Source: Chitinophagaceae bacterium (GTDB taxonomy: Bacteria; Bacteroidota; Bacteroidia; Chitinophagales; Chitinophagaceae). Taken from it: a stretch of 64,000 bases of DNA. The stretch spans positions 1-64,000 of the forward strand of contig CANLAE010000001.1 in assembly GCA_947488765.1 (NCBI GenBank). The letters run 5' to 3'. This document shows positions 1 to 64,000 of the stretch, piece after piece; the stretch's first letter is position 1; each line of letters begins with the position of its first letter. Under the pieces are notes generated by a model that worked only from the letters and a program-made list of their open reading frames with translations, ran no database searches and was not told the DNA's origin. The position numbers and the translations under genes are program-made.

Positions 1-88
1 CAAGTTCATGCTGTAATCCGAACTCACTATAAAGCTCAATTGGCGTTTGTTGAATTGTATCGAAAAATCTATTTATTTTATCTAACAT
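1..88 (-). CDS. Unrecognised protein, N-terminal 29 residues only
   Basis: An open frame begins with ATG at 88 and runs off the left edge of the window. It starts MLDKINRFFDTIQ and continues through PIELYSEFGLQHEL. I do not recognise the family and the visible part is too short to assign. It lies on the same strand as the mobile-element genes to its right, so it may be cargo of the same island. Confidence 0.45.
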   Translation of the reverse strand, partial: MLDKINRFFDTIQQTPIELYSEFGLQHEL

Positions 89-130
89 AATGTTTTACAT
101 TTTCGTTTTTAGGCTTACCACTAACTTGTA

Positions 131-193
131 TATATGCGCTATAAATATTCGTCTATCCACCCATTTTTGGGAGTATATGCGCTACATAGTAGC
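131..193. repeat. Short direct and inverted repeats in the island intergenic region
   Basis: The 11-mer TATATGCGCTA occurs at 131-141 and again at 174-184. The second copy runs into a perfect 6-bp inverted repeat, CGCTAC-ATA-GTAGCG. Such repeats near an integrase remnant could be recombinase or regulator binding sites, but nothing in the sequence proves this. The rest of the 89-249 interval shows nothing I can name. Confidence 0.3.
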
Positions 194-249
194 GTATTTT
201 TCAAATATAATTATAAATCATCAAAAGGGCTTTTTATATGTCGTATGCT

Positions 250-490
250 TTATGTGCTAACATGTATATAAATCTTTGTGGGTTTGCTAATATTATGGCC
301 TAATAATTCTTGTATATATCTCAAACCAGTTCCGCTTTCTAGCAAATGAGTGGCATAACTGTGGCGTAACCAATGCAAACTAACGGTTTTAATATTCCAG
401 CTTTTTTAATTGCTTGCTTTAAGACGCTTTGCATAATTTTCTCAGAATAAGATTCGCCCCGTATTTCAATTCAAACAAAAAAGTCGTGGA
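250..490 (-). pseudogene. Tyrosine recombinase C-terminal remnant, frameshifted
   Basis: Read on the minus strand, 250-395 encodes [13 protein letters not shown], then ELLGHNISK and IYIHVST before a TAA stop. This is the C-terminal catalytic block of a XerD-like tyrosine recombinase (HxxR, GH and the final Tyr). Just upstream, at about 395-470, GESYSEKIMQ is encoded in another frame. Upstream of that, LFE lies in a third frame. At least two frameshifts separate parts of one ancestral protein and no upstream catalytic domain remains, so it is a decayed copy. An intact but different integrase lies at 2401-3621, which suggests successive insertions at this locus. Confidence 0.7.
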
Positions 491-594
491 TTTACAAAGA
501 CAGAATCTGTATTTCTCATCCGTAAAGAAAAGCTTATTAAGTTATTAAAATATAAATATATGATTGTATCTAACAGTATGATGAAATTGAAATA

Positions 595-837
595 CTAGTA
601 ACGTTTTTCTTTCACTTGTTTCTTATTTTTATAAATTAAATAACCTACCAATGAAAGAGTTACTATTCCACCTACCCACATCCAAATTTTACTGTTGTTT
701 GAACCAGCGCTACCTTCGGGTATGCCTTCTTTTATGACCTCTTTGGGAATTATGTTGTGTGTAAGTTCTGGCAAAGAAGCCTGAGTAGAAGAAGGGAACA
801 AATCCTTTAATGTCATTCTTGATTTAATAACTTCCAT
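595..837 (-). CDS. Small single-pass membrane protein, unknown function
   Basis: An 80-residue protein. A polar N-terminal half is followed by one hydrophobic segment at about residues 51-69 (WMWVGGIVTLSLVGYLIY) and a Lys-rich tail, which suggests a C-terminal anchor or single-pass inner-membrane protein. It overlaps the preceding Zn-ribbon gene by about 25 nt. A second ATG at codon 8 (816) would remove most of that overlap. It is the last gene of a three-gene chain (1459 to 595). I do not recognise the family. The context suggests accessory mobile-element cargo. Confidence 0.55.
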   Translation of the reverse strand: MEVIKSRMTLKDLFPSSTQASLPELTHNIIPKEVIKEGIPEGSAGSNNSKIWMWVGGIVTLSLVGYLIYKNKKQVKEKRY

Positions 838-1181
838 ACTATCATTTTTTGAGGGTTTATTACTATGTAAGCATATCCTAACACGACACCCGCACGGTGT
901 CCATCGATTGAAATAAATCTCTCAGTAACAGAGAAGTCAAATTCCATTTCTTCTGCGCGAATTGGATCAAATGGGTTGCCTTGTCCGAATCGAGACCATA
1001 ACAATTCTAATACAAATGCTGTTTTCTTTTTAAGTTTTCGCATTATAGCTGCTGCTTTGCGTTTTTCTTTTTCACGAATACTTTTCGCTTTATCATAACA
1101 ATTACTATCATAGCAGTACACTTTATTTAGGCGAATGTCTTCTGGTAAAGGTTCACCGCAATAAGGGCAAATTCGATTCAT
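813..1181 (-). CDS. Zn-ribbon protein of a mobile element, unknown function
   Basis: A 122-residue protein. Its N-terminus has four cysteines, C5-x2-C8 and C23-x4-C28, consistent with a zinc ribbon. A strongly basic helix follows (REKEKRKAAAIMRKLKKK, about 36-53), then a C-terminal part without recognisable motifs. The zinc site plus basic helix suggests nucleic-acid binding. The ATG overlaps the stop of the upstream HTH gene by 4 nt, so translation is probably coupled. The function is not known to me. Confidence 0.6.
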   Translation of the reverse strand: MNRICPYCGEPLPEDIRLNKVYCYDSNCYDKAKSIREKEKRKAAAIMRKLKKKTAFVLELLWSRFGQGNPFDPIRAEEMEFDFSVTERFISIDGHRAGVVLGYAYIVINPQKMIVWKLLNQE

Positions 1182-1459
1182 AATTTTGGATTTAGGTTAT
1201 TTGTTAAAGAATATTTTTTGACGGCATCTAAAATTTCTGATTTTATGTAGTATAGTTTCCCGCCGAGTTTATGGAAAGGAAGAATTCCTGAAGCACGCCA
1301 CTTCGCCAAGCATCTTTTGGTTACTTTCAAAAACGAAAGTGTATCTGCCTCATCCAATAATATCTGATCGGCTGGTGACTGATTACATTTTTCTATTAAC
1401 TCAATTATTTCATTTTTTAATTCGCCTAATTCGGGCCAGCGATGTTCGTAACTTTTCAT
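1178..1459 (-). CDS. Helix-turn-helix (MerR/Xis-like) DNA-binding protein
   Basis: A 93-residue protein. Residues about 37-85 contain the pattern LSFLKVTKRCLAKWRASG, then LPFHKLGGKLYY and a C-terminal helix. This is the winged-helix HTH_17 type found in excisionases and element regulators of Bacteroidota. It is first in the chain with the Zn-ribbon and membrane-protein genes and lies on the same strand as the integrase, so a role as excisionase or regulator is likely. No assay-level function can be given. Confidence 0.7.
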   Translation of the reverse strand: MKSYEHRWPELGELKNEIIELIEKCNQSPADQILLDEADTLSFLKVTKRCLAKWRASGILPFHKLGGKLYYIKSEILDAVKKYSLTNNLNPKL

Positions 1460-1521
1460 CTCTAAAATATTTAGAACAAAATTATTATCAGCTAATTAAA
1501 ATCTATTGGACTAAATAAACG

Positions 1522-1551
1522 AAAACCCCCACGGATGCGTGGGGGTTTTTT
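1522..1551 (-). terminator. Strong hairpin terminator after the RteC-like gene
   Basis: Perfect 11-bp stem AAAACCCCCAC / GTGGGGGTTTT with a 6-nt loop and T-runs on both strands. It sits just downstream of the RteC-like gene (which ends at 1575) and upstream of the HTH gene, so it probably ends the RteC-like transcript. It could also act on plus-strand transcription. Confidence 0.8.
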
Positions 1552-1574
1552 AAGTAAAATATTTTGTTGAATCA

Positions 1575-2378
1575 TTAAATATCCTTTAATAATTCTCTTA
1601 AAATCTTATATCTAAATTTTTCTCTCCTATTAATTTCATTTATCATCTCAGACCACTTGAAATCTTTTAGTGCGAATATTTTTTTAAGATTGGCAATAAA
1701 CTCTGTCTTATGTTGCTCTGTTGAGAAAGCTATATATCCTTTTTCCTCAAGCGCTAAAATTATTTCTGTAATCAAAAGTTCAGGTCTTTTTGTCTTTTTC
1801 CAATTTACAAGTTTCAAATTCGGAATATCCGATTCCAGCTTCATTTTACACAACTCTAATTTCATGTTTATAAACTGAAAAAATTCAAACCTCAGATTTA
1901 TTTCATTTTTAATAATTTGAAAATCGCTTTCCTTTAAATTTAATCTTGAAAAAGGAATAATTGTGTTTTCACATTTCCAGTTGAAATTAAAGAACACCAG
2001 ATGTTGGTTGAAGGGATAGTATGTCAAAACCATTTTAGTACATTCCGTAATTAATAAGGAAACGGTTTTTATTTTTTCTTGGTGTGATATTTTTTTGTCG
2101 CTAATGAATTTATTAATTCTTGTGTCTATATCACTTGCATAATCGTTGAAATAAGGCAAAAAATTTGTCGCATTTATTCTTAATGGTTCAATGCTTTTGA
2201 CTTTAATATTTTCACTAGTATCAGAAAGAAACTTTTCTAAAGAAAATTTTTTTACCGGAATAATATTGAAATGGCTAATAGACAAAGATTCTTTATACTC
2301 ATCTATAACTTTTTTTAGTGATGCTTTTTCATAAAGCTGAATTCTTTCGATTGTTGGTATTTGAATACTGTTTTTCAT
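1575..2378 (-). CDS. RteC-like regulatory protein (tentative)
   Basis: A 267-residue cytosolic protein without signal or membrane segments. The C-terminal third (KRPELLITEIILALEEKGYI, then a segment ending in INRREKFRYKILRELL) has the arrangement of the RteC family: a short helix selecting for T/ELI-like residues, an F-rich stretch, and a terminal R-K-R-K helix. The middle region NLRFEFFQFINMK also fits. RteC controls excision of CTnDOT-like elements. The similarity was judged by eye, so a different helical protein is possible. The gene lies directly downstream (by transcription) of the integrase, 23 nt away, which supports a role in the same element. Confidence 0.45.
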   Translation of the reverse strand: MKNSIQIPTIERIQLYEKASLKKVIDEYKESLSISHFNIIPVKKFSLEKFLSDTSENIKVKSIEPLRINATNFLPYFNDYASDIDTRINKFISDKKISHQEKIKTVSLLITECTKMVLTYYPFNQHLVFFNFNWKCENTIIPFSRLNLKESDFQIIKNEINLRFEFFQFINMKLELCKMKLESDIPNLKLVNWKKTKRPELLITEIILALEEKGYIAFSTEQHKTEFIANLKKIFALKDFKWSEMINEINRREKFRYKILRELLKDI

Positions 2379-2400
2379 GTAGGTATTTTTTTGAATAATA

Positions 2401-3621
2401 TTATTTAAAGACCTCCCTGACCTTGCTCATATCGGTTTTGACTTTATCGGCCACAACACGAGCATATCGAATTGTATGTTTCAAGGATGTGTGTCCGAGC
2501 ATCTTACTAACTGTTTCTATGGGCACGCCGTTAGAGAGTGTAACAGTAGTAGCAAAGGTATGTCGTGCAAGATGCATAAACAGTTTTTTATCTATATTGC
2601 ATAGCTGTGAAATTGATTTTAGATTGCGATTCAAAACCTGATTGCATGGGACGTGCCAAACAAAATCCCTAGGGTCTGGGGTTGGTGAGTATTGTTTCAA
2701 TATGCGAATTGCTGGCTCAATAAGTGGGATGATACTCATACCACTTGTTTTTTGTCTTGGCTTTTTGATATAATAACTACCATCATTATCGGATTTGATA
2801 TTATCACGTTTAAGTTGGAAGATATCTGCGTAGGCCATTCCAGTGTAGCAAGCAAAAAGAAAGATATCTCTACTGCGTGCTAACATCTCGGATTTTATTT
2901 CAACAGTTGCAACCTTCTCTATTTCCTCCTTTACCAGATAATCTCTGTCAACTGGTTTGAAACCTACCTTAAATTCCTCAAATGGATTGGTACGAATTGC
3001 GCCGGATTTGATGGCAGCTTTTAAAATGGTACGTAAGCAATTCATTAGAGTTAATGCAGAGTTGTGACTATTCCCTTTTTCATAGCGGAGAAATTTGAAT
3101 AACTGTGTAAGAAGTCCTTCATTCATGCTGGCCACAGCTATATTTTGTGTATTGTATTTTGTTTTAAGGAACTCTTCCATATAATTGCGAATACGTTTAT
3201 ATTTTGAGAACGTAGATTTTGCAATATCAATTCCCACACGATTGCTCATTTCGTTTATTCGATTGTCTGCATACTCCATGAGGGTTTGTGGTGGCTTTTC
3301 CTGTCCTTTGATTTTAGATACCAATTCATCTAGCGTAAAAATATTACCTGAAAATCTCATTTCATCGAAGTTCTCTCGTACCTTGTATTGGATACGTTCG
3401 AGGTGTTGGTTGATTGTCTGGGCTTCCTTGCCTAAGCCTGCCATACGGCTATCCGTTTTTATCCATTGTGATTTGACACAATATAGGCCGGTAAAGATGT
3501 CCTTTCGCTGTCCCCGGTAGGAGATACGAAGTACGATTGGGAACTTGCCATCTTCATTTTCGTAGGTGCTGCGAAGCAGAAAACTGATACGGATGTCAAG
3601 TGGTTGCTGAAATTTGTACAT
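2401..3621 (-). CDS. Tyrosine recombinase/integrase, Bacteroidota type
   Basis: About 406 residues from the ATG at 3621; an upstream in-frame ATG at 3678 would add 19 residues. The N-terminus is an arm-binding domain (LRSTYENEDGKFPIVLRIS), followed by a SAM-like core-binding domain and the catalytic domain. Visible catalytic residues are the beta-sheet Lys in IKKPRQKTSG, HLARHTFA (HxxR), LGHTSLKHTIRYARV (His and the nucleophilic Tyr). The first Arg of the usual TGxR motif is replaced (TGMAYADI), as in IntDOT-like enzymes. It sits beside the 3' end of tRNA-Phe, a common target. It appears intact and is probably the integrase of the element to its left. Confidence 0.88.
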   Translation of the reverse strand: MYKFQQPLDIRISFLLRSTYENEDGKFPIVLRISYRGQRKDIFTGLYCVKSQWIKTDSRMAGLGKEAQTINQHLERIQYKVRENFDEMRFSGNIFTLDELVSKIKGQEKPPQTLMEYADNRINEMSNRVGIDIAKSTFSKYKRIRNYMEEFLKTKYNTQNIAVASMNEGLLTQLFKFLRYEKGNSHNSALTLMNCLRTILKAAIKSGAIRTNPFEEFKVGFKPVDRDYLVKEEIEKVATVEIKSEMLARSRDIFLFACYTGMAYADIFQLKRDNIKSDNDGSYYIKKPRQKTSGMSIIPLIEPAIRILKQYSPTPDPRDFVWHVPCNQVLNRNLKSISQLCNIDKKLFMHLARHTFATTVTLSNGVPIETVSKMLGHTSLKHTIRYARVVADKVKTDMSKVREVFK

Positions 3622-3658
3622 ACCTGAAATTTTTAAAGTTAAAAATCTGATTTCAGGT
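3622..3658 (-). promoter_or_regulatory. Inverted repeat directly upstream of the integrase start
   Basis: ACCTGAAAT at 3622-3630 and its exact complement ATTTCAGGT at 3650-3658 flank a 19-nt AT-rich spacer. The repeat abuts the ATG at 3621 and would lie inside the coding region only if the 3678 start were used. It could be an operator or an RNA hairpin over the ribosome entry site. This placement favours the 3621 start. Confidence 0.35.
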
Positions 3659-3790
3659 GCATACTCGAAGGTGCACAATGATGCATAACTATGCTCATTG
3701 TACCAAAGCTGCTAGAGAGGTCAAAATCATGTCTCCGGAATTACACCAAATTTGTGCTATTATGTGCACATATATTCATTTAGTGTAAAA

Positions 3791-3835
3791 TAAAAAAGGT
3801 TGAAAATCATCATGTTTCATTGATTTTCAACCTTT
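3791..3835 (-). terminator. tRNA-Phe terminator
   Basis: Perfect 15-bp stem (3795-3809 with 3821-3835, AAAGGTTGAAAATCA and its complement) with an 11-nt loop, followed on the minus strand by TTTTTTATTTT. It begins 5 nt after the tRNA-Phe 3' end and is a textbook intrinsic terminator for that gene. Confidence 0.85.
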
Positions 3836-3839
3836 AAAG

Positions 3840-3912
3840 TGGTGTGGGCCGGGATTGAACCGGCGACACAAGGATTTTCAGTCCTTTGCTCTACCAACTG
3901 AGCTACCGCACC
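3840..3912 (-). tRNA. tRNA-Phe (GAA)
   Basis: A 73-nt cloverleaf on the minus strand. It has D arm GCTC...GAGC, anticodon loop CTGAAAA (anticodon GAA) on stem AAGGA/TCCTT, T arm GCCGG-TTCAATC-CCGGC and discriminator A, with no encoded CCA. The acceptor stem GGTGCGG / CCACACC has a C5-A68 mismatch, all other pairs being good. The 3' end faces the integrase gene, so the acceptor end may have been rewritten by insertion of the neighbouring element. Confidence 0.93.
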
Positions 3913-4011
3913 TTCACTCTGTTACGAATGAGTCCCTTTCGGGGCAGCAAAAATAGGGGGATTTCGCAAATAATCCACATCAAATTATTTTTATCTCATT
4001 TTTTATTGAGA

Positions 4012-4797
4012 TTATTCAAATACTTTTTCTGAATTGATATTTTCCAACACCGCATTCCACAATTCATTTCTCTTTGTCAATGCTTCAATTGAGGCTTTTG
4101 TAGCGGCTTCCCATTTGTCATAATCGGTTCCGCAAAGTGTGGTTAGCATTTCAATTGCCAAATGGCTGTGGTGATCCCCATCTACTTCAATATGCCTTTC
4201 TAAATAATATTTAAACACATTCAATGCTTCTGAATGCGCCAAAGAAAGTTCTTTCACAATTCCAATAAACATATCGGGTATCAAATCTTCTCTTCCAAAA
4301 GTAAATACAGCAGCTTGCACATGTATTGGCTCATTGCGAATAATGTGAAAAGTATGGTTTACAAAATTTTGAATGGCAACAGGTAATTTCAATTTTTCCA
4401 TTGCACCTGTAATATCAACACCTTGTTGTAGGTAAAAAATCAATCCTTCAATAATAGTAGTATCTGCACCCATTTGTTGCATTGCTTTTAAATACAATTC
4501 AAAATGGCTGATACGATTTCCTTGTTCATCTATATCACTCTCTTCGCCCAATACTATTTCATTAATTAAGTAACGTGTATTCGCATTACCAACAGGCAAC
4601 CACGGCGTATCTGTGCAAGTAAGATTTTTTTGCAAACTTTTTAATAAGCTCATAAAATCCCAAACTGCAAACACATGCCATTGGGTAAATTTTTGAAGTT
4701 GATCAAGCGTTTGCATTTGAGCATACAATGGATGTGCAACCAATTCTTCACGTACAGGAGCGATCGATGATTTTAGTGTTTCTATAAATTTATTCAT
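4012..4797 (-). CDS. DUF3050 (heme-oxygenase-fold) protein
   Basis: About 261 residues from the ATG at 4797 (MNKFIETLKSSIAPVREELV). An upstream ATG at 4830 would add an atypical hydrophobic 11-residue leader. Recognisable features are HPLYAQMQTLDQLQKFTQWHVFAVWDFMSL near the N-terminus and a later EALNVFKYYLERHIEVDGDHH segment with clustered acidic and His residues. This is the pattern of DUF3050 proteins, which have a heme-oxygenase/TenA-like helical fold and a likely metal site. The reaction is unknown. It is a single gene between tRNA-Phe and asnS. Confidence 0.8.
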   Translation of the reverse strand: MNKFIETLKSSIAPVREELVAHPLYAQMQTLDQLQKFTQWHVFAVWDFMSLLKSLQKNLTCTDTPWLPVGNANTRYLINEIVLGEESDIDEQGNRISHFELYLKAMQQMGADTTIIEGLIFYLQQGVDITGAMEKLKLPVAIQNFVNHTFHIIRNEPIHVQAAVFTFGREDLIPDMFIGIVKELSLAHSEALNVFKYYLERHIEVDGDHHSHLAIEMLTTLCGTDYDKWEAATKASIEALTKRNELWNAVLENINSEKVFE

Positions 4798-4885
4798 AAG
4801 TAAGTTAATTGCCCTTACAACAAACAACAAATAAAAAGGTTGCCTGATAGGTGCACCCTTTTTATAAAAATATTATTAAAATCAA

Positions 4886-6337
4886 TTAAAATTCGCAGTT
4901 CTTAGGAGTTCTTGCAAAAGGGATAACGTCTCTGATGTTGGTCATGCCGCTTACAAATTGTACCATGCGTTCAAAACCCAAACCAAACCCTGCATGTGGC
5001 ACACTACCAAAGCGGCGTGTATCCAAATACCAACTCATTTCTTCAACAGGTATATGAAAGTCTTTCATTCTTGCTTCTAACTTTTCTAAACGTTCTTCTC
5101 TTTGGCTTCCACCAACAATTTCACCAATTCCTGGAGCCAGAATATCCATCGCTGCTACCGTTTCTTTACCCGGCTCACAACCATCATTCATGCGCATATA
5201 AAATGCTTTAATTGCTGCAGGATATCCGGTTACAATAACAGGCTTTTTAAAATGTTTTTCTACCAAATATCTTTCGTGTTCGCTTTGCATATCAATACCC
5301 CAGCTAACATCATACTTAAATTTCTTTTTCTTGTAAGCCGGACTATCCAATAAAATCTGAATAGCTTCTGTGTAGGTGATTCTTTCAAATTGATTGTCTG
5401 TTACAAACTTTAATTTCTCAATCAACCCCATTTCACTTCTTTCTGCTTGTGGTTTTTGTTTTTCTTCTTCGGCAAGTCTTGCATCTAAAAATTCAAGATC
5501 TTCCATGTTGTGTTTCATGGCATAACGAATAAGGTATTGGATAAATTCCTCAGCCAAATTCATGTTGTCTTCAATATCATTAAAAGCAACTTCGGGTTCT
5601 ATCATCCAAAACTCAGCAAGATGCCTAGCCGTGTTGCTATTCTCTGCCCTGAATGTTGGCCCAAATGTATAAATTTCACTAAAAGCCATTGCCCCTAATT
5701 CACCTTCCAGTTGACCACTAACAGTAAGGTTGGTGCTTTTGCCAAAAAAATCTTCTTTAAAATCTATTTCTCCTGATTCGTTTTTTGCAGCACTCCCATC
5801 TACCGGCAATGTAGTAACTCTAAACATTTCTCCGGCACCTTCTGCGTCGCTAGATGTAATAATTGGCGTATGCAAATACACAAATCCTTTCTCATTAAAA
5901 AACTGATGTACTGCAAATGCCAATGAATGTCTTACACGAAATACAGATCCGAAAGTATTGGTTCTAAAACGCAAATGCGCAATCTCTCTCAAAAATTCAA
6001 GGCTGTGTTTTTTAGGTTGCAATGGATATTTTTCTGCATCACTCAGTCCCAATAATTCTATGGTGTTCGCTTTTAATTCTACTTTTTGTCCTTTACCCAA
6101 ACTTGCAACAACCTCGCCAGTAACTTTCAAGGATGCCCCTGTTGTTATATTTTTCAAAGTAGCATCATCCAACAATCCCAGAGTTGCAACTACTTGCAAA
6201 TTGTTGTTGGTACTGCCGTCATTCAATGCAATAAACTGGTTATTTCTAAACGTTCGTACCCAGCCCATTACCGTTACTACATGTCCCGTTTGCTCACTTT
6301 GCAGAAGTTCTTTTACTTTAATTCGTTTGTTAAACAT
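4886..6337 (-). CDS. asnS: Asparagine-tRNA ligase
   Basis: About 483 residues from the ATG at 6337 ([12 protein letters not shown]); an upstream frame extension to 6400 is unlikely to be used. It charges tRNA-Asn in the cytosol. The N-terminal OB-fold anticodon-binding domain carries [11 protein letters not shown]. The class II catalytic core has [21 protein letters not shown] (motif 2) and [12 protein letters not shown] (motif 3). The acidic site EAEG-like [11 protein letters not shown] is the asparagine-specific region. Length is normal for bacterial AsnRS. It is divergent from rho. Confidence 0.97.
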
Positions 6338-6713
6338 GCTAAAAATTGTTTTATTGGATTCAGCTTTTATCCCTCTGTTGAAGCTTTTGTTGCGTTGCAC
6401 TCTTGTACTTTCTGTTCGCTATTCATCAGAAAATGAATCAGACACAACATTCAAATTGTGGCAAATATACACTTCGGGCAGTGTTTGTCTTTAAACAAAA
6501 CAACCTCTTTAAAAAAAAAATTTGTTTGGTTACAAAAACCTTTCTTAACATTGCATTGGAAACAATGTTGATGGTTTCAAAGATTTTTATTCTCCGGCAC
6601 ATCAGCAAAACGTCTTTTCCAAATCAGCACAAATCATATTTACTTAGAATTTCAACATTAGTTCGCAAAAAATTTATAGAACAGACTCCAAATTTTTTCA
6701 TTCAAATATCCAT
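6338..6713. other. Divergent asnS/rho intergenic region
   Basis: About 376 nt between the asnS start and the rho start. On the minus strand TATATTTG (6462-6469) matches the Bacteroidota -7 box TAnnTTTG, but no TTTG lies 19-21 nt upstream, so it is only a partial promoter for asnS about 125 nt from its ATG. I see no convincing rho promoter, RNA gene or repeat. The long rho leader could hold autoregulatory Rho-binding sequence, but no clear motif is visible. Confidence 0.4.
6462..6469 (-). promoter_or_regulatory. Candidate -7 box for asnS
   Basis: The minus strand reads TATATTTG, matching TAnnTTTG. No -33 TTTG at the usual spacing was found, so support is partial. Confidence 0.35.
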
Positions 6714-8324
6714 ATGTACGACATCTTGCAATTGAACGACATGCTACTCCCTGAGCTTTTAGACGTAGCAGAAACACTCAAACTTACCAGCGTTAAAAAA
6801 TTAGATAAGCAAGAACTTATCTATAAAATACTCGATAGCCAAGCCTTGCAAGAAAGCGCAGCTAAAGAAACCAAAAAGCCAAGAACTAGAAAACCTGCAA
6901 CCTTAAAAACAACAACTGCAAATATTACAGAAGAAGCAGAAGTAGTGCAGCCTGAAGAACCGGTAAAGGAAGAAAAAGAAAAGAAAATTGTGGTGAGTAA
7001 GGCAAAGAAAGTAAAACCGGCAGAACCTGTTGCAGAAGCAATTACACCTGATTTAGCACAATTGGCTGAACAAATGTTACAAGCAGCTGAAGCAGCAGAT
7101 AAAAGTGTTGCGGTTGCAGAAGCAACAGCACCAACACAAGATGTACCTCAGCAACACCAGCCTCGTCCTAATTATCCTCGTAGAGAACAACCTGTTTTTA
7201 ATATTGAATTCGACGGAGTTATTTCGGGAGAAGGCGTATTAGAAATGATGCCCGACGGCTATGGCTTTTTAAGAAGCAGCGATTATAATTATTTATCATC
7301 TCCGGATGATGTTTATGTTTCTCCTTCTCAAATAAAATTATTTGGTCTTAAAACTGGCGATACAGTTGCAGGATCAGTTCGTCCACCAAAAGAAGGCGAA
7401 AAATATTTTGCGCTTTTAAAAGTTGATACCATCAATGCATTCAAACCGGAAGAAGTAAGAGACAGAATTCCGTTTGATTATTTAACACCGTTATTTCCTT
7501 ACGAGAAATTAAACTTGTTTACTTCTCCTACTAACTATAGCACACGTATCATGGATTTGTTTACGCCTATAGGTAAAGGTCAGCGTGGCTTAATTGTAGC
7601 GCAGCCCAAAGTAGGTAAAACCATGTTGTTGAAAGAAGTTGCAAATGCAATTGCTGCCAATCATCCTGAGTGTTATTTAATGGTGGTGTTGATAGATGAA
7701 AGACCGGAAGAGGTAACCGATATGGAAAGAAGCGTGAATGCAGAAGTAATTGCATCTACGTTTGATGAGCCAGCTGAAAAACATGTAAAGGTTTCTACGA
7801 TTGCATTACAAAAAGCAAAAAGACTAGTAGAATGTGGCCATGATGTGGTGATATTGTTGGATAGCATTACCCGTTTGGCACGTGCACACAATACAGTTGC
7901 ACCAAGCAGCGGTAAAGTTTTGAGTGGTGGTGTTGAAGCCAATGCAATGCAAAAACCAAAACAGTTTTTTGGTGCTGCCCGTAAAATAGAACATGGAGGA
8001 TCTTTAACTATTTTGGCTACTGCATTAATTGAAACAGGTAGTAAAATGGATGAGGTAATTTTTGAAGAATTCAAAGGAACCGGCAACATGGAATTACAAT
8101 TGGATAGAAGATTAGCCAACAAACGTGTATACCCTGCAATTGATTTGGTTTCATCAAGTACAAGAAGAGATGATTTGTTGTTGGAAAAAGATGTGTTACA
8201 ACGTATGAATATTTTACGTGTATTTATCAATGATATGAACACAGATGAGGCAATGAGTGAATTATTGAAACGTATGAGAGGCACCAAAGACAATGAAGAA
8301 TTTTTGGCAAGTATGAACAGATAA
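6714..8324 (+). CDS. rho: Transcription termination factor Rho
   Basis: A 536-residue hexameric RNA helicase that ends transcription. Residues about 1-45 form the Rho_N helical domain ([14 protein letters not shown]). Residues about 50-150 are a low-complexity insert rich in Lys, Glu, Ala and Thr. Residues about 165-245 are the cold-shock RNA-binding domain ([22 protein letters not shown]). The ATPase core follows, with Walker A PKVGKT near 298-303 and Walker [17 protein letters not shown]. Long disordered N-terminal inserts are typical of Bacteroidota Rho. The gene is followed by an intrinsic terminator and appears monocistronic. Confidence 0.97.
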
Positions 8325-8350
8325 TAAAATCTACGCTTACTATTTTTTTG

Positions 8351-8388
8351 AATAGCCATTGGTAATTTATATCAATGGCTATTTTATT
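8351..8388 (+). terminator. rho terminator
   Basis: Stem AATAGCCATTG (8351-8361) / CAATGGCTATT (8373-8383) with an 11-nt loop and a short T-rich tail (TTATT). It lies 27 nt after the rho stop codon. Confidence 0.75.
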
Positions 8389-8417
8389 GAACCCCTTTTC
8401 TCTATTAACTTTAACAC

Positions 8418-9566
8418 ATGCAAATACAAAGTAAACTACCCAACGTGGGCACTACCATTTTTACAGTAATGAGTCAGTTGGCTGTAGAATACAATGCTAT
8501 AAATCTAGGGCAAGGATTTCCCGATTTTATGATGAGCGAAGAATTAGTTTCATTGGTAAATGCTGCTATGCAAAAAGGCAATAACCAATATGTACATATG
8601 AATGGCTTACCAATACTCAGAGAAAGACTTGCAGCAAAATGCAACAAACTTTACGGAAGCAATATTCATCCTGAATCAGAAATTACTATTACACCAGGCG
8701 GAACATATGCCATCTATACAGCATTGACAACCGTTTTACAACCCGGCGATGAAGTAATTGTTTTTGAACCTGCATATGATAGTTATATTCCCAATATTGA
8801 AATCAATGGTGCAAAAGCAATTGCCATTAGTTTGCAATTTCCTTCCTATCAAATCCCTTGGGATGAAGTAAAAAGCAAAGTGAATAGTAAGACTCGGATG
8901 ATAATGATTAACAGCCCTCACAACCCTACAGGAGCTGTTTTGAGCGAAAATGATATAGCGCAATTAAGAGCTGTTGTAAAGGATACAAACATTATCATAC
9001 TAAGTGATGAAGTATATGAACATTTGATTTTTGACAACATCACCCATCAAAGTATTTTAAGATTTCCTGATTTATTGGAAAGAAGTTTTGTGTGTTTTTC
9101 TTTTGGTAAAACATACCATTGCACCGGCTGGAAATTAGGGTATTGCATTGCTCCAAAAGAATTGATGCAAGAATTCAGAAAAGTACATCAGTTTAATTGT
9201 TTTACATGTGATAGCCCTAAACAATTTGGATTAGCCGAATATTTACAAAATGAAAATGCTTACAATAATTTAGGAGCTGCCATTCAGCAAAAAAGAGATT
9301 ATTTCCGGTCTTTGATGAAAGAGACTTCATTCAAATGTATTCCTTCTCATGGCAGCTACTTTGAATGTTACAGTTATCAGGGATTAAGCGATTTAAACGA
9401 CAAAGATTTTGCAATACATCTAACCAAAAATTTTGGTGTGGCAACGATTCCTGTGTCTGCGTTTTATAAAAATGCAGAGGACAATAAAGTGATTCGTTTT
9501 TGCTTTGCTAAAAAAGAAGAAACTTTAAATATTGCTGCAGAAAAACTTTCAAGTTTTATAAAATGA
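8418..9566 (+). CDS. Class I PLP aminotransferase (methionine aminotransferase-like)
   Basis: A 382-residue cytosolic aminotransferase. Visible motifs are NLGQGFPDF near the N-terminus, PGGTYAIYTAL in the cofactor pocket, NSPHNPTGA, SDEVYEHL, the PLP-Lys in SFGKTYHCTGWKLGY (about residue 231), and a C-terminal RFCFAKKEETL that carries the substrate-carboxylate Arg. The NLGQGFPDF...YHCTGWK pattern is that of the YbdL/methionine aminotransferase subgroup. Exact substrate preference (methionine, other amino acids, or a kynurenine-type acceptor) cannot be read from sequence. It sits alone on the plus strand between rho and the prohibitin-like gene. Confidence 0.85.
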   Translation: MQIQSKLPNVGTTIFTVMSQLAVEYNAINLGQGFPDFMMSEELVSLVNAAMQKGNNQYVHMNGLPILRERLAAKCNKLYGSNIHPESEITITPGGTYAIYTALTTVLQPGDEVIVFEPAYDSYIPNIEINGAKAIAISLQFPSYQIPWDEVKSKVNSKTRMIMINSPHNPTGAVLSENDIAQLRAVVKDTNIIILSDEVYEHLIFDNITHQSILRFPDLLERSFVCFSFGKTYHCTGWKLGYCIAPKELMQEFRKVHQFNCFTCDSPKQFGLAEYLQNENAYNNLGAAIQQKRDYFRSLMKETSFKCIPSHGSYFECYSYQGLSDLNDKDFAIHLTKNFGVATIPVSAFYKNAEDNKVIRFCFAKKEETLNIAAEKLSSFIK

Positions 9567-9618
9567 TAAATGATTCATCAACATACATTATGTACCTTTA
9601 TTTTCTAAATTAAAAATT

Positions 9619-10524
9619 ATGGCGCTCATTATTATTGGTTTGATATTGTTTTTTGCAGCATTAGCAATCAACAAACAAGATGGTTTGGCTTCGAAGTTTA
9701 TAGGTCCTCTAAGAATAGGTTCTCTTTTGCTTATTTTACTTGGTATTTCTACTTCATGTATCAAACAAATTGATGCAGGACAAATTGGTGTAAAATCTAT
9801 GTTTGGCAAAGTACAAGACGATGTAATTACAAGTGGATTAACATTTGTAAACCCTTTGGTAGACGTAAGTAAAATTGATATTAAAACACAAAACTATACC
9901 ATGAGTGGCGTGCATGATGAAGGCACAAAATCCGGTGATGATGCCATCAGAACTTTAACTGCTGATGGGTTAGAAGTTACGATGGACCTAACTGTTTTAT
10001 ATCGTGTACTTGCAAAGGATGCACCGAATATTATCAGAGAAACAGGGTTGGATTATAGAGATAAAATTGTACGCCCTGTAACAAGAACAAAAATCAGAGA
10101 CAACGCTGTGTACTATACTGCTGTTGATTTGTACAGTAAAAAAAGAGATGAATTTCAAAATAGAATTTTCAAAACGATTGATGAAGATTTCAAAAAAAGA
10201 GGTTTGGTATTAGAACAATTATTGGTAAGAAATATCACTTTGCCTGCTACAGTTAAAGCTTCTATTGAAGAAAAAATTAAAGCAGAGCAAGATGCTCAAA
10301 AAATGGAATTTGTGTTGCAAAAAGAAAAACAAGAAGCTGAGCGTAAAAGAGTAGAAGCACAAGGTATTGCCGATTATCAACGCATCATGAGTAGTGGGCT
10401 TACTGACAAACAATTGCAATACGAGCAAATACAAGTAATGAAAGGATTGGTTACATCACCCAACAGTAAAGTAATTGTAATGGGTGGAAGTAAAACGCCA
10501 ATTATTCTTGATGATAAAAAATAA
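9619..10524 (+). CDS. Prohibitin-family SPFH membrane protein
   Basis: A 301-residue protein. Two hydrophobic stretches at the N-terminus (about 2-17 and 29-46) anchor it. An SPFH/prohibitin domain follows (about 48-230), with DAGQIGVKSMFGKV, a YRV segment and YRDKIVRPVTRTKIRD. A charged coiled coil rich in Lys, Glu and Gln spans about 220-260 (EEKIKAEQDAQKMEF). Such proteins form ring scaffolds in membranes and often associate with FtsH-type proteases. Its partner here is not apparent. The stop codon lies inside a strong hairpin. Confidence 0.9.
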   Translation: MALIIIGLILFFAALAINKQDGLASKFIGPLRIGSLLLILLGISTSCIKQIDAGQIGVKSMFGKVQDDVITSGLTFVNPLVDVSKIDIKTQNYTMSGVHDEGTKSGDDAIRTLTADGLEVTMDLTVLYRVLAKDAPNIIRETGLDYRDKIVRPVTRTKIRDNAVYYTAVDLYSKKRDEFQNRIFKTIDEDFKKRGLVLEQLLVRNITLPATVKASIEEKIKAEQDAQKMEFVLQKEKQEAERKRVEAQGIADYQRIMSSGLTDKQLQYEQIQVMKGLVTSPNSKVIVMGGSKTPIILDDKK

Positions 10525-10534
10525 TTGGCGTTTT
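10492..10534. terminator. Hairpin overlapping the prohibitin stop codon
   Basis: Perfect 15-bp stem AAAACGCCAATTATT (10492-10506) / its complement (10520-10534), with a 13-nt loop. It spans the last codons and stop of the prohibitin-like gene, ahead of the convergent helicase gene ending at 10560. T-runs exist on both sides but are short, so it may act as a two-way terminator or protect the mRNA end. Confidence 0.6.
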
Positions 10535-10559
10535 AAGTATCTAACTTTTTTGTTGATTA

Positions 10560-11795
10560 TTATTGTCTCCAACTTCTGCTTCGTCTTGCAAAAACACCAT
10601 GCCCTCTACTAGGCGCTGGTGCTACACTTGCAGCTGATGGAGCAAAATTTGCATAAGCCATTTTGAATGGGTGTTCTTCAACTACGGGTATTGAAATGCT
10701 GATCAGTTTTGTAATGTCTCTTAAAAAAGGTCTTTCTTCTGCATCACAAAAAGAAATGGCAATTCCGCTTGCACCTGCTCTTCCGGTACGTCCAATTCTG
10801 TGCACATAGGTTTCAGCAATATTGGGTAAATCAAAATTGATTACGTGTGTTAAATCATCAACATCAATTCCTCTTGCTGCAATATCAGTAGCAACAAGCA
10901 CTCTTATATTGCCCTCTTTAAAATTGGTTAATGCACGTTGCCTTGCATTTTGAGATTTATTACCATGAATCGCTTCTGCATAAATGCCTGCTTTATTCAA
11001 GTCTTTGGTAACCCTGTCTGCACCATGTTTGGTTGTAGTAAATACCAACACTCTTTCAATTGTTTTATCTTGTAATAAATGCGTTAGCAACAATCTTTTA
11101 TTACTTTTTTCAACAAAATAAACAGCTTGTGTTATTTTTTCCGCAGTTGAAGACACTGGTGTTACTTCAACTTTAATTGGGTTATTAAGAATACTATTTG
11201 CCAAACCAGAAATTTCTCTTGGCATCGTTGCAGAGAAGAACAAAGTTTGTCTTTTGGTTGGCAATACAGTAATGATTTTCCGAACATCATTGATGAATCC
11301 CATGTCTAACATTCTATCAGCTTCATCCAATACAAATACTTCTATATGTTGTAAACTCACAAAACGTTGTTGCATTAAATCAAGCAATCTTCCCGGTGTT
11401 GCAATTAAAATATCTACCCCACGTTTCAATGCTTGTACCTGACTGTGTTGAGAAACTCCACCAAAAACAACCGTATGTGTGATATCCATGTTTTTGCCAT
11501 AAGAAGCAAAACTTTCATCAATTTGAATTGCAAGTTCACGGGTAGGTGTAAGAATCAATGTTTTAATGTGTTTATTAAAACCATTTTCTTTTCTTTTTTC
11601 TAAAAATAAATTTTGCAAAATAGGAATAGCGAATGCTGCTGTTTTTCCGGTTCCTGTTTGTGCGCAACCCAATACATCTTTACCTCTTAATATTTGCGGT
11701 ATCGCTTGTTCTTGTATGGGCGTAGGTTGTGTGTAGCCTTCGGTTTTGAGCGCCTGTAAAATGGGCTCAACCAAATGTAATTCTGTAAATAACAA
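10560..11795 (-). CDS. DEAD-box RNA helicase (RhlE-like)
   Basis: About 411 residues. No ATG precedes the conserved start, so TTG at 11795 (giving [16 protein letters not shown]) is the best start. Motifs in order are the Q motif ([12 protein letters not shown]), [30 protein letters not shown] and [10 protein letters not shown]. It unwinds RNA, probably in ribosome assembly or mRNA turnover. The C-terminus is short and basic with Arg/Ser and Pro/Ala ([16 protein letters not shown]), as in RhlE-type proteins. Gene-level naming is uncertain, since several RhlE paralogues exist in Bacteroidota. Confidence 0.93.
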
Positions 11796-12032
11796 ATTAT
11801 AAATTTTAAATAAAATAATTACAATCAATTTTTGTAATTGGTATCAACGAAAAATGATTGCGGTTTGTATATGCTCAGCTACCTATGACTTGAGAGCTTT
11901 TTGTATGGAGAGAAAGTTATCCAGTCTTCTAAGAAGGAGTATATTGTGAATGCGAAGATATACAAATAAACTATACGGCTGCGTTTTTAGAGTTGGGTGG
12001 TTTAGATTTAACAGGGACTTTGGCATGTTATA

Positions 12033-12683
12033 CTAACCTTTCACCTCTGCCAAAATATTTTCAATTCTTGTTTTTACCTCTTCGTATTTTGTATACCCTC
12101 TTGCTACTAAATAGAATTTTGATTCCGATGTTTGAAGGAATAAACAAGGATATCCGGTGACTTTTAATTGTTCGCACAAAGCAAATTCGTAACGAGCTTT
12201 TTCTTTGTAGTCTTCACTTTTCAGCTTGGTATAAAATGATTCATGTTGTATGCTGTATTTTTCTAAAAGATGTTTGTAGGCTTCGTCATCGGTTAAATCT
12301 CTACCTTCAAAAAATAAGGCTATTTGTAAATCAGCGGCAAACTCTACTTGTCTTTCGGGATAATATTCTTTAAAAATACACATAGCAATTGCAGGTTTTT
12401 CGCTGTTGGGATACCAATCACTTAAATCCGGATTTTCAATATGCCATAAATAATCTTTACCAAATTCCATTGCGGAATATTCTTCAACGGTTTTGTAAGC
12501 ATTTAATATATAATTCGCCGTAACCTTTATGTGGACTGGCTTTTCGGGTAATACCATTCCGCCACTAAGAATTTCTGTATGCATTTGTTCACGGTATTCG
12601 GCTTCTATTTTTTTTATTACAGGGCTAAAACCATAACACCAACCGCAATAAGCATCATAACAGTAAAACAATGTAGGATTCAT
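12033..12683 (-). CDS. DsbA-family thiol oxidoreductase
   Basis: A 216-residue protein without a signal peptide. The active site C13-G-W-C16 follows a first beta strand (PTLFYCYDAYCGWC). A helical insertion and the cis-Pro loop GYPCLFL (about 168-174) complete a thioredoxin fold of the DsbA/FrnE type. The lack of a signal suggests a cytosolic role in disulfide or isomerase chemistry; the substrate is unknown. A TAnnTTTG match ends only 4 nt upstream of the ATG, which may give a leaderless transcript. Confidence 0.85.
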   Translation of the reverse strand: MNPTLFYCYDAYCGWCYGFSPVIKKIEAEYREQMHTEILSGGMVLPEKPVHIKVTANYILNAYKTVEEYSAMEFGKDYLWHIENPDLSDWYPNSEKPAIAMCIFKEYYPERQVEFAADLQIALFFEGRDLTDDEAYKHLLEKYSIQHESFYTKLKSEDYKEKARYEFALCEQLKVTGYPCLFLQTSESKFYLVARGYTKYEEVKTRIENILAEVKG

Positions 12684-12687
12684 TGAG

Positions 12688-12695
12688 CAAAGATA
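12688..12695 (-). promoter_or_regulatory. Candidate -7 box very close to the DsbA-like start
   Basis: The minus strand reads TATCTTTG, a full match to TAnnTTTG, ending 4 nt before the ATG at 12683. No -33 TTTG is seen at 19-21 nt. If used, transcription would begin at or beside the start codon. Confidence 0.4.
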
Positions 12696-12820
12696 ATAGG
12701 GATATAAATGGAATTTTATAACTGAAAAATGTTATGAACGCTCAAGTGTGCGACGCAACGAAAGCTCAATAGTAATTTTGTAGCCGACATCATAAAATAA
12801 ACAACTTAACAACTTTCTTT

Positions 12821-12828
12821 TACTTTTG
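12821..12828 (+). promoter_or_regulatory. Candidate -7 box for kdnA
   Basis: TACTTTTG matches TAnnTTTG, 65 nt upstream of the kdnA ATG. The -33 TTTG is not at the expected spacing, so support is partial. Confidence 0.35.
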
Positions 12829-12893
12829 CTGTTTATAAGCAGTAGTGAACTAAGATTAACTATTAATCAAATTAAACTTTTAAACTCAGAAAT

Positions 12894-14099
12894 ATGCCAG
12901 GCTTTGAATTTTTTGGTGATGAAGAAAGGAAAGAAATAAATGATGTTTTGGAAACAGGAATATTGATGCGCTATGGCTTTGATGCTCCTCGTAAAGGCAT
13001 TTGGAAAAGCAATGAACTGGAGAAAGCAATAACACAAACATTTGGTTGCAAATATGCACAATTAACTAGCAGCGGAACAGCAGCATTAACAACTGCTATG
13101 GCTGCATTGGGCATTGGTGTGGGCGATGAAGTTATTATGCCTGCTTTTACATTTGTTGCAAGTTTTGAAGCTGTATTAAGTGTTGGTGCAATTCCCGTTT
13201 TGGTTGATGTAGATGAAACTTTAACACTCAATCCAGATGCTGTACGTAAAGCTGTTAATGCAAAATCAAAATGTATTATGCCGGTACATATGTGCGGAAG
13301 TATGGCTGATTTGGATGCATTGAAAGCAATTTGTAATGAGCATAATTTAATATTACTAGAAGATGCTTGTCAAAGTATTGGGGGCAAATACAAAGGCAAA
13401 CATTTGGGATCAATTGGTGATGCAGGGACTTTTAGTTTTGACTTTGTGAAAATGATTACTACTGCTGAAGGTGGCGTGGTAATGACCAATAATGAAGACG
13501 TTTATATTAAAAGTGATGGCTACACAGATCATGGACACGATCACAGAGGTGTAGACAGAGGTGCGGACCTTCATCCGTTTATAGGATATAATTTTAGAAT
13601 TAGTGAATTGCATGCTGCTGTTGGGTTAGCGCAAATCAGAAAGCTGGATATGTTTTTGGAATTACAACGAAAAAACAACAAAATTTTACGCAGTTATTTG
13701 GAGCAAATTCCTGAAGTAACTTTTAGGATTGTACCTGAAGGTGGCGAAGACAGCTGTAGTTTTTTAAGTTGGTTTTTACCAACCGAAGCTTTGATGAAAG
13801 CAACCGTTGCAGAAATGAAAGCACAAGGAATTGCTGCCGGAAATTTTTACTGGTATGCAAACAACTGGCATTACATTAAGCAATGGCAACATTTACAGGA
13901 AGCAACGACCTTAAATACAATCAGTGCCGAACAAAAAACTGCTTTACATAATTTGGCTACTCAAGATTTTAGCGTTAGTGATGCGGTAATGAGCCGTTGT
14001 GTTTCTACTGCTATTAGTTTATTGTGGACTGAAGAACAAATTAAAGACAAAGGCGAAAAAATGGTAGCGGTGATTAGGAAGGTTTTGGCTGGGGAGTAG
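12894..14099 (+). CDS. kdnA: Sugar aminotransferase, likely KdnA (Kdo8N synthesis)
   Basis: A 401-residue DegT/DnrJ/EryC1/StrS-type PLP enzyme. It has MPGFEFFGDEERKEINDV at the start, SSGTAALTTAMAALG for cofactor phosphate, EDACQSIGG, and the PLP Lys186 in SFDFVKMITTAEGG. The opening MPGFxxFGxEE matches KdnA, which converts the 8-aldehyde of Kdo to 8-amino-3,8-dideoxy-D-manno-octulosonate. A KdnB-like oxidase lies 1 kb away on the opposite strand, and the two enzymes are known to act in sequence. Product assignment is inferred from motif and pairing. The role would be in lipid A inner-core sugar. Confidence 0.8.
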   Translation: MPGFEFFGDEERKEINDVLETGILMRYGFDAPRKGIWKSNELEKAITQTFGCKYAQLTSSGTAALTTAMAALGIGVGDEVIMPAFTFVASFEAVLSVGAIPVLVDVDETLTLNPDAVRKAVNAKSKCIMPVHMCGSMADLDALKAICNEHNLILLEDACQSIGGKYKGKHLGSIGDAGTFSFDFVKMITTAEGGVVMTNNEDVYIKSDGYTDHGHDHRGVDRGADLHPFIGYNFRISELHAAVGLAQIRKLDMFLELQRKNNKILRSYLEQIPEVTFRIVPEGGEDSCSFLSWFLPTEALMKATVAEMKAQGIAAGNFYWYANNWHYIKQWQHLQEATTLNTISAEQKTALHNLATQDFSVSDAVMSRCVSTAISLLWTEEQIKDKGEKMVAVIRKVLAGE

Positions 14100-14196
14100 G
14101 AAGTCTGGGGACGGAAAGTCCGAAAGTCAGGAGACTAGAAGTAGTAATATGCAGAAGTAAGATTGATGACAGCGTGTAGCGTTTTAGTGCATTGTT

Positions 14197-15066
14197 TTAA
14201 AATAAAATAACACTCCAGGAACGTTCCCAAGTTGCTTGTGGAGTTAAGTTTTGTATTCCTTCTTTTTCTTGTAATTCACCAGATGAATCAATGCTATCGG
14301 CAATGCCACACCAAGGCTCTAGGCAAACAAAATCTGCATCTTTAGCACTCCATATTCCATAAAAAGGGAATCCATCAAATTGCATTGTTAAACCATGCTT
14401 TGATTTAGATGAAACGATAGCAATTGATGTTGATTGCAAATCTTTAAACACCAAAGCATCTTTATAAAACAAAGGTTTTGAAAGTGCTAATTGATTGATA
14501 TTATTTAAACACGGAATTGCTTGTTTTAAAATCAATCCTTCGGCTGAAAGTGGCCATATACCTGCATTTTCGGTTACAGAAAATTGTAAATACCAATCTG
14601 TAAAATCTGTATTATCCGTTAATGGCACTTTGAATGCCGGATGTGCCCCACAAGAAAAAAACATGGTTTCACCGCCAGTATTTTTTACTGTGTAAGTACA
14701 GATTAATTTGTTTTCTTCAATTGTGTAAGTAACAGCAAAAGAAAAATCAAAAGGATAATTTTTTAAAGTTGCTTCGGAGCTGTTTAATGTATAGGTAACA
14801 CTATTTTTAGTTTGTGCAATAAGTTCAAAGAATGAATCTCTTGCAAATCCATGACGGCTTAGCTGATAGCTTTTATTGTTGTAGTTGTAGGTATTGTTTT
14901 TTAATCCGCCAACAATAGGAAATAATACCGGACTTTTTTTATTCCAAAATGCAGGATCCGCATTCCACAAGTATTCTAAACCAGTTTCTTTGTTGATGAT
15001 ACTTTGCAGTTCAGCACCTTTTGAAGCGATTTCTATTTGAAGTATTTGATTGGAAATTCTTGTGTT
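14197..15066 (-). CDS. Aldose 1-epimerase family (LacX-like) protein
   Basis: About 289 residues from the ATG at 15066 (MNTRISNQILQIEIASKGAEL); an upstream ATG at 15099 adds 11 residues. It has the mutarotase signature features GAELQSI, NADPAFWNKKSPVLFPIVGG, RHGFAR, and GAHPAF with the base His, then FVCLEPWCGIAD. It lacks a signal peptide, so it acts in the cytosol, probably interconverting anomers of a sugar. It begins 34 nt downstream of the kdnB stop on the same strand, so it may serve Kdo8N synthesis, but this is inference. Confidence 0.85.
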   Translation of the reverse strand, partial: NTRISNQILQIEIASKGAELQSIINKETGLEYLWNADPAFWNKKSPVLFPIVGGLKNNTYNYNNKSYQLSRHGFARDSFFELIAQTKNSVTYTLNSSEATLKNYPFDFSFAVTYTIEENKLICTYTVKNTGGETMFFSCGAHPAFKVPLTDNTDFTDWYLQFSVTENAGIWPLSAEGLILKQAIPCLNNINQLALSKPLFYKDALVFKDLQSTSIAIVSSKSKHGLTMQFDGFPFYGIWSAKDADFVCLEPWCGIADSIDSSGELQEKEGIQNLTPQATWERSWSVILF

Positions 15067-15099
15067 CATTGGTTTCAATGACTTAATAAAACTTATCAC

Positions 15100-16173
15100 T
15101 TACAACTTCTCGTACAATGCTCTCAATTTTTCTCTTGTCATAATTTGTTCCCAGTCTTTACCCAAAGCATTCTCCCATAAAGGTTTCATGCCAAGGCTCA
15201 CGTTCATCATGGTATCAAATTGTTCTTCAGTTAATCCACTACAAATACCTTGAGGAATGTCAATATTATTTTCTTGTACCATTTGCTTAAACTCACGCAC
15301 ACCTTGCGGATAATATTCTTCCAAGTGATTCATAACGATGCAATTACCTATGCCATGCTTGGTTCCTAATAAATAACTTAAGCCATAACTTACTGCATGT
15401 GCCACACCAACCTGACTATAAGCAATGCTCATGCCCCCTGCATAAGAAGCCATCATTAATTTATCATCTTTAATATCTGACCAAGGGCTGTTGCCAAGAA
15501 AAACTTCTCTGCAAAGTTGTAAAGCTTTTTCACCATAGCTTTTGCTGAATTCATTTAAAAAAGTTCCTTCCAAACTTTCAATGCAATGGATATAGCAATC
15601 CATACCTGTATAAAAACGTTGATTGGCAGGAGCATCTTTACACAATTCAGGATCCAAAACAATTTGATCGAAAGGTGTGAAGTCGCTATTCATTCCTAAT
15701 TTTCTTGTAGGCCCTGTAAGTACCGTTGTTCTGGATACTTCAGCACCAGTGCCGCTTAATGTTGGAATACCTGCTTTGTAAACACCAGCATATTTTACCA
15801 AATCCCAACCCTGATAATCAGCACTGCTGCCAGGGTTGTTCATCATTAATGCAACTGCTTTTGCAAGATCCATGGTACTACCGCCGCCAATACCAATGAT
15901 ACCGCTTACTTCACCAAATTGTTCTTTTAACTGAAGTGCCAAAGCATCAACTTGTTTGGTTTTTGGCTCGTAGGTAACATCGGCAAAAATGATAACATCA
16001 TTGCCTCTTAGCGGAATACGATTGGGTAATGCTTTGCCTTCAAAAAAATGATCTACTAAAAAAACCATTGGTGCATTTGGTTTGCGTTGTGGTGCAAGGA
16101 TTTCATCTAATTGATTGAAAGAACCTCTACCATAAACAACATAGCCAACCATTTTAAAATTTCTGAATTGCAT
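15100..16173 (-). CDS. kdnB: Iron-containing alcohol dehydrogenase, likely KdnB
   Basis: A 357-residue Fe-ADH family enzyme. The NAD-binding region has GIGGGSTMDLAKAVAL. Metal ligands are visible in GMDCYIHCIES (Asp, His) and in GVAHAVSYGL and GTKHGIGN (two His). The opening MQFRNFKMVGYVVYGRGSFNQL matches KdnB, which oxidises the C8 hydroxyl of Kdo to the aldehyde used by KdnA. A kdnA-like gene lies close by. The assignment combines motif recognition and context. No Kdo transferase is in the window. Confidence 0.8.
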   Translation of the reverse strand: MQFRNFKMVGYVVYGRGSFNQLDEILAPQRKPNAPMVFLVDHFFEGKALPNRIPLRGNDVIIFADVTYEPKTKQVDALALQLKEQFGEVSGIIGIGGGSTMDLAKAVALMMNNPGSSADYQGWDLVKYAGVYKAGIPTLSGTGAEVSRTTVLTGPTRKLGMNSDFTPFDQIVLDPELCKDAPANQRFYTGMDCYIHCIESLEGTFLNEFSKSYGEKALQLCREVFLGNSPWSDIKDDKLMMASYAGGMSIAYSQVGVAHAVSYGLSYLLGTKHGIGNCIVMNHLEEYYPQGVREFKQMVQENNIDIPQGICSGLTEEQFDTMMNVSLGMKPLWENALGKDWEQIMTREKLRALYEKL

Positions 16174-16255
16174 AAGCAGATTTTAAGGTACGAATTTGAG
16201 TGAATTTATTGAATTGTACAAGCTTGGGGAAAAGAAGCACAACAGAACTATTTAT

Positions 16256-16738
16256 TTATAAAATTTCTTGTAACGCCTTTTCCATGTAAACCACACCATC
16301 CAAAGGATTTTCATAATATGCATTCGTGACAACGAAGTCCATCTTTTTATACAACTGTAATGCCGCTTCTAAACGATCTAAAGTATCTAATTTCATCGTT
16401 ACATAACCTAAATGTTTTGCAATTTGCACAACCTCATTTGCCAGTGCTCCCCCTATTTTATGTTTACGAAATAATGGACGTACAAACAACCTTTTCATTT
16501 CACAAACCCCTTCGTCTTGTAAAGGCTGTAATGCAATACAGCCAGCTAATTCATTATTCCAATAAGCTAATAATAATGCGCCTTTTGGGTTGCCGTATTT
16601 GTACAACGGGTTCTCGAGTTCATCATCAAATGATTGAAAACGCAGATCGGCATTCAATTCATTTTCATATTCCCGAAACAATATTCTTGCTTCGTTTAAT
16701 TGATTTCCCTCTTGTGTAATTTGAATAATAGTGAGCAT
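16256..16738 (-). CDS. GNAT-family N-acetyltransferase
   Basis: A 160-residue protein with the GNAT acetyl-CoA loop in RPLFRKHKIGGALANEV (about 93-109), preceded by CEMKRLFV and followed by YVTMKLDTLDRLEAALQLYKKMDF. It transfers an acetyl group to an unknown amine, cytosolic. It sits alone between kdnB and selD on the same strand. The substrate cannot be read from sequence. Confidence 0.85.
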   Translation of the reverse strand: MLTIIQITQEGNQLNEARILFREYENELNADLRFQSFDDELENPLYKYGNPKGALLLAYWNNELAGCIALQPLQDEGVCEMKRLFVRPLFRKHKIGGALANEVVQIAKHLGYVTMKLDTLDRLEAALQLYKKMDFVVTNAYYENPLDGVVYMEKALQEIL

Positions 16739-16787
16739 GGCTATTTATGGAAAGGAATTGATAATTTGACTTGCTAAAAATTTATTT

Positions 16788-17852
16788 TTATGCTTCTACT
16801 CTGATTATTTTTTCTTCTTTGACAATCATTGTACCGATAGGTTGTATAAAATTATTTAAGCCATTTTTTTGTAGCAGTTCCTGAACTTCTGCCACACTGT
16901 TTTCATTTACAGAAAATAACAAACCGCCATTTGTTTGTGGATCGGGCAACAAATTAAATGCCTCCATTACATTCACGCCAGTACCAAATGCAACGGAAGA
17001 ACTGTAAGCATTCCAGTTGCGGTAAGTAGCATCGGGAATAATTCTTTGTTGTAAATAATTTCTTGCAGCCGCAATCACAGGAAGTTGATTATAATTTAAA
17101 ACAGCCGACAAACCACTGCCTTCAGCCATTTCAATCAAATGGCCAAGTAGTCCAAATCCCGTTACATCGGTCATTGCGGTAACGCCTTTTATTTTGCCTA
17201 ATTCATACCCAATTGAATTTAATTGCTTCAACTGATGAATAAGTATTTGTTCATCTTCTGATAATAAAACGCCTCTTTTTTGTGCAGTAGCCAAAATGCC
17301 AACGCCAATAGGTTTTGTTATAAACAGCACGTCACCTTCTTGTGCAGTATTATTTTTTTTCAAACAATCAATTGAAACAAAACCATTGACACTTAATCCG
17401 AATACTGGCTCTGAAGTATCAATGCTATGCCCACCTGCCAAACTAATTCCTGCTGCTTTACAAACAGCTCTTGCGCCATCCATTACTTGTTGCGCCAATG
17501 ACGTAGAAAGCTTGTCAACAGGCCATCCCAGAATAGCCAGTGCCATAATTGGTTTTCCGCCCATTGCATATACATCGCTGATTGCATTTGCAGATGCAAT
17601 GCTTCCAAAGGTGAATGCATCATCAACAATCGGCATAAAAAAATCGGTGGTTGCTATTAATGCAGTTCCATTTTCTAAATCATAGACCGCAGCATCATCA
17701 TTACTTTGATTACCTACCAATAATTTGGGATTGTCAATTGGCATTGTGTGATTATGTAAAATTTCTTTCAAAACCTGGGGTGCAATTTTGCAACCACAAC
17801 CACCACCATGCGCAAATTGTGTAAGTTTAATGCTGTTCATTTCCTCTTGCAT
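16788..17852 (-). CDS. selD: Selenide, water dikinase
   Basis: A 354-residue enzyme making selenophosphate from selenide and ATP. It has LTQFAHGGGCGCKIAP with the catalytic Cys19 (Cys, not selenocysteine) and Lys22, then NQSNDDAAVYDL, ATTDFFMPIVDD and TGFGLLGHL. The start could be ATG codon 1 or codon 5 (17840). It overlaps the mnmH gene upstream by 26 nt (14 nt with the second start), so the two are translated together. Selenophosphate here is expected to feed tRNA selenation, since no SelA is seen in this window. Confidence 0.95.
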   Translation of the reverse strand: MQEEMNSIKLTQFAHGGGCGCKIAPQVLKEILHNHTMPIDNPKLLVGNQSNDDAAVYDLENGTALIATTDFFMPIVDDAFTFGSIASANAISDVYAMGGKPIMALAILGWPVDKLSTSLAQQVMDGARAVCKAAGISLAGGHSIDTSEPVFGLSVNGFVSIDCLKKNNTAQEGDVLFITKPIGVGILATAQKRGVLLSEDEQILIHQLKQLNSIGYELGKIKGVTAMTDVTGFGLLGHLIEMAEGSGLSAVLNYNQLPVIAAARNYLQQRIIPDATYRNWNAYSSSVAFGTGVNVMEAFNLLPDPQTNGGLLFSVNENSVAEVQELLQKNGLNNFIQPIGTMIVKEEKIIRVEA

Positions 17853-18903
17853 GTTCTATTATTTTTTTTGCATTTTCTTTTTCATTAATAGTTGCAGCAT
17901 CAACTGTTGTAATCAATTGTTCTCCATTGGTTCTGCTGCTGGTACTTTTCCAATAGCCTCTGTCATAATAATTGAGTAATATCCTGAAACATCCTTCTAC
18001 ATTATCTTCCAATAAAAAATTAATGGCATTTTTGGTATCAAGTCCTCCCAGTCTTTTTTTAATTCGAAGTATTGCGTTGATTAAAAGTTCGTTGCTGAAT
18101 TTTCCATAATCGTTTACAATATGTTGTAGTCTTTCTTCAAAAGGAATGTTTAGAAACAGGAGTGGCTTATTTCTTAAAATATTAAAAAAAGCAGCAGGAA
18201 TATTTAAGTTGCCAATGCGCTGGCTTTCATTTTCAATCCAGATTATTTCGTTTTCATTTTCAACTTTACTTAATGCTGTTGCCAATAAATTCTCAAACAT
18301 TTCCTGCGTGGGTTGCGGATCAACCCCAAGCCCTCCAAAAGCGGAACCTTTGTGGTTTGCGAGTCCTTCTAAATCAATAATTTTTTCGCCGTTTTTTTGT
18401 AACTGATGCAACAAAGGCGTTTTGCCACTGCCCGTATAACCTCCAATAATTTTAATATTATAATTGTTTTCAAAATGCTTTAAAACCCAATGTCTGTAAG
18501 CTTTATAGCCACCAATTAAAGTATAAACTTTGAAGCCATATAAATCTAATAACCAAGCTACAGCTGCACTTCTCATTCCGCCACGCCAACAATGAACCAA
18601 CACAACTTTAGAAAACTCTTCTGCAATTTTTGGTTTTTGTAAATTAAAAATTGCTTCAACCGTTTCTACCATACCCACCATCGAAGATCCAAAATATTTT
18701 AACCCGTGTTTAATGGCTTTTTGTCTACTTTCTTGTTTATATGCCGTACCAACAATTTTTCTTTCTTCATCAGAAAATAAAGGAAGTGAGATTGCATTTG
18801 GTATGTGTGCTTGCGCATATTCACCGGGGCTTCGCACATCTAATACAAGATTGGTTGCAGCAAGTTGTAAGAAATCTTGAAGGTTTAATCTTGTAATTGA
18901 CAT
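17827..18903 (-). CDS. mnmH: tRNA 2-selenouridine synthase
   Basis: A 358-residue protein (also called SelU). The N-terminal rhodanese domain (about 1-130) has the active Cys105 in HCWRGGMRS. The C-terminal P-loop domain has GGYTGSGKT at 154-162. It replaces sulfur of 2-thiouridine at wobble position 34 with selenium, using selenophosphate from the overlapping selD. A terminator-like hairpin ends about 15 nt before its ATG, which could both end the upstream gene and affect mnmH expression. Confidence 0.95.
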   Translation of the reverse strand: MSITRLNLQDFLQLAATNLVLDVRSPGEYAQAHIPNAISLPLFSDEERKIVGTAYKQESRQKAIKHGLKYFGSSMVGMVETVEAIFNLQKPKIAEEFSKVVLVHCWRGGMRSAAVAWLLDLYGFKVYTLIGGYKAYRHWVLKHFENNYNIKIIGGYTGSGKTPLLHQLQKNGEKIIDLEGLANHKGSAFGGLGVDPQPTQEMFENLLATALSKVENENEIIWIENESQRIGNLNIPAAFFNILRNKPLLFLNIPFEERLQHIVNDYGKFSNELLINAILRIKKRLGGLDTKNAINFLLEDNVEGCFRILLNYYDRGYWKSTSSRTNGEQLITTVDAATINEKENAKKIIEHARGNEQH

Positions 18904-18913
18904 GAATAAAAAT

Positions 18914-18941
18914 TAAAAAAAGCCCATTTTACAGGGCTTTT
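18914..18941 (-). terminator. Terminator or attenuator between the TPR gene and mnmH
   Basis: Stem AAAAGCCC/GGGCTTTT (18918-18941) with an 8-nt loop; on the minus strand the second arm is followed by a T-run. It lies after the TPR gene stop (18961) and ends about 15 nt from the mnmH ATG. If it ends transcription of the TPR gene, mnmH must start from a promoter in this short space or be attenuated through the hairpin. Confidence 0.65.
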
Positions 18942-18960
18942 AAATAAATATTGAATAATT

Positions 18961-19617
18961 CTATCCGGGAATTCTTGAAATATATTTTTCGATTTCCTTT
19001 ATTTGATCAACGACTTGTTGTGTTTTTGGTTTCAGTGCTTTTGCTTTTCTGAAAAAATCTTTTGCTGCTCGGAATTCTCTTTTGTTCATAAAAATTTGAC
19101 ACATCTGAAGATATGCAACGGCTTCACTTTCTTTATCACCAATGCCTGCACGAATTGCAGCTCGGATATAGCTTTCACCTTGTTTCATATCTCCTTTTTG
19201 CATGGCCATCATTCCCAGTTGCAATTTATTGTTGCCTTCGGCTTCGGGCATTGGGCTTCCCAATGAGCTACTTTTTTTCAAATGCTTTTCGGCAGAATCA
19301 AAGTCTTGTTTCATCATTGCAAGATTTCCTTTGATAGTATATAAAGTACTTCTTACAGGCTTGTACAACAAATTAGGAAACCAAATTGAGTTGATAATTT
19401 TTTCAACTTCTTCAATATTACCTGCTTCCATTGGTTCTTGAATTAATCTTAATGGACCAATAAAAAAATGACTTGCCAAACCAATTACAGCTAAAAAATA
19501 CAATGGGAATGTGGGCCAAAATCCGGCTGCATGTGTAATATTTAAAATGATTGCTGCAAGCAAAACGATCAAGCTCAACCAGAAACGATACTTAATTATA
19601 ATGTTATAAAATTTCAT
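18961..19617 (-). CDS. Membrane-anchored TPR protein
   Basis: A 218-residue protein. Two hydrophobic segments (about 11-29 and 33-55) form an N-terminal hairpin anchor. TPR-like helices follow at about 90-200 (AMMKQDFDSAEKHLKKSSSLG, MQKGDMKQGESYIRAAIRAG, FMNKREFRAAKDFFRKAKALKP). TPR units bind peptides or other proteins, and the partner is unknown. The -7 box TAGTTTTG lies 36 nt upstream of the ATG. It is separated from mnmH by a hairpin terminator. Confidence 0.75.
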   Translation of the reverse strand: MKFYNIIIKYRFWLSLIVLLAAIILNITHAAGFWPTFPLYFLAVIGLASHFFIGPLRLIQEPMEAGNIEEVEKIINSIWFPNLLYKPVRSTLYTIKGNLAMMKQDFDSAEKHLKKSSSLGSPMPEAEGNNKLQLGMMAMQKGDMKQGESYIRAAIRAGIGDKESEAVAYLQMCQIFMNKREFRAAKDFFRKAKALKPKTQQVVDQIKEIEKYISRIPG

Positions 19618-19652
19618 CTTTTTTGTTTAGTAATTCCGAAAAATTGATATAG

Positions 19653-19660
19653 CAAAACTA
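19653..19660 (-). promoter_or_regulatory. Candidate -7 box for the TPR gene
   Basis: The minus strand reads TAGTTTTG, matching TAnnTTTG, about 36 nt from the ATG at 19617. No clear -33 TTTG, so it is a partial match. Confidence 0.35.
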
Positions 19661-19738
19661 AAGCTTATTTTGTATGCTTTCAGGAAAAGTAATGATTTAA
19701 TGATAATTGGCAAACATAACATTAGATAAGATCGTAGA

Positions 19739-21190
19739 TTAATCCTTGGAAGATCTCCATTTGGTTGTATCTCCTTTTAATCTTTTCAATGCATCCCATT
19801 CTGATTGAATGCCTTTATCACCTTGCTCATTCATCCATGTTTTTAATTCGCCAAGCAATACCTCTTTCGTTTTTTGTAATGATTTTTCATCAACCAAATT
19901 TTTCAATTCGTAACGATCCTTTTTTAAATTATACAATTCAAACTCCGGACGATTTCTGTAGAGTTTTGCATGTTCTAATTGCTTTGGGTCATCTTTCACT
20001 TTTACCAACCAGCCTTCATATAATTTAGCCCCGATTTTTGAACCGGAGCAATAAAAAGGTGCTGTATAATTCATATTCCAGATTAATTTATAATCATGGT
20101 CTTGAATAGAACGAACCGGATAATTTTCTGAACCATTTTCAATGCCACGGGTGGTATGAATTCCATACACATATTTACGAACTTCTTTTGGTGTTCCTTT
20201 TAATGTTGCAAGAAAACTTTTACCGTCCAATTGCATTGTTTGTTCAAGATTTCCCCTCAAAGTTTTTGGATCTCCTCCTGCAGCTTCATACAATGTAGGA
20301 ACAACATCAATGTATTGGGTAAGAATATCTGTTCTAGTTTTTGGTTTAATGGCTTTTGGCCAACGAACAATGAATGCTGCTTTTAAACCCATATTGTAAC
20401 AAGTCCATTTGCCAAATGGCATTGATGAACCATGTTCACTCGCAAATAAAAACAGCGTATTATCTTTATTGCTTGAATTATCAACCATCTTCATACAATT
20501 ACCTACCAAACTATCGGCGTAAGTAATTTCTGCATAATATTTTACCAAGTTGGTTCTTGTATCTTTTGTATCAACCATGTATGGCGGAATGGTTATTTTA
20601 TCTGCATCATATTGATTTGGATTACCTCTGTTCCAAGGACCATGCGGTTGATTGGTAGCAACGATTAATAAATATGGTTTGCTTTTATCTTTATTAATCC
20701 AGGCATCAGCATCTGTAAGTTTAATATCAATTCCATCGCCATTATCACTGTTTCTGCCACCTAAATATTCAAAAGGAAAAGATGCAGCTGGTGCATAATG
20801 TTGTTTACCAATTAATGCAACACGATAACCAATTTTTGTAAAGTGTTGAACAATGCTGATAATATTATCGTACACTTTTGCATGATTGGGATAACTGCCA
20901 TTTTTCATAGGAAAAATTCCTGTGTATAAACTTTGTCTTGTTGGTCCGCACATTGCAGTTGCATTGTGCATGTTATCAAAACAAATTCCTTCTTTGGCGA
21001 GTTGCAAAAGATTCGGTGTTTTAACATCTGGATTACCGTAAGGTTCACAATCCACCGATGTCATATCATCAGCGATAAACAATAAGATGTCCGGTTTTTT
21101 TGTTGCTTGCGCAAATACATTTTGAATTGTGCTTGTAAAAATTGTAACTGCAAAAAGCAGGGCGATTTTTAAACCTTTTTGATTGTTCAT
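19739..21190 (-). CDS. Secreted sulfatase (heparan N-sulfatase-like)
   Basis: A 483-residue type I sulfatase with signal peptide (hydrophobic stretch about 8-27, cleavage near AQA). The metal site DDM and the maturation motif C81-G-P-T-R are present; Cys81 would be converted to formylglycine. It hydrolyses a sulfate ester or N-sulfate in the periplasm or outside. It resembles heparan N-sulfatase-like members more than the other sulfatases here, but substrate is not proven. It is the last gene of the polysaccharide block. Confidence 0.85.
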   Translation of the reverse strand: MNNQKGLKIALLFAVTIFTSTIQNVFAQATKKPDILLFIADDMTSVDCEPYGNPDVKTPNLLQLAKEGICFDNMHNATAMCGPTRQSLYTGIFPMKNGSYPNHAKVYDNIISIVQHFTKIGYRVALIGKQHYAPAASFPFEYLGGRNSDNGDGIDIKLTDADAWINKDKSKPYLLIVATNQPHGPWNRGNPNQYDADKITIPPYMVDTKDTRTNLVKYYAEITYADSLVGNCMKMVDNSSNKDNTLFLFASEHGSSMPFGKWTCYNMGLKAAFIVRWPKAIKPKTRTDILTQYIDVVPTLYEAAGGDPKTLRGNLEQTMQLDGKSFLATLKGTPKEVRKYVYGIHTTRGIENGSENYPVRSIQDHDYKLIWNMNYTAPFYCSGSKIGAKLYEGWLVKVKDDPKQLEHAKLYRNRPEFELYNLKKDRYELKNLVDEKSLQKTKEVLLGELKTWMNEQGDKGIQSEWDALKRLKGDTTKWRSSKD

Positions 21191-21200
21191 GTTTTAATTT

Positions 21201-22955
21201 TTATTCTTGGTTTTTTGATTGTTTTTTGTTGTTCCATGGCCAAGGTTTGGCTGATGTTCTTTGTGCTTCCTTTTCCCAGAGTTGTGCAAATTCTGTTACT
21301 TTATCGGGATACGTTTTTGCCAAATTTTTCATTTCTGTAGGATCTGTATCCATATCGTACAACTCCCATGCAGCTTCATCTTCAGCACCAAATGCTTTGT
21401 TCTTTTGTGTTCTTGAAACAAGTTTCCAATTAGCTACACGAATAGCACGATTGCCTTCATGCTCCCAAAAAATAAATGCTCTTTCGATAGGTTTATTGGT
21501 GAATGCGGGTTTCAAACTTTTCCCTTCAAATGGTTGAATTAAATTTTGATGGTATTCTTTCGGATAATTTAATTGAGCAATGTCAATACAAGTTGCCATA
21601 ACATCAATTAAATGAGAAGGCTGATTGGATAATTTTCCTTTGGCTGCAATGCCTTTGGGCCAATGAATAATTAGCGGAGATGCAATGCCACCTTCGTGTA
21701 CCCAATGCTTGTATAATCTAAAAGGTGTGTTGCTTACATTAGCCCATTCTTCGCCATAAGCCGTAAAAGTATTTGCAGGTCCGGGCATTACGCCTTTACC
21801 ACTTCTTACAAAATTTCCATCTCTGGTATAAACTGGTTTTTTATCTAAAAAAATGGAATCATAAGAATACGGTTTTACAACTTTTTGTTCGCTGGTAAGT
21901 GGCACTTCAGGAACATTAGAATCCAATGGTTCAGCACATCCGCCATTGTCGTGCATGTAAAAAATGACTGTGTTTTCTAGTTCACCTTTTTGTTCTAGTG
22001 CAGTAATAATTCTTCCAATTCCTTGATCCATAATATCAATCATAGCTGCATACACTTCCATTCTTTTGGCTTGCCATTCTTTCATAGGTTCATCATTCCA
22101 AGCAGGAATTGTTACACCTCTTTCAGTAAGTACACAGTTGGCACTAATGATACCCAACTTTTTAAGTTTATTGAATCGTTGTTCTCTGATATAATCCCAG
22201 CCTTTATCATATTGCCCTTTGTATTTTTTGACTTCACTTTCGGGTGCATGAAGTGGCCAATGTGCAGCTGTGTAAGCAATGTAAAAAAAGAAAGGTTTCC
22301 CGTTGGGATTTTCACGAATAAATTTAACTGCAGTATCGCTGATGGCGTTGGTATAATAAAAGTCTTTTGTGGGCGGTGCAATAAATTTATTGTTACTTAT
22401 TAATGTTCCGGGATCGTAATAACTACCCGAACCATTTAATGTTCCGAAGTAACGCTGAAACCCGCGCTGACAAGGCCAATTAGAAGAATCAGTTGTTCTG
22501 CCAAGGTTTTTTGCAATGTGCCATTTACCCGTCATGTACGTTGCATAGCCGGCTGATTGAAATACCTCAGCCATTGTTACTGCGTTTTTACTTAGGTCAT
22601 CTGCATAGCCTGTTTCTTTATAATTTTCCGTTGCCAAATGTCCCATTCCTGCCTGATGTGGATATAAGCCCGTTAATAGAGAGGCCCTTGTAGGACTACA
22701 TCGTGCTGTGTTGTAAAAGTGGGTAAAGCTTAATCCGTTTTTTGCCAACTTATCAATGTTAGGCGTTTTAATTTCAGAGCCGAAACATCCAATATCTGAA
22801 TAGCCCATGTCATCGGTAAGAATCACAATTACATTGGGTTTTTTTACAGAAGATTTTTGCGCAAATATTGAAACCAATGGAAAAATAAAACACATTAGAA
22901 ACAAAGGAGCGCCCTTTGTTAATTTATAAATTATATCATTTTTTATTACTGTCAT
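21201..22955 (-). CDS. Secreted arylsulfatase-type sulfatase
   Basis: A 584-residue sulfatase. A signal peptide of about 32 residues is followed by KPNVIVILTDDMGYSD (metal-binding Asp pair), the modification motif C86-S-P-T-R, TGKWHIAK and HDNGG. This is the long arylsulfatase-A type. It acts outside the cytoplasm on a sulfated ligand of unknown identity. The ATG lies 20 nt after the cupin stop and it ends 10 nt before the next sulfatase, so co-transcription is likely. Confidence 0.87.
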   Translation of the reverse strand: MTVIKNDIIYKLTKGAPLFLMCFIFPLVSIFAQKSSVKKPNVIVILTDDMGYSDIGCFGSEIKTPNIDKLAKNGLSFTHFYNTARCSPTRASLLTGLYPHQAGMGHLATENYKETGYADDLSKNAVTMAEVFQSAGYATYMTGKWHIAKNLGRTTDSSNWPCQRGFQRYFGTLNGSGSYYDPGTLISNNKFIAPPTKDFYYTNAISDTAVKFIRENPNGKPFFFYIAYTAAHWPLHAPESEVKKYKGQYDKGWDYIREQRFNKLKKLGIISANCVLTERGVTIPAWNDEPMKEWQAKRMEVYAAMIDIMDQGIGRIITALEQKGELENTVIFYMHDNGGCAEPLDSNVPEVPLTSEQKVVKPYSYDSIFLDKKPVYTRDGNFVRSGKGVMPGPANTFTAYGEEWANVSNTPFRLYKHWVHEGGIASPLIIHWPKGIAAKGKLSNQPSHLIDVMATCIDIAQLNYPKEYHQNLIQPFEGKSLKPAFTNKPIERAFIFWEHEGNRAIRVANWKLVSRTQKNKAFGAEDEAAWELYDMDTDPTEMKNLAKTYPDKVTEFAQLWEKEAQRTSAKPWPWNNKKQSKNQE

Positions 22956-22975
22956 ATCGATTAAAATAAATTGAA

Positions 22976-23635
22976 TTAATGCGGAATTTTAAATTCTATT
23001 ACAATATTGAATAAAGGAATATTGCTGAGATTTTTTACGGCATGCACAACAGGTTCAGCAAACTTTACCGTATTGGCAACTTGAATTCCTGTACCGGGTT
23101 TACCACTAGGTGAATGTCGGGGATCTGTTAATTGCACTTGATTTAAACGAACCACCAAACGTTGTGCATGACTGTGTAATTCACGAACATCGCCCGGTTG
23201 CAATCTTTCTTCAAATACACGAAATTCAGCATCTTCATACACCATGGTATTTTTCAAAGGCTCTAACCATTCTTCCGGTTTTGTAAGTGGAGGATGATTT
23301 TTTTTGAATGCAATTTCGAAATATGAACCAACGGGTAATTGATAAGATTGTGTTTCTAAGAATACTGCCAATTCTCCTCTTTTAAGATGAGTTGTTCCTT
23401 TGCTGCTTTTAATTGTTGTATTATCTAACGCAACAATAACCCTGCTTCCAAAGCCTTCCGTCTTTGAAGAAGTACATGCCGCAGAATCTTTGATTGCTCT
23501 GAAATATTCATTGTCGAGAGACAATGTATCAACATATTTTAAATTGGGAAAAAAGATATTTTTCTTACTCGTAATTGAAAATGCCTTTTGACTCACTAAA
23601 GAAAAAATCAACCCTATCGCAATAATTTTTTTCAT
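22976..23635 (-). CDS. Secreted cupin-like protein
   Basis: A 219-residue protein with a signal peptide (about 1-20, ending KAFS). Its C-terminal half has GDVRELHSHAQRLVVRLNQ (HxH plus downstream residues) and later PVVHAVKNLSN, consistent with a cupin metal site. Cupins such as KdgF act on unsaturated uronates made by lyases, and this gene is placed among lyases, but it is longer and exported, so the analogy is weak. It may bind or epimerise a carbohydrate. The block suggests periplasmic or extracellular use. Confidence 0.6.
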   Translation of the reverse strand: MKKIIAIGLIFSLVSQKAFSITSKKNIFFPNLKYVDTLSLDNEYFRAIKDSAACTSSKTEGFGSRVIVALDNTTIKSSKGTTHLKRGELAVFLETQSYQLPVGSYFEIAFKKNHPPLTKPEEWLEPLKNTMVYEDAEFRVFEERLQPGDVRELHSHAQRLVVRLNQVQLTDPRHSPSGKPGTGIQVANTVKFAEPVVHAVKNLSNIPLFNIVIEFKIPH

Positions 23636-23678
23636 TTTTTATGTTGAATATTAATTTGGGTTGTTATTAATTGTCTGA

Positions 23679-25763
23679 TTAATTTTTTGAAACAATGAAA
23701 GGCTTTGATTGAATGAAAGTATCGTTTTCAAACAATTGAATTGTGTACATTCCATTTGGCAAATGATTCGTTGAGAAATTAGTCATCGCATCTTTCACCT
23801 GCATTTTTTGAATTATTTTTCCTGTCATGTCGCTAATAACCAATTGGCTATTTGCTGTTATTTTATTTACCGAAATAATAATGAACCCCTTCGCAGGATT
23901 GGGATATAAGCCAATATTGATTTTATCATTCGACTTTAGTAAAATGATATTTGAAAATTTAAAACTACCATCTTTTTCTATCATCTTCAATCTGTAATAT
24001 TGATTTTGAGAGATAGAATGATTGTGCAGATAATTATATTTTGTTTGGTGATTGGCATTGATTCCGACAATTTTTTTGAAATCAATTCCGTTATTGCTTT
24101 CCTGAATTTCGTATTGCAATAAATTAATTTCATTGGCTACTTGCCAGTTGAATTGTATTTTATTTTCAATAGGTGCGGCTACAAAACGAATTAGCTGAAC
24201 AGGCAAAATGGTCAAAGGTTTTCCTGCACCAACTTGAGTAGAATCTAACGGACTTGCAATAATAGTTCCGGAGGCATTCAACTCATCACAACCAACATCA
24301 TAAATAGATGATCTTGTTTGTCCATTTGCATCTAACCCATTTAACAAACTACTGTATAAACTTGAATTGATTGCAGCATCCTGAACCACAGATGGAGGGG
24401 TTAAAATTCCATTTACTCTTGAACCAAAAGTTAGTGTAGTATTTGTAAATCCGGTTGCAGGAGTTAAACCCAATCCATTTGGTGCATTGTACATATTTCC
24501 CGAAGCAAAATAGGTAAGCAAATTGTTTGTTGTAGGAAGGTAAGCAGCCTGACCGGAAGACATTTTAATTAGATTGTTGGCAATAGTAACGCCCAAAGGC
24601 TGAAATGTATTTGCAGCATTATCGGTAAACCCTAAATATACGCCCGGACCACCAAGGCAGTTTACAATAGTATTAAAAGCAATTGTAGAACTATCCGCCG
24701 GCATGTATGAATTGACATGATTAACATCGGTGGTATCGTTTACAGAATAAAATCCATTATAAAAAACAATAGGACATCTCATAGTAGAAAAACTACTGGA
24801 GCTAACACCAACCCCTTCTATATAGTTGTTAAATACTCTGTGTCCTTTGTCAATGATTCTTATGCCATAAGCATCTGTAATAGCAGGGTTGTTATCAATA
24901 ATAAAATTGCCATAGACACTACAATATCTTCCTCTTCTTAAGGTTAAACCACCACTGCTATTTTTGATAGTGTTGTAACGATAAGTATTAAAGCCCGATT
25001 TATTAGAGATAACTTCTGGTTCGGTTTGGGTAAGGTTTTCAAACAAGTTGTATTCAATAACATTATAGGCATAAGTAGATGAAGTTAATCCAACCCCTAC
25101 TCTGATTGATTCTCCACCATTCCCTGAAATAAAACTTCTTTTATTGAAATAATTAGAATCAATTAAATGATAAGTTGGCGTTGATCTTTGAGGATAATTT
25201 GAGTTGTCGTACCAAACAACAACGGTTGCACCGCCGTTCCATTTATCAATAAATGTGCAATGATCCACTCTGTTTCGAATGCCATAAATAGATACCCACT
25301 TATTATCACTAACTGTAGCACCTGAAGCAGCTCCGGTTGTATCACTACTATAGTTTTCAATAGTAATATTATTCAGTCTGCAATAATCAGCACTTACACT
25401 ACTTGAATTTCTAAATTGAATTACATCATTGTATCCTGAATTGCCATTTGCAAATTTGAAGCCTGTAATTAGCAATCGTTTCGCAGAAAACTGTAAATAG
25501 GTATTCCCTGTAAACACAACGCCATTAAAGGTTTCAGCTCTTAATACAATCCATGCTGATGTAGATGTTCCTTTGGTATTGGTAATACTGATTTGTCCCC
25601 AACTATACGTTCCATTTGCAACAGTAACCGTATCGCCAGGATTTGCAGCTGAGATTCTACTTTGCAAATTAGCGTTTGTATTAACTACATAGTTGGTAGC
25701 ATTTGCTTTTATTGAAAGTAGCAAAGCAGTAATTAAAGAAAATATTTTAAAAGTAGATCTCAT
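23679..25763 (-). CDS. PL6-family polysaccharide lyase with T9SS tail
   Basis: A 694-residue right-handed beta-helix protein. A signal peptide (about 1-22) is followed by a PL6 domain (about 23-480). The catalytic signature EPEVISNKS (Ca ligands Glu, Lys base) and LRRG (Arg) is intact. Residues about 500-600 form a beta-sandwich linker. The last ~75 residues are a type A T9SS sorting domain (LYPNPAKGF, then a MTGKI segment and final Lys). It is thus exported and anchored, cleaving uronate polymers such as dermatan sulfate or alginate. The exact substrate is not decided. Confidence 0.85.
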   Translation of the reverse strand: MRSTFKIFSLITALLLSIKANATNYVVNTNANLQSRISAANPGDTVTVANGTYSWGQISITNTKGTSTSAWIVLRAETFNGVVFTGNTYLQFSAKRLLITGFKFANGNSGYNDVIQFRNSSSVSADYCRLNNITIENYSSDTTGAASGATVSDNKWVSIYGIRNRVDHCTFIDKWNGGATVVVWYDNSNYPQRSTPTYHLIDSNYFNKRSFISGNGGESIRVGVGLTSSTYAYNVIEYNLFENLTQTEPEVISNKSGFNTYRYNTIKNSSGGLTLRRGRYCSVYGNFIIDNNPAITDAYGIRIIDKGHRVFNNYIEGVGVSSSSFSTMRCPIVFYNGFYSVNDTTDVNHVNSYMPADSSTIAFNTIVNCLGGPGVYLGFTDNAANTFQPLGVTIANNLIKMSSGQAAYLPTTNNLLTYFASGNMYNAPNGLGLTPATGFTNTTLTFGSRVNGILTPPSVVQDAAINSSLYSSLLNGLDANGQTRSSIYDVGCDELNASGTIIASPLDSTQVGAGKPLTILPVQLIRFVAAPIENKIQFNWQVANEINLLQYEIQESNNGIDFKKIVGINANHQTKYNYLHNHSISQNQYYRLKMIEKDGSFKFSNIILLKSNDKINIGLYPNPAKGFIIISVNKITANSQLVISDMTGKIIQKMQVKDAMTNFSTNHLPNGMYTIQLFENDTFIQSKPFIVSKN

Positions 25764-25794
25764 ATTTATTTTACAGATTAATAAGTTTCATTTA

Positions 25795-26952
25795 TTATTT
25801 ACTTGATACACATCTGAACCCTAAATGTTCCATACCGGAATCTTCGGAGCTCTTCATTCTTGCTGCAGGTCTATAACCGCTACAATAAGAATCGCTGCAC
25901 AAAAACGAACCGCCACGCATTACTCTTTTTGAAACCAATGGCTCATCGGGATCATAACTTTTTTGTGGTCCTTTTGGATTTAAAGCCAATTTAATATTTT
26001 TAAACGTTGCATAATAATTGTAGTTGTATAAATCAGCACACCATTCCCATACATTACCCGACATATCATACAATCCATAACCATTTGGAGCAAATGATTT
26101 TACGGGAGCAGCTCCATAAAAACCATCTTTATTGGTATTGAGATAAGGGAAATTTCCTTGCCAGTAATTGCATTTTATTTTGCCACTATCTGGAGCTTCC
26201 TTGCCCCATGAATAAGGCATATTTTTCATGCCCCCTCTTGCTGCAAATTCCCATTCTGCTTCTGTAGGTAATCGTTTGCCTGCCCATTTGCAATAAGCAT
26301 CAGCATCTTCCCAACTGATATGTACAACAGGATAATTTTCTTTACCAACAATAGTACTATTAAGTCCTTGTGGATGTCTCCAGTTGGCTTGATGTGTCCA
26401 TTGCCACCATTGCCCGTAATCCTGCAAATCAACTGCCTCAGTTGTAGGTTTAAAAACCAATGAAGCTGCTTTCAACATATCCGAATCTGGCTTGGGTGTA
26501 TTAGCCGGTAATTGCTTTTTCAACATCTCCCAATCAACATCTTTTTCGGCAATTGTGATGTAGCCTGTTGCTTTTACAAATGCTTCAAATTGTTGATTGG
26601 TTACTTCAGTTTCATCCATAAAAAAACCACTTACTTGTACGGCATGTTTGGGGAATTCATCCGCTCTTGCTTGATTGTTATCTCCACCCATTGCAAATGT
26701 TCCACCTTCAATCCACACCATCCCAGCTCTTATTTTTTTTGCTGAAAGACCTGAATTTGCAGGGGTTTTAGAAGAATTTGATACAGGGAATCTGCTTGGG
26801 ATATTTTTTGAACAACAATCTTTTCCAGCTGTATCCTTTGCTATATTTTTTGTAACAACTGTCTTAGGATTTGTTGTTTTATTTTGTGCATACAGCAACT
26901 GTGAAGTAACTATTGCAAGCAAAATAAATCCATGTTTTATATTTAGTTTCAT
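25795..26952 (-). CDS. Formylglycine-generating enzyme (sulfatase-activating)
   Basis: A 385-residue FGE-sulfatase protein with signal peptide (about 1-22). The core has GMVWIEGGTFAMGG, HISWEDADAYCKWAGKRLPTEAEWE, GNVWEWC and RGGSFLCSDSYCSGYR. The two cysteines near residues 352 and 357 correspond to the copper-binding pair of active FGE, unlike many FGE-like proteins that lack them. It converts sulfatase Cys to formylglycine using oxygen, likely in the periplasm. The four sulfatases in this block all have the Cys-type motif, so they are its probable substrates. Confidence 0.9.
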   Translation of the reverse strand: MKLNIKHGFILLAIVTSQLLYAQNKTTNPKTVVTKNIAKDTAGKDCCSKNIPSRFPVSNSSKTPANSGLSAKKIRAGMVWIEGGTFAMGGDNNQARADEFPKHAVQVSGFFMDETEVTNQQFEAFVKATGYITIAEKDVDWEMLKKQLPANTPKPDSDMLKAASLVFKPTTEAVDLQDYGQWWQWTHQANWRHPQGLNSTIVGKENYPVVHISWEDADAYCKWAGKRLPTEAEWEFAARGGMKNMPYSWGKEAPDSGKIKCNYWQGNFPYLNTNKDGFYGAAPVKSFAPNGYGLYDMSGNVWEWCADLYNYNYYATFKNIKLALNPKGPQKSYDPDEPLVSKRVMRGGSFLCSDSYCSGYRPAARMKSSEDSGMEHLGFRCVSSK

Positions 26953-26967
26953 ATTGTGTATTTTGAC

Positions 26968-28449
26968 TTAATTCATCTTCATCCAACTAACACCTACTTG
27001 TTGTTTTGTTACTATCCATTGAGGATTAAACTGAGTAATTTCGGCAACCGATAATTGTATTTGATGAACAGATAATCTTTGATTGATGGAATCTATTACT
27101 GATTGATCAATACTTTTTTGTAAATACTTAAATTCATTTTTTTGAATAATTTCTTTGGTATTAAATAATGAAAACCCTGTAATATTTGTTGAGCCATTAT
27201 TGTAAAAATTATTCTTCGAAGTATAAGTGGTATTAGGATCCGACAACTCAATTGGATCAGTATTTTTACCAATTGAATTAATAATTTTATTGCCCACTAA
27301 TATTACATTTTTTGGAGCAATCATTGGCTTTCCTTTGGCACTGTTTCCCATTCCTAATCTAATAGCCGGACCAACAGAATTTACAACTGTATTAAAAGCT
27401 ATAATTGCATTGTCTGCGGGATAATATTCGTTTAATTCAGAACCTACTAATCCGGACATAATAGTAATTGGTGCTTTCAAACTTTTATCGCCACCTTCTA
27501 AATTTTCAACATAATTATTAAAGCAAGTATTGTTTGGATTGATGATTCTTAAACCTGCACTTTCTGTTCTGCCCGAACTGCCTTTCATATAATTGCCATA
27601 AACAAAACATTGCTGTCCATGCCTTATTACCATGCCGCCATCGTTTGCCACAAATGTGTTGAAGCGATAAATATTATTCCAACTTTTATTGCTAATAATT
27701 TCTGCTTCTATTCTTTCTTGTTCAAAATAATTATACTCAATAATATTGAAGCCATGTGAAAAAGAAGTGGTGCTAGTTCCTATTCTCATTTGTTCTCCGC
27801 CATTGCTTGAAAAAGTTCTGTAACCAAAATAATTGTGGTGAATGTGATGGTGCGTAGAAGGTGCTCCATCGCTGCCAGGAACATAACCTTTTGGTTGCTG
27901 GTATTCTACAACCAATGTTGGGCCCTTATTTAATTTTCCGGTAAAATAACAATGATCTACTTCGTTGTATGTGCCAACAACATTGATGTAATAATTATTA
28001 GCGCCACTTGCTTCAGACATGGTATAATTTACAATTGCACAGTCGGTGATTCTGCAATGATTGGCTTCGCTAAACTTTCCAGTTGTTTTCACCCTGAAAT
28101 CTATGACATGCTCACTTCCCAAAGTACAAATTCCTTCAAAACGAAATCCTTGTACCTGCAAGTAGTCTCCGCTGATACAAATTTGCGAACTGCCCGAAAA
28201 AGCAACTCTACCTGGGGTTTCAGACTTTAGAACAATTGGTTTATCTATTGTTCCATTTTTGTTTGGCAGAAAATTAATTTTTAAATCTGTATAATTTCCA
28301 TTCTTCCAGATAATAAAATCACCTGCCTTTACATTTTGTAATGCAGCATTGAATTCTTCTGTATTGGCAACAAAAAAATCAGCAGCATTTACCTGAATAA
28401 AGAAAGTTGACAGAATAATTAAAAAGCCAAATCGTATATTTTTTTTCAT
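26968..28449 (-). CDS. PL6-family lyase without T9SS tail
   Basis: A 493-residue secreted beta-helix protein. A signal peptide of about 22 residues (cleaved near VNA) is followed by a PL6 domain. The active-site signature EAEIISNKS plus IRHG is intact (Ca-binding Glu pair, Lys, Arg). It ends shortly after the helix, lacking a sorting domain, and is therefore likely periplasmic. It would act on oligosaccharides released by the T9SS-tailed lyases. Substrate, whether dermatan/chondroitin or alginate type, cannot be told. Confidence 0.83.
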   Translation of the reverse strand: MKKNIRFGFLIILSTFFIQVNAADFFVANTEEFNAALQNVKAGDFIIWKNGNYTDLKINFLPNKNGTIDKPIVLKSETPGRVAFSGSSQICISGDYLQVQGFRFEGICTLGSEHVIDFRVKTTGKFSEANHCRITDCAIVNYTMSEASGANNYYINVVGTYNEVDHCYFTGKLNKGPTLVVEYQQPKGYVPGSDGAPSTHHHIHHNYFGYRTFSSNGGEQMRIGTSTTSFSHGFNIIEYNYFEQERIEAEIISNKSWNNIYRFNTFVANDGGMVIRHGQQCFVYGNYMKGSSGRTESAGLRIINPNNTCFNNYVENLEGGDKSLKAPITIMSGLVGSELNEYYPADNAIIAFNTVVNSVGPAIRLGMGNSAKGKPMIAPKNVILVGNKIINSIGKNTDPIELSDPNTTYTSKNNFYNNGSTNITGFSLFNTKEIIQKNEFKYLQKSIDQSVIDSINQRLSVHQIQLSVAEITQFNPQWIVTKQQVGVSWMKMN

Positions 28450-28484
28450 TCAATAATATTCAAGTTTTTATAAAATTTATACGA

Positions 28485-30215
28485 TTATTTTTGAATAATA
28501 AGTTTCGTTGTTTCCGAAAATTGACTGGTAAAAACTTTAATAAAATAAGTTCCGTTTTTTAGGTCGGCAACATTGTACGTAAAGCTATTACTTCCTGTTG
28601 ATGAACTTGGCGCAGCAATAAAAGTTTTAACAACTTGCCCATGAAGATTACATATTGAAATCTTGAAGGATGTTGTAATGTTTTGTTTTAATTGAAGCTG
28701 AATTGAATTAGCAGCCGGATTTGGAAAAACAGCAATGCTATAATTTTTTGTGAAGTTAATATTTTGAACAGGGGTTGGTACACCCGGGCAAGGTCCTTGA
28801 GGTCCGCCTAAATAACAAGGACCAACATCTAATAATGTTAATGGACGATTGGTTGTGTTGCCTGTTGTAAACTCGTCACAACCAACATCTTTTTGTGCAG
28901 CTAAAGTTGGTCTTGATTGTCCGCTGATATCAAAAGACAACGTATTATCATCATCTACATTTGGAATGTCATAAATAAGCGGATAAGAAATACTTGAAGC
29001 ATTAATTGCAGGGCTTGTAGAAGTTAAACCGTAATAATTATCGCTGTTAAGAGCCAATGCAGGATTGGTATTTGACATGCCTGAAGCTATTGTAATACCA
29101 AGTGTTCCCTGATACATATTGCCTGCCCATGTTGTACCATTATTGCTGTTTTTAAAAATAGTACCTGATGATTTTACAAAAATATTATTTGCCCATGTAT
29201 TATTTACAGCACCAACCCCACCCAAATCAATGTATCCGCAATTATAAAAAGTATTGTGAAAGAAATTTATATTATTCAAAACATTGGTAGAGTTAGCAGT
29301 ATAATACACATACGTTACTGCATCAGCCGAACTTCCAACTCCTGAGTTTTGAAAATAATTGTTGTAACAAAAGATATTGTTTGCTTCTTTTACTCTGATG
29401 CCACCTGCATTAATAAAGAAATTACTGTAAGCAACATTATTATCTCCATTTCTAAAACACAACATTGCATTTTGCTGATTGGTGAATGTGCAAAAACGTA
29501 CTGTATTATCTCTACTTTTTATTGAAACACTTTCACTATCTCCATCTCCGGTATTATTGAAATAACAAAACTCAACAATATCTCTTGCGCTGTTTGTTGA
29601 CTCAGTGCTTAAACCAATTCTTACAGGTTCATTGCCATTATCGCCACCTAGTCCATAAAAATTTTGAAAAGAACAATACCTGATTTTGTGATAACCCGGA
29701 ACGGTTGGTGATGTTGAAACCTGAATGGTACAGCCCAATTCGGCAGTGAGTGGTTTCTTTTCAATGTTGCAATAAGCAACTTGATTGTATTGAGAACCGG
29801 CTTTTATTTCGATATATTTTTTGGCATAATACCCACTGAAATTTAAATGAGATAACACATTGTTACTTCCATAAACTTCAATTAAATAAGCTGTTCCAAT
29901 ATCTCCGGATGTAAACTGAAAGCCAACAAAATTATTATTGTTTCCATTGATATTAATATCGTTTGTCCCATTCAAATACACGCCACCTGGGGTTACCGCC
30001 CTTACAGTTATTCCATTGCGATTGATATTGATTACATTATTTAAATATGTTCCGTTGGCTAGTGAAATCGTATCGCCAGAAGCTGCATTATTAAGTGCAA
30101 GTTGCAAATTGGCAATTGAATTTACAGTAATATTTGCGGCATTTACAGAATGCACAAACATAAAGTTAAACATCAATATTGTTGCAAAATTAAAATGTTT
30201 AAAAAATAATTTCAT
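28485..30215 (-). CDS. Divergent PL6/beta-helix protein with T9SS tail
   Basis: About 576 residues from the ATG at 30215 (MKLFFKHFNFATILMFNFMF, signal peptide ending VNA). An upstream extension to 30332 is out of keeping with an export signal. The beta-helix domain resembles the other PL6 proteins. The active-site region reads DSESVSIKS and CFRNG: one Ca-ligand Glu is replaced by Asp, but Lys and Arg remain. A T9SS sorting domain closes it (VFPNPAANSIQL, LIIQK). Possibly a lyase with altered specificity or a binding protein. The ATG lies 29 nt downstream of the sulfatase stop (30244), so co-transcription is likely. Confidence 0.75.
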   Translation of the reverse strand: MKLFFKHFNFATILMFNFMFVHSVNAANITVNSIANLQLALNNAASGDTISLANGTYLNNVININRNGITVRAVTPGGVYLNGTNDININGNNNNFVGFQFTSGDIGTAYLIEVYGSNNVLSHLNFSGYYAKKYIEIKAGSQYNQVAYCNIEKKPLTAELGCTIQVSTSPTVPGYHKIRYCSFQNFYGLGGDNGNEPVRIGLSTESTNSARDIVEFCYFNNTGDGDSESVSIKSRDNTVRFCTFTNQQNAMLCFRNGDNNVAYSNFFINAGGIRVKEANNIFCYNNYFQNSGVGSSADAVTYVYYTANSTNVLNNINFFHNTFYNCGYIDLGGVGAVNNTWANNIFVKSSGTIFKNSNNGTTWAGNMYQGTLGITIASGMSNTNPALALNSDNYYGLTSTSPAINASSISYPLIYDIPNVDDDNTLSFDISGQSRPTLAAQKDVGCDEFTTGNTTNRPLTLLDVGPCYLGGPQGPCPGVPTPVQNINFTKNYSIAVFPNPAANSIQLQLKQNITTSFKISICNLHGQVVKTFIAAPSSSTGSNSFTYNVADLKNGTYFIKVFTSQFSETTKLIIQK

Positions 30216-30243
30216 GTACTTGCATTTAACAATTAAAAAAGAG

Positions 30244-31869
30244 TTATTTCCCTTCCTGAGATTTAAAATAAGCAACCATTTTACCATACAATTCTTTTGA
30301 AACAACATCATAACTTTTTTCTTTGGCCACATTAATTGTTTCTAAAGGATCTTTTTTATAATCATACAATTCAATACCAACAATTAATGCAGGGTTGAAA
30401 GGTTGATTGCTTCTAAAATTATCTTTCATCCAAACAGTATATCTGTATTGATTGTTACGGATTGAATAACCCATCAATTTTGAATCGGCATAACCTTGTC
30501 TGTCTGTTTCAACGCCATTGGCACTTCTTGGATATTGACTTACAGAAAATTCTTTTACAGAAACAGCCGGATTTTTCATCACCGGCACAAGACTTTTTCC
30601 ATCTAACTGTTCAGGTATTTGTAAAGTTGCTAAATCACATAAGGTTGGAAAAATATCAATATGCTCAGATTGCGAATTTGATTTTGATGGTTTAATTCCA
30701 GGAGCAGAAATGATCAATGGTGCATGCGTTGCCTGCTCAAAATTGGTATGCTTACACCATAAATTATGATCACCTAAATGCCAACCATGATCACCCCAAA
30801 GTACAATGATGGTATTTTTTGTTAAACCCAATGAATCCATTGCTTTCAAGAGTTTTCCTACTTGTGCATCGGTATAAGAAATAGCTGCATAATAGCCATG
30901 AATTAATTCTTTTTGTTTGTCTAACGGAAGTGTAAGTCCAAAAGATTTTTGATCTGTAAAAGAGGTTAGTGGCGGAATATCAGAATAGCCTCTCAATTCA
31001 CCTGCATTATGATATGCTACATCAACTGCATTTTTTGATTTTTCCTGAAAAGGTGCAACAGGCATCTCTTCTCTTTTGTATAAGTCCCAATATTTTTTTG
31101 GAGATACAAATGGTAAATGTGGTTTTGAAAAACCTACAGCAAAAAAGAATGGCTTAGTTTCTGATTTTAATTTTTCTAATATTTCAATTGCCCTTACAAC
31201 ATTTGCACCATCATTATATGCATTGTCTGGAACATCCACACATTCTATAGAAGGCTTTATTTTTTTAGAAACATAATCATCTGCATCTTTTTCGTTCATG
31301 CCTTTATCTTCAGCTTCTTTTCTAAACTTAGTAACCAATACTTTTGTTTCCGGTGATTGATAAGCTCCTGAAACGGGCATTCCTGTTTCCTTTGCGTAAT
31401 ATCTTTCCTCTGTTTTAAAATAGTTATAATAAGGCACACTCCATGAAGGTTCATCCATTTTTTTATCTACACATCTTGAATCATATACTTTTCCAATTCC
31501 TTGTGAAGAATACCCCTGACTTGCAAAATATTGTGGTATGGTTAAAATGTTTGGATTGATATCACGCATCTTTGTTTTTAAGTCCCAAACTTTTGTATAA
31601 TCAGGACGTTTGCCCGTCATTAAACTTGCTCTTGTTGGTCCGCATACAGCTTGTTGCACATAGTTGTTCATGAAAACTGTCCCCATTTTTGCAAGGCGAT
31701 CAATATTTGGCGTCTTAACCATTTTATTGCCATAGCAACCCATATCAGGTTTTAAATCATCTATAGCTATAAATAAAATATTCGGCTTTGTTTTTTGCTG
31801 CGCAAATGTTTGCTGTGTATACACAGATGTAATTACAAAAAGGAGTAAGCAATATTTGTTTTTTTTCAT
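30244..31869 (-). CDS. Secreted sulfatase (iduronate-2-sulfatase-like)
   Basis: A 541-residue sulfatase. The signal peptide (about 1-25) is followed by the metal site IDDLKPDMGCYG, the modification site C76-G-P-T-R and WGDHGWHLGDH. It is closely similar in sequence order to the sulfatase at 34154-35761 (shared WDLKTKMRD, LTIPQY and LGDH segments), indicating gene duplication within the block. It resembles iduronate-2-sulfatase-type enzymes. It acts on a sulfated uronate or hexosamine. Confidence 0.87.
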   Translation of the reverse strand: MKKNKYCLLLFVITSVYTQQTFAQQKTKPNILFIAIDDLKPDMGCYGNKMVKTPNIDRLAKMGTVFMNNYVQQAVCGPTRASLMTGKRPDYTKVWDLKTKMRDINPNILTIPQYFASQGYSSQGIGKVYDSRCVDKKMDEPSWSVPYYNYFKTEERYYAKETGMPVSGAYQSPETKVLVTKFRKEAEDKGMNEKDADDYVSKKIKPSIECVDVPDNAYNDGANVVRAIEILEKLKSETKPFFFAVGFSKPHLPFVSPKKYWDLYKREEMPVAPFQEKSKNAVDVAYHNAGELRGYSDIPPLTSFTDQKSFGLTLPLDKQKELIHGYYAAISYTDAQVGKLLKAMDSLGLTKNTIIVLWGDHGWHLGDHNLWCKHTNFEQATHAPLIISAPGIKPSKSNSQSEHIDIFPTLCDLATLQIPEQLDGKSLVPVMKNPAVSVKEFSVSQYPRSANGVETDRQGYADSKLMGYSIRNNQYRYTVWMKDNFRSNQPFNPALIVGIELYDYKKDPLETINVAKEKSYDVVSKELYGKMVAYFKSQEGK

Positions 31870-31904
31870 CGATATGATTTTTAATATTGAAAATTTTTAT
31901 TGAT

Positions 31905-33947
31905 TTATTGTTTTAAAAATTTAATCATCTCTCCATCATCTGTTTGTATCAAATAAATTCCTGATAAAAGTGAACTCACATTAAAATGCTTTGTACCGGT
32001 TATACTGCTAGATATAATTTGTTGTCCTTTGTTATTCATGAATTTCAAACGAACTGGTACATCTGAATGAGCCGTAAGTATAACTTCATTTTTTACAGCA
32101 TTAGATTTTATAGACAATTTCTTTGCCTTAAAAGAAATTAATTTAATGGTACTGTAAATGAATTTTCCATCAGCATCTAATTGTTTCAAGCGATAATAAT
32201 TATTACCATTTGATGGAGTTAGATGCTCAAAAGAATAATGTGATGTTTGATTGGTTGTTCCATTACCGTTTACTTGACCCACTTTATTAAAATCAATTCC
32301 ATTTAAAGATTGTTCTACAACAAAATGACTATTATTATTTTCTCTTGCTGTTGTCCAAGAAAGATAAACAGCTTTTTCTTTTTTGGTGGCTTCAAAATTG
32401 ATGAGTTGTACAGGAACTGCATTACTTAAGCGGTCAGATAATTGTTTAATAAATAAACTTGGTATTGCTGTAATATTTATTCCCTGAGATTGAACGATAC
32501 CAAGATTTTCATTATTTGTCATGTCTCCATTTTTGGTAATGTCCGGGCAAATAGCACCAATTGCCCAGTTGCGAACATCGCCTCTTGGGTTTTGGATGAC
32601 CATTCTTGAAGCCGTACAATTCCAAAACATAATTTGAGCCCCCGACCAACCATGACCAGAGCCTGAGGTTGTTCTGTTTTGTACATTTTGCCTACCGTTG
32701 CCTTTAATATTATCAAACAAAATACCTGTTGACCAACGATGATGCGGACCAACGTCATTATTTTGAAGCGTAGAAGTACAATTATAAAAAACATTCGGAC
32801 CGCAAGTTCGACTTCCATTTACATAATCATGTCGTCCGTCTCTTGTTGAACAATTTTTTATCAAACTTCGCTGACCATTGATGTTAAAAGAATATCTTCT
32901 GCCTCCATCTACAATAGATTTTGCATCCAACATTTTACAACTATCTACTGTTATCCATGATGCATTATCTAGCACATTTACTGCAGAATAACCAAAATAA
33001 TATACTTCAATATTACGAGCCCAGCTGTTAATAATTTTATCAAAAGTAATTGCATCCCATCCATGATTTTCATCTGTTGCAGATGCATAGTAAGATGAAA
33101 TTCTCATATTTTCAACGCCACATTTTTCAATGCGAGCAGTAGTATATTTCATTAGTTCTCCAGTTGCATATTGTGGATCTATTATATCCATTATTGGAGC
33201 ATCTAATGTAATAACATTGCCATTTACAGCTTTAACAATTCTGTCTGAATACATATCGTAAGAAGATGCAGTCCAATTTGTTACAATAGGATCTAAAAGT
33301 GTAAGTGAATCCATGCCCAACAAATTAATCCATGCTGCATTTGGAATTCGGTGCACAAAAACTTTATCACCTGCAACAAATGTATGACCGGATGCCACTG
33401 ATATTTGAGTAGTTCCGTATGGCACATACGAATCAGTTATTGCTTTTTTCGTTGATGATACTGTTGAGGTTCCTGATGTACCTGCAAAAGCAAATAAAGT
33501 ATGTTGTGCTGTTTTTGTAGCATAAAAATTTGTACCCGATCCATTAAAACCAACACCACGTAATACAATTCCACTTGCTGTAATGTTAATAGTATTGCTA
33601 ATATTATAAGTACCTGCTGTAAAAAGAATTGCACCCCTAAACCCATTTGCATCTAAAGGCATTGCAGCAACTGTATTAATTGCATTTTGAACATTGTTAT
33701 AATTATCACCAGTCACCGGAGAAACAGTTAATACAACGGGTACCGTTGGAATAGGTGCTTCGCTATTCATGTAACCAACCCCGCTAAAATCGGGTACTTT
33801 ATTCCCTTTTGCATCGGGGGTATAAACTAATTTACCATTGCTGCCAATAGAAACTAAAGTGGTTGTTTGTGCATTAAGAGTATCCACTGTAAATAATAAA
33901 ATACTAAGTAATCCAATAAAAATAATTCGATATATTACGAACCTCAT
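31905..33947 (-). CDS. Secreted beta-helix protein, T9SS cargo, putative lyase
   Basis: A 680-residue protein with signal peptide (about 1-26). A parallel beta-helix domain (about 60-500) carries repeated N/C-rich turns (NIEVYYFGYSAVNVLDNASW, INSWARNIEV, and Cys/His rich FYNCTSTLQNNDVGPHHRWSTG). A beta-sandwich (about 515-610) and a T9SS sorting domain follow. It is not a PL6 by its motif. The fold is that of pectate-lyase-superfamily proteins, but the family and any catalytic residues are not recognised. It sits between two related sulfatases, so it probably works on the same polysaccharide. Confidence 0.65.
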   Translation of the reverse strand: MRFVIYRIIFIGLLSILLFTVDTLNAQTTTLVSIGSNGKLVYTPDAKGNKVPDFSGVGYMNSEAPIPTVPVVLTVSPVTGDNYNNVQNAINTVAAMPLDANGFRGAILFTAGTYNISNTINITASGIVLRGVGFNGSGTNFYATKTAQHTLFAFAGTSGTSTVSSTKKAITDSYVPYGTTQISVASGHTFVAGDKVFVHRIPNAAWINLLGMDSLTLLDPIVTNWTASSYDMYSDRIVKAVNGNVITLDAPIMDIIDPQYATGELMKYTTARIEKCGVENMRISSYYASATDENHGWDAITFDKIINSWARNIEVYYFGYSAVNVLDNASWITVDSCKMLDAKSIVDGGRRYSFNINGQRSLIKNCSTRDGRHDYVNGSRTCGPNVFYNCTSTLQNNDVGPHHRWSTGILFDNIKGNGRQNVQNRTTSGSGHGWSGAQIMFWNCTASRMVIQNPRGDVRNWAIGAICPDITKNGDMTNNENLGIVQSQGINITAIPSLFIKQLSDRLSNAVPVQLINFEATKKEKAVYLSWTTARENNNSHFVVEQSLNGIDFNKVGQVNGNGTTNQTSHYSFEHLTPSNGNNYYRLKQLDADGKFIYSTIKLISFKAKKLSIKSNAVKNEVILTAHSDVPVRLKFMNNKGQQIISSSITGTKHFNVSSLLSGIYLIQTDDGEMIKFLKQ

Positions 33948-34153
33948 ACTTTACTTTTTTATTGATATAAATTAGATGAAATTATTTATTGAGTGATTGA
34001 TGTATTTTTTTGAACTTTTTCACTTTGGTGGTTAAAGTTTTATTAATAAAATCAGTTGATCTCTATAAAAAACAGTTTGTGCTGTATTAAATACAACACA
34101 AACTAAGAATTTAATTGCCATAAAACTGAATCCGATTTAATACAGATTTTCTT

Positions 34154-35761
34154 TTATTTTTTTTGAGCAGCTAAAAAAGCAACTACTTTACCTTTCAACT
34201 CAGCTGCGATTGTTGCATAATTTTTGTCATTGGCAACATTTACTTTTTCCAATGGATCTTTTACATAATCATACATTTCTACAGCATATACTCTTGATTG
34301 ATCGAATATTTCAGCAGAGGTATAATTGTTATTCATCCAAAGTGTGTAACGATATTTATCATTACGCAAACTATAGCCCATTAATTTACCATTGGTGTAA
34401 CCTAGTTTTTTAAATTCATCTCCTTTTAATTTTCTAGGATATTGGCTCATAGAAAATTCTTTTACAGAAGCCTTGTTATTCTGCATCAAAGGTTTTAAGT
34501 TTTTCCCTTGAAGTACAGCAGGGATAGGAGTTCCAGCCAAATCACAAATTGTAGGGAAGATATCAATATGCTCGGTCATTGAATTGGTTTTACCTGCTTT
34601 CAACCCTGGTGCAGCAATAATTAATGGAGAACGGGTTGCTTGCTCAAAATTGGTATGCTTTCCCCACATATCATGATCGCCCAAATGCCATCCATGATCA
34701 CCCCAAAGTACAATAATGGTATTGTTCAAAGTGCCTAAAGAATCCAAAGTGTTTAACAAAATTCCAACTTGTGCATCAGTGTAAGAAATTGCTGCATAAT
34801 AACCGTGCAACAGTTCTTTTTGTTTTTCAGGTTTTAATCCTGCTCTTAGTTCTTCTTTTGTAAATGTGGTAAACTCCGGAATATCAGAATAATTACGCAA
34901 TTCACCCGATGATTCATACGCAATGAAAACTTCATTAGCAGCATGTTGCTGAAAAGGAGCCAACGGCATGTCTTCTCTTTTGTATAAATCCCAATATTTT
35001 TTTGGAGATACAAAAGGCAAATGTGGCTTATGAAAACCAACAGCCATAAAGAATGGTTGCTTTGCTTTTGAAAATGCAATCATTTGTGCTTTTCCTTTTA
35101 AAGCAGTTACACCATCTTCATATGCATTGTCAGGAAGGTCTAAACATTCTGTTGCAGGACCTGGTTTTCCTGAAACAGGATTATCGCCATCTTCATCTTT
35201 CTCAGTTTTCCCATTTCCTTTTACCACACCTCTTTCAGCAGCCAATGCTTTTAAAGCAGGCGACTGATAATGTTTAAATGCCGGTTCACCAAGTCCGTTT
35301 GCATAATCACTAGCAAAAGCTTTGATATAAGGTACCGTCCATGATTGCTCATCAGATTTTTTATCCACACAGCTTGGATGATAAATTTTTCCAACTCCTG
35401 CTGTTGCGTATCCTTGAGAAATTAAATATTGGGGAATGGTTAAAATATCCGGATTCATATCACGCATTTTGGTTTTTAAATCCCAAATTTTTGTAACATC
35501 CGGACGCATCCCTGTCATTAAGCTTGCACGTGTTGGTCCGCATACAGCTTGTTGACAATAATTACTTAAAAACACTGTTCCCATTTTAGCCAATCTGTCT
35601 ATGTTTGGGGTTTTCACCATTTTATTGCCATAACAGCCTAATTCTGGTTTTAAGTCATCAATTGCAATAAACAACACATTCGGTTTGGAAGATTGTTGTG
35701 CAATAACTTGCGTTCCTGTTAATGCAAACAACGAGAGTTGTAATAAAAACACTTTTTTCAT
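34154..35761 (-). CDS. Secreted sulfatase (iduronate-2-sulfatase-like), paralogue
   Basis: A 535-residue sulfatase. It has a signal peptide of about 21 residues (TQVIAQQ end), IDDLKPELGCYG metal site, C74-G-P-T-R modification motif and WGDHGWHLGDHDMW. It is a paralogue of the 30244 sulfatase. Differences in the middle (AERGVVKGNGKTEKDEDGD insert) suggest different substrate fit. Co-transcribed with the alginate-lyase-type gene upstream (35804-36976). Confidence 0.87.
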   Translation of the reverse strand: MKKVFLLQLSLFALTGTQVIAQQSSKPNVLFIAIDDLKPELGCYGNKMVKTPNIDRLAKMGTVFLSNYCQQAVCGPTRASLMTGMRPDVTKIWDLKTKMRDMNPDILTIPQYLISQGYATAGVGKIYHPSCVDKKSDEQSWTVPYIKAFASDYANGLGEPAFKHYQSPALKALAAERGVVKGNGKTEKDEDGDNPVSGKPGPATECLDLPDNAYEDGVTALKGKAQMIAFSKAKQPFFMAVGFHKPHLPFVSPKKYWDLYKREDMPLAPFQQHAANEVFIAYESSGELRNYSDIPEFTTFTKEELRAGLKPEKQKELLHGYYAAISYTDAQVGILLNTLDSLGTLNNTIIVLWGDHGWHLGDHDMWGKHTNFEQATRSPLIIAAPGLKAGKTNSMTEHIDIFPTICDLAGTPIPAVLQGKNLKPLMQNNKASVKEFSMSQYPRKLKGDEFKKLGYTNGKLMGYSLRNDKYRYTLWMNNNYTSAEIFDQSRVYAVEMYDYVKDPLEKVNVANDKNYATIAAELKGKVVAFLAAQKK

Positions 35762-35803
35762 GGTTCAACTTTAATTGTTAATTATAAATTCTTATTTTAA
35801 ATT

Positions 35804-36976
35804 TTATTCTATCCAAATTAATGGATTTCTTACTGGAAGATTTCTGATTACTTCTTCAGTTTCAGGAAAATGTTCCAGTTTTTTCCATGTTTTCAACCAG
35901 TTTTTATTTTGATATGCCTGATAACCAAATAATAAAAAAGGTTGTGCCACGGGCCAATCATTCCAATACATTACATCTTCAGGATAAGTCCATGCAGACT
36001 TGTTTGCTACAAACGGATACATAAATGTAATTGCCTGTTGAATGTTGCGTCCATCTGGTAAAGTATAGTCCCAAAGATTAGATGCTTTTGTACTTAATAC
36101 CTGACAAATAGTAGTCATGGCATCTAAATTAAAAAGCGAGTAAACATAAGGTTTTGTTCTTTTCATTTCCAGCGGAAAACTACCATTAGCATCCATTTGA
36201 TTGGGAAACAAAATATTTTTAAACTTGCTTTTGCATTCTTCCAGTAATATTTGGTTGTTGGTTAATTTAGCAAAAACGGCTACTTGCATTACCCAGCAAG
36301 TACCATGATTATTTTTAGCTTCTCTTTCTTCAATACCATAAGGATGTGTGGTAACCCATTGCAAATAGGATGAAAACCATTCTTTAATTTTTTTTATCTC
36401 CGCTTCATGTCCAACAGTCATTTTCTCCAACACCCTTAGACTTTGTGCTACCTCCATCATTTGAATCATATCTATTATGCCAATGCTTCTGCCGGTTGCT
36501 TTTCCTTTGATTGCTTGTGCATATAATAAAGATGGATTCATATAAGTTGACTCATCTGAAAACCAAGCATTCAAATGCACAAAAGCGTGCTTCACATATT
36601 GATTGTTTTTAGTAATCATGTATGCTGAAGTCAAATATCCGATGACTTGGCTGAAACGCACCATAGCTTTTCGGTGAGCAGTAAAATTGTTGGGGTTAGA
36701 TAATCCATCTTTTTGAATATATGGTCCATTTGGGTTATCGGGATTGGGCCACCAATAATCTCCTTCCGAAAAAAAGTCATGAACGCCTCCGGCAGATCGC
36801 TCACAATGTTCGGTAGTTATTGTAACAGGGGGTTGTGTTAATGCCCATTCCGCTTTGGCAATAATATTTTTTTGCAGTACTTTTTTCAGTGTTGCAGATA
36901 AATCATCTGTACAAAATGCAGTAATACTCATCAGTAAAAAACACAGCGGAAATAGGTATAGTTTCAATAGTCGCAT
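35804..36976 (-). CDS. Alginate-lyase-superfamily protein (PL38-like)
   Basis: A 390-residue secreted protein with signal peptide (about 1-22, ending TAFC). The helical (alpha/alpha)-barrel features DYWWPNPDNPNGPYIQKDG, then TAHRKAM, and EREAKNNHGTCWVMQ with the conserved Asn-His pair are those of alginate_lyase/PL38 enzymes. The role is probably lyase cleavage of a uronic-acid polymer or its oligosaccharides. It is the most upstream gene of the block and so is likely nearest its promoter, though none is clearly recognised in the 300 nt upstream. Confidence 0.8.
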   Translation of the reverse strand: MRLLKLYLFPLCFLLMSITAFCTDDLSATLKKVLQKNIIAKAEWALTQPPVTITTEHCERSAGGVHDFFSEGDYWWPNPDNPNGPYIQKDGLSNPNNFTAHRKAMVRFSQVIGYLTSAYMITKNNQYVKHAFVHLNAWFSDESTYMNPSLLYAQAIKGKATGRSIGIIDMIQMMEVAQSLRVLEKMTVGHEAEIKKIKEWFSSYLQWVTTHPYGIEEREAKNNHGTCWVMQVAVFAKLTNNQILLEECKSKFKNILFPNQMDANGSFPLEMKRTKPYVYSLFNLDAMTTICQVLSTKASNLWDYTLPDGRNIQQAITFMYPFVANKSAWTYPEDVMYWNDWPVAQPFLLFGYQAYQNKNWLKTWKKLEHFPETEEVIRNLPVRNPLIWIE

Positions 36977-37276
36977 TGCTTTGTAATAGTTCCCGGTTTT
37001 AAAATGTTATTATAAAAAAACAGGTTAATGAATAATAGAATGAATCGGAAAGATTGTTTTTAATACAAACAAACTTTCGGTACAAGGTGAGTTAGCAATG
37101 ACTTTTCAAAATTACACAATAATTAGAACGCCGCCAATCATTTTACGAGAAAATAAAAAATCAACATAATGTTTTGTACTAAGAAATAGACTTACTAAAT
37201 ATTTTTTAAATTTAAAATAAATTTGAATTTCTTATTTATATTAATATTTTTATTCTCTCAATTAAAAAAAACTATT
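36977..37276. other. Divergent intergenic region before FISUMP gene
   Basis: About 300 nt between the lyase start and the FISUMP start. It holds one copy (37125-37155) of an imperfect direct repeat whose other copy lies at 41153-41180. No TAnnTTTG with a proper -33 was seen for either flanking gene. AT-rich, otherwise unrecognised. Confidence 0.4.
37125..37155 (+). repeat. Left copy of 31/28-nt imperfect direct repeat
   Basis: AGAACGCCGCCAATCATT, then TTACGAGAAAATA. The right copy (41153-41180) lacks one GCC and differs at two other positions. The two copies are in the same orientation and enclose the FISUMP genes and the thioredoxin-like gene. Confidence 0.5.
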
Positions 37277-38173
37277 ATGTTTATTTCAGTTAAAACTAGT
37301 TTAATCTGCTCTTTGGTGTTAATAGTAACTACTATTACGCAAGCACAAATAGGCATTGGAACAGCTACTCCTGCAAGTTCTGCAAAATTAGATGTTACCA
37401 GCACTAACAAAGGGTTTTTGCCCCCACGTATGACGAATATTCAAAGAGATGCTATTGTATCTCCGGTTCCGGGTTTACAAATTTGGTGTACGAATTGTGG
37501 ATTATATGGAGAGACCCAAGTCCACAAAGGTAGTACTTGGGTAAATATGGTTGGCGGAACTGCAAGTGTTGTTAATACAATAACTAACATTACCACAGGG
37601 AAAGTTTGGATGGACCGAAACCTTGGTGCAACGCAAGTAGCTATCAGCAGTACAGATCAGCTTGCTTATGGTAGTTTATACCAATGGGGCAGAGGATCAG
37701 ATGGGCACCAACTAATTACATGGAGTAATTCTACTAGTGGAACAGCCGTAAATGCTAACACTGCCACTTTATCAAGTACAGATGTTCCTGGCAATACAAA
37801 CTTTATTTTAGCACCTAACCCACCTTATGATTGGCATAGTGTACAAAACGTCAATTTATGGCAGGGTGTAGCTGGCATAAATAACCCTTGTCCAAGTGGT
37901 TATCGCATACCTACAGAAACAGAATGGAATACAGAACTCACCTCTTGGGGTTCTCCAAACACCACAGGTGCTTTTAACTCACTTAAATTACCCCTGGCGG
38001 GTTTCGTTGGCAACAGTGGTGGTTCACTAAATAATGTGGGTACCCGAGGGCGCTATTGGAGCAGTACGGTTAATAGCACCAACTACCAAGGACTGGACTT
38101 CCTGAGCAGTGGCGTCGGCATGAATGCTTACTATCGTGCGTTTGGATTTTCAGTTCGTTGTATTAAAGATTAG
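37277..38173 (+). CDS. FISUMP-domain protein with signal peptide
   Basis: About 298 residues from the ATG at 37277 (MFISVKTSLICSLVLIVTT, signal ending QA); an earlier TTG at 37223 is not needed. The mature start QIGIGTATPASSAKLDVTS is common in Bacteroidota surface proteins, followed by a conserved stretch (NKGFLPPRMTNIQRDAI), then a FISUMP domain (MDRNLGATQVA, LYQWGRGSDGHQL, NPCPSGYRIPTETEWN, RYWSST, RCIKD). FISUMP domains are thought to be surface adhesion or binding modules. Function unknown. A decayed paralogue lies 170 nt downstream. Confidence 0.85.
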   Translation: MFISVKTSLICSLVLIVTTITQAQIGIGTATPASSAKLDVTSTNKGFLPPRMTNIQRDAIVSPVPGLQIWCTNCGLYGETQVHKGSTWVNMVGGTASVVNTITNITTGKVWMDRNLGATQVAISSTDQLAYGSLYQWGRGSDGHQLITWSNSTSGTAVNANTATLSSTDVPGNTNFILAPNPPYDWHSVQNVNLWQGVAGINNPCPSGYRIPTETEWNTELTSWGSPNTTGAFNSLKLPLAGFVGNSGGSLNNVGTRGRYWSSTVNSTNYQGLDFLSSGVGMNAYYRAFGFSVRCIKD

Positions 38174-38339
38174 CCTTTTCTACAACTTTCAGAAACCAAA
38201 ATTAAAATATTTATTTTATAAGCTTTCCTTGTGATACAAGATAGAGTGAGCAATTATAGAGTTCAATTTTATTGCATAAATAAAAAATTTAAATTTATAT
38301 TTATTTAAATATCTTTATTGCGTAATTAAAAAAATCTAC

Positions 38340-39575
38340 ATATTTTTTCAAAAAAAAGCTAGTTTAATTTACCTTTTACTGCTAACATTAGCGACTATCG
38401 CCCAAGCACAAATAGGCATTGGAACTACTACACCTGCTAATTCTGCAAAATTGGATATAACAAGTACCAACAAAGGGTTTTTGCCTCCGCGTATGACCTA
38501 TATTCAAAGAAATGCTATTGCAGCTCCGGTTGCGGGATTACAAGTTTGGTGCACCAATTGCGGAACAAGTGGAGAACAACAGGTTTATAATGGCGTAAGA
38601 TGGACGAATATGATTGGAGGAACAGCAAGCGAATCTCTTCCAAATCCTCCTACAAGCCCGGTAGCTAAAATAGGTTCTACAAAAGCAAGCATTTCGTTTA
38701 GCGCCCCTGCTAACAATGGCAGCAGCGTAATTACCAGCTATACCGTAACGGCATCACCCGGAGGAGCATCTGCTACAGGCAGTAGTTCTCCAATAATAGT
38801 ATCTGGATTGACCAATGGAGTATCTTACACTTTTACGGTTGTTGCCAACAATGCAATAGGTAGCTCCGCACCTTCAGTTGCATCAAATGCTATCATACCT
38901 AACTGTGGAGCTTATAACAATTCAGGAACTTACCTGGTATTTGGATGCTATAACTAGGGGGTTACAACCACAGTTGATCCATTGATAGGTGCAAATCAAA
39001 CATCTGCTCTCTACGGAGATTATTACCAATGGGGCCGCAAAACTGACGGTCATGAAAAACAGAATAGTGATACAGTAAAAACTCAAGCTGTAAACAATGA
39101 AGCCACTTCACCTTCAAGAGTTATTGGCAAGTTTATCATCAGCTCTGCAGATTGGAGCTCAGTACAAAACCCCTCCCTTTGGGGCGATGGTTCTGGAGGA
39201 ACGAATCTAAATCCAGGCAAAGCAACAAACGACCCCTGCCCAGCGGGTTTCAAAGTGCCAAGCGTATCGCAGTGGGGAAGCATTTTTAAAGGCAACACCA
39301 CAAGTGGTGCACCAGACACAGCTATAACTAATACTTGGACTTGGACAGGAAGTGGTTATGCTGTAGGTTTAGGTCTATATCTTCCTGCAACCGGCTTCCG
39401 AAATGGCAACAATGGCATATACGGACAGGTTGGACTAGGCCACTTTTGGAGCAGTACAAACAATCCGGTCGTGTCAACGGAATCATTTCTTCTCATTTTC
39501 AATGCTATTGACGTAAATCCAAGTTACAACGTTCCCCATATACACGGTGCTACTATTCGTTGCGTGGCTGAGTAA
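38340..39575 (+). pseudogene. Second FISUMP gene: start lost, amber stop inside
   Basis: The frame from 38340 encodes a signal peptide, QIGIGTTTPANSAKLDITS, NKGFLPPRMT, an Fn3-like domain (38640-38900) and a FISUMP domain to 39575. Two lesions are visible. The codon matching the ATG of the intact paralogue is ATA (38340-38342). An in-frame TAG at 38955-38957 falls in the CYN-x-GVTTT position, where Leu is usual. After the stop the frame stays open to the end (DYYQWGRKTDG, DPCPAGFKVPS, HFWSST, IRCVAE). The upstream DNA resembles that of the intact copy, so it arose by tandem duplication then decayed. Confidence 0.75.
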
Positions 39576-39620
39576 TTAAATTTATTGTGCTTAAAAGGCA
39601 ACCCAATATGTTATTTAATA

Positions 39621-41021
39621 ATGACTTATACAAAAAAATTTAACCAAATTAAAATAAAAAAAATAGTATCTAAACAATTACTACTTCTTTGCATTGTATT
39701 AATTTCAATACACCTTTCAGCACAAAAATTAACGGTATTACTAACACAGTACCCTAATAAACAAGCGTTTATAGTGGCTGTACATGGCGTTCTTAAAGAT
39801 ACCATTGGCACCATACTACTAGACAATACTGGCAAAGGAACCTTGGCCTATAAAACCAAACAGCAACTTACAGGGCTGGTCAATCTTACTGTGAAAGATA
39901 AAGAATATTTAAGTTTTGATTTTGTATTGTCTCCTAATGAAAACCCATTCCTTATCTGCGATGGAGAATACGTTTACAGTCAAAATACTACACTACTTTA
40001 TTCACCCGAAAACGATTGTTTGAACCGTTGGTTTGATGCAATGGTACAATACAAACAAAAAATAAGCCTCAATCAAGAATTGAGCAAATTATACAAGCCC
40101 GAGGCAGTATTTTCAAAACTACTGAAAAGCGAAAAAAATACTATCGAAAAAAACCTCCAAAAGCTAATAGATACTATAAATAACGCTAATTTATTTGCCG
40201 CCAAGTACATGCAATTTAAAATGGCACAAGAAAAGAAACTTGCCAAAGTATGGGAAAGCAATAAGGAGCGAACAAACGCTAAAAACTATTTTGCATCTGA
40301 AATAAATTTTGAGGCCTTATACGGCAGCTCGATGTGGTTTGCCATTATCAATTCTTGCATAGAAGCTTATGTAAAAGAAGGGGCTTATTATCAAACTTTT
40401 GGTACTGATGTAGTAAAGAATTTAATCCGCATTAATAACCAACAAGTGTATGAAGATTTGATAGATGCCAGTATATCTGTAACCGAAAAGTTTTCTTGGA
40501 ATACAGATCAAGACGTAATAATAGATTTTGTTATAAAAGACAACAGAATAAAAAACCCAACACCAAGACTGCAAAAAAAAATCGAGGCGCATAATGTGTC
40601 TATTGGTAATAGAGCGCCCAACTTATTGATCACCAACCCATTTGGCACTAATCAAAAAACTACTGTTTTAAAAACATCCGAATTAAATTCAAAATTCAGT
40701 TTGTTGTTGTTTTATCAATCAGATTGTGGGCATTGTAAAACCACCATAGAAAGTTTGAAAAATAAGTATCAAGATTTAGTACAAATGGGGGTAAAAATTA
40801 TTTCTATTGCTGGCGATATAGACCACGAAAGTTTTAAAAAAACCGCTACTCTATTTCCGTGGACAGATGCTTACTGTGATGTACAAGGAATGAATGGCAT
40901 AAATTTTAAAAATTATGGTGTAATTGGCACCCCAACAATATATATTTTAGATACAGAAGGAAACATAGTTTCAAAACCTACAACCATAACAGAGGTTTTG
41001 GATTTTGTAAAACAACAATAG
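39621..41021 (+). CDS. Secreted thioredoxin-fold protein (TlpA/DUF5106-like)
   Basis: About 466 residues from the ATG at 39621 (MTYTKKFNQIKI); a TTG at 39585 is less likely. A signal peptide (about 14-36, ending LSAQ) precedes a large N-terminal domain of unknown function (about 40-330) and a thioredoxin domain with C369-G-H-C372 and the cis-Pro GTPTIYIL. Likely a periplasmic or outer-membrane disulfide reductase. Such proteins often sit with surface-binding proteins in Bacteroidota. It follows the FISUMP pair closely and may be co-transcribed. Confidence 0.8.
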   Translation: MTYTKKFNQIKIKKIVSKQLLLLCIVLISIHLSAQKLTVLLTQYPNKQAFIVAVHGVLKDTIGTILLDNTGKGTLAYKTKQQLTGLVNLTVKDKEYLSFDFVLSPNENPFLICDGEYVYSQNTTLLYSPENDCLNRWFDAMVQYKQKISLNQELSKLYKPEAVFSKLLKSEKNTIEKNLQKLIDTINNANLFAAKYMQFKMAQEKKLAKVWESNKERTNAKNYFASEINFEALYGSSMWFAIINSCIEAYVKEGAYYQTFGTDVVKNLIRINNQQVYEDLIDASISVTEKFSWNTDQDVIIDFVIKDNRIKNPTPRLQKKIEAHNVSIGNRAPNLLITNPFGTNQKTTVLKTSELNSKFSLLLFYQSDCGHCKTTIESLKNKYQDLVQMGVKIISIAGDIDHESFKKTATLFPWTDAYCDVQGMNGINFKNYGVIGTPTIYILDTEGNIVSKPTTITEVLDFVKQQ

Positions 41022-41152
41022 TTCAGAAGTAATATATAAACAACCTGCTTTACAAAGCTTTCTAGTGAAAAAATTAAGCGAAATACATTTTATGTTTTTT
41101 TGAAAATACTAGTTCGGGAGTTTCAATAACTGTGGCTTTCTTACAGATTGCA

Positions 41153-41180
41153 AGAACGCCAATGATTTTAAGAGAAAATA
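41153..41180 (+). repeat. Right copy of imperfect direct repeat
   Basis: AGAACGCCAATGATTTTA, then AGAGAAAATA. It matches the copy at 37125-37155 in the same orientation, with a 3-nt deletion and two substitutions. It lies 27 nt from the 3' end of tRNA-Arg. Confidence 0.5.
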
Positions 41181-41207
41181 CAAACAGACAAATAAATTAT
41201 AATGGTG

Positions 41208-41279
41208 TGGTCCCGCCAAGAATCGAACTTGGATCTAGTGTTTAGGAAACACCTATTCTATCCATTGAACTACGGGACC
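41208..41279 (-). tRNA. tRNA-Arg (CCT)
   Basis: A 72-nt cloverleaf on the minus strand. It has acceptor GGTCCCG / CGGGACC, D arm GTTC/GAAT, anticodon stem GGTGT/ACACT with loop TTCCTAA (anticodon CCT), T arm CCAAG-TTCGATT-CTTGG and a 4-nt variable loop. There is no encoded CCA. All stems pair well apart from tolerated G-U pairs. It reads AGG codons. Confidence 0.93.
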
Positions 41280-41390
41280 TCCTTTAATCAATAAAGTGCT
41301 CAAAAATAAGGTAAATAGTTTTTGATAAAAGAATTACCTAATTGATTGATGATGAATATTAAGTTAAAGACAATAATTAAGCAATTACTC

Positions 41391-41419
41391 TTTGCTTTCA
41401 AAAGAAGAAGTTTACTTTG
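41391..41419 (+). promoter_or_regulatory. Candidate promoter for the GDPD gene
   Basis: TTTG at 41391-41394 and TTACTTTG at 41412-41419 are separated by 17 nt. This resembles TTTG-N19-TAnnTTTG but with short spacing and a T in place of the A. The ATG at 41464 lies 45 nt downstream. Confidence 0.35.
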
Positions 41420-41463
41420 TAAAAAATTGTTTATCTATAAAAATCCAACTAAAAAATTATTCG

Positions 41464-42381
41464 ATGATAAAAAATATTTGCTTCGTTGGATTTCTGTTTT
41501 TAAGTTGCCACATGCCCAATGCCACTAAAAATATACACTTACAATTTCCTCCCAACTTTGATGTACAAGGACATAGAGGATGCAGGGGGTTGCTACCCGA
41601 AAATACCATACCGGCTTTTATAAAAGCAATTGACTTAGGTGTTACAACTTTAGAAATGGATGTTGTTTTTACAAAAGATCTTCAAGCAATAGTAAGTCAT
41701 GAACCATTTTTCAACCATGAAATTACCACAAAACCCAATGGAACATTTGTTACAGAAGCTGAAGAAAAAAGCCTGAATATTTATACTATGAATTATGATG
41801 AGGTTGCCAAATACGATGTTGGCATGAAACCTCATCCAAGATTTATAAAACAAGAAAAAATAAAAGTATCCAAACCATTATTGTCGGCTGTTATAGACAG
41901 CGCCGAAGCTTATACCAAGAAAAATAATTTACCTGCAATACATTACAATATTGAAACAAAAACCAAAGCAAAAACAGATGAAATTTTTCATCCAAACCCG
42001 GAAGTTTTTGTAAAGCTGTTGGTACAAGTATTACAAGAGAAAAATATTTTGGACAGGGTTATGATACAATCATTTGATATTCGTACGCTACAATATTTGC
42101 ATCAGAATTACCCAACTATTCAAACAGCCTATTTATTTGAGCCTCCTTCATTAGAATCACTTGAATCAAGATTAAATAAACTTGGCTTTATGCCAACAAT
42201 TTATTCCCCTGCTTATGAATTGGTGAATGAAAAAATGATTGCTGAATGTCATTCAAAAAACATCAAAGTAATTCCTTGGACCGTCAATGAAATTGTTACA
42301 ATGGAACAATTGATTTCACTTGGTGTAGATGGATTGATTACGGATTATCCGAATTTATTGTATAAAAAAATCAGCCAATAA
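41464..42381 (+). CDS. Glycerophosphodiester phosphodiesterase
   Basis: About 305 residues from the ATG at 41464 (MIKNICFVGFLFLSCHM); earlier TTG starts are not needed. The N-terminus is an export signal, possibly with a lipobox (FLSC). The GDPD signature is complete: QGHRGCRGLLPENTIPAF, EMDVVFTKD, VSHEP, NIETK and IPWTVNE. It releases glycerol phosphate or alcohols from glycerophosphodiesters, in the periplasm or at the outer membrane. Terminator-linked end, convergent with the M28 peptidase gene. Confidence 0.92.
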   Translation: MIKNICFVGFLFLSCHMPNATKNIHLQFPPNFDVQGHRGCRGLLPENTIPAFIKAIDLGVTTLEMDVVFTKDLQAIVSHEPFFNHEITTKPNGTFVTEAEEKSLNIYTMNYDEVAKYDVGMKPHPRFIKQEKIKVSKPLLSAVIDSAEAYTKKNNLPAIHYNIETKTKAKTDEIFHPNPEVFVKLLVQVLQEKNILDRVMIQSFDIRTLQYLHQNYPTIQTAYLFEPPSLESLESRLNKLGFMPTIYSPAYELVNEKMIAECHSKNIKVIPWTVNEIVTMEQLISLGVDGLITDYPNLLYKKISQ

Positions 42382-42397
42382 GTTGACTGATTTTTTT
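42364..42397. terminator. Bidirectional terminator between GDPD and M28 peptidase
   Basis: Stem AAAAAAATCAG (42364-42374) / CTGATTTTTTT (42387-42397), extended by a CAA/TTG pairing with one mismatch. T-runs on both strands. It overlaps the last codons of the GDPD gene. Confidence 0.75.
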
Positions 42398-42414
42398 AAA
42401 TTTATTATTGAAGA

Positions 42415-43941
42415 TTATCTTGTTCCTACATTCAAAGGCAAATCTCTTTTGATCATTTCATTTCTATTTGCCATTACCCATGCAGTATTAAATATCAAAT
42501 GCACTCGCTTTTCCATTAAATCAAAATTTATTTTTTCAACAGTGTCTGTAGGTCTGTGGTAATCTTTGTGTACCCCGTCAAAATAAAAAATAATCGGAAC
42601 GCCATTTTTTGCAAAATTGTAATGATCACTTCTGTAATAAAAACGATTGGGATCTTTAGGGTCATTGAATCTTCTGTCAATTTCTAAGTTGGCACTTTTA
42701 TTGATGCTGTCTGTAATCTTCATCAATTCGGTACTGAGTTTATCCTCACCAATTGCATACACGTAGTTCATGCTATCGCCTTTGTACAAGGGGTCAATTC
42801 TGCCAACCATATCAGTATTCAAATTCACTGAAATTTTATTCAACGGAACAGTTGGATGTGTTGTATAATATTCACTACCCCACAATCCTTTTTCTTCGCC
42901 ACTTACTGTCATGAATAAAATACTTCTTCTTGGACCTTTGCCTTTTTTCTTAGCCTCTGCAAATGCCTGAGCCATTTCAATCACACTTACTGTTCCGCTG
43001 CCATCATCATCTGCGCCAAAATAAATTACAGAATCTCTTTTTCCTAAATGATCATAATGTCCGGTAAGAATAATGTATTCATCTTTTTTATCAGTGCCCT
43101 CCAACAAACCAATGACATTGCTACTTTCTAAATTATTGGTTGTTTTATCAATGGTAAGTTTGATGTTGGTAGCATAATTTCCTGGTGCAATATTTTTTAA
43201 ATCGCTGTAGTTATTTAAAAACCTTGTAAGTATTGATGCGGCAGCCTGATACGATACAGAAATTACTGGAACAGCATTTTCTGTGGTTTGTTTTTTCATG
43301 TACATATTGCCTTTTCGTTGTGCAGGCTGTCTGTTTATTTTAAGAAAACTCTTTGACACAACAATCACTCCGGCTGCACCATTTTTTGTGGCTGCATTTA
43401 TTTTAGCAAACACCGCACGTTGGTTAGACATTGTCGAATTTTCATCTTTATCAATATCAGCTGCATTGGCTTCTAACAGCATTACCCACTTGCCTTTCAC
43501 GTTTACATTTTTATAATCATCTTTTTCTTTATCAGTATTGCCGTAGCCTACAAATACAACTTCATTCACATTAAATGTACCATTTACTGCATTGCTTAAA
43601 TTAATGGCAAAATCTTTATCATAAGCAAACTTGAGGTTGTATAAATCAAGCATTGCCGATTTTAATTCATCCTGAAAAACTGGATATAATTGTTGATAGC
43701 TGCTGCCATTACCGGGTAATAAGCCAAATTCTTTAAACTGACTTTCAATATAAGCTGCTGCTCTTTTTTGTCCCGGCGTTGCAGTTTCTCTGCCTTCCAT
43801 TTCTGCACTTGCAACAATGGTTAGTTGATCTTTCAAATCTTTTTGGGTAATGGTTTGAGCAAACTTTGCAGCATCTTTATTTTTTTGTGCTATTGCAAGT
43901 GTGCTAATAAAAAAAACAGAAATGATGAATATTTTTTTCAT
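42415..43941 (-). CDS. M28-family metallopeptidase, exported
   Basis: A 508-residue enzyme with a signal peptide (about 1-18, ending AIAQ). A PA-type insert (about 110-240) precedes the catalytic di-zinc domain: GHYDHLG (His, Asp), FGADDDGSGTVSVIEMA, SGEEKGLWGSEYY (Glu pair), NTDMVGR and a late His (YHRPTDTVEK). It is an aminopeptidase-type enzyme acting outside the cytoplasm. It is the downstream neighbour of rpiB, separated by a short gap. Confidence 0.92.
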   Translation of the reverse strand: MKKIFIISVFFISTLAIAQKNKDAAKFAQTITQKDLKDQLTIVASAEMEGRETATPGQKRAAAYIESQFKEFGLLPGNGSSYQQLYPVFQDELKSAMLDLYNLKFAYDKDFAINLSNAVNGTFNVNEVVFVGYGNTDKEKDDYKNVNVKGKWVMLLEANAADIDKDENSTMSNQRAVFAKINAATKNGAAGVIVVSKSFLKINRQPAQRKGNMYMKKQTTENAVPVISVSYQAAASILTRFLNNYSDLKNIAPGNYATNIKLTIDKTTNNLESSNVIGLLEGTDKKDEYIILTGHYDHLGKRDSVIYFGADDDGSGTVSVIEMAQAFAEAKKKGKGPRRSILFMTVSGEEKGLWGSEYYTTHPTVPLNKISVNLNTDMVGRIDPLYKGDSMNYVYAIGEDKLSTELMKITDSINKSANLEIDRRFNDPKDPNRFYYRSDHYNFAKNGVPIIFYFDGVHKDYHRPTDTVEKINFDLMEKRVHLIFNTAWVMANRNEMIKRDLPLNVGTR

Positions 43942-43989
43942 GGATACAATTTGAAAAATGTAAAGAGAATGTTTGTAGAAATTATAAAA

Positions 43990-44445
43990 CTAACTGCAAG
44001 CAATTTTATTTGCCCTTAACGCATGTCTGCCTCCTTCAAAAGGTGTGGTAATAAAATTTTGGATCATTTCTAAAGCCAATGGCAATGCAACAAAACGAGC
44101 CGGAATACAAATTACATTGGCATCATTGTGTTTGCGAATTAATTTAGCAACATCATTTTCCCAACTTAATCCTGCACGAATTTTCTGGTGTTTATTAGCA
44201 GTAATTGCAACACCATTTGCGCTTCCACAAAACAATATTCCAAATGCACAAGCTTCACTTTCAACATCAGTTGCAACGGCATGAGCAAAGTCGGGATAAT
44301 CAACAGAGTCCAAAGAAAAAGTCCCCACATCTTTTACCTGATACCCATTATCCTGCAACCATTTTTTTGTAGCTTCTTTGTATTCAAATCCTGCATGGTC
44401 ACAACCAATTGAAATTGGTTTCTGTAAATCAAATGTTGAACTCAT
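43990..44445 (-). CDS. rpiB: Ribose 5-phosphate isomerase B
   Basis: A 151-residue enzyme with IGCDHAGFEYKE (substrate phosphate and catalytic region), DYPDFAHAVA, FCGSANGVAITANK (the catalytic Cys and Gly-rich loop), then HNDANVICIPARF. It interconverts ribose 5-phosphate and ribulose 5-phosphate in the cytosol. The length is normal. It lies 32 nt downstream of the CBS/hemolysin-family gene, so the two may share a transcript. Confidence 0.95.
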   Translation of the reverse strand: MSSTFDLQKPISIGCDHAGFEYKEATKKWLQDNGYQVKDVGTFSLDSVDYPDFAHAVATDVESEACAFGILFCGSANGVAITANKHQKIRAGLSWENDVAKLIRKHNDANVICIPARFVALPLALEMIQNFITTPFEGGRHALRANKIACS

Positions 44446-44477
44446 AAAATATTTTAAAGTGGGGGATTGAAAATTAA

Positions 44478-45734
44478 TTAGAGCAATTTCATTTTTACCA
44501 TTTCAATTCTTGTATCACTCACATTCAATACATCAAACTGGTAATTGCCAATAAATATTACTTCATTTTGTTTTGGAATCGTTTCATGATTGTTAATGAT
44601 GTAACCGGAAAGTGTTTCAGTTCCATCTACCGGAAAATTCAGATCATACTTTTCATTTAAGTAGTCAATTTCCAAACGACCACTAAAAATAAATTCGTTA
44701 ACAGATAACTGTTTTTCAACAAATTCTTCGGTATCGTATTCGTCTTTTATTTCTCCAAAAATTTCTTCCAAAACATCTTCCATTGTTACAATACCTGCGG
44801 TGCCACCAAACTCATCCACTACCCATGCAATACTCTTTCTATCTTTTGTAAAACGGCTGATTAAATCTGTTGCACTCATACTTTCGGGAACAGCAGTAAT
44901 GGGCAATAAAATGCTTTTTAAATCTTTTGGGTTTTTAAATAAATCTAGCTGATGTATGTAGCCTAAAATATTGTCAATATTATCATCATACACCACCAGT
45001 TTTGAAAGTTGTGTAGTAATAAAATATTGCCTTACTTCATCAATTGTACTATTGATGTCAACAGCTTCAATTTCGGTACGTGGCACCAAACATTGGCGTA
45101 CCTTAACCATGGGAAGGCTCAATGCGTTTTCAAATAATTCTTTGTTTAGCTCTTCATTGTCTTCATCCTGTTCTTTTGTTTGCTGAAAAAAATGTTCCAG
45201 ATCGATGTGAGAAAATGCTTCTTCTTTTTCGCCCACACGTACACTAAAAATGTACTTCAAAATCCAGTGTGCAATGCTTACAAAAAAATTAGCGATTGGC
45301 TTAAATAAATGATGAAAAATATTTGCTACTGGAGCAAAAAAACTAAGTAATGTATCGCTCTTTGCTCTGAAAATTGCTTTTGGTATAAACTCTGCAAAAA
45401 CCAATACAATCAAGGTTGAAAAGAAGGTATCAACAATCAACTTCAAATACTCATTTTGAATATGAAATGGATTCCAAAAAGATCTGCGTAATAATTCGCT
45501 AAACAACAATCCATAAATTACCAAAAAAACATTCAGACCAATTAAACAGCTACCAATAAATTTTGCAGGCTCTTCTAAAAATTTAGATAAAATAATCCCA
45601 CTTGGTTTACCTTGCTTTTTTTTAAGTTCTATTCCCAAACGATTGGCACTTACAAATGCAATTTCATATCCTGCGAAAAAGCCAATAAATATGAGTGTAA
45701 TAAAAATTCCGATAATGGTATATAAATCTCCCAT
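44478..45734 (-). CDS. Hemolysin-family CBS/CorC protein (CNNM-like)
   Basis: A 418-residue inner-membrane protein. Four hydrophobic segments make up the DUF21 part (about 1-150). Two CBS domains (about 195-330, with VPRTEIEAVDIN and IAWVVDEFGGTAGIVTMEDVLEEIFGEI) and a CorC_HlyC domain (about 345-415) follow. The family is linked to divalent cation efflux; the gliding-associated GldE of Bacteroidota belongs to it too. Which role applies here cannot be told. Confidence 0.88.
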   Translation of the reverse strand: MGDLYTIIGIFITLIFIGFFAGYEIAFVSANRLGIELKKKQGKPSGIILSKFLEEPAKFIGSCLIGLNVFLVIYGLLFSELLRRSFWNPFHIQNEYLKLIVDTFFSTLIVLVFAEFIPKAIFRAKSDTLLSFFAPVANIFHHLFKPIANFFVSIAHWILKYIFSVRVGEKEEAFSHIDLEHFFQQTKEQDEDNEELNKELFENALSLPMVKVRQCLVPRTEIEAVDINSTIDEVRQYFITTQLSKLVVYDDNIDNILGYIHQLDLFKNPKDLKSILLPITAVPESMSATDLISRFTKDRKSIAWVVDEFGGTAGIVTMEDVLEEIFGEIKDEYDTEEFVEKQLSVNEFIFSGRLEIDYLNEKYDLNFPVDGTETLSGYIINNHETIPKQNEVIFIGNYQFDVLNVSDTRIEMVKMKLL

Positions 45735-45844
45735 ACATCGAAATTATAAAAAAATAATTATAACGCACTGTCTAAAGTTTGAATACTATTTTTTATACAA
45801 TTTGAATATAAAGCCATTTCTTTTTTAGCAACCGAATAACCTTG

Positions 45845-45877
45845 TTGTTCTTTTGCAATCTGCTTCAAGTACCTTTG
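45845..45877 (+). promoter_or_regulatory. pdxH promoter
   Basis: TACCTTTG at 45870-45877 is a full match to TAnnTTTG. A TTG at 45845-45847 lies 22 nt upstream, and TTTG at 45852-45855 at only 14 nt. The ATG is at 45891, so the leader would be very short (about 7 nt). Confidence 0.5.
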
Positions 45878-45890
45878 TGCAAAAACAAGT

Positions 45891-46535
45891 ATGCATCAAT
45901 CTTCTATTGCTGATATTCGGAGAGATTATAAACTACAATCTTTTTTAGAAACAGATGCTGCAGCAAATCCTATCGAACAATTTACAAAGTGGTGGCAGGA
46001 AGCCATTAAAAGCAATATAGATGAAGTAAATGCTATGACACTTGCTACTGCTACTAAAGAAGGGAAACCAAGTGCAAGAACGGTATTACTGAAAGATTAT
46101 GATGAAAATGGTTTTGTATTTTTCACCAATTACAACAGCCACAAAGGCAAAGAAATTGATGAAAACCCCCATGCAGCTTTGGTTTTTTTCTGGAAAGAAT
46201 TAGAAAGACAAATACGAATAGAAGGAACAGTTCAAAAAATTGATGACGCAAAAAGCGATGCCTATTTTTTAAGTCGCCCAACGGGTAGTAAAATTGGTGC
46301 GTGGACTAGTCCGCAAAGTGAAGTAATTGCCAATCGTGCAATTTTAGAAACCCATGAAGCAAGGTTTAAAAAAGAGTTTGGCGAAAACATACCAAGACCT
46401 TTGCATTGGGGCGGTTACATTGTACAACCAACAGTAATAGAGTTTTGGCAAGGAAGAAGCAGCAGATTACACGACCGTTTACAATACCGTTTAGATACAA
46501 ACAGAAATTGGGTGATAGAAAGATTGGCGCCCTAA
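45891..46535 (+). CDS. pdxH: Pyridoxamine 5'-phosphate oxidase
   Basis: A 214-residue FMN enzyme making pyridoxal phosphate from pyridoxine/pyridoxamine phosphate. Motifs are ATKEGKPSARTVLLKDYDENGFVFFTNY, NPHAALVFFWKELERQIRIEG, SRPTGSKIGAW, WGGYIVQPTVIEFWQGR and the RLAP end. Cytosolic. It is alone on the plus strand between minus-strand genes. It starts from a clear -7 box. Confidence 0.96.
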   Translation: MHQSSIADIRRDYKLQSFLETDAAANPIEQFTKWWQEAIKSNIDEVNAMTLATATKEGKPSARTVLLKDYDENGFVFFTNYNSHKGKEIDENPHAALVFFWKELERQIRIEGTVQKIDDAKSDAYFLSRPTGSKIGAWTSPQSEVIANRAILETHEARFKKEFGENIPRPLHWGGYIVQPTVIEFWQGRSSRLHDRLQYRLDTNRNWVIERLAP

Positions 46536-46550
46536 AAAACTACTTTACAA

Positions 46551-47513
46551 TTATTTTCTGCTGATTGCTTTCTCTGCAGCTGCCACAATAAATGGAGTGT
46601 CTAAGCCAAATTTTATCAATAGTTCAAGCGGTTTTCCACTTTCGCCGAAAGAATCATTTACGCCAATATATTCAATAGGTATTGGGCAATGTTTGGCTGC
46701 AACTTGTGCAACACTATCTCCCAAACCACCAATTACATTGTGTTCTTCAACTGTTACGGCACACTTTGTTTTTTGAATGCTTTTCAAAATGGCTTCAGTA
46801 TCTAAGGGCTTAATTGTATGTATATTGATTACTTCAACACTAATTCCTCTTGCTTCTAAAATTTTTCCAGCTTCAATTGCTTTCCAAACCATGTGGCCAC
46901 ATGCAAAAATAGAAACATCAGTTCCTTCGCTCAATTGTTGTGCTTTACCAATTACAAAATCACTTCCATCTTCTTTGGTAAAATTTGCCCATTTGGGACG
47001 GCCAAAACGCAAGTACACCGGACCCTCATAAGCAGCTATAGCCTTTGTTGCAGCCTTTGTTTGATTAAAATCGCAAGGTACAATCACAGTCATACCCGGT
47101 AACATTTTCATTAAACCAATATCTTCTAAAATTTGGTGCGTTGCACCATCTTCTCCTAAAGTTAATCCAGCGTGAGAAGCACAAATTTTTACATTCTTTT
47201 CGCTGTAAGCAACACTTTGTCTTATTTGGTCATATACACGGCCTGTACTAAAATTTGCAAACGTAGTTGTGTATGGAATTTTTCCTCCAATTGTCATGCC
47301 GGCTGCAATACCTATCATATTTGCTTCTGCAATACCCACTTGAACAAAACGATTGGGAAAAGCTTTAATAAAAGGTCCAAGCTTTAAGCTGCCTGCAAGG
47401 TCGGCTGTAAGCACAACTACTTGTTCATTTTCCTGCCCAATTTCATAGATTCCTTCACCAAAACCACCACGAGTTTCTTTCTCATTCAAAAGGGCAATAT
47501 CTGAACATTTCAT
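46551..47513 (-). CDS. Transketolase C-terminal subunit (split enzyme)
   Basis: A 320-residue protein, the C-terminal half of a split transketolase: pyrimidine-binding domain (GFGEGIYEIGQENEQVVVLTADLAG, TTFANFSTGRVYDQIR, ASHAGLTLGEDGATHQ) and C-terminal domain. The ThDP-activating Glu is in GIAEANMIG. A separate N-terminal subunit is needed; it is not adjacent here, since neighbours are pdxH and the desaturase. A candidate promoter lies upstream. Confidence 0.9.
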   Translation of the reverse strand: MKCSDIALLNEKETRGGFGEGIYEIGQENEQVVVLTADLAGSLKLGPFIKAFPNRFVQVGIAEANMIGIAAGMTIGGKIPYTTTFANFSTGRVYDQIRQSVAYSEKNVKICASHAGLTLGEDGATHQILEDIGLMKMLPGMTVIVPCDFNQTKAATKAIAAYEGPVYLRFGRPKWANFTKEDGSDFVIGKAQQLSEGTDVSIFACGHMVWKAIEAGKILEARGISVEVINIHTIKPLDTEAILKSIQKTKCAVTVEEHNVIGGLGDSVAQVAAKHCPIPIEYIGVNDSFGESGKPLELLIKFGLDTPFIVAAAEKAISRK

Positions 47514-47531
47514 AAAATTTATTTTAATAAC

Positions 47532-47560
47532 GCAAAGTAAAGGAATTAGATTGAGGCAAA
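47532..47560 (-). promoter_or_regulatory. Candidate promoter for the transketolase half
   Basis: The minus strand shows TTTG (47557-47560) and TACTTTG (47532-47538) about 18 nt apart, close to the Bacteroidota consensus but one T short. The ATG follows at 47513. Confidence 0.35.
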
Positions 47561-47591
47561 TAAAAAAAGCTACCGTATTTGGTAGCTTTTT
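47561..47591 (-). terminator. Terminator of the desaturase gene
   Basis: Stem AAAAAGCTACC (47564-47574) / GGTAGCTTTTT (47581-47591) with a 6-nt loop, followed on the minus strand by further Ts. It lies 26 nt after the desaturase stop. Confidence 0.82.
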
Positions 47592-47616
47592 AAAATATTA
47601 TTCTTTGAATTAATGA

Positions 47617-48369
47617 TTAATTATTTACGTTGGCAGGTGTTCGAACCAATTGAATAATTCCAATAAAGTTTAAACCACGCATTACCTGATAGGTTAAATC
47701 AAACTCAAACCACTTCTTGGCAAAATTTGCATCTGTTTTATCGTGGTGGTGATTGTTTTGAAACAACTCCCCTAATAAAAATATTCCCCACGGACCTGTG
47801 TTTTTACTTTGATCAACACTATCAAAATTTCTGTAACCATATTTATGACCACACCAGTTTACAATAGCTCCTTGGATAGGGCCCATTAAGAAATGGATTG
47901 GCAATAATAAATACCACCATGCACTTGGCGCAAATACAACATAAACTGCGATATAAGAAAGGATAAAGAATAATCTAGTAAGACCATGATGACCAAACTT
48001 GTCTAGTTTTTCCCAAACAGGCAAGTAATCTTTTGTAAACTCATCACTTGGCATTGCTTTTTTAGTTAAGAATGACCTGTAAATGAGAATGGTACTTTTC
48101 ATCATTTGATACACATCTTTAAAAAAGTGTGGTGAATGCGGATCTTCTTCGGTATCACTATAAGCATGATGCATTCTGTGCAATACTCCATAAGCCCTTG
48201 GAACTAAATAAGATGACCCTTGAATAAACCAAGTACTTACATAAAATATGCGTTCCCAATTTTTGCTAGTTGTATACATTTTATGCGATGCAAATCGATG
48301 CAAGAAAAACGTATGAAAAAATAAGGATAAGAACCAATGTAATAGAAAAAACGTAATGATTACTACCAT
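47617..48369 (-). CDS. Acyl-CoA (delta-9-type) fatty acid desaturase
   Basis: A 250-residue membrane di-iron enzyme. Three His boxes are visible: FFLHRFASHK, HRMHHAYSD and LFQNNHHHDKTD. Four hydrophobic segments span the membrane around them. It introduces a double bond in acyl chains for membrane fluidity. It is short compared with full eukaryotic enzymes but normal for bacterial ones. Single gene, own terminator. Confidence 0.92.
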   Translation of the reverse strand: MVVIITFFLLHWFLSLFFHTFFLHRFASHKMYTTSKNWERIFYVSTWFIQGSSYLVPRAYGVLHRMHHAYSDTEEDPHSPHFFKDVYQMMKSTILIYRSFLTKKAMPSDEFTKDYLPVWEKLDKFGHHGLTRLFFILSYIAVYVVFAPSAWWYLLLPIHFLMGPIQGAIVNWCGHKYGYRNFDSVDQSKNTGPWGIFLLGELFQNNHHHDKTDANFAKKWFEFDLTYQVMRGLNFIGIIQLVRTPANVNN

Positions 48370-48665
48370 TTTAGTAGGGGTTTTGATTTGGGAGTGTAAT
48401 GTACTGTATAAATTCTACATAGCACATTTGTATTGATATTTTTTCAGTTAAGCGTTTGTTTTATTAAACAAAAAACAAAAAAACAACGGATTGTCAATAG
48501 AAAAAACCATACCAACATCAAACAGTACTAAAAATTTTAACATAGGCAACCATAGGTAACCTTACTTTATACTTTCACTAAGAGTTAGATAAAATAACTA
48601 TTACTTTTACAGTTGTTTATATCATTAAAAGTAGAAACACAAAATTAAAATTCGCAAAACCAAGC

Positions 48666-49571
48666 ATGAAAATTTCCGGTTTTTCATACGTTCGAAACGG
48701 CTTCGATTATGGCTGCCCCATTATCGAATCTATAGAATCTGTTTTGCCAATTTGCGATGAATTTGTAATTGCAGTGGGTGATTCAAATGATGGAACAAGA
48801 GAAGCAATTGCAAATATCCAATCCGATAAAATAAAAATCATTGATACCGTTTGGGATATGCAAATGCGCCAAGGGGGTAAAATCTTTGCGCAACAATCCA
48901 ATATTGCTTTAGATCATATTACAGGCGATTGGGCATTTCATATTCAGGCAGATGAAGTAATCCACGAAAAAAGTTTACCTAAAATTATAGATGCCCTTAA
49001 TGCAAATAATAACAACAAAGAAATAGAAGGTTTCATATTGCCATTCTTACATTTTTGGGGTGATTATTATCATATTCGCAATAGCAGAAGGGTACACAAT
49101 TATGAAATACGTTTGTTTAGAAATGAAGGTGTGATACGTTCTTATAAAGATTCACAGGGTTTTCGTAAGTACAACAATTTAGCCGAATATGAAACCAATG
49201 AAGAAAAAGGAAGCAAATTGCATGTAAAAAAAATAGATGCACCTGTTTTTCATTACAATGGCGTAAGATCAAAAAAATTAATGGCTAAAAAAAGCAATAA
49301 TTTTCAGGCGTTTTATGGAACCGAAGAATTTGTAGATCAAAAAGCAGAAACATTTGGCGATGATTACGATTTAAACTGGGTAGACCGAGTTGCAAAATTT
49401 ACAGATACACATCCATTGGTGATGAAAGACAAAATTGAACAAAATTCTTTTCGATTTGAGCATGATACATCAAAGGCAGTTTGGGTGAAGTTTGATAAAT
49501 GGCTGCAACCCATTGAAGATTTTTTAGGGTTTAAAATGGGTGAGTATAAAAACTATGAAATCATTAAATAA
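48666..49571 (+). CDS. Glycosyltransferase family 2 protein
   Basis: A 301-residue cytosolic GT-A enzyme. It has a Rossmann-like start KISGFSYVRNGFDYGCPIIESIESVLPICDEFVIAVGDSNDGT, an acidic QADEVIHE, and later a basic stretch. It lacks membrane helices. It transfers a sugar from an NDP-sugar to an unknown acceptor. It begins a run of four glycosyltransferase genes, of which the next starts only 22 nt downstream on the same strand, so they are likely linked in envelope polysaccharide synthesis. Confidence 0.8.
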   Translation: MKISGFSYVRNGFDYGCPIIESIESVLPICDEFVIAVGDSNDGTREAIANIQSDKIKIIDTVWDMQMRQGGKIFAQQSNIALDHITGDWAFHIQADEVIHEKSLPKIIDALNANNNNKEIEGFILPFLHFWGDYYHIRNSRRVHNYEIRLFRNEGVIRSYKDSQGFRKYNNLAEYETNEEKGSKLHVKKIDAPVFHYNGVRSKKLMAKKSNNFQAFYGTEEFVDQKAETFGDDYDLNWVDRVAKFTDTHPLVMKDKIEQNSFRFEHDTSKAVWVKFDKWLQPIEDFLGFKMGEYKNYEIIK

Positions 49572-49593
49572 TTGATTCCTTAAAAAAACAACA

Positions 49594-50652
49594 TTGCCTA
49601 AAAAAATATTTTTTGATGCAGAACGAATGAAATATCCTCATACAGGATTGTATCATTTTTGTTTGCAATTGGGTAATGCATTATTACAAAAAGTAGCACA
49701 TTCAGATAACTCCATTGAGATTTTTGCACCAAAAAAACATCTTGAATTATTCAATGAAAACAAAGGTTCAGTTCCCTTACATTTTTGGCATAAATATTTT
49801 TTGCCGAACACCAATAATATCAATGTGTGGCATGCTACACATCAAGACACCAATTATTTTCCATTCAATAAAAAGTTACCGGTTATTCTTACCATTCACG
49901 ATTTAAACTATTATCACGATAATAATAAAAACAGTATTAAAAGAAAGATATTCTTGAATGATTTACAAAAAAAAGTTGACCATAGTAGTCATTTGACTTT
50001 TATTTCAAAATACACTTTGGAGGATGTAAAAAAATATATTGACTTAAAGGACAAGCCAACAAGTATTATTTACAATGGTTGTAACATTATTGCTGAGGAT
50101 AAAATAAAACCGATGCATAAAAATATTGACACTCCTTTTTTATTTACCATTGGAACAATTACAGAGAAAAAAAATTTTCATGTTTTACCATCATTATTGG
50201 TTGATAACAATTACAGGTTAATTATTGCTGGCATTACACAAAATGAAAATTACAAATCAAAAATCATAGAAGCTGCAAAATTGTTATCTGTTGAAGATAG
50301 AATTCAATTTACTGGAGCTATTGATGAAGGTGAAAAATATTGGTATTACCAAAACTGTAACGCATTTGTATTTCCCTCATTGGCTGAAGGGTTTGGTTTG
50401 CCCGTAGTAGAAGCAATGCATTTTGGAAAACCTGTTTTTTTATCAACGGCTACTTCATTACCCGAGATTGCAGGTGATGCTGCATATTATTTTCAATCAT
50501 TTGATACAAAGCATATGCAAGAAATTTTTATAACCGGATTGAAAGATTTTGCATTGAACAACAAAGAAACAATTGTAAAGGCAAGAGCAAAAAAATTTAG
50601 TTGGGAGAAAGCTGCTGAACAATATCTAAAAATCTATCAATCGCTTTATTAA
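49594..50652 (+). CDS. Glycosyltransferase family 4 (GT-B)
   Basis: A 352-residue enzyme starting with TTG at 49594 (MPKKIFFDAERMKYPHTG); no nearby ATG gives the full N-terminus. The GT-B fold is shown by an N-terminal acceptor domain and a C-terminal donor domain with GTITEKKNFHVLPS and the E-x7-E motif EGFGLPVVEAM. It is a retaining glycosyltransferase. It follows the GT2 gene by 22 nt on the same strand and likely works with it. Confidence 0.87.
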   Translation: MPKKIFFDAERMKYPHTGLYHFCLQLGNALLQKVAHSDNSIEIFAPKKHLELFNENKGSVPLHFWHKYFLPNTNNINVWHATHQDTNYFPFNKKLPVILTIHDLNYYHDNNKNSIKRKIFLNDLQKKVDHSSHLTFISKYTLEDVKKYIDLKDKPTSIIYNGCNIIAEDKIKPMHKNIDTPFLFTIGTITEKKNFHVLPSLLVDNNYRLIIAGITQNENYKSKIIEAAKLLSVEDRIQFTGAIDEGEKYWYYQNCNAFVFPSLAEGFGLPVVEAMHFGKPVFLSTATSLPEIAGDAAYYFQSFDTKHMQEIFITGLKDFALNNKETIVKARAKKFSWEKAAEQYLKIYQSLY

Positions 50653-50660
50653 TTATACTT

Positions 50661-51617
50661 CTAAGCAATTTTTAAAAACATCTTAAAGCAAAAAATAAAT
50701 TTTCTGAAGTTTGATTTTCTTTTGTACGAAAGAATTTCTTTTCTGTATTTAAAAAAAAGAAACATTCTTTTAAAGTTGTTTGCTAAAGTGAAACTTTTAT
50801 AGCTCTCATTCAATTGTTGAAATACTTTTTTTTCTTTTAATTCCACTGGGCATTTTTCAAATTGCAATTGCATTCTTGTTCTAATCAAATCGAGTTTATT
50901 CTGCTTGTTTATATTTGTTTTTTTTCTTTTTACTCCTTTTGATTTTACGCCAAAAACATTTGACTGATGTTGACGATAGTGCACCAAAGGAATATCTATA
51001 AAATTCAACTTACTATTAAAAGTTGCCACAAATCCTAGCCAATAATCATGTGGAACCATTGTTGGAAAAGGATAACAATTTGGCAGAGTTGATTTGCGTA
51101 TTAACATTGCATGCCCAGCTGCTGTATTACCAATAGCATACATCAAAGGATTGTCGAAAGATATCAGACGTTTGATATCAGATAAATTTTTACCTGTTAA
51201 ATCCCCATTTTCATCCATCAATGCAGAGTTGCAATAAACGATTTCATAATTGTCTATATTTTCAAATAAAATACGCAGTTTGTCTTTGTGCCAAATATCA
51301 TCCTGATCTGAAGGTGCAATAAAATTGCCTGTTGCAAGCTTAAATCCTTTTTCAAAATTTTTAACATAGCCCAAATTAGATTCGCTTCTATAAATGGATA
51401 TGTTGGGATATTGATTAGTGTATTTTTCCAGAATTGATATTGTTTCATCAGTGCTGTTATCATCTACTATAATTATTTCAATATTGGGATACGTTTGTTC
51501 AATAATAGAATCCAATTGTTGCCTGATAAACTTTGCTCCATTGTAAGTAGCAATCACCACAGATATTAATGGATATTCATCATTTAATTTAATTTCATTG
51601 CTTATCAACTCACTCAT
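50661..51617 (-). CDS. Glycosyltransferase family 2 (GT-A)
   Basis: A 318-residue protein with PLISVVIATYNGAKFIRQQL, VDDNSTDETI and SDQDDIWHKDK (DxD-type metal site). Its closest visible relative in the window is the N-terminal half of the 51712 fusion, on the opposite strand. It is divergently arranged from that gene across 94 nt. Likely transfers sugar to cell-envelope glycans. Confidence 0.87.
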   Translation of the reverse strand: MSELISNEIKLNDEYPLISVVIATYNGAKFIRQQLDSIIEQTYPNIEIIIVDDNSTDETISILEKYTNQYPNISIYRSESNLGYVKNFEKGFKLATGNFIAPSDQDDIWHKDKLRILFENIDNYEIVYCNSALMDENGDLTGKNLSDIKRLISFDNPLMYAIGNTAAGHAMLIRKSTLPNCYPFPTMVPHDYWLGFVATFNSKLNFIDIPLVHYRQHQSNVFGVKSKGVKRKKTNINKQNKLDLIRTRMQLQFEKCPVELKEKKVFQQLNESYKSFTLANNFKRMFLFFKYRKEILSYKRKSNFRKFIFCFKMFLKIA

Positions 51618-51711
51618 TATTTATATTTTTACTTCTATAAATTGCCTGGTAACAATTTATGGAGTTAGTACTCAATTATCCTATTTTTATCCCTTTTAAG
51701 AAAAGCCTTTT

Positions 51712-53853
51712 ATGGATAATCCGCTTATTTCAATTGTTTTGTGTACGTACAATGGTGCTAAATATTTAGATGCCCAAATGCAGTCGCTTCTTAATCAAAC
51801 ATACCAAAACATTGAAATAATTATATCAGACGATTGCTCTACAGACGCAACGATAGAATTATTACAAAAGTATACTGAAAATACTAGTGTTCATCTATAT
51901 ATCAATTCCGAAAATATTGGTTATAGTAAGAATTTTGAAAAAGCCTTACTACTTGCCAAAGGAGAATTTATCTGTTTCTGCGATCAGGATGATATTTGGT
52001 TGCCTCATAAAATCGATCGATTATACCAAAACATTGGCAATCATTCTTTGATTTTTAGCGATAGCTTACTAATAAACAATGAAGGAAAAAGTTTAAATAA
52101 AAAACTATCGGATTTTAGAGTATTACAAAGTATATATGATTCAAAAAGTTTTGCAGTATCGAATATTGTATCTGGACATACAATGATGATTAACAGAAAC
52201 TTAATTGAGGATGCACTTCCTATCCCTGAAGTTTTTTATCATGATTGGTGGATTGCAATTGCTGCAGCAAATAAAAATGGTCTTCTGTATTTGAACGAAG
52301 TACTTACGCACTATAGACAACATGATGAAACTGTAACAAAAACTATTATCATTCCGAAAAGTGGATCAAGAACTTATTCTAAAAGACATCTGGATTATCT
52401 AGAAAAAATAGAATTGCTTGATGTTTTAAGAAAAAACAAAATAGAAAAGAATAAAGAATACTTAAATACATTATACAATCTTTATAAACTAAAAAGCAAA
52501 AACAAATACGCATGGCGTTTATTTTTCTTTTTATTAAAACATGAAAAAACAATTTTTAGATTTTCTAAGAAAAGTTTTATTAGTAACTTATTTGAAATTC
52601 GAAAGCAAGCAAGAGGAGAAAAACCATACCTCTTAACAAAAGTATTATTTATGAAATTTGCAATTAAGACAAATTTTCTTTTCAAAAACATACGCATTTT
52701 CAACTACCAAATTCCATTTCCTGCATTCCTTTGGTTTGCACTAGCTGCAATTGCTGCATTGGCCGAAATTAGCCGTGGCAGTGATGCTATTAATAATTAC
52801 CTCATATTCAAAAATGTTTTTTCGCATACCATTCACCAACAAAATTTATATGCTTTTTATCCTACAGAATATGCAGACTCCAATCATTACGGACCTTTAT
52901 TCAGTATTTTAATTGCACCTTTTGCTTTATTGCCATTGTATGTAGGTTGCTTTTTTTGGTGCATTGCCAATGCAGCATTTTTATATTTTGCCATCAAACA
53001 ATTACCAATTGCTAACAAACAACAACAAGTTGTTTTGTTAATTGGATTTTTAGAAATGATGACATCGATACATAATGTACAATTCAATCCAATGCTAACT
53101 GCATGGATATTATTGAGTTTTGTTTATGTAAAAAAAGGAAATGATTTTGTAGCAACACTATTTATTGCTGCGGGCTTTTTGGTAAAAATATATGGCATTG
53201 TAGGGCTTTGTTTTTTTCTGTTTTCTGAAAACAAAATCAAGTTTATACTTTCCTATATTTTTTGGATGATTGTATTTTTTTGTTTGCCAATGTTATTGTC
53301 TTCTCCACAATTTATTATTCAAACCTATCAGGATTGGTTTCATTCTCTGGTAGAAAAAAACCAGGGCAATATTGCATTACAACCTTTAGGTAATATGCAG
53401 GATATTTCTGCAATGGGCTTGTTCAGAAGAATTTTTCATTGGGAAAATTTTAAAAACATTTGGGTTATGGCGCCAGCAGCAGTGTTGATTTGTTTTCCAT
53501 TTTTAAGATTCAAACAATACAAAAATTTATCCTTTCAATTAACGTATTTAGCGGTTGTATTATTCAGCACCGTTCTTTTCAGTTCTTCAGCCGAATCTGC
53601 AACGTATGTTATTGCAGTTACCGGATTTGCTATTTGGTATGTAATACAAAATGATTTTTCCAATAAAACATTAACAGCATTATTGTGGTTGGTACTTATA
53701 CTTACGAGCATATCATCAACTGATTTATTTCCAAGATTTTTACACAAAGCTTTTGTAAGGCCTTATGCACTAAAAGCTTTACCCATTTTTATAGTATGGT
53801 TCCTTGCAATCTATCAATTGTGGCGAAAGGATTTTTCGATAGCTGAAAAATAA
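51712..53853 (+). CDS. GT2-GT87-like fusion protein
   Basis: A 713-residue protein. Residues about 1-230 form a GT2 domain (PLISIVLCTYNGAKYLDAQM, SDDCSTDAT, FCDQDDIWLPHK). Residues about 345-705 form an integral membrane module with about 8-9 hydrophobic helices and the extracytoplasmic motif YYLIFKN/NHYGPLFSILIAPF, typical of GT87/GT-C-like mannosyltransferases. The two are joined by a basic linker (about 240-345). The fusion suggests transfer of two sugars on a lipid-linked carrier, cytoplasmic then periplasmic. The start ATG is at 51712. Confidence 0.8.
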   Translation: MDNPLISIVLCTYNGAKYLDAQMQSLLNQTYQNIEIIISDDCSTDATIELLQKYTENTSVHLYINSENIGYSKNFEKALLLAKGEFICFCDQDDIWLPHKIDRLYQNIGNHSLIFSDSLLINNEGKSLNKKLSDFRVLQSIYDSKSFAVSNIVSGHTMMINRNLIEDALPIPEVFYHDWWIAIAAANKNGLLYLNEVLTHYRQHDETVTKTIIIPKSGSRTYSKRHLDYLEKIELLDVLRKNKIEKNKEYLNTLYNLYKLKSKNKYAWRLFFFLLKHEKTIFRFSKKSFISNLFEIRKQARGEKPYLLTKVLFMKFAIKTNFLFKNIRIFNYQIPFPAFLWFALAAIAALAEISRGSDAINNYLIFKNVFSHTIHQQNLYAFYPTEYADSNHYGPLFSILIAPFALLPLYVGCFFWCIANAAFLYFAIKQLPIANKQQQVVLLIGFLEMMTSIHNVQFNPMLTAWILLSFVYVKKGNDFVATLFIAAGFLVKIYGIVGLCFFLFSENKIKFILSYIFWMIVFFCLPMLLSSPQFIIQTYQDWFHSLVEKNQGNIALQPLGNMQDISAMGLFRRIFHWENFKNIWVMAPAAVLICFPFLRFKQYKNLSFQLTYLAVVLFSTVLFSSSAESATYVIAVTGFAIWYVIQNDFSNKTLTALLWLVLILTSISSTDLFPRFLHKAFVRPYALKALPIFIVWFLAIYQLWRKDFSIAEK

Positions 53854-53891
53854 ATTATTAAAAACTTCAGGGTTTGTTTATATTGTACAAT

Positions 53892-54779
53892 ATGTGGCAG
53901 CAATTATTACACGAAATACAAGAAGGCAATATTAAAAGCTTAGCTCGTACTATTTCATTGGTAGAAAATGAGTATGAAGGCTATGAAGAATTTTTGCAAA
54001 CGCTGCCCCATTCATCCAATAAAATAATTGGTATTACCGGACCACCGGGTGCCGGCAAAAGCACACTTGCTGATGCTTTAATTGGTTCAATTGTAGAAGC
54101 GGGAAAGTCAGTAGCCGTGCTATGTATAGACCCATCATCGCCTTTTAATTTAGGTGCATTATTGGGCGACAGAATTAGAATGAGTGAATGGTACAATCAT
54201 CCAAATGTATTTATTCGTTCATTGGCTACAAGAGGCAGCTTGGGCGGATTGCATCCTAAAATTATTGAGATTACAGATGTGCTGAAAGCTTCCAATTTTG
54301 ATTATATCATTATTGAAACTGTGGGCGTTGGTCAAAGTGAAATTGAAATTGCAGGATTAGCGGATACAACCATAGTTGTTGTTGTTCCTGAAGCTGGTGA
54401 TGAAGTACAAACCATGAAAGCAGGACTAATGGAAATTGCAGATATTTTTGTTGTGAATAAAGCCGACAGACCTGATGCAGATACTTTTGTGAAAAACCTC
54501 AACTTAATGTTGGCACCTACATTTCAGCAAGCAAATGAAGTAGCTGTTATTAAAACAATTGCTTCAAAAAGAGAAGGCATTCAAGAGCTCAGAGATGCCA
54601 TTGAAAAACACCAACAACACATTCAAGGCTCCGATAAAAAATATTGGTTGTTGGCTGAAAAAGCTTACCATTTAATTCAACAAAAAAGAATGACAGGGGT
54701 TGATAAAAAAATACTGAAACAAGAACTGGAAAGTAATAAGGAATCGAATTTGTATAAGTTTATTGGTAAGTATTTGTAG
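53892..54779 (+). CDS. meaB: Methylmalonyl-CoA mutase-associated GTPase MeaB
   Basis: About 295 residues from the ATG at 53892 (MWQQLLHEIQEG); a TTG at 53874 is upstream. The G1 loop GPPGAGKST, DPSSPFNLGALLGDRIRM, ETVGVGQSE and NKADRPDA are present. It guards B12 cofactor integrity on methylmalonyl-CoA mutase in the cytosol. No mutase gene is adjacent here. Convergent, ending 2 nt before the small membrane protein gene on the other strand. Confidence 0.95.
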   Translation: MWQQLLHEIQEGNIKSLARTISLVENEYEGYEEFLQTLPHSSNKIIGITGPPGAGKSTLADALIGSIVEAGKSVAVLCIDPSSPFNLGALLGDRIRMSEWYNHPNVFIRSLATRGSLGGLHPKIIEITDVLKASNFDYIIIETVGVGQSEIEIAGLADTTIVVVVPEAGDEVQTMKAGLMEIADIFVVNKADRPDADTFVKNLNLMLAPTFQQANEVAVIKTIASKREGIQELRDAIEKHQQHIQGSDKKYWLLAEKAYHLIQQKRMTGVDKKILKQELESNKESNLYKFIGKYL

Positions 54780-54781
54780 GG

Positions 54782-55015
54782 CTAGTTTTTCTGCTCCTCA
54801 GCAAGAAATTCTTTTTCTTTTTTCCACCAACGCCATCCCACAAAACCCATAATCAATAAAGGCATCATCATTAAATAAACAATGGCATTATTCAGTGCAG
54901 ATGCAGGTCCTTCACCCAATTGCTGTGCCGTTTTGGTACAAATAGAACATTGCGCATTGGATTGATAAAAACCCAAAATCAGAATAGTAAAAAATAAAAA
55001 TTTCAGCTGCTTCAT
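54782..55015 (-). CDS. Small membrane protein with CxxC near the N-terminus
   Basis: About 77 residues from the ATG at 55015 (MKQLKFLFFTILILGFYQ). A signal peptide or first TM (about 3-19) is followed by AQCSICTKTAQQLGEG and a second hydrophobic segment (about 45-62) with a charged tail ending EEQKN. The pair of cysteines (C-S-I-C) after the first TM could bind metal or heme, but no heme motif is present. Similar small proteins are common in Bacteroidota, with no known role. Confidence 0.6.
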   Translation of the reverse strand: MKQLKFLFFTILILGFYQSNAQCSICTKTAQQLGEGPASALNNAIVYLMMMPLLIMGFVGWRWWKKEKEFLAEEQKN

Positions 55016-55111
55016 GTCTATCTTGTTTCGAAAGCAAAGATAATTGCTTCTCATCTGTTAGAAAATGAATAACGATAAAACAATGAGAAAGTTTGCCAAA
55101 TTTCAATCCTT

Positions 55112-55825
55112 TTATAAATCTCCCAATTGTGGTCTTAATAATATTTCTTCCACACAAGCTTGTGGTGAAAGTTGTGCAGCAGCATATACCATTGTAGCAA
55201 CATCATTTGCTTCCATGATTCTTTTTTCGTCTACACCGCTTCCAATCCAACTATCGGTATAAGCTGCTCCGGGCAAAACCGCCGTAACTTTTATTTGATG
55301 GGGCTTCAGTTCTTCTCTTAAATTTTTACTAAATCCCAATAATGCATATTTGCTGATGCTGTAACTGCCACCATTTGCATAAGCTTGCAATGAGGCAATG
55401 GAACATATATTAAAAATATGTTTGGGTTGGTTTTTTTCTTTGGCTGCTGCTATCATTTTTGGCAACAACATTCTAGTCAAATGATAGGCACTGTATAAGT
55501 TTGTTGTAATCATTTGCTCCAACAAACCCTCTGCTTCATTATGTATTGAACCTGGCAAAAATTGTCCGGCATTATTAATTAAAATATCGGGAATTGCTTG
55601 TTTCAAGCACCATTCTGCAAAGGCTTTTAGCTCCTCTTTCTTGCTTACATCTACACTAAAAACATATATTTTACAATTAGGATATTGATGCACTATTTCT
55701 GCTGATGTAGCATTAAGTTGTTCTATATTTCTTGCGCCTAAAAAAAGCGTATTTCCACCAGCTGCAAATTTTAAAGCCATTGCTTTTCCCAATCCCTTTG
55801 ATGCACCTGTAATAATTATGATCAT
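55112..55825 (-). CDS. Short-chain dehydrogenase/reductase
   Basis: About 237 residues from the ATG at 55825 (MIIIITGASKGLGKAM). The cofactor loop TGASKGLG, ILINNAG, the catalytic YSISKY (Tyr, Lys) preceded by the Ser in SIASLQ, and PGAAYTD are intact. An NAD(P)-dependent oxidoreductase with unknown substrate. Single gene between the small membrane protein and rpmH regions. Confidence 0.9.
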   Translation of the reverse strand: MIIIITGASKGLGKAMALKFAAGGNTLFLGARNIEQLNATSAEIVHQYPNCKIYVFSVDVSKKEELKAFAEWCLKQAIPDILINNAGQFLPGSIHNEAEGLLEQMITTNLYSAYHLTRMLLPKMIAAAKEKNQPKHIFNICSIASLQAYANGGSYSISKYALLGFSKNLREELKPHQIKVTAVLPGAAYTDSWIGSGVDEKRIMEANDVATMVYAAAQLSPQACVEEILLRPQLGDL

Positions 55826-56034
55826 AATTGTATGTTGAATATGCAAAGTAAATGTAGTTGTATGTGAATATGGTGTAACATATTTTGTAATTACTTATCT
55901 GATAATACCACAATTCATGACAGTTTTTATGGATATTATCCTCTTTTAAAGCACAATTAACGTTTGGAAATTAAATTAATTAACCATAATACGGATAAAT
56001 TGAATCCGTAAAATTAAAAAAATCATATTTATGG

Positions 56035-56065
56035 TTTGTCAAATAGTTGCTGCACCTTATCTTTG
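56035..56065 (+). promoter_or_regulatory. rpmH promoter (perfect Bacteroidota type)
   Basis: TTTG at 56035-56038, exactly 19 nt, then TATCTTTG at 56058-56065: a full match to TTTG-N19-TAnnTTTG of the primary sigma factor. Transcription should start near 56072, giving a leader of about 70 nt before the rpmH ATG. It is the clearest promoter in the window. Confidence 0.85.
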
Positions 56066-56143
56066 CCGTCCTTTCACAAAATAGAGGCATGGTGGCCGCT
56101 GTTAAGTTGAAACAATATTTTTGGGTTAAGTAAATAAAAAACA

Positions 56144-56299
56144 ATGAAACAAACATTCCAACCACATACACGTCGTAGAAAATCTGTACATGGTTTCCGC
56201 AAACGTATGCAATCAGCTAATGGTCGTAAAGTATTGGCAAGTCGTCGTGCAAAGGGTCGTAAAAAATTAACCGTTTCTGACGAACGTGGGTTAAAATAA
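56144..56299 (+). CDS. rpmH: 50S ribosomal protein L34
   Basis: A 51-residue basic protein, [18 protein letters not shown], with [21 protein letters not shown]. This is full-length L34 with a 7-residue Bacteroidota tail (SDERGLK). Too short for most ORF cut-offs. It has its own strong promoter and is followed by a hairpin terminator at 56326. The usual neighbour rnpA is not seen in this window. Confidence 0.96.
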
Positions 56300-56325
56300 A
56301 TTCTTCTGATTTTAATGAATCATGT

Positions 56326-56357
56326 AAAAAAGTTCTACCAATTGGTAGAACTTTTTT
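56326..56357. terminator. Bidirectional terminator of rpmH and ABC gene
   Basis: A 16-bp palindrome AAAAAAGTTCTACCAA (56326-56341) / its complement (56342-56357) with T-runs on both strands. It contains the stop codon of the minus-strand ABC_membrane gene (56335-56337), so that gene ends inside the hairpin. Confidence 0.85.
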
Positions 56358-57201
56358 CAATTTCTATCCTTTGTGCAATATCATTTAATGATGCATATTT
56401 ATCTACTGCATAAGGAATAGTGTCAAGCCCTGTTACAAAACTCTTCACATAACTATACATCGCAATCAAGCTGCCGGCATTCAATAATAATGCTCCTTTG
56501 TGGGTGGTAATCAAAGAAAGGGCAATAACAATGATGGATAACATTTCCATGATTCCAAAATTGATGGCTTGTTTATCAGAAATTTTGATTTGCCAATATC
56601 TTAGTTTGTCGTAATGCTTATGAATAGCTGAAATATTTCCTGATTCAATTACATCAATTTGATTTTCCAATTCGTCATTTTTTGTTTTGTTCAGCTGCTT
56701 CATTTTTTTACCATAAAAGTAACTGATAGTCATTACCGGAATTAAGATGCTAAAGCAAATAGCCACAACATGTATATCATAAAAGAACAATAAAATAAGA
56801 GAGCCGAAAATGTTGTAAACAGCTTCTAAAATATATACCAAATCGTGCTCCAAAAAATCTACAAACTCTCTTGCCAAAGTGCTATGTGCAGAGAGTTTTG
56901 ATACATCTTTGTGATTAATTTGACGACTTAAAAAATTGGTAACTATTGTATTATAAATAGATGAATAAGTTCTTGTATCAAATCGTTGCCTGATAACGCC
57001 GACAATCATCCATAAAAAACGAACAATACATAAATAAATTAAACCATTGTAGCTTTTATTAATTAATCCGTTTACAGCTTCGCCCAAAAAATAAGGAGTT
57101 AACAACAATCCAATCATTTCCAGAGAAAACAATACATAGGTAATCAAAAGTTGTACCTTATGTTTAAGAAATATTTTTTTTAAAATAATCAATCTTGCCA
57201 T
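56335..57201 (-). CDS. ABC-transporter six-TM domain without an ATPase
   Basis: A 288-residue protein with about five to six hydrophobic segments and the overall pattern of ABC_membrane_3 (LITYVLFSLEMIGLLLTPYFLGEAVNGL, DFLEHDLVYILEAVYNIFGS). There is no Walker motif, so no nucleotide-binding part. It may be a degraded exporter or pair with an ATPase elsewhere. It lies 165 nt downstream of the ATP-grasp-SET gene on the same strand and could be co-transcribed. Role in export of a product is inference. Confidence 0.75.
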   Translation of the reverse strand: MARLIILKKIFLKHKVQLLITYVLFSLEMIGLLLTPYFLGEAVNGLINKSYNGLIYLCIVRFLWMIVGVIRQRFDTRTYSSIYNTIVTNFLSRQINHKDVSKLSAHSTLAREFVDFLEHDLVYILEAVYNIFGSLILLFFYDIHVVAICFSILIPVMTISYFYGKKMKQLNKTKNDELENQIDVIESGNISAIHKHYDKLRYWQIKISDKQAINFGIMEMLSIIVIALSLITTHKGALLLNAGSLIAMYSYVKSFVTGLDTIPYAVDKYASLNDIAQRIEIEKSSTNW

Positions 57202-57365
57202 TTCCCAACGTCTTTAAATAATTGCTTAATCTGATGTAAAATTCTGTGCTGTTTATAAATTATTATTTATCAATTCTAAAGTTTGAGACTATACCACGAA
57301 CTTGTAGTTTAATATAAAAATTATCACAAACAAAATTACGAAAATGAGAGAGGTAATTTTTTAAA

Positions 57366-58769
57366 TTAGGTAATTGAAGTGTTTTTAACTCCCGAAATTT
57401 TACCCCTGCATTGCGTGCTACCGCACTGGCATTCAAAAGGTTGTGCAGTTTCATCTAAAAAGTTGCTATAGTCCAAGGTCAATTCTTCATCACTATTAAT
57501 GTTGCGCAATGCCACAACATTGAGCCCTACGTAAGCGGTGTTTGCGCTGCAGCTATGATTTTGTGGCGCCCATTCTGCGGGGTTTTCGCTCCATAAAATA
57601 TATACTTCTTTACTGATAGGGTATGCGTAACGGGCAAAGTCTAATTGTTCTCTTTCATTCCAGCTAGCCGATACATATTTTTTAGTAACAATTCTTTGTG
57701 CTTTTTCTTCTCCTTTAAAAACAACCTCTCCTTTTAGAATAGGTTGTGTTGCATAAATTCCATAACCTTCAATAGCATTTCCTTCAACAGCATATTTTTT
57801 TTGTTTTCTTTTATGCCTTGCTATTCCTTCTATAATGATATGCTGTAAAAACCCAGCTTGCCCAATTCCATCATTGTATAAAATATAATCAGCGCTTCCT
57901 TCAAAACCATCAGTATAGAATACCGAACAAGTAAAATTAATTTCCAGAAAAAAAAGTTTGCCTTCAGCATTCATTCTAAAATCCAATCTTGCATACCCTT
58001 CGCCATTAAAAGCCGTGAAAATGCTTGCTGCAGCGGTTCTTAAAGTATTATCTAGTTCAACATCATTTACGGGGACATTTGCATCGGTATGTAAATCGGA
58101 TGTTTTAAGGCTGTATGTTTTAAAGGTATTGGTCTCCGGAAAAATAAATTCTACCGGTTTAAATGTAGTGCAAGTTTTGCCATCAGCATTTGCTGCAACT
58201 AATACGGTGAACTCTCTTCCTGCTATATATTCTTCTACTAAAATTTCATTGTATTCATCGATAATAGCTGCTACTTTTTTTTGTAGTTGTATTTCATTTT
58301 GAACCAATGAAAATTCATCGATACCTAAACTGTCACCGGCTTTTGCAGGTTTTACAAACAATGGAAATTGTAAAGATTGAATGGCATTTTTTATTTCATA
58401 GGAAGATTGAATTAAACAAAATTTTGGGGTTGCTACTCCGGCACAAAAAGACACATACTTCATTAACTTTTTTGTTGGATCATACAATAAAGTGGTTGGT
58501 CCTGTAAATGGAAGTTGCAATAATTCTAAATAATAAATAACTTCTATGCTTGGTACATCCCATTCTAAATAGCCCTCACAAAGATTTACAAAAACATCAA
58601 ATCCTTCTTTGCTTAATTTTTTTAATTGCTTGTAAACGGTGAGTTTGTGTAAAAAAACAGTTGCTACTTCATCATTGGGCATCAGCTGATTTAAAATTCT
58701 TGGAGGATCATAATGCCGATAATCTACAGTAGAAGTTGAATAATCGGGAAGTAGTACACAAATTTTCAT
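57366..58769 (-). CDS. Fused Ddl-like ATP-grasp ligase and SET methyltransferase
   Basis: A 467-residue two-domain protein. Residues about 1-315 are an ATP-grasp of D-Ala-D-Ala ligase type: Lys140 in FVKPAKAGDSLG, the acidic EEYIAGREFTV, and metal ligands in ARLDFRM (Asp263) and FLEIN (Glu276, Asn278). Residues about 325-455 are a SET domain: GYGIYATQ, NHSC at 404-407, LDY at 432-434, and post-SET Cys447, Cys449, Cys454. Both parts look intact. ATP-grasp ligases join amide bonds; SET proteins methylate lysines with SAM. Their fusion implies a shared substrate. No known system matches. Cytosolic. Confidence 0.9.
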   Translation of the reverse strand: MKICVLLPDYSTSTVDYRHYDPPRILNQLMPNDEVATVFLHKLTVYKQLKKLSKEGFDVFVNLCEGYLEWDVPSIEVIYYLELLQLPFTGPTTLLYDPTKKLMKYVSFCAGVATPKFCLIQSSYEIKNAIQSLQFPLFVKPAKAGDSLGIDEFSLVQNEIQLQKKVAAIIDEYNEILVEEYIAGREFTVLVAANADGKTCTTFKPVEFIFPETNTFKTYSLKTSDLHTDANVPVNDVELDNTLRTAAASIFTAFNGEGYARLDFRMNAEGKLFFLEINFTCSVFYTDGFEGSADYILYNDGIGQAGFLQHIIIEGIARHKRKQKKYAVEGNAIEGYGIYATQPILKGEVVFKGEEKAQRIVTKKYVSASWNEREQLDFARYAYPISKEVYILWSENPAEWAPQNHSCSANTAYVGLNVVALRNINSDEELTLDYSNFLDETAQPFECQCGSTQCRGKISGVKNTSIT

Positions 58770-58826
58770 ATTCTTTGAAACTTAACAATAGCAATGGTTT
58801 ACAACAAAATATTGTATGCAATAAAG

Positions 58827-59918
58827 CTATTGATTTTTTGTAATTGCATTGTATAAAATTTCACTTACCAAAGAGGTAAATGATTGGTTACTCACTTTCA
58901 AAATTGCACCAATGCTTGTGTAATCTTCATCCTCACTTAGCCCACATTGGGCATTCACTTCAAGCACGTACATTTTTTTGGTGATATTATCCATTCTGAT
59001 ATCAGCTCTTGTATATCCCGTTCCTTTACAAGAAACATAAGCCTTCCAAGCCAATGTTTTTATTTCCTCCTGCAGTTCTGAAGGTGCCGGTTGATACTCA
59101 TAAAAATTTTCATCATTGGGCATCGGTGTTTCATCTTCATAAATTTCCCATAATCTGTCAAATGATAAAAACTTTTCTGCTGCCGGTAATGATGGATGAA
59201 ATACTCTTTCAACAGGCGTAAAAATTATTGCAGTTTCCGGTTGAAGATAATTACCGACAATCAATACAGTGTATTCGGGCCCGTCGATAAAAGCTTCTGC
59301 AATAATGCCATCGGTTGCTAATTGCCATCCTCTATAACCCGCAAACATTTTTTCTATTTGTGTATTAAGCTCGTCTTGATTGTTTACAACATTTTTTATA
59401 CTCACGCCCATACTGCCACCACTTACAGCCGGTTTTACAATAACCGGATTGCCGAGGGTTGTAAAAACATTTTCTACATTTTCTTCAGCGTGTGTAATCG
59501 CTTTCCATTTTGCAGTTGCTACATCATATTTATCAAATGCCTGCTTCATGGGCACCTTAGAAGTAGTGATATGGTAAAAAAATGCGTCTGCTCCAGTATA
59601 AATTAATTTTTTTTCTTCCAAATAATGAATCACAGAAATTCCTGGTGTTCCGTTCATTTCATCACCATCGCACAAATTAAAAATTATGGGTTGTAATAGT
59701 GTTGATGTGTGAATGATGGTATCAATGATTTCCCGAAAATTATTCATTGTTACCGGTTGCCATTGCCACTCAATCTTTAATTCGGCAAAAGCTTTAGTAT
59801 ATTCTTCAATGCTTTGCGTAAAATCATAATAGTAGTCAATATTTGCATCAGCAGTTTCTAAATGCGGAGCTAGTACCCAAACTTTTATTTGATGGAATAT
59901 GGTATTTAATTTGTTCAA
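58827..59918 (-). CDS. Ddl-like ATP-grasp ligase
   Basis: A 363-residue cytosolic ATP-grasp protein. An N-terminal domain with NLCDGDEMNGTPG precedes the ATP-binding region: Lys162 in VKPAVSGGSMGVSI, EAFIDGPEYTV, and metal ligands Asp306 (ADIRMD), Glu320 and Asn322 (VLEVNAQCG). It resembles D-Ala-D-Ala ligase, but the insertions and the gene context (SET genes, no cell-wall genes adjacent) point to another amide ligase. Its start overlaps the SET gene stop by 4 nt (ATGA). Confidence 0.85.
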   Translation of the reverse strand: MNKLNTIFHQIKVWVLAPHLETADANIDYYYDFTQSIEEYTKAFAELKIEWQWQPVTMNNFREIIDTIIHTSTLLQPIIFNLCDGDEMNGTPGISVIHYLEEKKLIYTGADAFFYHITTSKVPMKQAFDKYDVATAKWKAITHAEENVENVFTTLGNPVIVKPAVSGGSMGVSIKNVVNNQDELNTQIEKMFAGYRGWQLATDGIIAEAFIDGPEYTVLIVGNYLQPETAIIFTPVERVFHPSLPAAEKFLSFDRLWEIYEDETPMPNDENFYEYQPAPSELQEEIKTLAWKAYVSCKGTGYTRADIRMDNITKKMYVLEVNAQCGLSEDEDYTSIGAILKVSNQSFTSLVSEILYNAITKNQ

Positions 59919-60406
59919 ACGTTTATCTTAGATTGAATAAAAGAAGTCAGTTGATATTTTGATAAAATATTTCGGTCAATGTATTTAGCCCCTTTAATAA
60001 TTTTAAGGCAATCGGATGAACTGCAGTTGCATTCGAAAGCCTGCGCCATATCCCATTCAGCAGATGGATAAAAGAAACAAAATTCATCACCAACTACGAT
60101 ATGTTTTACGCAAATTAGCTGCTTGGATTCAGTATCAAAAAAAACATTTGGGTTACAGCTATGGTTGGTGTATTGTAAAAACTCTGGAGTAATATGAATA
60201 TGTTTTTTTTCTGAAAGTTGAATGGTTAAGTAAGTTGGATCTGCTAAAATTTCCTTTATTTCAAAAACTGCTATTATGTCTCCAACAGCAAAGTTTTTTT
60301 TTGAAAAAAATGCTTTAGCACCTGATGATGTATCTTGCTTTATTTCACCAATTTCATGTGTGCTGATGCTTGTGTAATGCTTTATTGGCTTTTGCTCATT
60401 TATCAT
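59915..60406 (-). CDS. SET-domain lysine methyltransferase-like protein
   Basis: A 163-residue protein. The SET core is GAKAFFSKKNFAVGDIIAVFE, QYTNHSCNPN (81-87) and FCFFYPS, with a post-SET zinc site Cys126, Cys128, Cys133. The DY of many SETs is replaced by FY. Predicted to methylate a lysine or amine using SAM; the target is unknown. It is translationally coupled to the ATP-grasp gene by a 4-nt overlap, in a likely operon of 60406 down to 57366. Confidence 0.88.
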   Translation of the reverse strand: MINEQKPIKHYTSISTHEIGEIKQDTSSGAKAFFSKKNFAVGDIIAVFEIKEILADPTYLTIQLSEKKHIHITPEFLQYTNHSCNPNVFFDTESKQLICVKHIVVGDEFCFFYPSAEWDMAQAFECNCSSSDCLKIIKGAKYIDRNILSKYQLTSFIQSKINV

Positions 60407-60459
60407 ATTGTAACATAGACTCTAATATAATTCAAAGTTTAAGACGAGATAAAAATTTA

Positions 60460-61413
60460 TTAAAATTTAAAATATATACCGGCTTCTACAAAAAAGCTAG
60501 TTGATAAGTTTTTTTCAGATTCGGGTGTACTATCTTCTATTTTTACATAGGTATTTCCATTTCTTGGTTTATAAGTAGATGTGGTAGTGGTATATATTGG
60601 ATTTTGCGGTATTGCTAGTGTTGGTGTGCAATAAATTCCCCATTTTTTTTCATCATAGCTGATTGGTACAAACAATTCAATGTCCATTAATGTAAGTTTG
60701 TTTTGGGCAACTTTTGTTACCGATGTAACACTAATTAGAGTTGTATTTGTATTTAGCTTTTTATTTGAAAAGCTTTTACTCGTATATCCTTCGTAGAAAT
60801 AAAGTGTACTTAAATTAACCATTGCTTTTGGAGTAATGGTCCATTGCTTATCATCATTACCTAAGTAAAAAGAACGACTGATGGTTGCATCAATACCAAT
60901 ATCTGTTTTGTTTGCAAAAGATGCACTTAAGCCTGTGTTGAATTCAAAAAAATCAAAGTCGTAAGTAAGGCTTGCACTTAAACTCCCTTTTACATCGCTA
61001 CTTACAATTTTACTCCCTTCCTGATAAACACATTTGTTAGCAGATACACTTCCTGACAATTTTTTAGTAATATAAAATTCATAACCGGCATCAAAAGAAT
61101 AATAATCTATTTTCTTTGATGCAGAGGAAGCTAGATAACCTACAGAAGCTGAAATATAAAATCCACTTTTATCATAGTATCCAATCGTTGGAGTGATGTA
61201 GGGTAAAGCAAGTGAGTCAGCTCTTCCTAAATAAACAGAATTGTTTACATAATTAAAATCAAACTTGAAGTGTGATTTTTCTGCTGAAGTAGAATCTACT
61301 TTTATCAGGGTAGTATCTGTTATGCCATTTCTTATTGATTGTGCATTTGTGAAATTGCTGTATATCAGAACTATAATAAATACAAATGTGATCGCGGTAA
61401 ATTTATTGCTCAT
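60460..61413 (-). CDS. Outer-membrane beta-barrel candidate
   Basis: A 317-residue protein with a signal peptide (about 1-24, ending TNAQ). The rest is rich in alternating polar/aromatic beta strands (YISASVGYLAS, YSFDAGYEFYI, ASLTYDFDFFEF), finishing in FFVEAGIYFKF with a C-terminal Phe, the usual barrel ending. It has no TonB-box or plug. It lies 53 nt upstream of the SET gene on the same strand, so it may be co-transcribed and help export or sense something. No family was recognised. Confidence 0.7.
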   Translation of the reverse strand: MSNKFTAITFVFIIVLIYSNFTNAQSIRNGITDTTLIKVDSTSAEKSHFKFDFNYVNNSVYLGRADSLALPYITPTIGYYDKSGFYISASVGYLASSASKKIDYYSFDAGYEFYITKKLSGSVSANKCVYQEGSKIVSSDVKGSLSASLTYDFDFFEFNTGLSASFANKTDIGIDATISRSFYLGNDDKQWTITPKAMVNLSTLYFYEGYTSKSFSNKKLNTNTTLISVTSVTKVAQNKLTLMDIELFVPISYDEKKWGIYCTPTLAIPQNPIYTTTTSTYKPRNGNTYVKIEDSTPESEKNLSTSFFVEAGIYFKF

Positions 61414-61668
61414 TAAAAAAAATTTCAGGTACTAATGTAATGCTTTCATTTAATAAAAATCCCAACAAATTTGATCTGAAATATATTTTGACAATTTCAT
61501 GTAATTTAAAACAACTAGAATATTGCTTAAGAATTCATAACTATTGTGTTTTAACTTCTATCAAGGTAATAAGCAATCCATTCATTTACTTCAATTCTTA
61601 TTTTAATTTTATTGCTAACTATATTATAATTCACATAAATATTTTTTGCAAAAGGATTTCAGTATATT

Positions 61669-62412
61669 GTGTCTAAATCCAATCCTATGCTTGAACCCTG
61701 GAGAAATGGTACAATAATTAAAATAGAAAATGAAACCGCCACCACAAGGCGCTTCTGGATTGAGGTTGAAGGCATTGACGATTTTAATTTTACATCAGGT
61801 CAATTCATCACATTAGACTTACCAATTCATGAACAGAAAAACAAACGATGGAGAAGTTATTCCATTGCATCTGCACCTAACGGAACAAATATCATTGAGC
61901 TTATTATTGTGTTGTTAGAAGGTGGGGCAGGCACTACCTATTTATTCAACGAAGTAGTTGTTGGAAGTACTTTGTTATTAAGAGGCCCGCAAGGAAAATT
62001 TGTATTACCTGAAACGATAGACAAAGATTTATTTCTAGTTTGCACAGGCACCGGCATTGCACCGTTCAGAAGCATGGTTCAATACATGCATCACAACAAT
62101 ATTCCACATCAAAATATTCATTTAATTTTTGGTTGCCGAACTTTAGCAGATGGCTTATACATGAATGAACTCAGCGAATTATCCAAGCAACATTCAAACA
62201 TTTTCTTTCATCCTGTTTTCTCAAGAGAAACTTCCGTTCCCGAAGGAATGCATACAGGCTATGTACATCACGTGTATGAATCACTAACAACTGAAAAACA
62301 ACCCGCTTTATTTTATTTGTGTGGCTGGAAAAATATGGTGGATGAAGCAAGAGCAAGAATTGCTGCATTGGGCTACGATAAAAAAGATATTCATCTGGAA
62401 TTGTATGGATAA
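61669..62412 (+). CDS. Ferredoxin/flavodoxin-NADP+ reductase-like flavoprotein
   Basis: A 247-residue protein. GTG at 61669 or ATG at 61687 (MLEPWRNGTI) could start it. The FAD-binding motif RWRSYSIASAPNG and the pyridine-nucleotide motif LFLVCTGTGIAPFRSM are present, with GPQGKF between and a C-terminal YLCGWKNMVDEAR, giving a single FNR module without a ferredoxin domain. It moves electrons between NAD(P)H and a small carrier. Divergent from the barrel gene. Convergent with murA. Confidence 0.9.
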   Translation: MSKSNPMLEPWRNGTIIKIENETATTRRFWIEVEGIDDFNFTSGQFITLDLPIHEQKNKRWRSYSIASAPNGTNIIELIIVLLEGGAGTTYLFNEVVVGSTLLLRGPQGKFVLPETIDKDLFLVCTGTGIAPFRSMVQYMHHNNIPHQNIHLIFGCRTLADGLYMNELSELSKQHSNIFFHPVFSRETSVPEGMHTGYVHHVYESLTTEKQPALFYLCGWKNMVDEARARIAALGYDKKDIHLELYG

Positions 62413-62430
62413 TGCCTTTTAAAAAATCAT

Positions 62431-63735
62431 TTACATTCTCCTGATTTCTGCTCCTAAATTTCTTAATCTTTCATCTATAAATTGATAGCCTCTGTCAATC
62501 TGTTCAATGTTTTGAATAATACTTTTTCCTTCTGCACTCAACGCCGCTATCAACAATGCCTGACCGGCACGAATATCAGGACTGCTCATCGTAATTCCTT
62601 TCAAAGAATTTTTTCTTGCCAAGCCTATAACGGTTGCCCTATGCGGATCACACAAAATAATTTGTGCACCCATATCAATTAATTTATCTACAAAAAACAA
62701 CCTGCTTTCAAACATTTTTTGATGAATCAATACACTCCCTTTTGCTTGTGTAGCAACCACTAAAACAATACTCAGTAAGTCAGGTGTAAAGCCTGGCCAT
62801 GGATGATCAGAAACAGTTAAAATACTTCCATCTAAAAATGTACTTACTTCATACATTTCTTGTGCAGGAATATAAATATCATCGCCAATTATTTCTAAGT
62901 GAATACCGAGTTGTTGAAATTTTTCAGGAATAATTCCCAAATGTTGCACCCCTGCATTTTTAATTGTCAATTCACTTTGTGTCATAGCCGCAAGCCCAAT
63001 AAAACTGCCCACTTCAATCATATCGGGCAACATTTCATGTGTAGTTCCGTTCAATTTTTGAACGCCCGAAATCACCAACAAATTACTTCCAATTCCCGAA
63101 ATATTTGCACCCATTCTATTCAGCATTTTACATAGTTGCTGAATATACGGCTCACAAGCAGCATTGTATATTGTTGTAATGCCTTCTGCTAAAACTGCTG
63201 CCATCAAAATATTTGCAGTACCTGTTACACTTGGTTCGTCCAATAACATGTAGCAACCCTGCAATTGCCTTGTTGTAAACTTCGAACAACTGATTGCAGC
63301 ATCATACTCAAAAGTTGCACCCAATTTTTGTAACCCAATAATATGTGTATCTAGTCTTCGTCTGCCAATTTTATCTCCACCCGGTTTTGGTATGTATGCT
63401 TTCTTAAACCTCGCAAGCATCGGTCCTGCAAGCATTACACTGCCTCTCAGCTTTCCACCTTTTTTTCTGAAAGCAGCACTTGCCAAATAATTTGCATCTA
63501 CATTTTTTGCGGTAAAGTTGTAGGTATGTGCATTTATTTGATCAACCTGTACACCCATGTCGTGCAACAATTCAATCAATAAATTAACATCTAAAATATT
63601 AGGAATATTAGCAATTGTAACCGTTTCTTCTGTTAACAAAACAGCACTTAATACTTGTAATGCTTCATTCTTAGCACCTTGCGGTATAATGCTTCCACTC
63701 AGCTTTTTGCCCCCTATTACTTCAAAAGATTTCAT
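62431..63735 (-). CDS. murA: UDP-GlcNAc 1-carboxyvinyltransferase
   Basis: About 434 residues from the ATG at 63735 (MKSFEVIGGKKLSGSII); an earlier ATG at 63777 adds 14 residues. The first committed step of peptidoglycan synthesis. QGAKNEALQ binds substrate. The catalytic-loop residue is Asp121 (PKPGGDKIG) in place of the usual Cys. The Asp type is active but does not react with fosfomycin. Cytosolic. A terminator separates it from the gene upstream. Confidence 0.96.
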   Translation of the reverse strand: MKSFEVIGGKKLSGSIIPQGAKNEALQVLSAVLLTEETVTIANIPNILDVNLLIELLHDMGVQVDQINAHTYNFTAKNVDANYLASAAFRKKGGKLRGSVMLAGPMLARFKKAYIPKPGGDKIGRRRLDTHIIGLQKLGATFEYDAAISCSKFTTRQLQGCYMLLDEPSVTGTANILMAAVLAEGITTIYNAACEPYIQQLCKMLNRMGANISGIGSNLLVISGVQKLNGTTHEMLPDMIEVGSFIGLAAMTQSELTIKNAGVQHLGIIPEKFQQLGIHLEIIGDDIYIPAQEMYEVSTFLDGSILTVSDHPWPGFTPDLLSIVLVVATQAKGSVLIHQKMFESRLFFVDKLIDMGAQIILCDPHRATVIGLARKNSLKGITMSSPDIRAGQALLIAALSAEGKSIIQNIEQIDRGYQFIDERLRNLGAEIRRM

Positions 63736-63785
63736 TGTTTTATTCGATTTTTTTATCAAAATATTGAAAACCATCAATGCTATTA

Positions 63786-63815
63786 AAAATAAAAAGCACT
63801 GAAAAAATCAGTGCT
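63786..63815 (-). terminator. Terminator between the Gly-rich gene and murA
   Basis: Stem AGCACTGA (63795-63802) / TCAGTGCT (63808-63815) with a 5-nt loop, and on the minus strand TTTTTATTTTT after it. It lies 38 nt after the stop of the gene at 63853. Confidence 0.75.
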
Positions 63816-63852
63816 AAATTATTGCGTTACCCAGCAAAGATTATTTTGCCAA

Positions 63853-64000
63853 TTAATACCTTTTTTTAAAATTTCTATTGTTGCTATTTCTGTTGTCCCT
63901 TTGTTGTCCGCCGCCACCACCACCGGGTCTGTTTCTGTTGTCTCTTTGTTGTCCGCCGCCACCACTCGGTCTGTTGTTATTTCTAGCACCAAAATTCTGA
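63853..64000 (-). CDS. C-terminal end of a Gly/Gln/Arg-rich protein (partial)
   Basis: The last 48 residues of a minus-strand gene continuing past the right edge. They form a low-complexity tail with a repeated unit (GGGGQQRDNRNRP, twice) and end FKKRY. Genes upstream of murA in Bacteroidota are often DUF4290 proteins with a basic tail; this may be one, but only the tail is visible. RGG-like repeats often bind RNA. Confidence 0.6.
   Translation of the reverse strand, partial: QNFGARNNNRPSGGGGQQRDNRNRPGGGGGGQQRDNRNSNNRNFKKRY

Follow-up and report, generated by a model that had tools for sequence, protein, structure and literature searches.

A cassette of four genes, encoding a stand-alone SET-fold methyltransferase (SET1), a Ddl-like ATP-grasp ligase (AG1), a second such ligase fused to a further SET domain (AG2SET) and an ABC-exporter-type membrane protein, is a small conserved gene unit in many Bacteroidota, the last of the four being often but not always present. 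We assign a probability of about one half to its being a small-molecule biosynthesis-and-export system whose product would be a methylated amide derived from amino acids; the conservation of the unit is observed directly, while we infer the small-molecule nature of the product, the order of the steps and export. In the window, by which we mean the whole 64 000-nucleotide stretch analysed, the cassette is transcribed from the minus strand in the order SET1, AG1, AG2SET, ABC-type membrane protein gene. The genes of the locus are:

59915–60406, minus strand: SET1, 163 aa, stand-alone SET-fold methyltransferase, BurB-like
58827–59918, minus strand: AG1, 363 aa, TTG start, Ddl-like ATP-grasp ligase
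57366–58769, minus strand: AG2SET, 467 aa, Ddl-like ATP-grasp (residues ~1–325) followed by a complete SET domain (~330–460)
56335–57201, minus strand: ABC-exporter-type transmembrane protein without nucleotide-binding domain, 288 aa, ABC_membrane_3 (PF13748)
60460–61413, minus strand: secreted, possibly outer-membrane protein, 317 aa, 53 nt upstream of SET1

The first three of these had been called as intact minus-strand genes in the first-pass annotation, with coordinates that proved exact; the start of AG1 overlaps the stop of SET1 by 4 nt, and the catalytic motifs described there as intact are invariant or nearly so across 13–36 homologues. That gene set was incomplete, however, in that it overlooked the fourth member of the unit, the ABC-type protein at 56335–57201. 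The 317-aa protein gave no Pfam or NCBIfam match above cut-off, and its relatives occur near the cassette in only about five loci and in varying position; it is likely a local neighbour outside the core cassette.

Neighbourhoods were counted in 70 non-redundant loci, each flanked by 3.2 kb or more on either side. AG2SET has AG1 close by in 62 of them; for SET1 the figure is 60 and for the ABC gene 37, and in every case the strand is shared. The full order SET1-AG1-AG2SET-ABC, with the ABC gene directly after AG2SET, is found in 33 of the 70 loci, and SET1-AG1-AG2SET without an ABC gene in 22; median gaps within the cassette are 6, 16 and 106 nt, and the flanks differ between loci. Full-length AG2SET orthologues (59–91% identity) are present in 14 of 61 related genomes, the window's own included, and AG1 adjoins AG2SET in every one of these; SET1 is adjacent in all except L039, and in L043 it comes after the ABC gene. 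In the remaining related genomes nothing was matched beyond ordinary Ddl proteins and a small number of further weak hits. A scan of the genome collection confirmed 496 relatives, of which the best 80 are nearly all labelled as Chitinophagaceae, Chitinophagales or Bacteroidetes.

Surveying 246 genomes of the family, we found AG2SET in 74 and SET1 in 72, with both in 70 and one alone in six (Fisher p ~8e-54, relatedness of the genomes being uncorrected). The ABC protein, at a threshold of E <= 1e-40, is present in 31 of the 246, 30 of which also have AG2SET and the last SET1. SET1 lies far from AG1-AG2SET in one genome (G030) and is on a different contig from AG2SET, yet present, in four others (G533, G508, G581 and G632); because it is kept even when unlinked, the connection between SET1 and AG2SET looks functional and not positional only. 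Chance association is excluded, since orthologues, order and strand persist across dozens of genera against changing flanks. The shared system proposed in the first-pass annotation is accordingly borne out as one conserved unit across Bacteroidota loci: the order is clearly neither unique to this genome nor a row of separate housekeeping functions, and the cassette occurs in about 30% of the sampled family genomes and in several distant Bacteroidota lineages.

Among those distant lineages, a sample of the phylum gave full-length ATP-grasp::SET fusions in four further families. Loci of family f38 (L154–L156 and L159) have the order SET1, AG2SET, complete ABC exporter (transmembrane part and ATPase) and a third, small SET gene; at L159 SET1 was missed by ORF calling but was located beside AG2SET in the same genome. 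The product of this third SET gene, which follows the exporter, is about 120 aa long and has NHHC instead of NHSC. Both SET1-AG1 and AG2SET are present in G269, on separate contigs.

ABC exporters are tied to the cassette in two forms, transmembrane-only in Chitinophagaceae and full length in f38. Set against what an ABC exporter comprises, the 288-aa window protein has the transmembrane domain only (PF13748, 142.8 bits; no ATPase domain in Pfam), and transmembrane and nucleotide-binding domains occur together in f38. Direct homology of the two forms was considered and rejected: hhalign matched neither family to the other, although both forms are of ABC transmembrane type and the alignments compared were shallow.

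In the favoured explanation, the two paralogous ligases would each form one amide bond, converting a carboxylate to its acyl phosphate, which then reacts with an amine; the outcome would be a short peptide-like amide. SAM-dependent methylation of a building block of free amino-acid type, at either S or N, would fall to SET1, whereas the SET domain within AG2SET would methylate either what its own ligase consumes or what it makes. The product would exit via the ABC-type membrane protein. The presence of two ligases, two methylation sites and two exporter-type forms, together with the absence of a precursor peptide and a patchy distribution, suggests production and export of a small methylated amide, and the patchy distribution (74 of 246 family genomes) fits an accessory metabolite. 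A small-molecule pathway is further favoured because the nearest solved relative of SET1, BurB, acts on free methionine and not on histones, and because related ATP-grasps stand next to genes for GNAT and lysine 2,3-aminomutase, which suggests an amino-acid-derived metabolite; the ligases' position outside the Ddl clade agrees with this. Counting against export, the common ABC protein has no ATPase domain and the ABC gene is missing from the 22 of 70 loci that keep the other three genes.

A conserved small gene or precursor peptide, for which the first-pass annotation had advised a search, was not found in the flanks or gaps of the cassette, where the recurrent matches to small ORFs seem to fall in or opposite neighbouring genes. 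With no precursor ORF found, a RiPP or graspetide identity was rejected. Graspetide (microviridin-type) clusters do resemble the cassette in combining ATP-grasp ligases with an ABC transporter (PMC8939145), but the cassette ligases are Ddl-like, no precursor peptide was found with them, and that source mentions no SET enzymes.

Of the other explanations, protein or peptide tagging survives best, and we consider it rather unlikely. Here the ligases would add amino acids to a side chain or terminus (compare tubulin tyrosine ligase) and the SET domains would methylate lysines of the target or of the tag. SET domains mostly carry out protein-lysine methylation, and the one within AG2SET is no less similar to KMT2-type protein lysine methyltransferases than to BurB. 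In one distant genome (L153) the fusion lies beside an FGase, a glutathione-synthetase-like ATP-grasp and a MATCAP (QEGLA), a family that includes the eukaryotic tubulin tyrosine carboxypeptidase. This setting would fit peptide-tag editing equally well and to that extent counts against a small molecule, but it was met at only one of 101 loci. Eukaryotic TTLL12, the one example in the literature searched of a protein uniting SET-like and ATP-grasp-type ligase domains, provides a precedent for the combination, its ligase domain being of the TTL type; it is reported to have neither histone methylation nor tubulin ligase activity (PMC3520985). Its ATP-grasp family differs from that of the cassette proteins, which are Ddl-type and gave no TTL match in Pfam. 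Tagging is further weakened by the lack of a conserved target gene or precursor peptide within or beside the cassette, by the closeness of SET1 to an enzyme of free amino acids, and by the recurrent ABC exporter, which would have no role in it.

SET1 resembles BurB in both sequence and fold. In Pfam its SET domain is a marginal match (22.1 bits, cut-off 22.4). A profile search of the PDB placed BurB first (E 4.9e-17) and the best histone SET next (4e-8). For the AlphaFold model (pLDDT 93.5), BurB was likewise the best Foldseek match (E 4e-9, TM 0.70; next match 6e-6). Alignments show NHSC, Tyr113 and a post-SET Cys to be conserved in SET1, and the SET superfamily features (NHSC, catalytic Tyr, post-SET cysteines) are invariant or nearly so in both SET1 and the fused SET domain, the sequence of the latter matching BurB and KMT2-type enzymes equally well. 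BurB methylates free methionine in a pocket that is sealed upon SAM binding (PMC12542666). SET1 shares with the BurB/MSMT enzymes of the DMSP and malleicyprol pathways the small stand-alone SET fold and the T-x-Q, His and catalytic Tyr positions. It differs from them in retaining NHSC, the Asn of which the BurB clade has lost, and in having no aligned equivalents of the BurB SAM contacts His72, Arg133 and His138; in the tree it groups with SETs from a Streptomyces plasmid and from another Bacteroidota genome, apart from BurB. That the residues of BurB specific to substrate and SAM are absent from SET1, save general SET ones, weighs against the small-molecule reading, and methylation of a free amino acid is accordingly inferred from the fold.

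The first-pass annotation had envisaged a pathway of ligation and N-methylation acting on a small molecule or a protein side chain. The conserved system stands, but methylation at lysine nitrogen was an assumption, the closest characterised relative of SET1 being an S-methyltransferase of free methionine. Judged by these comparisons, methylation of a free amino acid, at S or at N, would be at least as likely as N-methylation of lysine.

A narrower sulfonium route, in which SET1 would be a true methionine S-methyltransferase and the ligases would conjugate the resulting S-methylmethionine, appears improbable. It draws on BurB as the nearest solved relative and on the company of more distant bacterial SETs, which lie beside S-adenosylmethionine decarboxylase genes at two loci (L193 and L202) and, at another (L201), in a PKS cluster that also encodes an aminotransferase and an aldehyde dehydrogenase. 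Against it stand the retained NHSC, the missing His72, Arg133 and His138 equivalents and the grouping of SET1 with other SETs. Only the four cassette genes recur in consistent position. Among the neighbour clusters of the 101 loci, of which a minority are annotated, no decarboxylase, aminotransferase or aldehyde dehydrogenase gene such as the DMSP route uses was recognised in a fixed position, so that dedicated downstream DMSP enzymes do not appear to travel with the cassette.

The ligases belong to the Ddl superfamily and are distinct from Ddl itself. Pfam gave Dala_Dala_lig_C (PF07478) at 65 bits for AG1 and at 90.6 bits for AG2SET, the latter with SET (PF00856) at 39.1 bits. The best NCBIfam Ddl scores are 91.4 bits for AG1 (cut-off 243) and 92.8 for AG2SET (cut-off 245.65), and both proteins fall below every Ddl/Van cut-off shown. 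The AG2SET model has a pLDDT of 85.4 and its ATP-grasp part matches Ddl structures (Foldseek E 1e-18); the ATP-grasp/Ddl fold and the catalytic residues are present in both ligases, as in Ddl. In trees, AG1 and AG2 form clades with UFBoot 100 each that are sisters at UFBoot 99, outside Ddl, and the 12 AG2 sequences included, from five family-level lineages, are all fusions, which sets AG2 apart from Ddl. The acceptor loop of both ligases has an invariant Cys (NxxC) where Ddl has Pro-Gly (NxxPG). Housekeeping Ddl was considered as an identity for AG1 and AG2 and ruled out by the tree, the cut-offs and a separate genomic Ddl (G000:C4:31722-32318). Modification of the cell envelope, in which peptidoglycan would receive a changed D-Ala-D-X or bridge peptide from the ligases, with the SETs methylating its lysine or diamino acid, could appeal to the superfamily and to the membrane protein within the unit, but the tree, the cut-offs shown, the exchange of Pro-Gly for Cys and the lack of recognised murein genes among conserved neighbours, most clusters of which are without annotation, make it the least probable of the explanations considered.

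The closest unfused ATP-grasps in the Bacteroidota sample are found alone or as two in tandem, with genes for a GNAT acetyltransferase and a lysine 2,3-aminomutase as neighbours (L208, L210 and L211). Enzymes of these two types jointly produce N-epsilon-acetyl-beta-lysine in other organisms. The tandem pairs, a sister group in the tree, resemble the cassette in having two adjacent related ATP-grasps with an amine-modifying enzyme, but the acetyltransferase and aminomutase take the place of SET, the ligases are unfused and no ABC protein was seen. These sets may themselves be an uncharacterised operon.

No match for any of the four cassette proteins was returned by PADLOC, so that a role in anti-phage defence was set aside. 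Cargo of phages or plasmids was likewise rejected: both gave partial matches of Ddl type only, and viral contigs held no relative.

The first-pass annotation knew of no characterised pathway that combines these enzymes, and no description of the cassette appeared in the literature searched; the 2009 amidoligase survey of Iyer et al. may contain a passing mention. The parts belong to known superfamilies, and what is new is an ATP-grasp amide-ligase operon with built-in SET methylation. To our knowledge, SET domains have been studied almost solely as histone or protein lysine methyltransferases, and a SET domain fused to an amide ligase in a conserved cassette would broaden the chemistry of the fold. 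We put at somewhat below even odds the further proposal that paired ATP-grasp ligases and SETs make an undescribed class of natural product or signal, the fused SET domain methylating its ligase's own small-molecule intermediate. It would be another small-molecule SET case after BurB, the first in which the domain forms part of an amide ligase, and the cassette would point to a probably exported metabolite of widespread environmental bacteria.

Several related genes elsewhere have neighbourhoods of their own. On a plasmid of Thioflavicoccus mobilis (L192), genes for a diaminobutyrate transaminase, an SbnA-like protein and an ornithine cyclodeaminase form a row with a related ATP-grasp gene, and KamA, a radical SAM protein, is encoded alongside on the opposite strand. 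At L193 (8464–10317, G260:C65) a 617-aa protein fuses SET, S-adenosylmethionine decarboxylase and spermidine synthase domains, and adjoins a 483-aa protein in which an N-terminal SET domain is the sole Pfam match. Plasmid p7 of Rhizobium bangladeshense (L202, 4889–6801) has a BurB-clade SET gene between asparagine-synthase-related and S-adenosylmethionine decarboxylase genes, and further carries ribonucleotide reductase and RuvC genes. The PKS cluster at L201 (5932–10400), on a plasmid of Eleftheria terrae, holds a BurB-like SET gene and includes a dioxygenase gene besides those for the aminotransferase and aldehyde dehydrogenase.
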